Assembly (NCBI RefSeq): GCF_002379365.1
Contig: NZ_JQIU01000008.1
Location: forward strand, 2,495,682-2,528,432
Length of the DNA stretch: 32,751 nucleotides
Source of the DNA: Brachyspira sp. G79
GTDB lineage: Bacteria; Spirochaetota; Brachyspiria; Brachyspirales; Brachyspiraceae
Direction of reading: 5' to 3'
Shown: one piece after another, positions 1 through 32,751 of the stretch
Numbering within the stretch: the first letter of the stretch is position 1
Layout of the letters: the number at the start of each line of letters is the position of its first letter
The notes under the pieces: generated by a model
The model's input: the letters and a program-made list of their open reading frames with translations, nothing else
Databases searched by the model: none
Told to the model about the DNA's origin: nothing
Translations under genes and position numbers: made by a program

Positions 1-14
1 TAGGAGAGTTTAAT

Positions 15-440
15 ATGTCAAGAAGAATATTTGTACCAACTTTACATTCAATTTTTTCAAATGCTAATAATAGATATAATAATGCATTAAACCGCTATAG
101 AGATTATGAAAACAGATTGCCTGATTATAGAATAGAAGAAGATGAAAAAAGCTACTGCATAGAAATGGATATGCCGGGCGTTAAAAAAGAAGATTTAGAA
201 ATAGGAATAAAAGAAAATATACTTTCTATATCAGCTAAACGTAAAAAAATGGTTAAAGCAGAAAACGGCGAATCAAAAGAAGAAGTTGTTTCAAGCTATG
301 AACAAAGTTTTAATATCAGTACAAAAGGTATTGATGTAGAAAATATTCAGGCTAATTTGAATAACGGAGTATTGATAGTGATTCTTCCAAAGAAAGAAGA
401 ACTTAAATATGAGAAAAAAATAGAAGTAAAAGGAGAGTAA
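15..440 (+). CDS. hsp20: Small heat-shock protein (Hsp20/alpha-crystallin family)
   Basis: ATP-independent cytoplasmic chaperone that binds unfolding proteins. The 141-residue product has a short variable N-terminus, then an alpha-crystallin domain from about residue 39 to 129. The start of the domain shows YCIEMDMPGVKKEDLEI and its end shows the family hallmark NGVLIVILPK. The tail carries IEV near residue 137, in the position of the I-x-I/V anchor used for oligomer assembly. Length is normal for the family. The ATG is preceded by GGAGAG within the first bases of the window, so the promoter and any heat-shock operator lie outside. A strong terminator follows at 501-540, so nothing downstream is co-transcribed. 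The family assignment is secure; client proteins are unknown. Confidence 0.93.
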   Translation: MSRRIFVPTLHSIFSNANNRYNNALNRYRDYENRLPDYRIEEDEKSYCIEMDMPGVKKEDLEIGIKENILSISAKRKKMVKAENGESKEEVVSSYEQSFNISTKGIDVENIQANLNNGVLIVILPKKEELKYEKKIEVKGE

Positions 441-500
441 AAAAGGTAAATAATAGATCAACTTACTTTAATTCATAAGATATAATCCATAATAATAATG

Positions 501-540
501 AGGCGTATACAGGAAAATAAAACTGTCTACGCCTTTTTTA
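501..540 (+). terminator. Rho-independent terminator of the hsp20 gene
   Basis: AGGCGTA and TACAG pair with CTGT and TACGCCT around an A-rich loop. A T-rich tract follows directly (gccttttttattt). It lies about 60 nt after the hsp20 stop codon. Confidence 0.85.
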
Positions 541-562
541 TTTATATAAATTATCTATTAGT

Positions 563-820
563 TTAGTCTTTAAACAAGTATAATCTATGTTTTTTTATAA
601 AGATTAAAAAATAGATAATGCCTATAAAGGCTGGTACTATAGGAGAAAGTGCCATAGATAAATATATACCAAAAAAGCCTATATGTTTTTCTAAGATTAA
701 AAAAGCACAGTTTCCTAATATGGCAACTGCATTATCACTTTCAAAATGAGAGATAAATATTATATCTGCAATGCTGTATAAATATTGAAGTATATTTGAA
801 ATAAATAATATAAATGAAAT
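563..820 (-). pseudogene. Remnant of a MATE-family efflux transporter, internally deleted
   Basis: Read on the minus strand, an 85-codon open frame without a usable start codon ends at a stop at 563-565. Its first half (YSIADIIFISHFESDNAVAI) resembles the N-terminal segment of MATE multidrug/Na+ antiporters, where the first helix carries an N-x-x-D-x-x-F-I pattern. Its second half (GFFGIYLSMALSPIVPAFIG, then a basic tail) resembles the final transmembrane helix and C-terminus of the same family. About 400 residues that normally lie between are missing, so this looks like a gene reduced by a large in-frame deletion and loss of its 5' end. No promoter or ribosome site was seen. The family call rests on pattern recognition of two short segments and is moderate. 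Confidence 0.45.
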
Positions 821-1159
821 TTAATTAAATACATGAAATTTTTCTTGAATATAAAATACAAATATACTAAAAATATTACAAAATCTGCTTAAGAGAAGTA
901 TAAAGTTTTTTAGTATGCCTCAAACAATAAACTTTTTTAGATATTGTTGGAGCTTAATTCAATAACAAGTTTCACATATTTATGAAATTAATAATAATTA
1001 TAATTGTCAAGTTATTAATTTAATTTTATATATTTTTTTTAGGTGTTTTAATAATTATGTACAAAAAAGTTTAAATGTCAGAGAATATACGTAGAGCAAT
1101 GGAAAAATAACTATTGGGCAATTATAATAACTATATATGTTTCAAATATTTAAATTTAA
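821..1159. other. Intergenic stretch without a recognisable gene
   Basis: Very AT-rich and broken by stops in every frame. It may hold the decayed 5' end of the MATE remnant and the body of the repeat whose end lies at 1141-1200, but I cannot demonstrate either. Confidence 0.4.
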
Positions 1160-1200
1160 AAAATTAATTTTGACAAATTATAGTTGTTTGGCTATAATAT
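1141..1200 (+). repeat. Copy A of the promoter-bearing intergenic repeat end
   Basis: This copy closely matches the plus-strand copy at 30651-30704. Both contain caaatatttaaa, a ttaaaaaattaatttt-type run, gacaaatt, then ttgttt and tata, in the same order and spacing. The repeat end is the promoter of pnuC. Confidence 0.75.
1170..1198 (+). promoter_or_regulatory. Sigma70-type promoter of pnuC-nadR, carried by repeat copy A
   Basis: TTGACA (1170-1175), 17-bp spacer, TATAAT (1193-1198), which is a full consensus match. Transcription would start near 1205, only about 13 nt before the pnuC ATG, leaving room for the AAAAAGG ribosome site but not for a riboswitch. Confidence 0.85.
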
Positions 1201-1217
1201 AATTAAAAAGGTTTATA

Positions 1218-1910
1218 ATGAAAAATTTTATAAAAAATGAACTTAAAAATTGGAAAACTGTAGAAGTATTATGGATTTTAACAGCAAGTGCTATAATATT
1301 ATCTCTTTCTCTATATTGGAAAGAAAATATTATAGGTATATTGTCATCAATAAGCGGTATATTATGTGTAATTCTAACTGGTAAAGGAAAATTATCTTCA
1401 TATATATTTGGAATGATTAATACTATTCTCTATTCATACATTGCCTTTAATGCCAAATACTATGGTGAGTTTATGCTCAATGTTTTTTATTATATACCTA
1501 TGAATATAGCTGGATTTATACTTTGGAGCAGAAATTTAAATAATGAAAGTAAAGAAGTTATAAAAACAAAATTAAATAATAAGTATAAGATTATAATATT
1601 TGCTTTGTCTTTTATATCTATATTTATTTATGGGCTTATATTAAAAAAATTGGGAGGCTCTCTTCCTTTTGTAGACAGTGCAAGTACAGTATTTGCTATA
1701 ACAGCACAGATACTCTGCATAAAAAGATGCTCTGAACAGTGGATAATGTGGATATTAGTAAATATTTTAAATATATCTATATGGTATATTAATTTCTCAA
1801 GCGGCGGAGATAATATAGCAACTTTGCTTATGTGGAGTGTTTATTTAGTTAATGCTTTATTTATGCTCATAAAATGGTACAAAGAAGCAAACGCTTTAAA
1901 AATAAATTAA
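1218..1910 (+). CDS. pnuC: PnuC-family nicotinamide riboside transporter
   Basis: Inner-membrane facilitator that brings in nicotinamide riboside, which is trapped by phosphorylation inside the cell. The 230-residue product is mostly hydrophobic, with about seven membrane segments after a short polar N-terminus. It carries PnuC-like stretches such as GILCVILTGKGKLSSYIFGM and the NAGWxxW-like region SEQWIMWILVN near residue 175. Length matches the family. The start has AAAAAGG six nt upstream. The next gene is nadR 41 nt downstream, the enzyme that phosphorylates and adenylylates the imported riboside, and this pairing supports the substrate. Transcription comes from the repeat-borne promoter at 1170-1198. 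PnuC relatives for thiamine or riboflavin exist, but the nadR neighbour argues for nicotinamide riboside. Confidence 0.9.
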   Translation: MKNFIKNELKNWKTVEVLWILTASAIILSLSLYWKENIIGILSSISGILCVILTGKGKLSSYIFGMINTILYSYIAFNAKYYGEFMLNVFYYIPMNIAGFILWSRNLNNESKEVIKTKLNNKYKIIIFALSFISIFIYGLILKKLGGSLPFVDSASTVFAITAQILCIKRCSEQWIMWILVNILNISIWYINFSSGGDNIATLLMWSVYLVNALFMLIKWYKEANALKIN

Positions 1911-1951
1911 TATTTAATAAAAATAATGAAATATATTATTCGGAGTTTTTA

Positions 1952-2962
1952 ATGTATAATGTAGGAATGTACGCAGGATCATTTAATCCAATTCATCTTG
2001 GGCATGTAAGATGCATAATAGAAGCAGCTAATCAATGCAAAACTCTTTATATAATTTTATGTATTGGCAATAATAGAAATGAAATTGATAAAAAAATAAG
2101 ATACAGATGGATTTATCAATTAACAAAGCATATAGGAAATGTAAAAATTGTATTTATAGAAGATAATGCAAAAACAAAAGAAGATTATACAGAAGATTTA
2201 TGGGAAGAGGATTCTATAAAAATTAAAAATGCTATAGGTGAAAAGATTGATGCAGTGTTTTTGGGAGATGATTATAAAAATAAAGATTCTTTTTATACAA
2301 GATACTATAAAGAATCAAAGTTAGTATTTATAGAGAGAGATGAAATAAGTTCTACAAAAATTAGAGAAAATGTTTATAAATATTGGGATTATTTACCTAA
2401 TATAGTAAAGCCTTATTATACAAAAAAGGTTTTACTTTTGGGAAGCGAAAGCACAGGAAAGTCGACGCTTACAATTAATTTGGCTAATTATTATAATACC
2501 AACTATATAGAAGAAGCAGGCAGAGAACTATCTGAAAAATCTGGAACGGACTTGCTTATGCTTTCAGAAGATTTTACAGAGATACTTTTAACTCATAAAC
2601 TAAATGAAATAAAGGCATTAGAACATAGTAATAAAATATTATTTATAGATACTGATGCTGTAATTACAAATTTTTATATGCATTTTTTGAAAGATGAAAA
2701 TATAATTAATAATGAAATATTAGCAAAGGCAATTATTAATATAAATAAATATGATGCTGTATTATTTTTAGAACCAGATGTTGATTTTGTTCAGGACGGA
2801 GACAGAAGCGAAGTAATAAAAAACAACAGAGAAAAATACAGCAGTCAAATAAAAGATATACTTGATAGTTTAAATATTAAATATTATTCTATAAATGGTG
2901 ATTATCAGTCAAGATTTAAAAAGTCGGTTTCTATAATAGATGTATTATTAAAAAATAAATGA
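1952..2962 (+). CDS. nadR: Bifunctional NMN adenylyltransferase / ribosylnicotinamide kinase (NadR-type, no HTH domain)
   Basis: Makes NAD+ from nicotinamide riboside: the C-terminal kinase gives NMN and the N-terminal nucleotidyltransferase gives NAD+. GSFNPIHLGH at residues 9-18 is the (H/T)xGH nucleotidyltransferase motif, with ISSTKIREN near 132-140 as the second signature. GSESTGKST at 164-172 is the Walker A of the kinase, and LFIDTDAVIT follows further on. I place the start at the ATG at 1952, which has CGGAG 7 nt upstream; the in-frame ATG at 1874 lies inside pnuC and would add 26 residues unlike the family. The N-terminal DNA-binding domain of enterobacterial NadR is absent, so this copy is probably only an enzyme. 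It lies 41 nt after pnuC and is likely co-transcribed. Confidence 0.9.
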   Translation: MYNVGMYAGSFNPIHLGHVRCIIEAANQCKTLYIILCIGNNRNEIDKKIRYRWIYQLTKHIGNVKIVFIEDNAKTKEDYTEDLWEEDSIKIKNAIGEKIDAVFLGDDYKNKDSFYTRYYKESKLVFIERDEISSTKIRENVYKYWDYLPNIVKPYYTKKVLLLGSESTGKSTLTINLANYYNTNYIEEAGRELSEKSGTDLLMLSEDFTEILLTHKLNEIKALEHSNKILFIDTDAVITNFYMHFLKDENIINNEILAKAIININKYDAVLFLEPDVDFVQDGDRSEVIKNNREKYSSQIKDILDSLNIKYYSINGDYQSRFKKSVSIIDVLLKNK

Positions 2963-3020
2963 TATATAAATTTTTATTTAATGTATTAAATTATCAATTT
3001 ACAAACTTGAAAATTCTCAG

Positions 3021-3049
3021 TATATACCTAAACAAACATAGTTTGTCAA
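3021..3049 (-). repeat. Copy B of the promoter-bearing repeat end (minus orientation)
   Basis: On the minus strand: TTGACA (3049-3044), 17 bp, TATATA (3026-3021), with the shared core gtttaggtata. It is close to the copies at 1170 and 30676. It points back towards the 3' end of nadR, so any transcript would be antisense to that gene. Confidence 0.7.
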
Positions 3050-3335
3050 AAAATTAACTTTGTAATTTTTGATATTTGCGAAGCACATAGTCGTGCCCCA
3101 CCCAAGTTCTTTTATGACGTCTGTCCTCCTGTTGTATAAAATAACATTATATCCTTGATAAACTCGGATACACTTCGCGAAAGACTGCATTTTTACCCCC
3201 CATTTTAGGTATTTACCATACATTTAATATGTATATTTAAAATATAAAGTTCTAGCAATTGCTTTTTTCGTGAATCATATACGAAGGATAAAAACTTTTG
3301 GAAAAAAGTTGATAATTAGATATAAAGTGCATCAG

Positions 3336-3364
3336 TTGACAAAATAGAATTATTCCAGTATATA
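3336..3364 (+). promoter_or_regulatory. Candidate promoter upstream of the alcohol dehydrogenase
   Basis: TTGACA (3336-3341), 17 bp, TATATA (3359-3364). It would give a leader of about 130 nt before the dehydrogenase, in addition to the MerR-type promoter at 3440-3470. Confidence 0.5.
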
Positions 3365-3439
3365 CTTTTATGTAGTTATATAAACTAATATTTTATAAGT
3401 ATAATAATTAAATAAAAATATAAAAAATTAAAATACATA

Positions 3440-3470
3440 TTGACATTGGAGTGTACTTCAATGTTATAAT
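3440..3470 (+). promoter_or_regulatory. MerR-type promoter and operator of the alcohol dehydrogenase
   Basis: TTGACA (3440-3445) and TATAAT (3465-3470) are separated by 19 bp, the overlong spacing typical of promoters activated by MerR-family regulators. The spacer holds a near-perfect dyad: acattggagt (3443-3452), gt, acttcaatgt (3455-3464), with 9 of 10 positions paired. The half-site core TTGGAGT/ACTTCAA resembles the operators known for the NmlR/AdhR branch, which senses aldehydes and related electrophiles. No merR gene is in the window, so the regulator is unplaced. Confidence 0.72.
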
Positions 3471-3501
3471 ACGCATATATTTTTAAGGAGTGATTAGTAA
3501 T

Positions 3502-4587
3502 ATGTTACTAGATAATAATTTGGAAGAAGCTAATTCTGGAAAAAGAATCAATGCAAAAGGATACGCAGTTCACAGCAAAACAGATACATTCAAACCATTT
3601 GAGTTTTCAAGACATTCTATGGGTGATAATGATATACTTATAGAGATAATGTATGCTGGTATATGTCATAGTGATATACACTCAGCTAGAAGTGAATGGC
3701 ATGAAGGTATATATCCTATGGTACCAGGTCATGAGATTGCTGGTAAAGTTGTTGCTGTAGGTAAGAATGTTACCAAGTTTAAAATAGGTGATTATGCAGG
3801 AGTAGGCTGTATGGTAAACTCATGCGGAGAATGCGAGGCTTGTAAAAAAAGTCATGAACAATTTTGTGAAAGAGGACAGACTGTATTTACTTATGATTGT
3901 AAAGATCATTTTCATAATGATGAGCCTACTTACGGCGGATATTCAAACAATATAGTAGTAAGTGAAAAATTTGCTATTACTGTAGCAAAAGATGCTCCAA
4001 TGGAAAAAGTAGCTCCATTACTATGTGCTGGTATTACAACTTATTCACCTCTAAAATTTTCTGGTGTTAAAAAAGGTGATATAGTAGGAGTTGCTGGTTT
4101 TGGCGGACTTGGCTCTATGGCAGTTAAATATGCTGTTAATATGGGGGCCGAAGTTTATGTATTTGCACGCAATGATAAAAAGAAAAAAGAAGCATTAGAA
4201 ATGGGGGCTAAAGATTTATTTACTTCTACAAAAGATGTTCCAGTACGTTTTGATTTGATAGTATCTACAATACCTACTGGATATGATGTTAATAACTATG
4301 TTGATTTACTTAAATACGGTGGAGAGATGGCTATTGTAGGGCTTCCTCCTTCAGAAATCAAACAAAGTATAGATTTGGCAAGATTAGTATTTTCTGGCGG
4401 TAAAAAAGTTTACGGATCTATGATAGGAGGAATTAAAGAAACTCAGGAAATGCTTGATTTTTCTCTTAAACATAAAATATATCCAGAAACAGAAATAATA
4501 TCTGCAAACCAAATAGATGAAGCATACAATAAACTTACTAGTGGACAGGCAAAATTCAGATATGTAATAGATATGAAAACACTATAA
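3502..4587 (+). CDS. Zinc-dependent NAD(P)H alcohol/aldehyde dehydrogenase, cinnamyl-alcohol-dehydrogenase type
   Basis: Medium-chain dehydrogenase/reductase that probably reduces aldehydes to alcohols with NADPH. Catalytic zinc ligands are visible as C55 (GICHSD), H77-E78 (PGHE) and C175 (LLCAG). The structural zinc site is C108, C111, C114 and C122. The Rossmann motif GFGGLG is at 199-204. Length (361 residues) and arrangement fit the CAD/YahK group. I choose the ATG at 3502 because AAGGAG (3485-3490) lies 11 nt ahead; the in-frame GTG at 3490 overlaps that ribosome site. The promoter at 3440-3470 has MerR-type geometry, so induction by aldehyde stress is plausible. The gene stands alone, with a terminator at 4613-4650. 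The substrate cannot be fixed from sequence. Confidence 0.9.
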   Translation: MLLDNNLEEANSGKRINAKGYAVHSKTDTFKPFEFSRHSMGDNDILIEIMYAGICHSDIHSARSEWHEGIYPMVPGHEIAGKVVAVGKNVTKFKIGDYAGVGCMVNSCGECEACKKSHEQFCERGQTVFTYDCKDHFHNDEPTYGGYSNNIVVSEKFAITVAKDAPMEKVAPLLCAGITTYSPLKFSGVKKGDIVGVAGFGGLGSMAVKYAVNMGAEVYVFARNDKKKKEALEMGAKDLFTSTKDVPVRFDLIVSTIPTGYDVNNYVDLLKYGGEMAIVGLPPSEIKQSIDLARLVFSGGKKVYGSMIGGIKETQEMLDFSLKHKIYPETEIISANQIDEAYNKLTSGQAKFRYVIDMKTL

Positions 4588-4612
4588 AATTTTTGTTCAT
4601 AAATATGTTTTT

Positions 4613-4650
4613 AGGCAGCAGTATTTTTATATTGCTGCCTTATTTTTTAT
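4613..4650 (+). terminator. Terminator of the alcohol dehydrogenase gene
   Basis: AGGCAGCA (4613-4620) pairs perfectly with TGCTGCCT (4633-4640), followed by tattttttat. Confidence 0.9.
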
Positions 4651-4680
4651 AATTATATATAATTATATATGATGCATTCA

Positions 4681-4706
4681 AAAAGAGACTTATTTTTATA
4701 AGCCTA
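4681..4706 (-). terminator. Terminator of the DUF305 lipoprotein gene
   Basis: On the minus strand AGGCTTAT and ATAAGTCT form an 8-bp stem with one G-T pair around a short A loop, followed by c and TTTTT. It lies about 30 nt after the stop codon. Confidence 0.7.
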
Positions 4707-4734
4707 TTTTTGAAAATGATAAAAATATTTAATA

Positions 4735-5382
4735 TTACTTAAGCATATTATTCATATCTGTTATTTCTTTTTCTTGAGAAGCAATAATATTATTAGCAAT
4801 CTCTTTTATTTTATCATCTTTAGTAAACTCTAAAATCTTTTTAGAAACATCAACAGCAGCCTGATGATGAGGTATCATACCTCTTAAAAAATCAATATCA
4901 TTGTTTCCAGTAACTTCAATGGAAGACATATCTTTCATCATATTATTCATAATCTCTTCCATTTCATTTCCTAAATTTTGAGTATCTATATCTTCATAGC
5001 TTGTATTTTTATTTTTTAGTTCAGTAACTAAAGATGTAAACTCATTTACTTCTTTTTCCTGTTCTGCTATTATATTATTAGCCAAAGTTATTAAAGCCTC
5101 ATTAGTAGTTGTTTCTAATAATTTTTTTGAAGAAATAATTGCACCTTGATGATGGGGTATCATATTTACCAAAAAGTCAGCATCAATATTCTGAGTTTTT
5201 TCAAAAGGCTGTTCCATCATAGGAGCATGCATCAAGTATATAATTTCAGAGCCTTTATTATTATGCATATTATTCATAGAATGTGATGAATGATTAACTG
5301 TATTATTATCAGAAGTTTTTTGTCCGCATGATATTATAAAAGCAGACATTAAAACTATAAATATTGTTATAATTTGTTTCAT
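4735..5382 (-). CDS. Lipoprotein with two tandem DUF305 (ferritin-like, His-His) domains
   Basis: Exported lipoprotein of 215 residues. The signal ends in the lipobox IISC with C19 as the lipidated cysteine. A His/Met-rich linker (HSSHSMNNMHNN, about 31-42) is followed by two copies of the DUF305 core, each with MIPHHQ (HH at 77-78 and 172-173) and a helix ending NNIIAEQEKE or NNIIASQEKE. DUF305 proteins are helical bundles often found near copper or metal stress genes, so metal binding in the periplasm is a reasonable inference but not shown. I start at 5382, where AAAGGA lies six nt upstream; an earlier ATG at 5406 would add eight residues before the signal peptide. It has its own terminator and is probably separate from the rimM operon upstream. 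Confidence 0.85.
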   Translation of the reverse strand: MKQIITIFIVLMSAFIISCGQKTSDNNTVNHSSHSMNNMHNNKGSEIIYLMHAPMMEQPFEKTQNIDADFLVNMIPHHQGAIISSKKLLETTTNEALITLANNIIAEQEKEVNEFTSLVTELKNKNTSYEDIDTQNLGNEMEEIMNNMMKDMSSIEVTGNNDIDFLRGMIPHHQAAVDVSKKILEFTKDDKIKEIANNIIASQEKEITDMNNMLK

Positions 5383-5453
5383 TTTATATCCTTTAATTTT
5401 ATTCAAGGTTAATAACTTTATAATATAATCAAAGGTAAAAATTATTTTTTATA

Positions 5454-5963
5454 TTAATCATCATCAAATATAGGCTTTTGAATGATTTGTATTGATTTAT
5501 TAGTTTTATCAGCTTTTCCGAAATATGCATGAACAAAAGGGATAGAAACTATATTTCCGTTTTCAGCTAGTTTTATCTCAAATACATAATTAGAAGGAAT
5601 AGAGTATACATCTGTTATTTCACCGTATATGTTGTTATCATTATCTATTATTTTATAGCCTATTAACTCTGCTTCATAAAATGTATCATTATCAAGCTCG
5701 GGAAGATTTGAAGAATCAATAAATATATCAAAACCTATTAACTCTTTAGCTTTTTCAAGAGTATCAATATCTTTTAGGGCGAGTACAAAAGATTTATTTT
5801 TTTTCTTGACATTTGTAACGGTAAAAGTTTGCCCGTTAATAATGATAGATGTGTTTTTATTTAAAACAGGAAGAGAGGTGAAATAACTTTTATCGGAAAA
5901 AGCCATTTCAACCTCTCCTTTTAAACCATGTATGCCTGTAATTTTTGCGTAAAAAATAATCAA
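5454..5963 (-). CDS. rimM: Ribosome maturation factor RimM
   Basis: Assists late assembly of the 30S subunit head and binds ribosomal protein S19. The 169-residue product begins with the RimM N-terminal barrel (AKITGIHGLKGEVEM, the family's G-x-x-G-L-x-G signature). It continues into the PRC-barrel half from about residue 92 (DTFYEAELIGYKII) and ends with SIPFVHAYFG, matching the usual IPFV motif. The ATG overlaps the khpA stop by four bases (ATGA), the usual sign of translational coupling. In many bacteria trmD and rplS follow rimM; here the cluster ends with this gene. Confidence 0.93.
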   Translation of the reverse strand: MIIFYAKITGIHGLKGEVEMAFSDKSYFTSLPVLNKNTSIIINGQTFTVTNVKKKNKSFVLALKDIDTLEKAKELIGFDIFIDSSNLPELDNDTFYEAELIGYKIIDNDNNIYGEITDVYSIPSNYVFEIKLAENGNIVSIPFVHAYFGKADKTNKSIQIIQKPIFDDD

Positions 5964-6202
5964 TTGTCAATAATCTCAAGCATTACACGTTTACCACTTT
6001 TCATGGAAGCTGCAAAAAGAATAGTACGTAATGCATGAGCAATACGACCTCTTTTACCTATAATTTTACCTATGTCGCTTTGGTTCACTTTCAATTCCAG
6101 AATCGTACTCTTCTCACCCTCAATAACCTTAACACTCACACCCTCAGGCTCATCCACTAATTTTTTAGCCAAATACTCAATAAGCTCTTTTTCTTCCGTC
6201 AT
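5960..6202 (-). CDS. khpA: KH-domain RNA-binding protein KhpA (YlqC/UPF0109 family)
   Basis: Small single-KH protein of 80 residues. The GxxG loop is visible in KIIGKRGRIAHALRTIL near residues 46-62, which is the RNA-binding signature. The C-terminal end, KRVMLEIIDN, is typical for the family. In Gram-positive bacteria KhpA pairs with KhpB and affects cell division and elongation; that role is not shown here. GGAG lies about 7 nt before the ATG. It sits between rpsP and rimM, the conserved position of this family. Confidence 0.92.
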   Translation of the reverse strand: MTEEKELIEYLAKKLVDEPEGVSVKVIEGEKSTILELKVNQSDIGKIIGKRGRIAHALRTILFAASMKSGKRVMLEIIDN

Positions 6203-6234
6203 AGCACACTCCTTTATATATTATAAGACGTAAA

Positions 6235-6594
6235 TTAGGCTTCGCTTTTCTCCTCAGCAGATTCAGGCTTAGCTTGTTTACGATGTTTGCGTCTTTTTTC
6301 AGGATTTTTCAATGCTCTTTTTTTCTTGCGTTCAAGCGGAGCACCTTTATCTTTTTCCATCAAACCTTCTTTAACAAGAATACTTTTTACTACATAAGTT
6401 GGCTGTGCACCGTTAGAAAGCCATTTTTTTAAGCCTTCTACATTTAACTTATACAATACATCTTTAGCTTTAGGGTTAAACCAACCTAGCTCTTCAATAA
6501 AACGACCATCGCGTGGGAAACGAGCATCTGCTGCTACAATACGATAATGAGGCTCATGTTTGCGACCTATACGTTTTAATCTTAATTTTACCAC
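6235..6594 (-). CDS. rpsP: 30S ribosomal protein S16
   Basis: Component of the 30S body needed for its assembly. The N-terminus [20 protein letters not shown] and the following [20 protein letters not shown] are unmistakable S16 sequence. After residue 85 it carries a long basic then Glu-rich tail, making it 119 residues against about 80-90 in E. coli. The start codon is GTG at 6594, with GGAGG about ten nt upstream. It lies 21 nt after ffh and 32 nt before khpA, in one operon. Confidence 0.96.
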
Positions 6595-6615
6595 CTTTAT
6601 TTTCCTCCAAGTTTA

Positions 6616-7971
6616 TTACATTAATTTGTTTAAATCATCTATAGACATACCCATACCCTCTAGGGACTTTGCGAGCTTATCCATCTTTTTAGTACTGCCC
6701 ATCATATTTTTCATCATAGTAAATTGTTTTATTAACTGATTTACATCATAAACACTTTGACCGCTTCCTTTGGATATTCTCATTTTTCTTGAATTATTCA
6801 AAGGAAATAGGGCTAATCTTTCTTTTTTAGTCATTGATTGTATAATAGCTTTGTATTTTTTGAACTTCTCTTCTTCACGGCTTAAAAGCTCTGTATCAAT
6901 ATTAGCCATACCAGGAATCATAGAAGTCATTTTAGTGATACCGCCCATTTTAGCGGTAGCTTCTATTTGTTTTAAGAAATCATTATAATCGAAGTTATTT
7001 TCTATAACTTTCTGAAGCATTTCTTTAGCTTCTTTTTCGCTTATAGCAGCACGGGCTTTTTCTACAAGTTTTACAATATCACCCATACCTAGTATCTGAC
7101 CTGCAACTCTTTTTGCATCAAATACATCTATATCATCTATATGTTCGCCCACACCTACAAATTTAACTGGGGAGCCTGTAGCATATTTTAATGATAATGC
7201 AGCACCGCCTCTTACACCAGAGTCAAATTTTGTAAGTATTACTCCGTTTATGCCTATATTACTTTGGAAACTTTTAGCCACATCATAAACACTCTGACCT
7301 GCAGTAGAGTCTACAACCAATAATTTTTCAGTAACATCAGCAGAGTTTACAACACGTCTAAGCTCCATCATCATATCTTCATCTATTTCCAAACGTCCTG
7401 CAGTATCAACTAATATCATGTTGTACTGTTCTTTTTTGGCTATAGCAAGAGCTTTTTTGAGTATTTTATATGCTTTTTTTTCTTTAGTGTCTATATGATA
7501 AGGAACTCCTACTTCTCTAGCAAGTACGGCAAGCTGTTCCATAGCGGCAGGTCTATGTACATCAAGACCAACCATCATAACACGTCTTTTATCTTTATAA
7601 TATTTTGCTAATTTAGCTGTTGTAGTAGTTTTACCAGAGCCCTGCAGACCGAATAATAATGTGATAGTAGTTTTTTCTACAGGTTCTAATTTAAGACCGC
7701 TTTCACCTTCGCCTATCATATTTACCAAAGTATCATGAACATCAGCTATAAATTGATTGGCAGGTTCTACACCTTCTATTTTTTCTTTTCCTATGGCTCT
7801 ATTTGTAGCTTCTTCTAGGAATTTGTTAGCTGCTTCTAAAGATACATCAGCTGATAGCAGAGCTTCTTTTATAGTAAGAAGGCTGTCAGTTATATCTTTA
7901 TCGGTTAGTACTTTTTTGCCATGTATTTTAGAGAATACATTAGATATAGATTTTGTTAAATTATCAAACAC
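6616..7971 (-). CDS. ffh: Signal recognition particle GTPase Ffh (SRP54)
   Basis: Binds signal sequences at the ribosome with SRP RNA and delivers them to FtsY. The N domain covers roughly residues 1-95. The G domain has GLQGSGKTTTTAK at 108-120 (P-loop), LVDTAGRLE (G3) and LTKFDSGVRGG (G4). The C-terminal M domain is Met-rich and contains RKMRISKGSG, the SRP-RNA-binding signature. Length (451 residues) is normal. Translation starts at GTG (7971), with AAGG about nine nt upstream. It is first in the ffh-rpsP-khpA-rimM operon, with a promoter at 8012-8039. Confidence 0.97.
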   Translation of the reverse strand: MFDNLTKSISNVFSKIHGKKVLTDKDITDSLLTIKEALLSADVSLEAANKFLEEATNRAIGKEKIEGVEPANQFIADVHDTLVNMIGEGESGLKLEPVEKTTITLLFGLQGSGKTTTTAKLAKYYKDKRRVMMVGLDVHRPAAMEQLAVLAREVGVPYHIDTKEKKAYKILKKALAIAKKEQYNMILVDTAGRLEIDEDMMMELRRVVNSADVTEKLLVVDSTAGQSVYDVAKSFQSNIGINGVILTKFDSGVRGGAALSLKYATGSPVKFVGVGEHIDDIDVFDAKRVAGQILGMGDIVKLVEKARAAISEKEAKEMLQKVIENNFDYNDFLKQIEATAKMGGITKMTSMIPGMANIDTELLSREEEKFKKYKAIIQSMTKKERLALFPLNNSRKMRISKGSGQSVYDVNQLIKQFTMMKNMMGSTKKMDKLAKSLEGMGMSIDDLNKLM

Positions 7972-8011
7972 TAAAATTAACCTTAAATAAACATATTACT
8001 TCCAATACTAT

Positions 8012-8039
8012 ATTATACATAATATTTTTTAAAAGTCAA
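8012..8039 (-). promoter_or_regulatory. Promoter of the ffh-rpsP-khpA-rimM operon
   Basis: Minus strand TTGACT (8039-8034), 16-bp spacer, TATAAT (8017-8012), about 40 nt before the GTG start. Confidence 0.75.
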
Positions 8040-8234
8040 GATTTAGACTGCTTTAACAAAAAATAATATATACTGAAATTATTTTATTTTGTAAATTTTA
8101 TATATTGGAGATTATACTTTTAAATTTTTGTTAAAAAATATAGTATTTAGCCTGCAAAAAGTCACTATGTGCCATATAGATAGTATTTTAAATAATTAAA
8201 AATACAAACTTAATAATTTATGTATAATATTTTA

Positions 8235-9089
8235 CTATTTTCCGCTACCGCCTGTCATACCTTTTACTAGAAATTTCCTGAATATTACAGCTAGCAATGC
8301 TGGAGGGAATATGGCTAAAAGTCCAGCTGCTGTTGTTATGCCGTACTCTATAGTGTCTTTGGATACAAATTCTGAAGCAACTATTGATATTGGCTTTGTA
8401 GCAGCGGAGCTTGCCAAAATAAGAGGTATTTGAAACTGTCCCCAAGACATAAGAAATACAAGAAGAAATGCTGATAATATGATAGGTGCTGATATTGGAA
8501 TCATTACTCTAAAAAGAACATCTATTTCATTGCATCCGTCTATGTAAGATGCCTCTTCTATTTCTAATGGTATGGTTTCAAAATAATTTGATATTAACCA
8601 AGTATTAATTGGAAGAAATGAAGTTACATATACTAAAGATAATGCAAATAAATTGTCAAGTAATGACATCAATGAGAACATTCTATAAAGTGGTATTATA
8701 GTTGTAAATGCTGGTATTGCCATAGATATAAGTATTAAAGTTTTTACTATGTTTCTGCCTTTGAACTTCATCTTCGATACCGCATATGCACACATAATTG
8801 AAAAAGGAAGGCATAAAAATATTGTTATAAAGGCTGTCCTTATAGAATTAAATACTCCTATAAAAAACATTTTAGATTGTCTTGAAGAGGCTGTGAAAAT
8901 TTTTATATAATTATCCATTGTAGGTTCTTTAGGCAAAAAATTAGAAGTATTTTTAAACATCTCATATTCTGGTGTAAAGCTCACAATTAAAGCCCAAGTT
9001 ATAGGTCCTAAAATTATTAATACAAAGAATATTACAGATATATAATATAAAAAATTTATTCTTTTGCTTTTATTTTTTTTATTGTTCAT
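8235..9089 (-). CDS. Sugar-type ABC transporter permease, MalG/UgpE-like
   Basis: Inner-membrane half-channel of a carbohydrate ABC importer. The 284-residue protein has about six transmembrane segments. It has the EAA loop EEASYIDGCNEIDVLFRVMI near residue 178, the contact site for the ATPase subunit, followed by P. The C-terminus GMTGGSGK matches the end usual for MalG-type permeases (GxxxGAVKG-like). It follows the MalF-like gene by 46 nt and should form a heterodimer with it. The ribosome site is poor: AAGGA lies about 20 nt before the ATG. No binding protein or ATPase gene is adjacent, so the substrate cannot be named. Confidence 0.88.
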   Translation of the reverse strand: MNNKKNKSKRINFLYYISVIFFVLIILGPITWALIVSFTPEYEMFKNTSNFLPKEPTMDNYIKIFTASSRQSKMFFIGVFNSIRTAFITIFLCLPFSIMCAYAVSKMKFKGRNIVKTLILISMAIPAFTTIIPLYRMFSLMSLLDNLFALSLVYVTSFLPINTWLISNYFETIPLEIEEASYIDGCNEIDVLFRVMIPISAPIILSAFLLVFLMSWGQFQIPLILASSAATKPISIVASEFVSKDTIEYGITTAAGLLAIFPPALLAVIFRKFLVKGMTGGSGK

Positions 9090-9135
9090 AAATATTTATG
9101 TATTATTTTTCCTTAATATTAATTATTAAAATGTT

Positions 9136-10008
9136 TTATAAATAGTCAATTTTCCTAGACATAGATTTTATATATAATATTCCTAAAATACCAGATACTA
9201 TCATAACTAAATATGTTAATGCACTTCCTCTTCCAAAGTCAAGAAAAGAAAATGTTGTCATATAGTCCTCAAGAAGTATAGTTTTTCCTAAATTGCTGTA
9301 ACCTGAAATAGTTATAACTTCATCAAAAACATTTATTGCTGATATTGATGTAAAAGTTATAATAATACCCAAAGCAGGTACTAAAAGCGGTAAAGTTACT
9401 CTTGTAAACATTTGGAATTTATTTGCCCCGTCAATACTAGCTGCATCATAAAGTACATCAGGTATAGCACGCATAGATGAAAGAAGAACAATAGAACAAA
9501 ATGGTATATTTCTCCAAGCAACGACTATCGCTATAATGAGCATTAATGAATATCTATTAGACAAATATTGTATAGGTTCTTCTATAATATTTAAATTGTA
9601 TAAAATCTTATTAAGAAATCCGTATCCAGGATAGAATATCCATTTCCAAAGTATCCCATTAACTACTGGAGGCAAAGCCCAAGGTATGACAGCTATAGCC
9701 ATAAGTATATTTTTTAATCTGCTTTCAAAATTAAGGATACTTGCAAATAAAAGCCCTAATAATATACATATTATAACTACTATAATCATTATTATTATAC
9801 TGTTTTGAAGCGAATACCAAAAATCAAATGATTTTAAAGTATATATATAATTATCAAAACCTATAAATGCCGTATCTTTCGGAGCTGTTAATTTCATTTT
9901 TCTAAGGCTATAAAAGAATGTAACTATTATAGGATACAAGACAAATACTGTCATAATTACAACAGCAGGCAGTATTAATATATAAGGCAATACTTTATTT
10001 TTTTTCAT
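9136..10008 (-). CDS. Sugar-type ABC transporter permease, MalF/UgpA-like
   Basis: Partner permease of 290 residues with about six membrane segments. The first follows a short basic N-terminus (MKKNKVLPYI). The EAA loop reads YDAASIDGANKFQMFTRVTL, then P, near residue 188. MalF-type features include WRNIPFCSIVLLSSMRAIP just before it. It is transcribed from the promoter at 10041-10069 and precedes the MalG-like gene. In this family the binding protein is usually encoded just upstream, but here the upstream DNA holds only a small ORF in the opposite direction. The ATPase is probably supplied from elsewhere, as with MsmK-type shared ATPases (inference). Confidence 0.88.
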   Translation of the reverse strand: MKKNKVLPYILILPAVVIMTVFVLYPIIVTFFYSLRKMKLTAPKDTAFIGFDNYIYTLKSFDFWYSLQNSIIIMIIVVIICILLGLLFASILNFESRLKNILMAIAVIPWALPPVVNGILWKWIFYPGYGFLNKILYNLNIIEEPIQYLSNRYSLMLIIAIVVAWRNIPFCSIVLLSSMRAIPDVLYDAASIDGANKFQMFTRVTLPLLVPALGIIITFTSISAINVFDEVITISGYSNLGKTILLEDYMTTFSFLDFGRGSALTYLVMIVSGILGILYIKSMSRKIDYL

Positions 10009-10040
10009 AATCCAAAAATATTTTGTAACTTCTTATTTAA

Positions 10041-10069
10041 AATATAACTAAAGTATTAAAATTTGTCAA
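10041..10069 (-). promoter_or_regulatory. Promoter of the ABC permease pair
   Basis: Minus strand TTGACA (10069-10064), 17-bp spacer, TATATT (10046-10041). The start codon is about 33 nt downstream of the -10 box. Confidence 0.75.
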
Positions 10070-10168
10070 TTATTTTTATGGAATAAACTTATTATACTTG
10101 ATTATTTTAATTAATACATTTATTTTTCAATGACTAATACTTTTTATTAAAAAATAATATTCTCATTC

Positions 10169-10197
10169 TTGACTTTTACGATATTATTACATATAAT
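10169..10197 (+). promoter_or_regulatory. Promoter of the 46-residue small ORF
   Basis: TTGACT (10169-10174), 17 bp, TATAAT (10192-10197). It gives a leader of about 25 nt ending in AAGGAG before the ATG at 10229. Confidence 0.75.
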
Positions 10198-10228
10198 AAT
10201 ACTATCAATAATTTATAAGGAGTTTGGA

Positions 10229-10369
10229 ATGTATATTTCGTTCATAACCAATACAGCCCAGTGCCGTATTTTTACCACCTCAAACACCACTGATAATGCT
10301 AATATCTTTTTTCAGCTTTCTAAATTCTATAAATCTTTCAAACGTAATCTATCAAAATCTAAGAAGTAA
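10229..10369 (+). CDS. Small 46-residue protein of unknown function
   Basis: I do not recognise this protein. Support for expression is good: a near-consensus promoter at 10169-10197, and AAGGAG six nt before the ATG. The sequence runs MYISFITNTAQCRIFTT, then a polar Asn/Thr stretch, then FFQLSKFYKSFKRNLSKSKK, so the last third is strongly basic and amphipathic-looking with one cysteine. Codons are C-rich (GCC, TGC, ACC, AAC) compared with the T/A-ending codons of neighbouring genes, which may mean foreign origin or a constraint on the RNA. A run of seven T follows the stop but without a clear hairpin. It could be a small secreted or membrane-active peptide, a leader peptide, or an sRNA that happens to contain a frame. 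Confidence 0.5.
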   Translation: MYISFITNTAQCRIFTTSNTTDNANIFFQLSKFYKSFKRNLSKSKK

Positions 10370-10481
10370 TCTTTTTTTAATAATTCTAAAAAACTAATTT
10401 TAATATATTTTTTAATTTTAAAAGTAATATTTTATATCAGTATGATATAATTGTTTAAAAAATATTAAGGCGTATATAATA

Positions 10482-11666
10482 ATGAATAATTCTATAATAT
10501 CAGAAAATATTCTTTTGTCTATGAAAGAGTTTTTAATAGATTTAAGAAGAGATTTGCATTCTCACCCTGAACTAGGCTTTGAAGAGTTTAGAACATCAGA
10601 AAAAATATCTTCTATATTAGGATCATTAAATATTAATCATAAAACAAAAGTAGCAAAAACAGGTATAATAGCAGATATTGAAGGCGAGGATAAAAACTTT
10701 ACTATAGCATTCAGAGCTGATATGGACGCTTTGCCTATGGAAGATAGTAAACAAAACTGTTCATACTCTTCAAAAAATAAAGGTGTATGTCATTCATGCG
10801 GACATGATGTGCATATGACGGTATTAACAGGAGTAGCCAAATATTTTTCAGAGATAAAACCTCCATGCAATATTAGGTTAATATATCAGCCTGCCGAAGA
10901 GACTACAGGCGGAGCTTTACCTATGATTAATGAAGGAGCTTTAGAAAATGTTAATGCTATTTACGGACTTCATGTACGCCCAGAGATAAGAGTAGGACAA
11001 GTTAGCACTACATATGGAGCAATGTATGCTAGTTCTAATATGTTTGAAATAAATATAAAAGGAAAATCAGCACATGGGGCTAAATCATATAACGGTATTG
11101 ATCCTATTATAGTATCTTCTCATATTATAACACAGCTTCATAGTTTTATTTCTGCATTTACAGATCATACTATAAGACTTCATATAGGAAGCATAAACGC
11201 AGGATCTGCAGGCAATATAGTAGCTGATAATGTAAAAATGAAAGGTATTATAAGAATGCTATGTGATGATGAAACTAGAAATAAAAGATTAAAAATGATA
11301 GAAAATATTGTTGTAAATACATCAGAAAGTTTTGGGGCTTTGGGAGAGTTTATTAATATACCGTCTTATCCTGCTTTGATTAATCATGATGAGGCTGTTA
11401 ATATTGTTAGAGAATCTGCTTCAAATATTTTAGGAAATGAAAATTGCCTTGAAGAAAATGCTAATATGACAACTGAAGATTTTAGTTATTATCTTCAAAA
11501 AGTAAAAGGGGCTTTTTTTAGTTTGGGAGTATCTAATGATAAAATAAATGTTCCAATTCATAATGGTCTTTTTGATATAGACGAAAATGCTATAAATATA
11601 GGGGTAAAAATACAAGTGCTTAATGTTTATAATACATATAAAAATAAAGATTTTTTTATATCTTAA
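10482..11666 (+). CDS. dapL: M20-family amidohydrolase, probable N-acetyldiaminopimelate deacetylase
   Basis: Zinc- or manganese-dependent amidohydrolase of 394 residues in the M20D group (hippurate hydrolase, IAA-amino-acid hydrolase, YkuR). Metal-site motifs are DMDALP near 80-85, CGHDVH at 106-111 (metal-bridging cysteine and histidines) and QPAEE at 136-140. A later IHNGLFDIDENA segment matches the C-terminal metal histidine region. MTTEDFSYYL is the conserved M20D substrate motif. By sequence alone it could be a general N-acyl amino acid amidohydrolase. Its position directly ahead of dapA, dapB and dapH, with patA next, makes deacetylation of N-acetyl-LL-diaminopimelate the likely job, as for YkuR in Bacillus. 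The ATG has AAGG about eleven nt upstream. Confidence 0.8.
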   Translation: MNNSIISENILLSMKEFLIDLRRDLHSHPELGFEEFRTSEKISSILGSLNINHKTKVAKTGIIADIEGEDKNFTIAFRADMDALPMEDSKQNCSYSSKNKGVCHSCGHDVHMTVLTGVAKYFSEIKPPCNIRLIYQPAEETTGGALPMINEGALENVNAIYGLHVRPEIRVGQVSTTYGAMYASSNMFEINIKGKSAHGAKSYNGIDPIIVSSHIITQLHSFISAFTDHTIRLHIGSINAGSAGNIVADNVKMKGIIRMLCDDETRNKRLKMIENIVVNTSESFGALGEFINIPSYPALINHDEAVNIVRESASNILGNENCLEENANMTTEDFSYYLQKVKGAFFSLGVSNDKINVPIHNGLFDIDENAINIGVKIQVLNVYNTYKNKDFFIS

Positions 11667-11736
11667 CATAATTATTTTTTAATATTTTACTATGGTAAAA
11701 AAATAAAATGCAATATATAATTAAAGGAGATTAAAT

Positions 11737-12618
11737 ATGTCATTATTTGAAGGAGCAGGTGTAGCTTTAATAACACCATTTACAAGAGATAACAAAATTA
11801 ATTATGAGAAATTAGAAGAGCTTATTGAGTTTCAAATAGCAAACAAAACAGATGCTATTGTTGCAGCAGGTACTACAGCAGAAAGTGCAGCTTTAAATTT
11901 TGAAGAGCGAATGGAAGTGATAAAATTCTGCATAGAGCGTACTAAAAAAAGAACTTTAGTAATAGCAGGAACTGGAACTAACTCTACATCAGTTGCAGTA
12001 GAGTTTAGTAAAAAATCTTACGAATATGGTGCTGATATAGTGATGGCAGTAACTCCGTACTATAATAAAGGTAATGAAAGCGGACTTATTGATTACTTTA
12101 CGCAGATAGCAAACAGTGTAAAATGTCCAGTTATAATGTATAATGTTCCTTCAAGAACTGGAGTTAAATTATCACTTAACGTTATCAAAACTTTATCCGA
12201 GGTTTCTAATATTCAAGGTATAAAAGAGGCAAGCGGAGATATTAGTTATGTAGCTGATATTGCTAATATTGCCCCTAAATTGGATATTTACTCTGGAAAT
12301 GATGATATGGTAACTCCGATGATGGCTTTAGGTGCTAAAGGTGTAATATCCGTTACAAGCAATATTATACCTAAAGAAAATCATGATATGGTTATGAATT
12401 ATATTAACGGTAATATTAAAGAAGCAGTAAATGCACAGATTAAATATATAGATTTGATAAGGGCTATGTTTATAGAGGTTAATCCAGTGCCTATAAAAGA
12501 AGCTATGAATATGATGGGTTTTGATGTAGGAGAATGCCGCTCTCCATTAGGTCCTTTAAGTGAAAAAAACAGAGAGCAAGTAAGACAAACACTTAGTAAA
12601 TATGGATTAATAAAATAA
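11737..12618 (+). CDS. dapA: 4-hydroxy-tetrahydrodipicolinate synthase
   Basis: Condenses pyruvate with aspartate semialdehyde, the first committed step to diaminopimelate and lysine. The 293-residue TIM barrel shows GTTAES at 45-50 (active-site threonines), Y135 in MYNVPSRTG and the Schiff-base lysine K163 in GIKEASG. S/R138-141 of the same loop fit the substrate-binding site. Length is standard. It has a clear AAAGGAG site and lies 70 nt after the M20 gene, with dapB 32 nt downstream. The call is secure; the residues separating DapA from its lyase relatives and the neighbours agree. Confidence 0.95.
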   Translation: MSLFEGAGVALITPFTRDNKINYEKLEELIEFQIANKTDAIVAAGTTAESAALNFEERMEVIKFCIERTKKRTLVIAGTGTNSTSVAVEFSKKSYEYGADIVMAVTPYYNKGNESGLIDYFTQIANSVKCPVIMYNVPSRTGVKLSLNVIKTLSEVSNIQGIKEASGDISYVADIANIAPKLDIYSGNDDMVTPMMALGAKGVISVTSNIIPKENHDMVMNYINGNIKEAVNAQIKYIDLIRAMFIEVNPVPIKEAMNMMGFDVGECRSPLGPLSEKNREQVRQTLSKYGLIK

Positions 12619-12650
12619 TTAATAAAAAATATAAAAAACGGAGTAAAAAT

Positions 12651-13346
12651 ATGAAAGTAATGATACATGGAACAGGAGTGATGAGCTCTATGTTAAAAGA
12701 AGTTATTGAAAAAGATGGAGAATTTGAAATATCTGCTTTTGTTGATGATTTTACTGATGAAAAAGGAGATATGATAATAGACTTCTCTCATTTTTCAAGA
12801 CTTCCAGCTATGATAGACTATGGTGTAAAAAATAATATACCTATGGTTATCTGTACTACTGGTTATGATGAAACTGTACTTGCTAAAATAGTTGAAGCTT
12901 CTACTCATGTACCTATAGTATTATCTTCAAATACTTGTATAGGTATGAATTTGATGAATGAAATTGTTGCTAAAATTGCACCTCTATTAACTGGTTTTGA
13001 TATTGAAATTATAGAAACTCACCATAATAGAAAAGTAGACTCCCCAAGCGGTACTGCTAAAAGCCTTTATAATGTTATTAATGATGCTTTGGATAATCAA
13101 ATGTCATTAGTTAATGGAAGAAATGGGCTGCATGTAAGAGATAAAAAAGAAATAGGAATACATTCTATAAGAGGCGGATCTGTTGTAGGAGAACATAAAG
13201 TGATTTTCTTTGGTGATGATGAGATTATCGAAATAAAACATACTTCTACTTCAAGAAGAATATTTGCTAATGGTGCTGTTAAAGCTGCAAAATTCCTTAT
13301 GGGCAAAAAACCAGGTCTTTATAGAATGAAAGAAGTTTTATCATAA
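12651..13346 (+). CDS. dapB: 4-hydroxy-tetrahydrodipicolinate reductase
   Basis: NAD(P)H-dependent reduction giving tetrahydrodipicolinate. The N-terminal nucleotide-binding start reads MKVMIHGTGVMSS. The catalytic region is ETHHNRKVDSPSGTA, with H124, H125 and K128. The C-terminal HTSTSRRIFANGAVKAAKFL matches the family's H-x-A-x-S-R block. At 231 residues it is shorter than the usual 240-270: the region between the nucleotide-binding loop and DFSH (41-47) is contracted, as in compact clostridial DapB. AACGGAG precedes the ATG. It sits between dapA and dapH in the same operon. Confidence 0.93.
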   Translation: MKVMIHGTGVMSSMLKEVIEKDGEFEISAFVDDFTDEKGDMIIDFSHFSRLPAMIDYGVKNNIPMVICTTGYDETVLAKIVEASTHVPIVLSSNTCIGMNLMNEIVAKIAPLLTGFDIEIIETHHNRKVDSPSGTAKSLYNVINDALDNQMSLVNGRNGLHVRDKKEIGIHSIRGGSVVGEHKVIFFGDDEIIEIKHTSTSRRIFANGAVKAAKFLMGKKPGLYRMKEVLS

Positions 13347-13420
13347 AATAATAGATAATAATTTATTTAATAATACCCCCATTACTAAGCAGAAAATTTA
13401 TTTGAGGAGAATAGAGAAAA

Positions 13421-14134
13421 ATGGATATGTTAGAAAAGTCAGAAGATATTATTGCATATATTAAAAATTCTAAGAAAAGAACACCAGCAAAAGTATATAT
13501 AAGAGGAAATTTGCCTAATAATATAGTTACAAATACAAGTGTAAAAATATTTTCATCTGGTAATTTCCACTTTATGGTTGGAGAATATGAAGAGATACAG
13601 AATATACTAACAGAATATAAAAAATTTATAGAAGACTGCTATTTGGAAAATGACAGAAGAAATTCTGGCGTTCCTACTTTGGATTATTCTACTGTTAATG
13701 CCAGAATTGAACCTGGTGCTGTAATCAGAGATAAAGTAAAAATCGGAGATAATGCTGTTATAATGATGGGAGCTATTATCAATATAGGTGCTGAAGTGGG
13801 AGAAGGTACTATGATAGATATGGGAGCTGTATTAGGAGGACGAGCTATTGTAGGTAAGAACTGCCATGTAGGTGCAGGAGCTGTAATTGCTGGTGTTATT
13901 GAACCGCCTTCTGCTAAACCTGTTATTATAGAAGATAATGTTGTTATTGGTGCTAATGCAGTCATTATTGAAGGCGTACATGTGGGTAAAAATGCTGTTA
14001 TTGGTGCTGGGGCAGTTGTTATAGAAGATGTAGAAGAAAATCAGGTTATTGCTGGAAATCCTGCAAAAGTTATAAAAACTAAAGATGAAAAAACTGCTGA
14101 TAAAACTAAATTGGTAGATGATTTAAGAAAATAA
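13421..14134 (+). CDS. dapH: Tetrahydrodipicolinate N-acetyltransferase
   Basis: Acetylates tetrahydrodipicolinate with acetyl-CoA to open the acetylase branch of diaminopimelate synthesis. The 237-residue protein has an alpha/beta N-terminal domain (about 1-85), then a left-handed beta-helix of hexapeptide repeats from about residue 90. The helix contains the typical [17 protein letters not shown] opening, [20 protein letters not shown] and the closing [11 protein letters not shown]. Length and N-terminal domain match DapH rather than the longer succinyl-type DapD of proteobacteria. GAGGAG lies about 12 nt before the ATG. A second in-frame ATG two codons later is possible. A hairpin at 14151-14180 closes the operon. 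Confidence 0.93.
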
Positions 14135-14150
14135 TTTCTTAATTATAATT

Positions 14151-14180
14151 AAAGCCTCTATTTCTTATATAGGGGCTTTA
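14151..14180 (+). terminator. Hairpin terminator of the dapL-dapA-dapB-dapH operon
   Basis: AAAGCCTCTAT pairs with ATAGGGGCTTT with one G-T pair; the T tract after it is weak, so termination may be partial. Confidence 0.65.
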
Positions 14181-14243
14181 TAATATTTTCAAATCATATA
14201 TTTCTCAAATTAATATTTATAAAAACTTTTCATAAATATAAAA

Positions 14244-14272
14244 TTGACAAATTAAACATTATTATATATAAT
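14244..14272 (+). promoter_or_regulatory. Promoter of the aminotransferase patA
   Basis: TTGACA (14244-14249), 17 bp, TATAAT (14267-14272), about 28 nt before the ATG: a full consensus match. Confidence 0.85.
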
Positions 14273-14300
14273 AATATCCTATACAATAATGGAGATTATC

Positions 14301-15434
14301 ATGGAACTTAATAAAAATATACTTCAAGTACCTTATTCTCTTATAAGGGAACTTACAGAAAAAGCTCAAAAAAAAGAAAACGCTATAATGCTTACAATAG
14401 GTGAGCCAGATTTGCAGCCTCCTAAAGAACTTATTGATTATGCCTGTCAGTATGCTCAAACTCATGCCTTACCTTATACTCAGTCTGGCGGAAGCGAGTA
14501 TTTAAGAAGTTTAGTTGCAAAGCATTATAATAAATATTACGGATCTGATATTAATGCTAATAATGTTACTATGCATATAGGCTCTATGGAAGGTATATCA
14601 TCCGTATTTAGAACTATACTTAATATAGATGATGAAGTTATAATACCTACTCCGTTTTTCTCTCCTTATGAGCAGGCTGTAAAACTTTCTTATGGAAAAC
14701 CAGTATTTTTAGATACTAGAGATGATCATTTGGTATTAAAGCCAGAAAATATAGAAAAAGTTATTACAAATAAAACTAAAGCTATATTATTTAGTAATCC
14801 TGGTAATCCCTCTGGATATATGCTCAAAAAAGAGGAAATGGACGAGCTTGTAAAATATTTTGAGAAAAAAGATATTTTTATTATAGCTGATGAAATATAT
14901 TCTGCTATATCATTTTATCCTTTTACATCATTTGCTTCTTATCCTTCTATAAAAGACAAAGTTATAGTATTAAACGGTTTTTCAAAATCGCATTCTATGA
15001 CTGGCTGGAGAATAGGATACAGCATAGCACCTGAAGAAGTAAGAAAATATATAGTTAATGCAAGCTTTAACAATGTAGGAAGTATGGTTTCTCTTTCATG
15101 TGCTATAGCAGAATATGCTTTAGAAAACTATCCTATAATAGAGAGTTTCAGAGATATTTATAAAGAACGAGCATTCTTCTTGGCTAAAGAATTAAATGAT
15201 TTAGGATTTGATGTAATAGAGCCGAGAGGTGCATTTTATTTATTTGTAGGCTATTCTAAATTTTCAAATGAGCCTTCACTAGATTTTTCTATGAGATTAT
15301 TGGATAGTACAGGAGTTGCTGTAGTACCAGGTATTGCTTTCGGAAGTGAGAACTATTTTAGAATAGCATTAACTCAGGATATACCTTTATTAAAAGAAGC
15401 TGCTAAGAAAATAAAAGAGTTCATAACTAAATAA
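14301..15434 (+). CDS. patA: Class I/II aminotransferase, probable N-acetyl-diaminopimelate aminotransferase
   Basis: PLP-dependent aminotransferase, fold type I, 377 residues. Conserved elements include IGEPDLQPP near residue 34, SNPGNPSG near 166-172, IADEIYS near 196 (PLP ring aspartate) and FSKSHSMTGWRIGY with the PLP lysine at about 229. The C-terminal arginine region is NYFRIALT. Its position after dapH and in the same direction makes the N-acetyl-L-2-amino-6-oxopimelate aminotransferase step the likely role, as for PatA in Bacillus; aspartate or another amino acid as substrate cannot be excluded. I start at the ATG at 14301, because GGAG (14291-14294) lies six nt before it and overlaps the upstream in-frame ATG at 14289. 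It has its own consensus promoter and is not fused into the dap operon. Confidence 0.88.
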   Translation: MELNKNILQVPYSLIRELTEKAQKKENAIMLTIGEPDLQPPKELIDYACQYAQTHALPYTQSGGSEYLRSLVAKHYNKYYGSDINANNVTMHIGSMEGISSVFRTILNIDDEVIIPTPFFSPYEQAVKLSYGKPVFLDTRDDHLVLKPENIEKVITNKTKAILFSNPGNPSGYMLKKEEMDELVKYFEKKDIFIIADEIYSAISFYPFTSFASYPSIKDKVIVLNGFSKSHSMTGWRIGYSIAPEEVRKYIVNASFNNVGSMVSLSCAIAEYALENYPIIESFRDIYKERAFFLAKELNDLGFDVIEPRGAFYLFVGYSKFSNEPSLDFSMRLLDSTGVAVVPGIAFGSENYFRIALTQDIPLLKEAAKKIKEFITK

Positions 15435-15464
15435 TTTATTTTTTCATTATTATTTTATTAAATT

Positions 15465-15492
15465 AAGCGGGGATTATTAAAAAGTCTCCGCT
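15465..15492. terminator. Terminator between convergent patA and the nuclease-like gene
   Basis: AAGCGG-GGA pairs with TCT-CCGCTT (one G-T pair). T/A-rich flanks on both sides would let it serve both strands. Confidence 0.7.
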
Positions 15493-15536
15493 TATTTGTA
15501 TATAATTCATTCTCTAATTATATAAACGTAATAATT

Positions 15537-16154
15537 TTAAGAAATATTTATAATTGCTTCATTGTCATTCTTTCTATAATCATCATATTTTAATTTAATT
15601 ATATTAAGTTTATTGCTATTAAAAAATTTATTTGGTATAACATTTTTTAAATATATTTGACTTTGTTTCCAATTATCAATATCATACTTCATTAGTTGTT
15701 GCTTAGAAGGAATAAGAGTTGAAAGATTTTTAGTTAAACTACTGTCATCATGAAAAGAAACATATAAATCTATTTTATTAATATCCAAATGCAATGGAGA
15801 TAATACTGTCATTACTCTTAAATAGCCATTTATTAATTGATATGATAATTTGTTAATATTACTATCTGTAATAGCCGATTTCATTTCAATAATATCTAAT
15901 TTATATCCATTGATATTTTTTGAAATCAAAATAATATCCGATGAGTTTCTAAATGATAAATGATTAAATTTATTATTGCCTTCAATATTTTTTATTAAAA
16001 TACATTCATTATAAGGAATATTAATATTATATCTTACATCAATATTATCTATATTCTCATTATAAATAAACTGACTACTATCTACAATATCAAAATCAAA
16101 AAAATTATTATAATATTTATTTAGCTTTTCTATTTTTTCGTATAGCTCTCTCAT
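15537..16154 (-). CDS. Small protein with PD-(D/E)XK-nuclease-like signature, partner of the ATPase
   Basis: No family is recognised with certainty. The 205-residue product has D73 (SSDIIL), then after 16 residues E90-M-K92 (DIIEMKSA). This is followed by a helix with YQLINGY. Together these match the D ... (D/E)-x-K pattern plus the downstream Q-x-x-x-Y helix seen in RecB-like PD-(D/E)XK nucleases. I infer a metal-dependent nuclease fold. Length is small but adequate for one such domain. I prefer the ATG at 16154, four bases after the ATPase stop (16159), over the ATG at 16190 that lies inside that gene; neither has a strong ribosome site, so coupling to the ATPase is likely. Codon use is as AT-rich as the neighbours. 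It could also be a nuclease-dead or unrelated effector. Confidence 0.55.
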   Translation of the reverse strand: MRELYEKIEKLNKYYNNFFDFDIVDSSQFIYNENIDNIDVRYNINIPYNECILIKNIEGNNKFNHLSFRNSSDIILISKNINGYKLDIIEMKSAITDSNINKLSYQLINGYLRVMTVLSPLHLDINKIDLYVSFHDDSSLTKNLSTLIPSKQQLMKYDIDNWKQSQIYLKNVIPNKFFNSNKLNIIKLKYDDYRKNDNEAIINIS

Positions 16155-16158
16155 ATTT

Positions 16159-17558
16159 TTAATTATCCAAATCTTCAATAAAAGCTTCAAATTCTTCTGA
16201 TGACTGCATTAAGTAATTATGGAATGTAGGAGCTTGAAATCCGTATTTACTTCCTTTTATTTCTGTTATTTCAGTAAATCCGTCTTCTTTTATATCGAAT
16301 TGATACATTCTCACTTTATCTTCTGAAATTAAATCATCTTCATCATAATTATATTTTTTAATCAATTCTTTTTTTACATCTTCTTTATTGTTATTTAATT
16401 TAATCATATTATTTATATGCTGAACAATAGTATCGCTATGAGTAGTTATCATTACATTAATGCCAGAATTAATTAACTTTATAAAAAGCCTAGTTAATTG
16501 CTGCTGCAGCTTTGGATGCAAAGATATTTCGGGCTCTTCCATAAGTAATTTTCTTTTTATAAATCCATATTTCAAAAATAAATATAAAGGTGCTAGTTCT
16601 GTTACAACAGCCGATGATAGATACATTTGAAACTCTAATTCTGTATTTTCTGGTTTATAATATATATTCTTAGTTTCTTCATTTATCATTATCTTACCAA
16701 AGAGCATATTCTTCTCAATGAAATCTAACATTAAATATAACTTTTTTGTCATATGTTCAATATCATTTTTTTGTTTGGATAACTCATCAAAATTATCTAA
16801 AAAGTCCATAATAGGTCTTGATAAATATTGATTATTTTTTTCAGCATATCGGTCATACTTTGAAGCTCTTGCAGAAGCAGATATATCATTTCTTGATAAT
16901 AAAAAACCAGTCCTTGATACAGGTAAAAAAGTCTTTAATTCATTACCAATAATATAACGATTATTCAAATAATTATTAACAATAAAATAAACAACTCTTT
17001 TAGAAACAAATATAACATAGTTAGAGTAGTTATATATAATACTTGTTCTATCACCATAATAATTAGCTATAGTAAATATATTATATTCTTCATCATCTTT
17101 ACATTCATTTTCTTTTTTACTCTAAATTTTATCTCTCTATCATAAAATTCTAATTTTATATTTTCTAATTTTATTTCATTATCAGAATTAAATATGTAAT
17201 TTATCACTTCATTGGAATGTTTATTCAAAAGTAAGTTAAATAATTCTATAAAAATATCTATTTCTTCAAATGATAATTCAACTTCCTTATCAAAATCCAA
17301 GTTATTTATATAATTTTCTATAATAGATTTTAATTTTTTATATTCATCTAATTCTTCAATATTTTTTTCATCTTCAAATATTATATTAATTATTTTTTCT
17401 ATATATCTCATTAATCCATAAACTAAAGTCATTAAATAACTTTTTCCGCTATTGTTATCACCTATAAATAAAGTAAATGGAGATAATTCAATTTTAGCTT
17501 CTTTTATTTTCGCAAAATTTTTTACATATAGAGTTGGATATTTAATATTTTCAGACAT
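16159..17558 (-). CDS. AAA/ABC-type ATPase (RecF/OLD-like), reading frame interrupted by one -1 frame change
   Basis: One ATPase gene read in two frames. The first frame (17558-17067) has FIGDNNSGKSYL near residue 32-43 (Walker A). The second frame (to 16159) has LPVSRTGFLLSR, LLMEEPEISLHPKLQQQL (Walker B and the SLHP D-loop region) and VMITTHSD (switch histidine). These are the marks of single-polypeptide ABC-like ATPases of the OLD/RecF type found in defence systems. At 17118-17112 the zero frame reads gtA AAA AAG. Moving back one base there opens the second frame with no stop through to 16159, giving about 466 residues. The second half has no good start of its own (TTG at 16968). It is either a frameshifted gene or one using -1 ribosomal slippage. 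The promoter is at 17597-17624 and no clear ribosome site is visible. Confidence 0.75.
17112..17118 (-). promoter_or_regulatory. dnaX-type slippery heptamer A AAA AAG at the frame change
   Basis: In the zero frame the minus strand reads gtA AAA AAG, the heptamer used for -1 slippage in E. coli dnaX. A -1 slip here continues GAA AAT GAA into the frame of the ATPase C-terminal half. GAGAG lies about 14 nt upstream as a weak internal Shine-Dalgarno-like stimulator; no strong downstream hairpin was seen. Loss of one A from the run explains the same data. Confidence 0.45.
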
Positions 17559-17596
17559 AATTACTTTTAATACATTTTGTTAATATTTTCTAAAAA

Positions 17597-17624
17597 ATTT
17601 TATCATATAATAATACTTTGTCAA
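17597..17624 (-). promoter_or_regulatory. Promoter of the ATPase/nuclease-like pair
   Basis: Minus strand TTGACA (17624-17619), 16 bp, TAAAAT (17602-17597), about 40 nt before the ATG at 17558. Confidence 0.65.
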
Positions 17625-17655
17625 TCATTATAATATATAATAAATGCAAAAGATA

Positions 17656-17686
17656 ACGGCCGCCTACTCTAAGAGCAAGCAGCCGT
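17656..17686 (-). terminator. Terminator of the pyruvate:ferredoxin oxidoreductase operon
   Basis: On the minus strand ACGGCTGCTT pairs with AGGCGGCCGT (two G-T pairs), followed by tatctttt. It lies 30 nt after the stop at 17716 and separates this operon from the ATPase promoter. Confidence 0.7.
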
Positions 17687-17715
17687 ATTTTATTCTAATT
17701 CTTAGCTTTAACTAA

Positions 17716-19980
17716 TTATAGAAGAGGACTTTCATGCATAGCTTTTAAGCGATACCATCTTCTATCAACTTCTTTTTGGAATGCATCAAGTATATCCTGA
17801 TGTTTAAGAAGGTGTTTAGTTTTACCCATCATTTTAAGCCATTCAGTAACAGGCTGTTTTTTATCATCAGCTACCATGTTAGTGATAGTAGTGATACCAT
17901 GTTCTATTTCATACAATGGGAAGAAACAGCAGTCAACAGCAGCTTTGATAACATCTTTACCCATGTCATCTGGAGATTTCCAGTTTAAAGGACAAGCGAT
18001 AAGAAGTTTAACAAAAGCAGTACCATGATGATTAGCATACCATTGAGCTTTAGCAGCTTTTTTAACTAAATCTAATGGATAAGCTTCACAGCCAGTAGCA
18101 ACATAAGGGATATGACATCCAGCAAATATTTGAGCTACGTCTTTGTGATTGAATTGTTTACCAACTTCAGCTTTACCAACGTTAGAAGTAGAAGTTCTGT
18201 GTCCTAATGGAGTAGAGAATGATAATTGGTTACCAGTGTTCATGTATCCTTCATTATCATATTCTAATATAATCATTTTGTGATTTCTGATAGCAGCACC
18301 AATAGAAGGTCCCATACCTATGTCATGACCGCCGTCTCCAGTAACCATTATGAAAGTAGGATCTTCTGGTCCTTCGATTTCACCTCTTCTTTTTCTTTCA
18401 TGATACATTTCTACTATACCAGAAAGAGTAGCAGCACCGTTTTGGAACAAGTTGTGAACATAAGTAGTTCTGTAAGAGCTGTAAGGATAACCTGTAGTAA
18501 CAACCATAGAACAACCAGTATGTACTAAAAGAACAACTTCACCTTCTATACCTTTCATGAAAGTATTGATACCAGAGAAGATACCGCAGCCATTACAAGC
18601 ACCATGACCTTGAGCATAACGATAAGCTTTACCAGTTAATTCTCTAAGAGGAGGAGTTTTAACTTCAAGTTTATGAGTTTGTTCATTCATAGTAACAGTG
18701 ATACCTGATTTTTGGCTTTCCAAAGTAAGAGGTTCATGTATAGGTTTCATTTTAACATTAGGATCACCCATATATTGTTCTAAGTAAGAGTGTTTTTCTA
18801 CAGAACCAGGATTAGCCAATTCTTTCAAACCTAAATCGAATAATTCTTTAGCTTTTTCCAAAGTAAACTCAGTACCGCCAAGACCATAAACTCTGCTAAC
18901 AATAGAAGATTTGTTATTAGGATCATTTTTAAGAGCAGCTCTGATTTCAGTAGACATGTTACCGCCCATACCAGAGTATGAATCTTGTCTGTCACCTACA
19001 ACAACTACTTTAACATTAGCAAGTAATTTTTGTAATTCTTTTTCTGGGAAAGGACGAATTTGAGTAATAGCGAAAGCACCAATTTTAAGGTTAGGATTAG
19101 CTTTTCTCATTTCATCAACAGCCAAAGTACCAGTTTCATAAGCAGAACCGCAAAGCATTAAAGCTACTTCAGCATCTTCCATTTTATAAGTTTCTATAGG
19201 ATGATATTTTCTTCCAGAAAGAGAAGCAAATTCTTCAAATACATCTAAAATTATAGCACGAGCATCTTCTAATGCTTGAGAAAGCTGTAATTTACTTCCA
19301 GTTAATTCATCTTCATTCATGTAAGGTCCGATTGTAACAGGATTTTTTCCTGGTTCAACAGAAGTAACTTCTGGAGTATATTTACCTAAGAAATCCTGAA
19401 CATCTTTGTCATTTTTGAATAGGTGAATTTTTTTCTTTTGGTGAGAAGTAAAGAAACCGTCAGAAGAAACTATAATAGGTAATTTAGCTCTTTCAGCGAT
19501 TTTTAAAGCAAAGATATTGAAGTCATAAACCATTTGAGTAGTATGAGCCATAATGATAATCCAACCAGTGTTAAGAGCCATCATTATGTCAGATTGGTCA
19601 CATTTAATGTCTAGCGGACCAGAAACTGTTCTGTTTACAACATTTAATACCATAGGGAATCTAGTACCTGATTGTACAGGTAATTGTTCCATAGCAAAAA
19701 GAAGACCATTAGCAGAAGTAGCATTGAATACTCTACCGCCTGCAGTAGTAGCACCGTAACATATACCAGCAGCACCATGTTCACCGTCACCTGGTATCAT
19801 GCATACTGTGTGTCTTCCATTAGCTTTCATTTCGTCTAAGTACTCAGCAATCTGAGTAGAAGGCGTAATTGGGTAGTAACCCATAACGTGATAATTGATT
19901 TGAGCGGCTGCAATGGCTGCTAATTCATTACCACTTTCAAGTATGTTTTCTTGTTCTGCAAGATTATATTTGTTAGCCAT
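17716..19980 (-). CDS. porAB: Pyruvate:ferredoxin oxidoreductase, fused alpha-beta subunit
   Basis: Oxidises pyruvate with CoA to acetyl-CoA and CO2 and reduces ferredoxin, the central step of anaerobic fermentation. The 754-residue protein joins two subunits. The alpha part (about 1-420) has MGYYPITPSTQIAEYLDEM at the N-terminus and RPFPEKEL near 309. The beta part follows with ACNGCG (C462, C465), HTGCS (C490) and a later ATGC as [4Fe-4S] ligands. The thiamine-diphosphate motif spans GDGGHDIGMG (548-557) to DNEGYMNTG (575-583). The gamma-delta fusion lies 14 nt upstream. This organisation differs from the single-chain NifJ type. Related 2-oxoacid oxidoreductases are possible, but the size and fusion fit pyruvate best. 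Confidence 0.88.
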   Translation of the reverse strand: MANKYNLAEQENILESGNELAAIAAAQINYHVMGYYPITPSTQIAEYLDEMKANGRHTVCMIPGDGEHGAAGICYGATTAGGRVFNATSANGLLFAMEQLPVQSGTRFPMVLNVVNRTVSGPLDIKCDQSDIMMALNTGWIIIMAHTTQMVYDFNIFALKIAERAKLPIIVSSDGFFTSHQKKKIHLFKNDKDVQDFLGKYTPEVTSVEPGKNPVTIGPYMNEDELTGSKLQLSQALEDARAIILDVFEEFASLSGRKYHPIETYKMEDAEVALMLCGSAYETGTLAVDEMRKANPNLKIGAFAITQIRPFPEKELQKLLANVKVVVVGDRQDSYSGMGGNMSTEIRAALKNDPNNKSSIVSRVYGLGGTEFTLEKAKELFDLGLKELANPGSVEKHSYLEQYMGDPNVKMKPIHEPLTLESQKSGITVTMNEQTHKLEVKTPPLRELTGKAYRYAQGHGACNGCGIFSGINTFMKGIEGEVVLLVHTGCSMVVTTGYPYSSYRTTYVHNLFQNGAATLSGIVEMYHERKRRGEIEGPEDPTFIMVTGDGGHDIGMGPSIGAAIRNHKMIILEYDNEGYMNTGNQLSFSTPLGHRTSTSNVGKAEVGKQFNHKDVAQIFAGCHIPYVATGCEAYPLDLVKKAAKAQWYANHHGTAFVKLLIACPLNWKSPDDMGKDVIKAAVDCCFFPLYEIEHGITTITNMVADDKKQPVTEWLKMMGKTKHLLKHQDILDAFQKEVDRRWYRLKAMHESPLL

Positions 19981-19994
19981 TTATTCGCTCCTTA

Positions 19995-21029
19995 TTATTT
20001 TTTGTAACGACTGTATGTAAGTTCTGGAACATTACATTCTGCTTCTATTTCAATTCTTAAAGCTTGTTCTTCTTTAGGATATTGCTTAGCAGCATAAGGT
20101 CCTTTAGGGCAGGCTCTTACACATTTTAAACAGCCTTTACAATATTGATAATCAATACCCATCATATTCATAGCTGTTTTGCTAGCATCTTTTCTGTCTG
20201 GTCCTTTTTCCCAAACTATACAAAGGTCTGGACAAACAACTTCGCAGTTAGCACAGTCAATACAGTTTTTAGGATTGAATACTGGAATATGACCTGTACG
20301 AGTTACTTGTAAATCTTTTAAAGTGGAGTTACCAGCAGCACTTATATAACCGCCTGTTAATTGGTTGTTTTTACCATAAACAGGTTCTGGTTTTTTATAA
20401 GGTATATAAGGATATTTTCCGTCTGCAGGGAAATCTTTAACTACAGATTCGCTTCCGCCTTTTCTGAAAGCTTCAATATTAGGTTCTACTAATTCAGCTT
20501 TTCTTCCGCCGAATTGTTTTCTGATTTGTTCTTCAAATTTAGCAGAATCTATAAAATCAAGCTGATTAACCATAGCACCCATTATGATAGTATTAGCTGC
20601 TTGAGATGGAAGTTTTAAATCATTAGCAATTTTTATAGCATCAACACAAACTACTTTACCGCCATGAAGTTTAGCAAAGTCTCTTGCTTCATCAGGAGTT
20701 TTATTAGTGTTGAAGATAACAATAGCGTCTTCTTTAACACCAGCTAATGTCATAGGGTTTTTAAGAAGATTCATGTGGAATACTGCCACAACATGCGGTT
20801 CTTCTACAGTAGAGTTCACTCTAACTTCATCTTCTGAGAATCTTACAAAAGATTTAACAGGTGAACCTTTTTTTTCTGAACCATAACTAGAGAATGCTGC
20901 TCCATAGTAGCCTTGTGATAAAACACCTACTTCTGCAAGCATTTTACCTGCACTATTAGCACCCATTCCACCGATACTTTCGAGACGTATCTCGAAAAAG
21001 CCTAAATCATTGACTTTTGGGAGTTTCAC
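19995..21029 (-). CDS. porCD: Pyruvate:ferredoxin oxidoreductase, fused gamma-delta subunit
   Basis: Electron-carrying partner of the alpha-beta chain. The N-terminal gamma part (about 1-190) has the typical GGMGANSAGKMLAEVGVLSQ and SSYGSEKKGSPVKSF stretches. The C-terminal delta part is a two-cluster ferredoxin: CIDCANCEVVCPDLC near residue 256 and CKGCLKCVRACPKG near 299 give the eight cysteines for two [4Fe-4S] centres. Length is 344 residues. The start codon is GTG at 21029, with AAAGGAG about ten nt upstream. It precedes the alpha-beta gene by 14 nt in one operon. Confidence 0.9.
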   Translation of the reverse strand: MKLPKVNDLGFFEIRLESIGGMGANSAGKMLAEVGVLSQGYYGAAFSSYGSEKKGSPVKSFVRFSEDEVRVNSTVEEPHVVAVFHMNLLKNPMTLAGVKEDAIVIFNTNKTPDEARDFAKLHGGKVVCVDAIKIANDLKLPSQAANTIIMGAMVNQLDFIDSAKFEEQIRKQFGGRKAELVEPNIEAFRKGGSESVVKDFPADGKYPYIPYKKPEPVYGKNNQLTGGYISAAGNSTLKDLQVTRTGHIPVFNPKNCIDCANCEVVCPDLCIVWEKGPDRKDASKTAMNMMGIDYQYCKGCLKCVRACPKGPYAAKQYPKEEQALRIEIEAECNVPELTYSRYKK

Positions 21030-21088
21030 GATTTTTTTCTCCTTTATTTAAATTAAAATGAGATTTTGGGAATAAACATTAAAAGTAT

Positions 21089-21117
21089 ATTTATTCTAAA
21101 AATTAATATACTGTCAA
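21089..21117 (-). promoter_or_regulatory. Candidate promoter of the pyruvate:ferredoxin oxidoreductase operon
   Basis: Minus strand TTGACA (21117-21112), 17 bp, ATAAAT (21094-21089). The -35 box is perfect but the -10 is poor, so the exact -10 is uncertain. The leader would be about 50 nt. Confidence 0.5.
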
Positions 21118-21254
21118 TGTTTATATATTGTACTACAAAAAAGATAAAAGTCAAATTCATTATAGTTATTTTACTATATAATGTATATTTTTCCAAAAAA
21201 AATATTATTTAATACAAAAAATACTATATATACGTATAAAAATATGAAAATAAT

Positions 21255-21283
21255 TTGACTTTACATATTTAAAATAATATACT
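21255..21283 (+). promoter_or_regulatory. Promoter of the chemotaxis receptor gene
   Basis: TTGACT (21255-21260), 17 bp, TATACT (21278-21283). Confidence 0.7.
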
Positions 21284-21335
21284 AATAAATATACTATTCA
21301 GAGTAATAAACTTATATATGAATAAGGATCATCTT

Positions 21336-23180
21336 ATGAAAAAGAAATTTAATAGCTTATCTTTACAAATTCCTATTGTAGTTAATATTTTTATAGCATT
21401 TCTTCTTTTTGTATCCATTTTCACATTATTAAAGATGTCAAGTAAAGCAATAGACGATGCTTCATATAATGGATTTGCAACTACAATAAAGGGGTATGCA
21501 ACTTTTTTCGACTCTTTAGTCGAAAATCAATTAATATTATCAGATACATATTCATCTTTTACATTTGTTATAAACTATATGCAAAATAGAAACGCAGAAG
21601 ATGAAGCTAATATGCTTACTGTATTAAGATTAATGTCTGCTAAAAATCCGTATGTAAATAGTTTAGCACTAGTAGAAAAAGACGGAACAATAATGAATAA
21701 CTCTGAAGGTAATAATACCGATGTAGGAAAAAATGCAGGACAGCTATATCCAGACCTTTGGAGAAAATATGATGCTGTAAAAAAGCCTACATTATCAGAT
21801 TCTATATACAAATCTCCAGATGGAAAGTGGATTACGGCAATTATTGCTCCAATAAATTCGAGAACTGATAATACATATTTAGGAGCATTGTTAGTAGTAT
21901 TAGACTGGCAGAAGGTTATAGATGAAGTATCTAAAACTGCAGGAGAGGTTCTTACTCATTGGATAAGATTATGGGTATTTAATAAAGATACTTTGCTTGT
22001 AATGCATAATGTACCTAGCGAAGTTGGAAAACTTGCTCCTGTTGAAGTAAAAACAATTGTTAATAATACAGAAGGAAAATTGGAATTTCAAAATGATGGT
22101 ATGACTAAAGTTTGTTTATATACTACTATTGAAAATCAACCTTGGAAAGTAGCATTCTCTATGCCTCTTAGCTTTATAGAACAGGAAAGCTCAAGAATAT
22201 TAAAAGTAGGTATTTTAATAGGAGTTATAGGACTTATATTAAGTTCTATAATAGGATTCTTATATATAAGCAGCTTGATGAGACCTTTGAAGATACTTGT
22301 TGAAGAGGCTGAAGAGATGTCTAAAGGTCAATTTATACTTAGAAAATTTAAATTCAGAAAAAATGAAATAGGTGATATAGCATACTCATTCAAACATATG
22401 AGAGATGCATTGTCAAAAATAATTAATGAAGTTAATGATACTTCAGAAAAAATAAATAATGCAGCTGCAAGTCTTACTAACGGAAGTGATGACTTATCAG
22501 CAAGAACAGAAGCCCAAGCTGCTAGTCTTGAAGAGACTTCATCTGCCATAGAAGAGATGGCTTCTACTATAAAATCATCTGCTTCGCATTCTGTTGAAGG
22601 TAATGATATGATGATAGCTTCCAGAGATGCAGTTGAAAATGGTGCTAATGTAATCGCTGAAACTACAAAAAATATAGAAGAAGTTTATGAGGCAAGTGAG
22701 AAAATAAAAAATATTACAAAGACTATAGAAGACATTGCATTTCAAACAAACATACTTGCTCTTAATGCTTCAGTAGAGGCAGCACGTGCGGGTGATCAGG
22801 GCAGAGGTTTTGCTGTAGTAGCTTCTGAAGTAAGAAATTTAGCTCAAAACTCTCAGGCTTCTGCTAAAGATATAACTTTGCTTATAGAAAATATATATGA
22901 CAAGATTAACAAATCGGCAGAAACAGCAAGAGAATCACAAAAGATATTTGATGATATACAATCAAAAATAGAAAACACTGCTAAAATAATGCAGGAAATA
23001 AGTACTACCGCAGTTGAACAGCAGACTGGGGTAGATCAGGTAAATATCGCTGTATCTAAAATAGACAGTATCACTCAGCAAAATGCTTCTTTAGTTGATG
23101 AAACCAGTACATCTGCTAAAGAACTATTAGAGCAGGCTCAGAATCTAAAACAGATTATGACTTTCTTTAAAATGTATTAA
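21336..23180 (+). CDS. Methyl-accepting chemotaxis protein with Cache sensor and HAMP domain
   Basis: Inner-membrane chemoreceptor that signals to CheA/CheW. In the 614-residue product a first membrane helix (about 8-30) is followed by a periplasmic Cache-type sensor (about 32-275) with [20 protein letters not shown] and [14 protein letters not shown] second helix lies near 290-310. HAMP starts [18 protein letters not shown]. The signalling domain has the hairpin tip [19 protein letters not shown] and [11 protein letters not shown]. There is no C-terminal CheR-docking pentapeptide. I choose the ATG at 21336 because AAGGA (21324-21328) lies seven nt ahead; the ATG at 21318 has no ribosome site. 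Promoter and terminator make it a single-gene unit. The ligand is unknown. Confidence 0.93.
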
Positions 23181-23207
23181 ATTTTAATCATTTTTTATTT
23201 TTTTATA

Positions 23208-23260
23208 TAAAGATTTTATTAACTATAATAATTTTATAGCTGATAAAATCTTTACTTTTT
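23208..23260 (+). terminator. Terminator of the chemotaxis receptor gene
   Basis: TAAAGATTTTAT (23208-23219) pairs perfectly with ATAAAATCTTTA (23243-23254), followed by cttttt. The stem is AT-rich and the loop long, so it is moderately strong. Confidence 0.7.
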
Positions 23261-23307
23261 GCAGGTTTTAAATTATTATATTTGATATTTTACTTTTAGG
23301 ATTATTT

Positions 23308-24420
23308 ATGAAAAACAATATTACAATAATAGCAGCGTCTATTATATTTTTATTATCTTCTTATATTTTAAATGCTCAGTCAAAATACACAAATGCAATA
23401 ATGCCGAAACTTCCAAATGCATTTGATATGTTTATAGGAAGAGAAGGAAACAATGAACTGCCCCAATATATAAAACCAGATTATTTCAGAGATGATTATA
23501 AAAGGACTTTGCCCAATCCTAATGATACTAATTTAAGTTTCTTTCAAAAATATCCAATAGAATTTCATTTAACCACAACTTTTTCATATGCTATACTTAC
23601 AAATACTTTTAATATGAGAGATACATTTGCTACTATTGGTCAAACATTTCATAATGATTATATACAATTTACAGGATTTATAACAGCATTCGGATATTTT
23701 GATACTCATAACCCTGATATAAATTATCCATATATAAAAGGAAATGCTGGACTTTATGACGGAGGAGTACAGGCTATATTTATTGATAGAATATTAGTTT
23801 CTGCTAGAGGAAGAGCCACTTTTGATATAAATACCACTACTTTTATGTTAATGCCTCACTATTATGACCCTACTTTAAACCCTGCTAATATTGATACACC
23901 AGACTATTATATACCTCAAGTATTAAATGGTCCTGGTATAAGAGTTGGATTTATTGGTAATCATTATGAACTAGCATATTCTCAGGGTGATTTTAGACAT
24001 AGTATTCCTAAATCTCTTCTTTTCAGATTTAATATACCAAATATCGAATTCAGATTTATTTATGAACATGAGAATAGAAGAGAACCTGAAAATTATCATA
24101 TATCTTTATTTGACTCTCTTGTTCAGGCTTCTGCTACATTCAGATTCCCGCTTATGAGTGAAACTATTTGGCTTAATGCTATTGCTGAATACACTTGGAG
24201 AGAAAATGATGCTCATTATATACGTTTGGAACAAGGTTTTGAATGGTATATGTTAAACATCGCTTTAAGAGAGATGGTGCATATAAAAGACAGAGAAGCT
24301 AAAGCTTATTTAGAATATGCTATATTTGGTAAGTTTAAAGCGGGTCCTGCTGAATTTAATATAGGTTTTCAAGGCTCTACAGATGGGAGATACTATATAG
24401 CAGGAAGTGCAAAATTATAA
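23308..24420 (+). CDS. Exported protein, probable outer-membrane beta-barrel, family not recognised
   Basis: A 370-residue protein with a signal peptide ending near LNAQ (residue 24). The mature part lacks hydrophobic helices. It is rich in alternating aromatic and polar residues in short strands, such as IEFRFIYEHENRR, TIWLNAIAEYTW, FEWYMLNIALREM and AEFNIGFQGSTDGRYYIAGS, as expected for an outer-membrane barrel. The end lacks the classic terminal aromatic residue (it ends AKL). I do not know a named family; it may be specific to Brachyspira. Ribosome site is TAGGA. The neighbours (chemoreceptor upstream, PepSY-like protein downstream) do not define a role. Confidence 0.65.
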   Translation: MKNNITIIAASIIFLLSSYILNAQSKYTNAIMPKLPNAFDMFIGREGNNELPQYIKPDYFRDDYKRTLPNPNDTNLSFFQKYPIEFHLTTTFSYAILTNTFNMRDTFATIGQTFHNDYIQFTGFITAFGYFDTHNPDINYPYIKGNAGLYDGGVQAIFIDRILVSARGRATFDINTTTFMLMPHYYDPTLNPANIDTPDYYIPQVLNGPGIRVGFIGNHYELAYSQGDFRHSIPKSLLFRFNIPNIEFRFIYEHENRREPENYHISLFDSLVQASATFRFPLMSETIWLNAIAEYTWRENDAHYIRLEQGFEWYMLNIALREMVHIKDREAKAYLEYAIFGKFKAGPAEFNIGFQGSTDGRYYIAGSAKL

Positions 24421-24424
24421 AAAC

Positions 24425-24453
24425 TTGTAACTATATTTTTTATAGTGTATAAT
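24425..24453 (+). promoter_or_regulatory. Promoter of the PepSY-like gene
   Basis: TTGTAA (24425-24430), 17 bp, TATAAT (24448-24453), 29 nt before the ATG. Confidence 0.65.
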
Positions 24454-24482
24454 AATCTTTATATGATTAAGGGGGATATTAA

Positions 24483-24887
24483 ATGAAAAAAATTGTTTAT
24501 ACTGTATTAATATTGTTTGTAATATCATCTTATATTTTTGCTGCATCAGTGGCTATGAGTGAAGTTCCAAGAGCTGCTATAACATTTGCAGATACTTATT
24601 TTGCTGATTACTACTTATTTAGAGCAACTGAAACTGGAGGAAGCTATGCCCTTATATTTAAAGGAGGACTTAGAATATATGTTAATGGAAAGGGCGAATG
24701 GAAAACTATAAGCGGAGGAGGAGATGAAATATCTATAGAATATGTTGAAGATAAAGTAAAAAATACTATAAAAAAACAATTCCCAGAAGAAAAAGTTATA
24801 CAAATTCAAAAAAGAAGTAAAGACTATAAGATTCAATTTAAAAGCAGAAAAAAAATCACTATAGATTTTGAAGGAAATGTTAAATAA
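24483..24887 (+). CDS. Small exported PepSY-like (DUF2874) protein
   Basis: A 134-residue protein with a signal peptide ending near IFAA (about residue 21). One PepSY-like unit is clear: EVPRAAITFADTYFADYYLF corresponds to the family's leading helix. YALIFKGGLRIYVNGKGEWK corresponds to the strands around the conserved G-x-W segment. A second, weaker unit follows from about residue 85 (VKNTIKKQFPEEKVIQIQKR, then YKIQFKSRKKITIDFEGNVK). Such proteins act in the periplasm and are thought to bind or inhibit peptidases; the target is unknown. The ribosome site AAGGGGG and the promoter at 24425-24453 make it its own unit. Confidence 0.75.
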   Translation: MKKIVYTVLILFVISSYIFAASVAMSEVPRAAITFADTYFADYYLFRATETGGSYALIFKGGLRIYVNGKGEWKTISGGGDEISIEYVEDKVKNTIKKQFPEEKVIQIQKRSKDYKIQFKSRKKITIDFEGNVK

Positions 24888-25055
24888 ATCGATTTATAAT
24901 ATGCTTATGGTATAAAAAGTATAAAAAGTTTTATAAATCTTATAAATATAATAATAGATTTGAATAATACTCACAATTAAATGACTTTTATAATGTATAA
25001 AAAAAATATTATTAAGTCCGATAATATATTCAATTATAAGTGTCGGATTTTGAAA

Positions 25056-25481
25056 ATGAATAAAGTTTATATTATATCAATAATAACCTTATTATTTGTT
25101 CTTTCATGCAATACGAAAAAGGAAAGTAAGCAGTATAGATTAAACATTAAAGAAGATGCTAATAATATAATAGATATTAAAAGCAGAGAGTTTAATGCTA
25201 TTGATTTAATAAAATCGAGCTCATTTACATCATATCCTAACATAAAAATAGAAGACCTTATATCACCATTTGATACAGTAGAATGGCATGACTTTATAGC
25301 CGAAGATGATTATATGCGTTATATAGATATAATAGGCAGATATAATACAAATGAATATATAGTACAATTTCAAATAATAGATCCATATAGATGGGACTTA
25401 TATGCATTTGAAATAAATAGCACACCATACTCAATAGATCTAGTAGCAAGCAAACTATACGAATTATACACAAATAAATAA
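25056..25481 (+). CDS. Small lipoprotein of unknown function
   Basis: A 141-residue protein. The N-terminus MNKVYIISIITLLFVLSCNT is a lipoprotein signal with the lipobox LFVLSC and C18 as the modified residue. I choose the ATG at 25056 for this reason; the longer frame from 24981 would bury the signal peptide behind 25 polar residues. The mature part is polar and rich in acidic and aromatic residues (FDTVEWHDFIAEDDYMRYID, YRWDLYAFEINS), with no motif I recognise. The ribosome site is weak. It converges on the next gene, with a shared terminator at 25502-25538. Confidence 0.7.
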   Translation: MNKVYIISIITLLFVLSCNTKKESKQYRLNIKEDANNIIDIKSREFNAIDLIKSSSFTSYPNIKIEDLISPFDTVEWHDFIAEDDYMRYIDIIGRYNTNEYIVQFQIIDPYRWDLYAFEINSTPYSIDLVASKLYELYTNK

Positions 25482-25501
25482 TTTTATTATTGATATATAA
25501 A

Positions 25502-25538
25502 AAACACTGCTTTTTATAAACAAATAAAAACAGTGTTT
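25502..25538. terminator. Bidirectional terminator between two convergent lipoprotein genes
   Basis: AAACACTG (25502-25509) pairs with CAGTGTTT (25531-25538), extended by an inner TTTTT/AAAAA stem. Confidence 0.75.
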
Positions 25539-25564
25539 AAACTCAAAAATTTATTTTTAAAAAA

Positions 25565-26089
25565 TTAATTAAATGCTAAAGATATGCTTCCTCTTTTTAT
25601 ATCTATAGGACCTGCTATTCCTCTTGATAATTTTATCTGTATAGCCTGACTTCTGTCTATGTCATCGCCTGTAGTCCAAGCATTTTTTTGCGGTTCAAAT
25701 ATTCCTACTGTAGTACCTGTGCCTGTTCTTTTACCCAAAAATACTTTAACATCATAATATGTTACAATTATACCTTTAGTACCATTTACATTTTCCTCCG
25801 TTACTTTTAGAGGTGCTACTATAGATGAACTTTTTATTTCCTGCTCTGTCATATTTTCAACATCTTTTCCGCCTAAAACATAATAAACTTTATCATTAAG
25901 CTCTACAGCCTGTATTTCTCTATCAGCTCCATAAACAGTAACTTTCATTTTTGGAGTTTCTTCTCTAGTGACCGTTTCTTCTTTTTTATTCTCTTCCTTT
26001 ACCGTATTATTATCATTTTTTGGCTTAATAGTTTCACATCCAATAATTATAATCATCAAACCAATAGCAATTAAAACTCTCTTAAACAT
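25565..26089 (-). CDS. Small lipoprotein of unknown function
   Basis: A 174-residue lipoprotein. The signal MFKRVLIAIGLMIIIIGCET has C18 at the lipobox. A charged Lys/Glu linker (NTVKEENKKEETVTREETPK, about 28-47) leads to a globular domain with VTVYGADREIQAVELNDKVY and a Gly/Thr-rich segment GKRTGTGTTVGIFEPQ, ending RGSISLAFN. I do not recognise the fold. The start at 26089 has GGAG eight nt upstream; an ATG at 26107 would add six residues before the signal. Convergent with the preceding lipoprotein gene. No clear promoter seen. Confidence 0.7.
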   Translation of the reverse strand: MFKRVLIAIGLMIIIIGCETIKPKNDNNTVKEENKKEETVTREETPKMKVTVYGADREIQAVELNDKVYYVLGGKDVENMTEQEIKSSSIVAPLKVTEENVNGTKGIIVTYYDVKVFLGKRTGTGTTVGIFEPQKNAWTTGDDIDRSQAIQIKLSRGIAGPIDIKRGSISLAFN

Positions 26090-26182
26090 GACGCCTCCGC
26101 TTACCACTTTATATAAAGTTATGAACTATTCTAATATCGGAAATTATTTTAGTAAAATTAAAATAATTTTTACATTTTATAC

Positions 26183-26210
26183 TTGAATAATATCATAATA
26201 AATCTATACT
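26183..26210 (+). promoter_or_regulatory. Candidate promoter of the aldo/keto reductase
   Basis: TTGAAT (26183-26188), 16 bp, TATACT (26205-26210), about 60 nt before the ATG. Confidence 0.5.
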
Positions 26211-26269
26211 TAATATGTATAAACAAATATTATTCAAAATCATAAAATATTTTTTGTAAAGGATTCAAA

Positions 26270-27256
26270 ATGCAAATTTCTGAAAGCAGATATGATAATA
26301 TGATATACAACAGATGCGGAAAAAGCGGATTAAAACTTCCTATAATATCATTAGGATTATGGCATAACTTCGGTGCAGAATGTGATTACAGTAACATGAA
26401 AGAAATGATTAAAACAGCATTTGATAACGGTATCACTCATTTTGATTTGGCAAATAATTACGGACCTCCTTATGGTTCTGCTGAAATTAGTATGGGTAAA
26501 ATATTAAATGACGGATTATCCAAATACAGAGATGAACTTATTATAAGTACAAAAGCAGGATATGACATGTGGGAAGGACCATATGGCAACTGGGGAAGTA
26601 AAAAATATCTCATAGCAAGTATCAATCAAAGTTTAAAAAGACTCAATTTAGAATATGTTGATATATTTTATCATCATAGAATGGATCCTGAAACTCCTTT
26701 GGAAGAAACTATAGAGGCATTAACAAGAATAGTAAAAAGCGGAAAGGCATTGTATGCGGGGCTTTCTAATTATGATGGAGCTAATTTAGAAAAGGCTTCA
26801 AAACTATTATATTTAGCAAATGTGCCTTTTATTATCAATCAAAATAGATACTCTATATTTGATAGAACTATAGAAAATAATGGTCTTAAATTAAAATCCA
26901 AAAAATTAGGTAAAGGTATAATAGCATACAGTCCACTAGCACAAGGGCTATTAACCGATAAATATTTAAATGGTATACCTGATGACAGCAGAATGGCAGC
27001 AGATGGAAGATATTTAAAACATGATGCTATAACAAGAAAAAAATTAGAACAAATAAAGGCTCTTAACGACTTGGCATTAAAAAGAGGGGAGTCATTAGCA
27101 CAAATGGCTTTAAGATGGGTTTTAAAAGATGAAGAAATTACAAGTGTATTAATAGGATCATCAAAACCAAGCCAAATAATAGAAAATTTAAAAATAATTA
27201 ATAAAATGAATTTAACTGATGAAGAGATAAGAATTATTGATGATATTACCCTTTAG
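26270..27256 (+). CDS. Aldo/keto reductase, YghZ (L-glyceraldehyde-3-phosphate reductase) type
   Basis: NADPH-dependent carbonyl reductase of 328 residues with the AKR catalytic tetrad: D59 (FDLANNYG), Y64, K95 (STKAGY) and H136 (DIFYHHRMDP). The N-terminus YNRCGKSGLKLPIISLGLWH, the GPPYGSAE loop and the insertion YDMWEGPYGNWGSKKYL are characteristic of the YghZ/Kv-beta group, in which E. coli YghZ detoxifies L-glyceraldehyde 3-phosphate and methylglyoxal. C-terminal cofactor contacts are in VLIGSSKPSQI. AAAGGA precedes the ATG. It stands alone, with a strong terminator. The exact substrate is inference from subgroup resemblance. Confidence 0.9.
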   Translation: MQISESRYDNMIYNRCGKSGLKLPIISLGLWHNFGAECDYSNMKEMIKTAFDNGITHFDLANNYGPPYGSAEISMGKILNDGLSKYRDELIISTKAGYDMWEGPYGNWGSKKYLIASINQSLKRLNLEYVDIFYHHRMDPETPLEETIEALTRIVKSGKALYAGLSNYDGANLEKASKLLYLANVPFIINQNRYSIFDRTIENNGLKLKSKKLGKGIIAYSPLAQGLLTDKYLNGIPDDSRMAADGRYLKHDAITRKKLEQIKALNDLALKRGESLAQMALRWVLKDEEITSVLIGSSKPSQIIENLKIINKMNLTDEEIRIIDDITL

Positions 27257-27266
27257 TGTTTAATCT

Positions 27267-27315
27267 AAAAATAAAATGTCTGATAACAAAAATTACCAGA
27301 CGTTTTATTTTTTAT
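27267..27315 (+). terminator. Terminator of the aldo/keto reductase gene
   Basis: AAATAAAA-GTCTG pairs with CAGAC-TTTTATTT (one unpaired T opposite G), followed by tttt. Confidence 0.85.
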
Positions 27316-27329
27316 AATTAAATTAATTA

Positions 27330-27790
27330 TTATTTTAATTTAAAGAAGCTCATAGCATCTTCAAGCTCTCTAGCTCATTTAATAATTATTCAAATAATAT
27401 ACCAAGCTTATCCTTTCTTTCCTTTTTTTATGTTCATTAGCTGCATAAGTTAAACTTCATTTTTCTATTTTTTAGTCTTTTAATAATACTTCCTAAATTT
27501 CTTATAAGTCTCTTTATAAATAGATATACAAATATTGTCAATAACATAATGGCAACTAATGCCGCCTATAGAACTAATTAGTATAATTGTATATTTACAG
27601 CATATATTTCACTTCCAAACATACTCATAGCAATAAACCAATTCATAGTTTTCATTATAGAATCAAATAATTTAGCATATGCTTGTATAGTGTTGTCAAA
27701 ACCTTAGAATTTGCTTTCGCTTATTCCGATATTGGCAATTTATTGCTATTAAAAGCATATCACTATAAGTGCCCGATATCAAGATATGAT
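27330..27790 (-). pseudogene. Remnant of a methyl-accepting chemotaxis protein
   Basis: The minus strand holds pieces of a chemoreceptor in order but in different frames and with stops. ISGTYSDMLLIAI and LPISE are sensor fragments. MNWFIAMSMFGSEIYAVN is the end of a Cache domain. After two stops comes AALVAIMLLTIFVYLFIK, the second membrane helix. RLIRNLGSIIKRLKN resembles the start of HAMP. ARELEDAMSFFKLK and a stop at 27330-27332 match the usual receptor C-terminus. Nearly all of the signalling domain is missing, so the gene lost a large central part and then decayed. An intact receptor with similar domain order is at 21336. Confidence 0.75.
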
Positions 27791-28020
27791 AGCAGGTATT
27801 ATTAAAGATAAACTATTTATTTTTTATAATGATCTTCAATCATCAATAAAACGAATATATTGTACAAATTATACTAAAATTAAAATAAATTTACAATTTG
27901 GTAAAATAAATATAAACAAACCATATAATAGTCGCATATTCTTTCAATAACAACAAAAAATTATAAATATCAGGCTTATTTTATAAAAAAAATTTGTTTA
28001 ACTAATAGCAAATAATTAAT
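27791..28020. other. AT-rich spacer, mostly featureless
   Basis: No gene seen. It contains the minus-strand fossil promoter at 27868-27896. A weak plus-strand TTGTTT, 17 bp, TAATAA at 27994-28022 may serve ssb. Confidence 0.4.
27868..27896 (-). promoter_or_regulatory. Surviving promoter of the dead chemoreceptor gene
   Basis: Minus strand TTGTAA (27896-27891), 17 bp, TATAAT (27873-27868), directed into the remnant. Confidence 0.5.
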
Positions 28021-28039
28021 AATTGTAAGGAGCTTAATT

Positions 28040-28456
28040 ATGGCTGGAAACACCAATATAGTAATAGTAGAAGGAAGATTAACTAAAGATCCAACATATA
28101 TGAAAACAAAAACAGGAAAATCTTTATGCAAATTTAGTATAGCAAATAATAAATGTTATTACAGTAATGGAAGTTTTCAAAAAGAAGTATATTATTTTGA
28201 CTTGATTGCTTGGGGATATAATGCTGATAAAGCGGCTGTAAATTTGTTTAAAGGAAAGCATGTATTAATTAATGGAGAATTAAGACAAAATATATACACA
28301 GCTAAAGATGGAAGCAAAAGAAACAGCTTTTATATATTAGTTTCAGAAATAAATAATCTCGATAAAAAAGTAGTAGGAAATACTGAGTATACAAAAACGG
28401 CAAACAATCAAAGAGTATCCGACTTTATTGAAGAGAATCTTGAGGAAGTATTTTAG
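28040..28456 (+). CDS. ssb: Single-stranded DNA-binding protein
   Basis: Coats single-stranded DNA during replication and repair. In the 138-residue product the OB-fold spans about 1-108: NIVIVEGRLTKDPTYMKTKT, CKFSIANN and YYFDLIAWGYNADKAAVNLF are typical SSB strands, and KHVLINGELRQNIYTAKDG the family's G-x-L segment. The C-terminal tail is very short, and the acidic tip EENLEEVF replaces the usual DDDIPF but keeps the final phenylalanine used to bind partner proteins. AAGGAG lies nine nt before the ATG. The last 32 nt overlap the 3' end of tmk on the other strand. It might be a second ssb copy in the genome. Confidence 0.9.
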   Translation: MAGNTNIVIVEGRLTKDPTYMKTKTGKSLCKFSIANNKCYYSNGSFQKEVYYFDLIAWGYNADKAAVNLFKGKHVLINGELRQNIYTAKDGSKRNSFYILVSEINNLDKKVVGNTEYTKTANNQRVSDFIEENLEEVF

Positions 28457-29036
28457 AGTCTCTTATAATTCGCATAAGTTCATTTTTTAAAGATTCCTCA
28501 TCTTTATCAGCGTTGATATGGTATATATTTGCGGCATTAAAAGAAGAAAATATTTCATCAACATGCTGAAGATAGTTTTTATTTTCAAATCTATCAACAA
28601 AGCCCCTTTTTTCCATAATCCTATTTAAAGCTGTTTCTATAGGTAAATGAAATATAAATACCAAATCAGGCTCTATTATAAAGTCCTTATGCAGATTATA
28701 AATATATTCTCTGTCAATACCTTTTGCACCTTGATACGCTATAGAAGAATACATATATCTATCCAAGATTACTGCATAACCATCATTAATTGCAGGCTTT
28801 ATCATATGCTGAATATGTTCTTTTCTATCAGCTATAAATAGCGATAATTCTTCTTCTGGTTTTAAGTCTTTAGAAAGCATACTCTCTCTAAGTTTAGAGC
28901 CAAAATATGCATGAGTAGGTTCAAAAGTATATATAGATTTTATGCCTATACTGTTTAACTCATTTGTAAGAAGCATTCCATGAGTAGATTTCCCCGAACC
29001 ATCTATCCCTTCTAATACTATCAATTTTCCATTCAT
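28425..29036 (-). CDS. tmk: Thymidylate kinase
   Basis: Phosphorylates dTMP to dTDP. In the 203-residue product the P-loop GIDGSGKST is at 10-18. The dTMP-binding DRYMYSSIAYQGAKG is the family's DR(Y/F) motif with S/A-Y-Q. The lid region includes RIMEKRGFVDRFE. An EP-T-H segment (FEPTHAYFG) follows the P-loop helix. I choose the ATG at 29036, since TGAGG lies about seven nt upstream; the longer frame from 29084 adds 16 residues unlike the family. It follows mraY by 73 nt on the same strand. Its 3' end overlaps that of ssb. Confidence 0.93.
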   Translation of the reverse strand: MNGKLIVLEGIDGSGKSTHGMLLTNELNSIGIKSIYTFEPTHAYFGSKLRESMLSKDLKPEEELSLFIADRKEHIQHMIKPAINDGYAVILDRYMYSSIAYQGAKGIDREYIYNLHKDFIIEPDLVFIFHLPIETALNRIMEKRGFVDRFENKNYLQHVDEIFSSFNAANIYHINADKDEESLKNELMRIIRDSKILPQDSLQ

Positions 29037-29109
29037 ATTTTTCCTCATAATATTTGAAATATTACCACATATTAAATATAACAATTATTTGGACAATTAA
29101 TAAAAAAAA

Positions 29110-30258
29110 TTATCTTATTTTCAAAGTTGCTATGCCTATAATTGCTGCTATTATACCTATAATGTAGAATCTAAATACTACCTGAGTTTCTTTCCAGCCT
29201 GATTTTTCAAAATGGTGATGCAAAGGGGCCATTTTAAATATTCTCTTTTTGAACAATTTATATGAAAACACCTGTAAAACAACACTTAATGCTTCTGCTA
29301 CATAAACTGCCCCTATAATAAGAAGAAGTAATTCATGTTTTATGAATAAAGCAATGATTCCCAAAACCCCGCCTAAAGATAAACTTCCTACATCTCCCAT
29401 AAAAAACTGAGCAGGGTGAGCATTAAACCATAAAAATCCTAAACCAGCACCGATTAAAGCACCTACAAAAACAGTAACCTCTCCTGCATCTGCTATAAAA
29501 GGTATTTTTAAATATGTTGCTACAAGAGAGTTTCCAGAAACATAGGAAAGTACCGCTAATGCCATAGACATTATAATTAAAAGCCCTATAGCAAGCCCGT
29601 CAAGACCATCTGTTAAATTTACAGCATTACTCATACTAACAACTACAAATGTTGCAAATGGTATATATAAAAGTTTCAAATCTATATAAAGAGTACTAGC
29701 AAAGGGAATAAATATCGTAGAAGAAGGTACTTGTGCTACCTTTACCGCTTCTAATACACCTATACCCTGATTAAGCTCAAATGTCATTAAGAATGTTGAT
29801 TTATCAAAATAATATAAATAAACTCCTATTATAATACCTACAAAGGTTTGAAAAAATATTTTATATTTACCAGGGAGACCTTTTGAGTTTTTATATTTAA
29901 TCTTTAAAAAATCATCTAAAAAACCTGCAACAGCAAGTATAAGGAGTGAAAATGAAAGAAGAATTATTTTTAAATTGTCAAGCTTTCCCCATAATAGTAT
30001 GCTAATTAAAATACTTCCCACTATAAATATTCCACCCATAGTAGGAGTGCCTGTTTTTACCAGATGTGTTTCAGGACCGTCATCTCTTACTACCTGTCCG
30101 AAATGAAGTTTTCTTAATTTTTCTATTATATTTGGAGCAAAAAAAAGAACTAATATTAATGCCGTTGCAACTGCTCCTGCTGTTCTAAAAGTAATATATC
30201 TAAATAGATTAAAACCAAAAAATGATTCTCTTAATGGATAAAAAATTTCATATAACAT
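29110..30258 (-). CDS. mraY: Phospho-N-acetylmuramoyl-pentapeptide transferase (MraY)
   Basis: Transfers phospho-MurNAc-pentapeptide to undecaprenyl phosphate, making lipid I. In the 382-residue product about ten membrane helices are visible. Active-site motifs are LDDFLK near residue 115, NAVNLTDGLDGLA near 212 and PLHHHFEKSGWKETQ near 347. I start at the ATG at 30258, with AAAGG twelve nt upstream; a TTG at 30270 is less likely. The gene lies outside any mur/fts cluster and is followed by tmk. Candidate promoters are TTGACA at 30334-30329 with a weak -10, and the outward promoter of the repeat element at 30411-30383. Confidence 0.95.
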   Translation of the reverse strand: MLYEIFYPLRESFFGFNLFRYITFRTAGAVATALILVLFFAPNIIEKLRKLHFGQVVRDDGPETHLVKTGTPTMGGIFIVGSILISILLWGKLDNLKIILLSFSLLILAVAGFLDDFLKIKYKNSKGLPGKYKIFFQTFVGIIIGVYLYYFDKSTFLMTFELNQGIGVLEAVKVAQVPSSTIFIPFASTLYIDLKLLYIPFATFVVVSMSNAVNLTDGLDGLAIGLLIIMSMALAVLSYVSGNSLVATYLKIPFIADAGEVTVFVGALIGAGLGFLWFNAHPAQFFMGDVGSLSLGGVLGIIALFIKHELLLLIIGAVYVAEALSVVLQVFSYKLFKKRIFKMAPLHHHFEKSGWKETQVVFRFYIIGIIAAIIGIATLKIR

Positions 30259-30382
30259 GACTATTAACAACCTTTACATAATAAATAAAGTTAAACATTT
30301 ACTCTATACTATTATATATAAATTGTTTTGTCAATTAAAAAAATATTATGTTAATTACTATTTTTATAACTTTATAACATAG

Positions 30383-30411
30383 ATTATACCTAAACGACTA
30401 TAGTTTGTAAA
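30383..30411 (-). promoter_or_regulatory. Repeat copy C: outward promoter facing mraY
   Basis: Minus strand TTTACA (30411-30406), 17 bp, TATAAT (30388-30383). The start would lie near 30376, about 120 nt before the mraY ATG. It is the left inverted end of the repeat element. Confidence 0.65.
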
Positions 30412-30675
30412 TTTTTTTATTCAACTTTTTCACCCTGCACACTACATGAGGATTTCGTCAAAGTTGCTACCAAATGTACACTTCGCGAAAGTACAAGTCT
30501 AAAATAATACTAAATAGTACTAATTATGTTTTAAATTATTAAATTTAGCCTGAAATATAGCCTGCTGTGCTTGCTTCTACACAGAGCGAGGCGTACTTCG
30601 TATAGTGGTGACAGCGTCATAAATGCAGCACGACTGTGAAGACCCACAAATATTTAAAATTAAAAAAATTAATTT

Positions 30676-30704
30676 TTGACAAATTGTAATTGTTTAGGTA
30701 TATA
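30676..30704 (+). promoter_or_regulatory. Repeat copy D: outward promoter facing the 3' end of yjbQ
   Basis: TTGACA (30676-30681), 17 bp, TATATA (30699-30704). A transcript from here would run antisense to yjbQ. Confidence 0.6.
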
Positions 30705-30837
30705 CCAAAATGATTTTATTTTATCAATTTTTGTCTGTTTCTTACTATAAGAGCAATCTTTATGCGGTAATCTGCAGTATTTATTTAAGTTGAAAAATCA
30801 TGTGGTATAGTATTTCGAAACAACTAAAATTTATTTT

Positions 30838-30868
30838 TTGAAAAACTATAGTTGTTCATCTATATAAT
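30838..30868 (+). repeat. Copy E of the promoter-bearing repeat end
   Basis: TTGAAA (30838-30843), 17 bp including aactatagttgtt, then TATATAAT (30861-30868). It shares the actatagttgtt core with other copies. It ends five bases before the yjbQ stop. No left partner was found. Confidence 0.6.
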
Positions 30869-30872
30869 ATAA

Positions 30873-31289
30873 TTATTCACCTATTATTTTTATTAATACC
30901 CTTTTTAATCTTTTACCGTCATATTCTCCGTAAAAAATTTGCTCCCAAGTTCCAAAATCTAGTTTTCCGTCTGTAATTGCTACAACAACCTCTCTTCCCA
31001 TTAATTGTCTTTTCATATGAGCATCAGCATTATCTTCGTATCCATTATGTTTATATTGACTATGAGGTTTTTCTGGAGCTAATTTTTCAAGCCAAACTTC
31101 AAAATCATTATGAAGTCCTCTTTCATCATCATTGATAAATACGCTTGCTGTTATATTCATAGCATTACATAAAACTAGCCCTTCTTTTATGCCGCTTTCA
31201 TCTAAACATTTTTGTACTTCTGGAGTTATATTAAGATAGCCTCTTCTTTTAGGGTAATTTATTTCTAATACTTTTCTGTAAGATTTCAT
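30873..31289 (-). CDS. yjbQ: YjbQ/UPF0047 family protein
   Basis: A 138-residue cytoplasmic protein of the widespread UPF0047 family; some members have weak thiamine-phosphate synthase activity, and the true role is uncertain. Recognisable features are [19 protein letters not shown], the His-containing [20 protein letters not shown] and the ending [20 protein letters not shown], which matches the family's G-x-W-Q-x-I ... E-x-D-G-x-R block. Length is normal. TTGGAG lies about eight nt before the ATG. The upstream peptidase gene ends 34 nt before it on the same strand, so they may be co-transcribed. Confidence 0.88.
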
Positions 31290-31323
31290 TATTTTTCTCC
31301 AATTTATATTTTTGAATTAAATA

Positions 31324-32574
31324 TCATTCCATACCGTATATTTTTAGGAATTCACTTAATATAGTATGCATAATTATTCTTTTTTTATCATAATCCAAAT
31401 TTCTAGTTAATTCTATTCCGAAAGATTCTATATTTTTTTTAGCAGCATAATATGTTATAGTAGTAGGCATAGGATAGTACATTTGTCTGAATTTAAATTT
31501 CATAGGCTCTATTCTTGAATTAATATTATTAAGCACACTCACAACTTTATCGTCTAATTTTCTAGTATCATATATAATAGAATCTCCGAAAAACTCTTTA
31601 AATCCGTTTCCTTCATGAAGAGTAAGCACCACATCTATATCATATTCATCAAGCATTTTCATGTATTCTTTGGCTAATTTATCAGTGTCTGTTCTGCTTA
31701 CTTTTTTATCAAAAAATCTGTTATTAATATCCTGCCCTTCTATTGCCCTAGTATTTTTTCTGTATGCTTCAGGTACAGCAATAGGCACTATAGTAAGGCT
31801 TCCTTTTTTTATAGGCATATTAATTCTTTCCATAGCAACATCAGTTCCTACTCTTTCGCTACCATGAGGAACTATCAAAAATATATTAGGTCCTTTTTCA
31901 GGGTGAACTACTCTATATATGGTGTTTTCGTTTTTTGTTCCTTCCATTATTTTGAAATTGTATCTATCTATATCTTCATTAAGATGCCCTGCTACTTCTA
32001 TTTCTAATTGTCTTGATACACTTTCTATTAACGATTTCTCATTTTCTGTTGTTCTGTACGGTCCGTCAAGAATAGGTATTATAGAAGTTTTATGATTGGG
32101 TTCTAAAAAATAACTTACTCCTAAAGATGATGAGGGAGTTATTTTTACGGCATTATTATATGTTATTATTGATATATCATCATCATATGCTACAACGGCA
32201 AATGATTTTCCTTTAAAATCATATCCTCTTTCATCTTTTGTTATAGTCATCTGAATATCATCATTATGTTTGCTTTTTATATACATATATCCAGAATGCA
32301 AAGTAAAATTATTACTTTCGTATGTCAGTTTTGAACTTGGCATAAGTATAATAGATTTCTCTCCATTATCTATTACTAAATATGATTCCTCTTTTGTAGA
32401 TATTGAAAAATAGTCATCTGGAAAACTTTTTTTAACATCTATATCAGCATGCTCTTCATTAACTATTACAGATGCTTCTCCCTGTCTTGATATTACTTTG
32501 AAACTATTAGCAAATAGTAAATTGCTTAATGTTATCATAAAAGAGTATATTAGTATGTATTTAATAATTTTCAT
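31324..32574 (-). CDS. Exported protein with FecR-like N-terminal region and M14/AstE-like zinc peptidase domain
   Basis: A 416-residue protein with a signal peptide (cleavage near LFANS, residue 21-24). Residues about 25-170 resemble a FecR-type beta domain: VISRQGEASVIVNEEHADI, YLVIDNGEKSIILMPSSKL and FTLHSGYMYI. Residues about 215-416 resemble the M14 carboxypeptidase / succinylglutamate desuccinylase fold, with zinc ligands H237 and E240 (VPHGSERVG), H320 (LTLHEGNG) and the DINNRFF loop near 282-288. A late glutamate in FGIELTR, near 393, may be the catalytic one. I infer a periplasmic carboxypeptidase, perhaps acting on cell-wall peptides as M14 shape enzymes do in helical bacteria, but the substrate is unproven. 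It lies upstream of yjbQ on the same strand. Confidence 0.7.
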   Translation of the reverse strand: MKIIKYILIYSFMITLSNLLFANSFKVISRQGEASVIVNEEHADIDVKKSFPDDYFSISTKEESYLVIDNGEKSIILMPSSKLTYESNNFTLHSGYMYIKSKHNDDIQMTITKDERGYDFKGKSFAVVAYDDDISIITYNNAVKITPSSSLGVSYFLEPNHKTSIIPILDGPYRTTENEKSLIESVSRQLEIEVAGHLNEDIDRYNFKIMEGTKNENTIYRVVHPEKGPNIFLIVPHGSERVGTDVAMERINMPIKKGSLTIVPIAVPEAYRKNTRAIEGQDINNRFFDKKVSRTDTDKLAKEYMKMLDEYDIDVVLTLHEGNGFKEFFGDSIIYDTRKLDDKVVSVLNNINSRIEPMKFKFRQMYYPMPTTITYYAAKKNIESFGIELTRNLDYDKKRIIMHTILSEFLKIYGME

Positions 32575-32751
32575 AGTAAAAGCCGTTATATTTAAAGTAT
32601 CGCTTCAATTATCGAATTAATAAAAAAATGCTTTAAATAAAAAAGTTTTGTAAAAAAATATGATAGTATATTTTGTAAATATTAAAAACATGCTCTATTT
32701 ATGTTGTTTTAATCATGTAGATATCAACAAACTACTGTTTTTAATAGATTT

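What the first reader, a model, noticed from the sequence alone, without database searches (positions are those of the whole stretch)
1141..1200. A dispersed repeat whose end is a ready-made promoter
Five sites (1170 plus, 3049 minus, 30411 minus, 30676 plus, 30838 plus) share the same layout: TTGACA-like box, 17-bp spacer with an actatagttgttta-like core, then TATAAT/TATATA. The spacing is kept exactly. The shared spacer sequence, not only the hexamers, shows common descent. Insertion of such an element would put a neighbour under a strong promoter.
Basis: seen in the sequence. Interest (0 to 1): 0.6.

Follow-up and report, generated by a model that had tools for sequence, protein, structure and literature searches.

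The report
Brachyspira mini-transposons with promoter-like ends
The repeated "promoter" is the end of a family of about 300-base mobile DNA elements scattered through Brachyspira genomes; its ends look like ready-made gene switches and have replaced a gene's own switch in at least two places, but most copies sit where they would switch on no gene.

Summary
The five sites are real and far beyond chance: 101 copies in the genome, none in reversed controls. They are not five separate repeats. 30411(-) and 30676(+) are the two ends of one element (30387-30700). 30838(+) ends a second element joined to it, 3049(-) ends a third (3025-3360), and 1170(+) is a solitary end.

The family is a MITE: median 286.5 bp, inverted ends TAC...GTA, TA target duplication (two precise empty sites in relatives), preference for TATA. 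Its likely source is an IS630-type transposon; one decayed copy carries the same ends. Three end types (A, B, C) differ in their spacer but all keep TTGACA-17-TATA, with the -10 box completed by the duplicated TA and flanking DNA.

Promoter use is supported at pnuC (window 1170) and hisH, where an end has taken the place of the native promoter that relatives keep. It is not the rule: ends face gene 3' ends more often than starts (150:98), hexamers decay like the rest of the end, and mraY keeps its own promoter. No transcript data were available. Promoter-bearing MITEs are a known kind (Correia elements); I found no report of this family.

The parts
1168..1198 (+). Solitary A-type end: -35 TTGACA 1170-1175, spacer 1176-1192, -10 TATAAT 1193-1198; 19 bases before the pnuC start
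1137..1167 (+). Remnant of the AT-rich inner module that usually adjoins A ends (CAAATATTTAAATTTAAAAAATTAATT)
   Evidence: compared by eye with the inner modules
1218..1910 (+). pnuC (NMN transporter), the gene the 1170 end points at
   Evidence: Pfam NMN_transporter E=1.6e-45
2998..3024 (+). Solitary B-type end (3 mismatches), sharing one TATATA with element 3025-3360
3025..3360 (.). Element 1 (TAC...GTA), flanked by TA 3023-3024 and 3361-3362; A end on the left reading left, C end on the right reading right
3023..3049 (-).
3336..3362 (+). C end of element 1, pointing towards the adh gene at 3490
30387..30700 (.). Element 2 (TAC...GTA), flanked by TA 30385-30386 and 30701-30702; both ends A-type
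30385..30411 (-).
30676..30702 (+).
30703..30862 (.). Element 3, joined to element 2 by one shared TA; left end C-like (weak), right end A-type; right TA 30863-30864
30838..30864 (+).

Best explanation
The sites are the terminal inverted repeats of a genus-wide Brachyspira MITE family: non-autonomous elements of about 170-350 bp, form TAC...GTA, inserted at TA (mostly within TATA) with duplication of that TA, and most likely moved in trans by an IS630-type transposase. Shown: copies, ends, pairing, TA flanks, empty sites, and a decayed IS630 copy with the same ends. Inferred: the trans mobilisation. Each end is also a sigma-70-like outward promoter. The element supplies TTGACA, a 17-bp spacer and the first TA of the -10; the duplicated TA and two flanking bases complete it, so insertion at a TATA can build or rebuild a promoter. 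At pnuC and hisH such an end has taken over the place of the native promoter (shown by comparison; transcription inferred). Most copies behave as mobile DNA that avoids gene starts, decays neutrally, and lies at rearrangement breakpoints.
For: Copies: 101 A, 80 B and 36 C ends in the own genome, 0 in reversed controls. Pairing: 53 facing-in pairs within 1 kb against 3.4 in random placement; 76 paired elements with a wider scan, 256 ends against 1 in the reversed control. TA on both sides in 69 of 76, a second TA on at least one side in 75 of 76. Empty sites: one element absent cleanly in G010 and G008 (also absent in G006 and G004), another absent in G008. Copy number 0 to 289 across 26 Brachyspira genomes. 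Autonomous relative: a 1.06-kb own element with B and A ends holds a decayed DDE_3 (IS630) transposase, E=6.5e-12; a relative of its first part adjoins a perfect B end in G023. Promoter: 90 of 96 exact TTGACAAA...GTATATA pairs keep the 17-bp spacing. pnuC: A end in 3 of 20 genomes; 15 of the other 17 show a different TTGA[CT]T-16-TATAAT-like promoter (by eye). hisH: B end in own genome only; 15 of 18 others show TTGACT-17-TATAAT, homology resuming at the -10.
Against: No transcript data. Most ends face gene 3' ends: 150 of 248 intergenic ends (p=0.001); intergenic regions holding ends are convergent in 49 of 148 against 11 of 111 without (p=1e-5). Ends 15-150 bp from a start are no better promoters: TATAAT 3 of 48 against 5 of 199; TTGACA 32 of 48 against 116 of 199. 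In decayed copies the G and C of TTGACA erode like other G/C positions. mraY keeps its native promoter. No intact autonomous copy was found. One 950-bp B/B element holds a different (rve-like) decayed transposase.
Confidence: 0.85

Rival explanations
1. The sites are simply ordinary Brachyspira housekeeping promoters that converge on a consensus, spacer included.
For: TTGACA/TATAAT-like native promoters are visible at pnuC, hisH and mraY in relatives.
Against: Native promoters there have different spacers. The ends come in facing pairs about 300 bp apart, have empty sites, are absent from 4 of 26 genomes, and mostly face gene 3' ends.
Confidence: 0.03
2. The end sequence is conserved only as a transposase binding site; its promoter likeness is incidental, and no end drives a gene.
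For: The TTTGTCAA and TATAC blocks are shared by three end types, as a bipartite binding site would be; hexamers are not better kept near gene starts and decay neutrally in old copies; ends avoid gene starts.
Against: At pnuC and hisH the end stands where relatives have their native promoter, at a usable distance from a ribosome-binding-site-like stretch and start codon; at pnuC the end is kept in 3 genomes although the gene upstream differs in all three.
Confidence: 0.25
3. The elements serve the host as 3'-end or bidirectional terminator elements rather than promoters.
For: Enrichment in convergent intergenic regions and 41 ends under 20 bp from a stop codon; element 2 folds better than 100 of 100 shuffles (z -3.4).
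Against: Element 1 folds hardly better than shuffles (z -1.3); no terminator was tested; avoidance of promoters explains the same placement.
Confidence: 0.12

Closest known systems
Correia elements (CREE) of Neisseria
   Same: MITE with inverted ends, TA (or TATA-like) duplication, over 100 copies, outward sigma-70 promoters; the review PMC9330008 (passages read) notes that TA/TATA targets resemble the -10 and favour fusion promoters, and PMC10969869 (passages read) reports promoter function for uvrB.
   Different: Different genus; here three end types share the -35/-10 frame, interiors are mosaic, and the likely source is IS630. The Correia end sequence was not aligned here.
IS630-family insertion sequences and their MITEs
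   Same: TA target duplication; DDE_3 transposase found inside one copy bounded by the same ends.
   Different: No intact autonomous copy seen; the ends carry complete outward promoter layouts.
IS fusion (hybrid) promoters such as IS1, IS911, IS257
   Same: Outward -35 in the terminal repeat joined to a -10 supplied by the target (PMC9330008, passages read).
   Different: Here the element also brings the first TA of the -10 and the duplicated TA supplies the next, so nearly any TA insertion yields TATA at 17 bp.
Other promoter-bearing MITEs (MITEAba12, BrickBuilt, QMITE1, SonMITE_1)
   Same: Sigma-70-like promoter sequences within MITEs (named in PMC10969869).
   Different: Sequences and hosts unrelated as far as named there; not compared by alignment.

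Membership tests
MITE (miniature inverted-repeat transposable element) | Short element with terminal inverted repeats | tested here: met
   76 paired elements, median 286.5 bp, facing-in ends; random placement gives 3.4 facing pairs against 53 observed for the strict list
MITE (miniature inverted-repeat transposable element) | Target site duplication and precise empty sites | tested here: met
   TA both sides in 69 of 76; precise empty sites for 2 of 7 elements examined, the other 5 uninformative because gene order differs
MITE (miniature inverted-repeat transposable element) | No transposase of its own | tested here: inconclusive
   The three window elements contain no transposase-like ORF (only a 68-aa ORF overlaps element 1); the interiors of all 76 elements were not scanned for coding
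IS630-derived | TA duplication | tested here: met
IS630-derived | Autonomous element with the same ends and an IS630 transposase | tested here: inconclusive
   L072 element with B and A ends holds DDE_3, E=6.5e-12, but the gene is broken; G023 fragment next to a perfect B end; no intact copy found
IS630-derived | Mobilised in trans by that transposase | not testable with these tools
   needs a transposition assay
Correia element | The Correia terminal repeat sequence | not tested
Sigma-70 promoter | TTGACA and TATAAT-like hexamers about 17 bp apart | tested here: met
   90 of 96 exact-block pairs at 17 bp; TTGACA exact in 148 of 248 intergenic ends, -10 mostly TATATA
Sigma-70 promoter | Mapped transcription start | not testable with these tools
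   no Brachyspira transcript data in the tools; one search found no paper with the promoter words searched

The most novel reading that the evidence does not exclude
The ends are tuned to rebuild what they break. Because every end type keeps TTGACA exactly 17 bp from the insertion TA, an insertion into the TATA of a resident -10 box restores a working promoter, and recombination between the ends of scattered copies moves genes around while leaving each with a promoter. The family would then be both the cause of the strong gene shuffling in Brachyspira and the reason it is tolerated. hisH (B end abutting the native -10) and pnuC (same end, three different upstream genes in three relatives) fit this.
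Probability: 0.25. Interest if true: 0.7.

Novelty: new member of a known kind. Interest (0 to 1): 0.5.

Why it matters
It is a large repeat family that the Brachyspira genome papers I searched do not mention. It is abundant enough (up to 289 A-type ends in one genome) to confuse assembly and promoter annotation, it gives a concrete candidate cause for the extensive rearrangements reported between Brachyspira species, and it supplies two natural cases of promoter replacement that can be tested directly by RNA 5'-end mapping.

Tried and rejected
Ordinary promoter convergence was rejected because of paired ends and empty sites. Known structured RNA: no Rfam match in the window. Viral origin: no exact match in viral contigs. 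Selection for promoter quality near starts was looked for and not found. An rve-type transposase as the mover was considered because a 950-bp B/B element holds one; of the 14 relatives fetched from other genomes (L224-L237), 4 had any family end in the fetched stretch (L228, L231, L232, L236), in no case one on each side of the gene, and the intact copies L224, L225 and L226 had none, so it was judged a hitchhiker. A named intact IS630 relative was not found in genome contigs. Some figures carry limits: gene calls are ORFs of 80 aa or more chosen by length; the two ends of one element are not independent; the end scan requires the 17-bp frame; 101 A places were counted but only 100 listed and used.

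Literature: full-text searches. Papers of which I saw only passages found by term: PMC3163572, PMC3532143, PMC2650404, PMC10969869, PMC3035287, PMC2897892, PMC9330008. The main Correia promoter paper (PMC3024310) is not held and was not read.

Full report
WHAT WAS CHECKED. The five sites match one 27-base pattern with 0 to 3 mismatches, where shuffles give none. The window lies in a 3.29-Mb genome at G000:C8:2495682-2528432, and that genome has 101 matches with up to 3 mismatches, 54 on one strand and 47 on the other, against none for the reversed pattern.

ANATOMY. Reading the flanks of the copies showed two further end types with the same frame but other spacers: B (80 matches) and C (36 matches). 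Listed ends pair facing inwards 53 times within 1 kb; random placement gives 3.4 on average, at most 9 in 200 trials (100 of the 101 A places were listed). I fetched stretches around the listed ends (with the loci; one last stretch came only and was not in the scan) and scanned them with position weight matrices: 256 ends (131 A, 87 B, 38 C) against 1 in the reversed control, and 76 paired elements: 39 A/B, 23 A/C, 10 A/A, 4 B/B. Median element length is 286.5 bp. Interiors are modular: the main A-type inner module also adjoins 11 B-called ends, and some C-type modules adjoin A or B ends.

THE WINDOW. Element 1 is 3025-3360 with an A end (the 3049 site) and a C end; a solitary B end abuts it at 2998-3024. 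Element 2 is 30387-30700, and the 30411 and 30676 sites are its two ends. Element 3 is 30703-30862, sharing one TA with element 2; the 30838 site is its right end. The 1170 site is a solitary A end. Of the five sites only 1170 and 30411 point at a gene start (pnuC, mraY); 3049 and 30838 point at gene 3' ends, and 30676 points into element 3.

INSERTION. TA flanks both ends in 69 of 76 elements and another TA adjoins on at least one side in 75 of 76 (the weight matrices include these positions, so this leans upward). Of 22 back-to-back joins, 20 share exactly one TATATA, as expected if elements insert at the TA beside another. Two own elements have empty orthologous sites: C9:49381-49699 in G010 and G008 (and without the element, though diverged, in G006 and G004), and C9:59621-59922 in G008. 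In both, the empty site holds one TATA (one base changed in G008 at the first), and the filled site reads TATA-TAC...GTA-TA, so the element is TAC...GTA and the duplication is TA. Seven elements were examined; the other five gave no answer because gene order differs. Copy number of A ends runs from 0 (4 genomes) to 289 over 26 Brachyspira genomes, reversed control 0 in all 26.

SOURCE. A 1.06-kb own element with a B and an A end (L072) holds a decayed transposase: a 79-aa N-terminal ORF with weak helix-turn-helix matches and a C-terminal fragment matching DDE_3, E=6.5e-12. DDE_3 is the IS630/Tc1 catalytic domain (established knowledge). The N-terminal piece has one relative in the other 25 genomes, in G023, at the edge of a contig and next to a perfect B end. 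No intact copy was found.

PROMOTER READING. Among exact TTGACAAA...GTATATA pairs, 90 of 96 have the 17-bp spacing. Because the element ends in GTA and the duplication is TA, the -10 hexamer is the last TA of the element, the duplicated TA, and two flanking bases. At pnuC the A end is shared by G000, G010 and G008; the other 17 of 20 genomes lack it, and 15 of them show by eye a TTGA[CT]T-16-TATAAT-like promoter in its place. The gene upstream of this end differs in all three carriers: an Hsp20-like ORF in the own window (named from sequence), a DUF305-like lipoprotein in G010 and a MATE-like transporter in G008 (names recalled). At hisH a perfect B end stands before the start; 15 of the 18 other genomes carry TTGACT-17-TATAAT there, and homology between the own sequence and theirs resumes at the TATAAT. 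At mraY the element lies upstream of a native promoter kept in all 22 genomes, and no A end is seen at that place in the other 21 (G023 shows only about 128 bp). These are three loci tested: two replacements, one addition.

RESULTS AGAINST A GENERAL PROMOTER ROLE. Of 256 ends, 150 face a gene 3' end, 98 a start, 8 lie inside an ORF (binomial p=0.001). Intergenic regions with ends are convergent in 49 of 148, those without in 11 of 111 (Fisher p=1e-5). Ends 15-150 bp before a start do not have better hexamers than the rest. In decayed A ends (n=68) the -35 is kept at 0.83, the spacer at 0.85 and the -10 at 0.87 of consensus. Selection on most copies therefore looks absent or against placement at gene starts.

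REARRANGEMENT. In two own stretches (26 kb) compared with G010, 9 of 10 internal ends of collinear blocks lie within 250 bp of an element; 24% of positions do (p=2e-5). With G008 it is 6 of 7. The stretches were chosen for holding many elements; the expectation allows for that, but only two stretches were used. Extensive rearrangement between Brachyspira species is reported (PMC2897892, passages), and mobile elements near rearrangement sites in B. pilosicoli (PMC3532143, passages).

VERDICT. A new family of a known kind: TA-inserting, probably IS630-derived MITEs whose ends carry outward promoter layouts, like Correia elements in function but not shown to be related. The promoter claim is well supported by layout and by two replacements, but not as a general role, and transcription remains untested.

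Noticed in passing
L191 and L192 (G000:C9:47500-62000, G000:C8:1752000-1763500): Ends of collinear gene blocks against the nearest relatives coincide with elements: 9 of 10 within 250 bp for G010, 6 of 7 for G008.
   Followed up: partly
L102:1499-2448 (G000:C8:2303033-2303982): A 950-bp element with two B ends (both with TTGTCA instead of TTGACA) holds a decayed rve-like transposase; intact relatives of that transposase (L224, L225, L226) lack these ends.
   Followed up: partly
window 3440-3470: Before the adh gene (3490): TTGACA, 19-bp spacer, TATAAT with the palindrome CATTGGAGTGTACTTCAATG, the layout of a MerR-type regulated promoter (by eye, class recalled).
   Followed up: no
L092:1689-2930 and 3461-4465: Two paralogous ankyrin-repeat lipoprotein genes each have a B end 38 bp before the start; the B end seems to have been duplicated with the gene.
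   Followed up: no
G012 (for example L226): One Brachyspira genome has 168 matches to the rve-like transposase fragment, a burst of a different insertion sequence.
   Followed up: no
L010, L026 and similar B-end elements: A GC-rich inner module (GTGCGGGAAGGTGC...CGAAGCGTCCCGAACG) directly inside some B ends looks far better conserved than other interiors (clusters of 7 and 3), perhaps a younger subfamily.
   Followed up: no
256 ends of the own genome: 41 ends lie less than 20 bp from the stop codon of the gene they face; whether this exceeds chance was not tested.
   Followed up: no

What the first reader, a model, noticed from the sequence alone, without database searches (positions are those of the whole stretch)
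16159..17558. ATPase gene split at a dnaX-type slippery site: programmed -1 frameshift or recent mutation
The two halves of one ABC-like ATPase (Walker A in one frame; Walker B and the switch histidine in the other) join without a stop if the ribosome slips -1 at A AAA AAG (17118-17112). The heptamer is in the correct zero-frame phase (gtA AAA AAG), the exact arrangement used by E. coli dnaX. A purine-rich GAGAG lies about 14 nt upstream. Slippage would make a short 163-residue product with Walker A only and a full one of about 466 residues. One lost A in the homopolymer gives the same picture, so both readings must be kept.
Basis: partly seen in the sequence, partly recalled or inferred. Interest (0 to 1): 0.65.

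Follow-up and report, generated by a model that had tools for sequence, protein, structure and literature searches.

The report
Defence ATPase broken by lost base
A bacterial phage-defence-type gene looks split in two because one base is missing from an A-rich stretch, most likely a reading error in this draft genome (or a very recent mutation), not a programmed ribosome trick, so the finding is ordinary.

Summary
In detail: a 163-aa ORF with Walker A (17558-17067, minus strand) and the Walker B/switch-His half (to 16159) join in the -1 frame at an in-phase A AAA AAG (17118-17112). The programmed-frameshift reading fails. All 20 homologues checked in other Brachyspira genomes, including three syntenic orthologues 88-92% identical, have one continuous frame, and the three syntenic ones lack the heptamer there. 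The window is one base shorter than they are, exactly at the heptamer. There is no downstream RNA structure (z = -0.13), and both halves look like one constrained gene (dN/dS 0.1-0.26). Most telling, this scaffolded draft carries the same kind of lesion, a small deletion usually at an A-run, in about 3% of matched genes. These include single-copy smc and cysS, and ribD, alr and an aminotransferase. The relatives show almost none. A base undercall is therefore likeliest; a real recent deletion is the main rival. The gene is the ATPase of a two-gene OLD-ABC-ATPase plus D...ExK-nuclease-like pair resembling PD-T4-4/WonAB. In passing, this ATPase family in Brachyspira has near-identical ends and exchanged, roughly 50%-identical middles, which is more interesting than the frameshift.

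The parts
17067..17558 (-). 5' part of the ATPase gene, zero frame, 163-aa ORF with Walker A (GDNNSGKS)
   Evidence: Pfam AAA_15 8.8e-10
17112..17118 (-). A AAA AAG heptamer in zero-frame phase; site where the window is one base shorter than syntenic orthologues
16159..17112 (-). 3' part of the ATPase gene, -1 frame, with Walker B (LLMEEPEISLHP) and switch His (TTHSD); -1 frame is open from 17121
   Evidence: Pfam AAA_15 1.1e-13; PADLOC PD-T4-4_A 5.1e-35
16940..17130 (-). hypervariable segment of the ATPase: ~90% identical to genome G014 but only 52-63% to B. hampsonii, whereas most of the rest of the gene is 86-98% identical to B. hampsonii
15537..16154 (-). partner gene, 205 aa, intact; conserved D...(D/H)xxExK pattern typical of PD-(D/E)xK nucleases; start codon a few bases below the ATPase stop
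   Evidence: no Pfam, PADLOC or NCBIfam match

Best explanation
The two ORFs are one ordinary ATPase gene, the sensor/ATPase of a two-gene OLD-ABC ATPase plus nuclease pair. It appears split because one base is missing at an A-rich stretch. The missing base is most likely a base-calling or assembly undercall in this scaffolded draft genome, so the living strain probably has an intact gene and no frameshifting is needed. Shown: the continuous frame in relatives, a deficit of exactly one base at the heptamer, and recurrent deletions of the same type in housekeeping genes of this assembly. Inferred: that this particular deletion is an error rather than a real mutation.
For: All 20 homologues checked from other species of the genus are open over the whole ATPase. 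The syntenic orthologues in G014 (92.0% nt identity), B. hampsonii 30446 (88.8%) and G023 (87.9%) are continuous and one base longer precisely here. In 800 kb of this genome compared with B. hampsonii, 13 of 294 matched genes are split. Nine of these are clean small deletions, mostly at A-runs, and alr was found at a looser cut-off. They include smc at a quarter of its length (TIGR02168) with no second full-length copy, and single-copy cysS (TIGR00435), intact in the other genomes of the genus. The reverse comparison gives 2 of 296 (one beside an N gap, one a 37-base repeat deletion). G014 against B. hampsonii gives 0 of 40 and 0 of 43. The rate is about one per 32 kb of coding DNA, i.e. one per window. 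The contig is a scaffold with 18 N gaps in 400 kb, and the window is one gap-free piece between two of them. dN/dS is 0.10-0.26 in both halves, equal to that between intact orthologues.
Against: No reads could be examined. Such defence genes do decay: the nuclease partner carries a nonsense codon in B. hampsonii, and the partner beside a second ATPase copy in this genome has another. Two of the listed broken genes have two deletions each, so they may be true pseudogenes.
Confidence: 0.62

Rival explanations
1. A real, very recent one-base deletion in this strain inactivated the ATPase. The system is off: the Walker-A-only fragment lacks Walker B, the switch His and the C-terminal region to which the nuclease is thought to bind.
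For: Sites with A-runs are mutational hot spots (own knowledge). Related pairs show nonsense codons in the nuclease gene. The deletion sits at the edge of a segment that differs between alleles. In WonAB, ATPase-dead WonA abolishes protection and lowers WonB level (PMC12137116).
Against: The same lesion type in smc, cysS, ribD and alr of the same assembly makes an error more likely. No sign of relaxed constraint.
Confidence: 0.32
2. Programmed -1 frameshifting at A AAA AAG makes a short and a full-length ATPase, as in dnaX.
For: Heptamer in correct phase, -1 frame open through, purine-rich GAGAG 14 nt upstream.
Against: No homologue checked has the split layout, and the syntenic relatives lack the heptamer at this place. 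Downstream RNA folds no better than shuffles (z = -0.13). The same kind of break recurs in unrelated genes of this assembly.
Confidence: 0.02
3. The deletion is real, but unprogrammed slippage of ribosome or RNA polymerase on the newly formed A6G run lets a little full-length ATPase be made.
For: A AAA AAG is a known slippery sequence. Rescue at A-runs is known in AT-rich endosymbionts (own knowledge).
Against: Requires a real deletion. Spontaneous slippage is 1e-4 to 1e-5 during canonical translation (PMC9307594), and there is no stimulator here.
Confidence: 0.04

Closest known systems
PD-T4-4 (ATPase PD-T4-4_A plus nuclease PD-T4-4_B), E. coli ICE-borne defence system (PMC9519451)
   Same: Intact orthologue of the window gene matches PD-T4-4_A over its whole length (E 4.4e-44); two-gene ATPase + small protein order.
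   Different: Partner does not match any PADLOC model; the window ATPase is frame-broken as sequenced.
WonAB / 'OLD-ABC ATPase + novel REase' operons (PMC12137116)
   Same: OLD-type ABC ATPase followed directly by a small PD-(D/E)xK-like protein (about 470 and 205 aa here).
   Different: No direct sequence comparison with WonA/WonB was made here; function untested.
E. coli dnaX programmed -1 frameshift
   Same: A AAA AAG in phase gtA AAA AAG.
   Different: No conserved heptamer, no downstream structure, no conserved split; one base missing relative to every syntenic relative.
A-run base undercalls in draft assemblies
   Same: Isolated one-base deletions next to A-runs, including in housekeeping genes.
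   Different: Reads were not available, so the error itself is inferred.

Membership tests
Programmed -1 ribosomal frameshift gene | slippery heptamer in zero-frame phase | tested here: met
Programmed -1 ribosomal frameshift gene | split layout and heptamer conserved in orthologues | tested here: not met
   20 homologues have one open frame; the aligned syntenic orthologues lack the heptamer at this place
Programmed -1 ribosomal frameshift gene | downstream stem-loop or pseudoknot | tested here: not met
   MFE -9.3 against -9.0 +/- 2.4 for shuffles, z -0.13; pseudoknots not modelled
Programmed -1 ribosomal frameshift gene | both products made | not testable with these tools
   needs profiling or mass spectrometry
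PD-T4-4 / WonAB-like ATPase + nuclease pair | OLD/ABC-type ATPase with Walker A, Walker B and switch His | tested here: met
   intact orthologue: PD-T4-4_A 4.4e-44; motifs aligned across 14 homologues; the window copy has them in two frames
PD-T4-4 / WonAB-like ATPase + nuclease pair | adjacent partner with PD-(D/E)xK active-site pattern | tested here: inconclusive
   conserved D and ExK in the window partner and most homologues, but no family match and the fold prediction failed (pLDDT 36)
PD-T4-4 / WonAB-like ATPase + nuclease pair | anti-phage activity needing both genes | not tested
   experiment
Draft-assembly base undercall | same lesion type recurs in genes that should be intact, in excess over related assemblies | tested here: met
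   9 clean small deletions in 294 matched genes against none of that kind clear of gaps in 296 in the reverse comparison; smc, cysS, ribD, alr among those hit
Draft-assembly base undercall | reads disagree with the assembly | not testable with these tools
   no reads held

The most novel reading that the evidence does not exclude
The deletion is real and slippage at the new A6G run keeps a low level of defence ATPase, acting as a reversible on/off or low-expression state for a phage-defence operon.
Probability: 0.03. Interest if true: 0.4.

Novelty: not a real feature. Interest (0 to 1): 0.12.

Why it matters
It shows that an in-phase slippery heptamer and a stop-free -1 join are what a lost base in an A-run looks like in an AT-rich draft genome. 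Such hits should be screened against orthologues and against the assembly's own frameshift rate first. It also flags this assembly: genes such as smc and cysS will be mis-annotated as broken.

Tried and rejected
Programmed frameshift: rejected on orthologues, missing heptamer, missing structure. Structure prediction of the partner (shallow alignment) and of the B. hampsonii ATPase (single sequence) gave pLDDT 36 and 32 and was not used; no fold search was run on them. Family scans of the partner in Pfam, PADLOC and NCBIfam gave nothing. A search for papers on frameshifts in Brachyspira gave a genome comparison that was not followed up.

Full report
Observation. On the minus strand a 163-codon ORF (17558-17067) carries Walker A. 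From 17121 the -1 frame is open to 16159 and carries Walker B and the switch histidine. AAAAAAG at 17118-17112 is in the phase gtA AAA AAG, and a -1 slip would give 466 residues. The two frames overlap openly for only about 50 bases.

What the gene is. Both halves match AAA_15 and PD-T4-4_A of PADLOC. The intact B. hampsonii orthologue matches PD-T4-4_A end to end at 4.4e-44. A few bases below the ATPase stop starts a 205-aa gene with a conserved D...ExK pattern. This is the plan of the PD-T4-4 and WonAB systems: an OLD-ABC ATPase sensor followed by a PD-(D/E)xK nuclease (PMC9519451, PMC12137116). Function is inferred from that resemblance. The partner matched no family model and its fold could not be predicted.

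Orthologues. Nearly every Brachyspira species searched has some homologue. The 20 copies checked closely are continuous over the ATPase. The three nearest lie at the same place, next to the pyruvate:ferredoxin oxidoreductase genes, in genomes G014, B. hampsonii 30446 and G023. All three are one base longer than the window exactly at the heptamer and have no A6 run there. A few homologues do carry an in-phase AAAAAAG elsewhere in the gene without any split. Downstream RNA folds no better than shuffles. dN/dS is 0.10-0.26 in both halves, the same as between intact orthologues. Hence there is no conserved programmed frameshift, and the lesion is either very recent or not real.

Error or mutation. 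The contig is a scaffold with many N gaps (18 in 400 kb), and the window is one gap-free piece. Of 294 B. hampsonii genes matched at 80% or more in 800 kb of this genome, 13 are split. Nine of those are clean small deletions, most of them beside A-runs; several of the rest lie at N gaps. In the other direction only 2 of 296 are split, one at a gap and one by a 37-base repeat deletion. G014 against B. hampsonii gives none in 83 comparisons. A Fisher test on ten events (including alr, found at a looser cut-off) against one gives p = 0.006. Genes hit include smc, broken at a quarter of its length with no other full-length copy; single-copy cysS, intact in the other genomes of the genus although one copy there is a contig fragment; ribD, alr and a class I/II aminotransferase. 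A viable strain is unlikely to have lost all of these, so most are probably undercalls. The expected number is about one per 32 kb of coding DNA, i.e. one in a window of this size. The ATPase deletion fits this set. It could still be a real deletion, because the nuclease partner carries nonsense codons in B. hampsonii and beside a second, gap-interrupted copy of the pair in this genome.

Verdict. The gene is an ordinary, mostly intact defence-type ATPase. The split is a one-base loss, more likely in the data than in the cell. In either case it is not a programmed frameshift.

Side finding. The Brachyspira ATPases of this family have a constant 5' end (about 150 bases, through Walker A) and a constant 3' end (about 400 bases, with Walker B and the H-loop), with middles of about 900-1000 bases that fall into several types. 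G024 and G009 are 100% identical over the 3' end but about 52% identical in the middle, with sharp borders. G010 against G008 shows the same at a different upstream flank. The window's own allele shows a smaller version, a segment of about 200 bases. This points to exchange of the presumed sensing part by recombination through the catalytic ends.

Noticed in passing
L015-L020, ATPase genes of genomes G010, G024, G025, G009, G008, G015: Constant ends and exchanged middles: first ~150 and last ~400 bases up to 100% identical between species, ~1 kb middles only ~50-60% identical, with sharp borders. Suggests recombination swaps the sensing part of a PD-T4-4/WonAB-like ATPase.
   Followed up: partly
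window 17130-16940: Two-allele hypervariable segment in the ATPase: window and G014 share one type, B. hampsonii and G023 the other, in otherwise closely similar genes.
   Followed up: partly
G000:C8 1825001-2625000 (loci L052-L071, L102-L121): This assembly has recurrent small deletions, mostly at A-runs, in housekeeping genes (smc, cysS, ribD, alr, an aminotransferase) and many N gaps; its annotated pseudogenes need caution.
   Followed up: yes
L049:8781-9287: In B. hampsonii 30446 the nuclease partner has an in-frame stop after residue 168 of about 205 while its ATPase is intact.
   Followed up: no
L009:3989-6145: A second copy of the pair in the same genome is interrupted by an N gap in the ATPase and has a nonsense codon in the partner gene.
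   Followed up: partly
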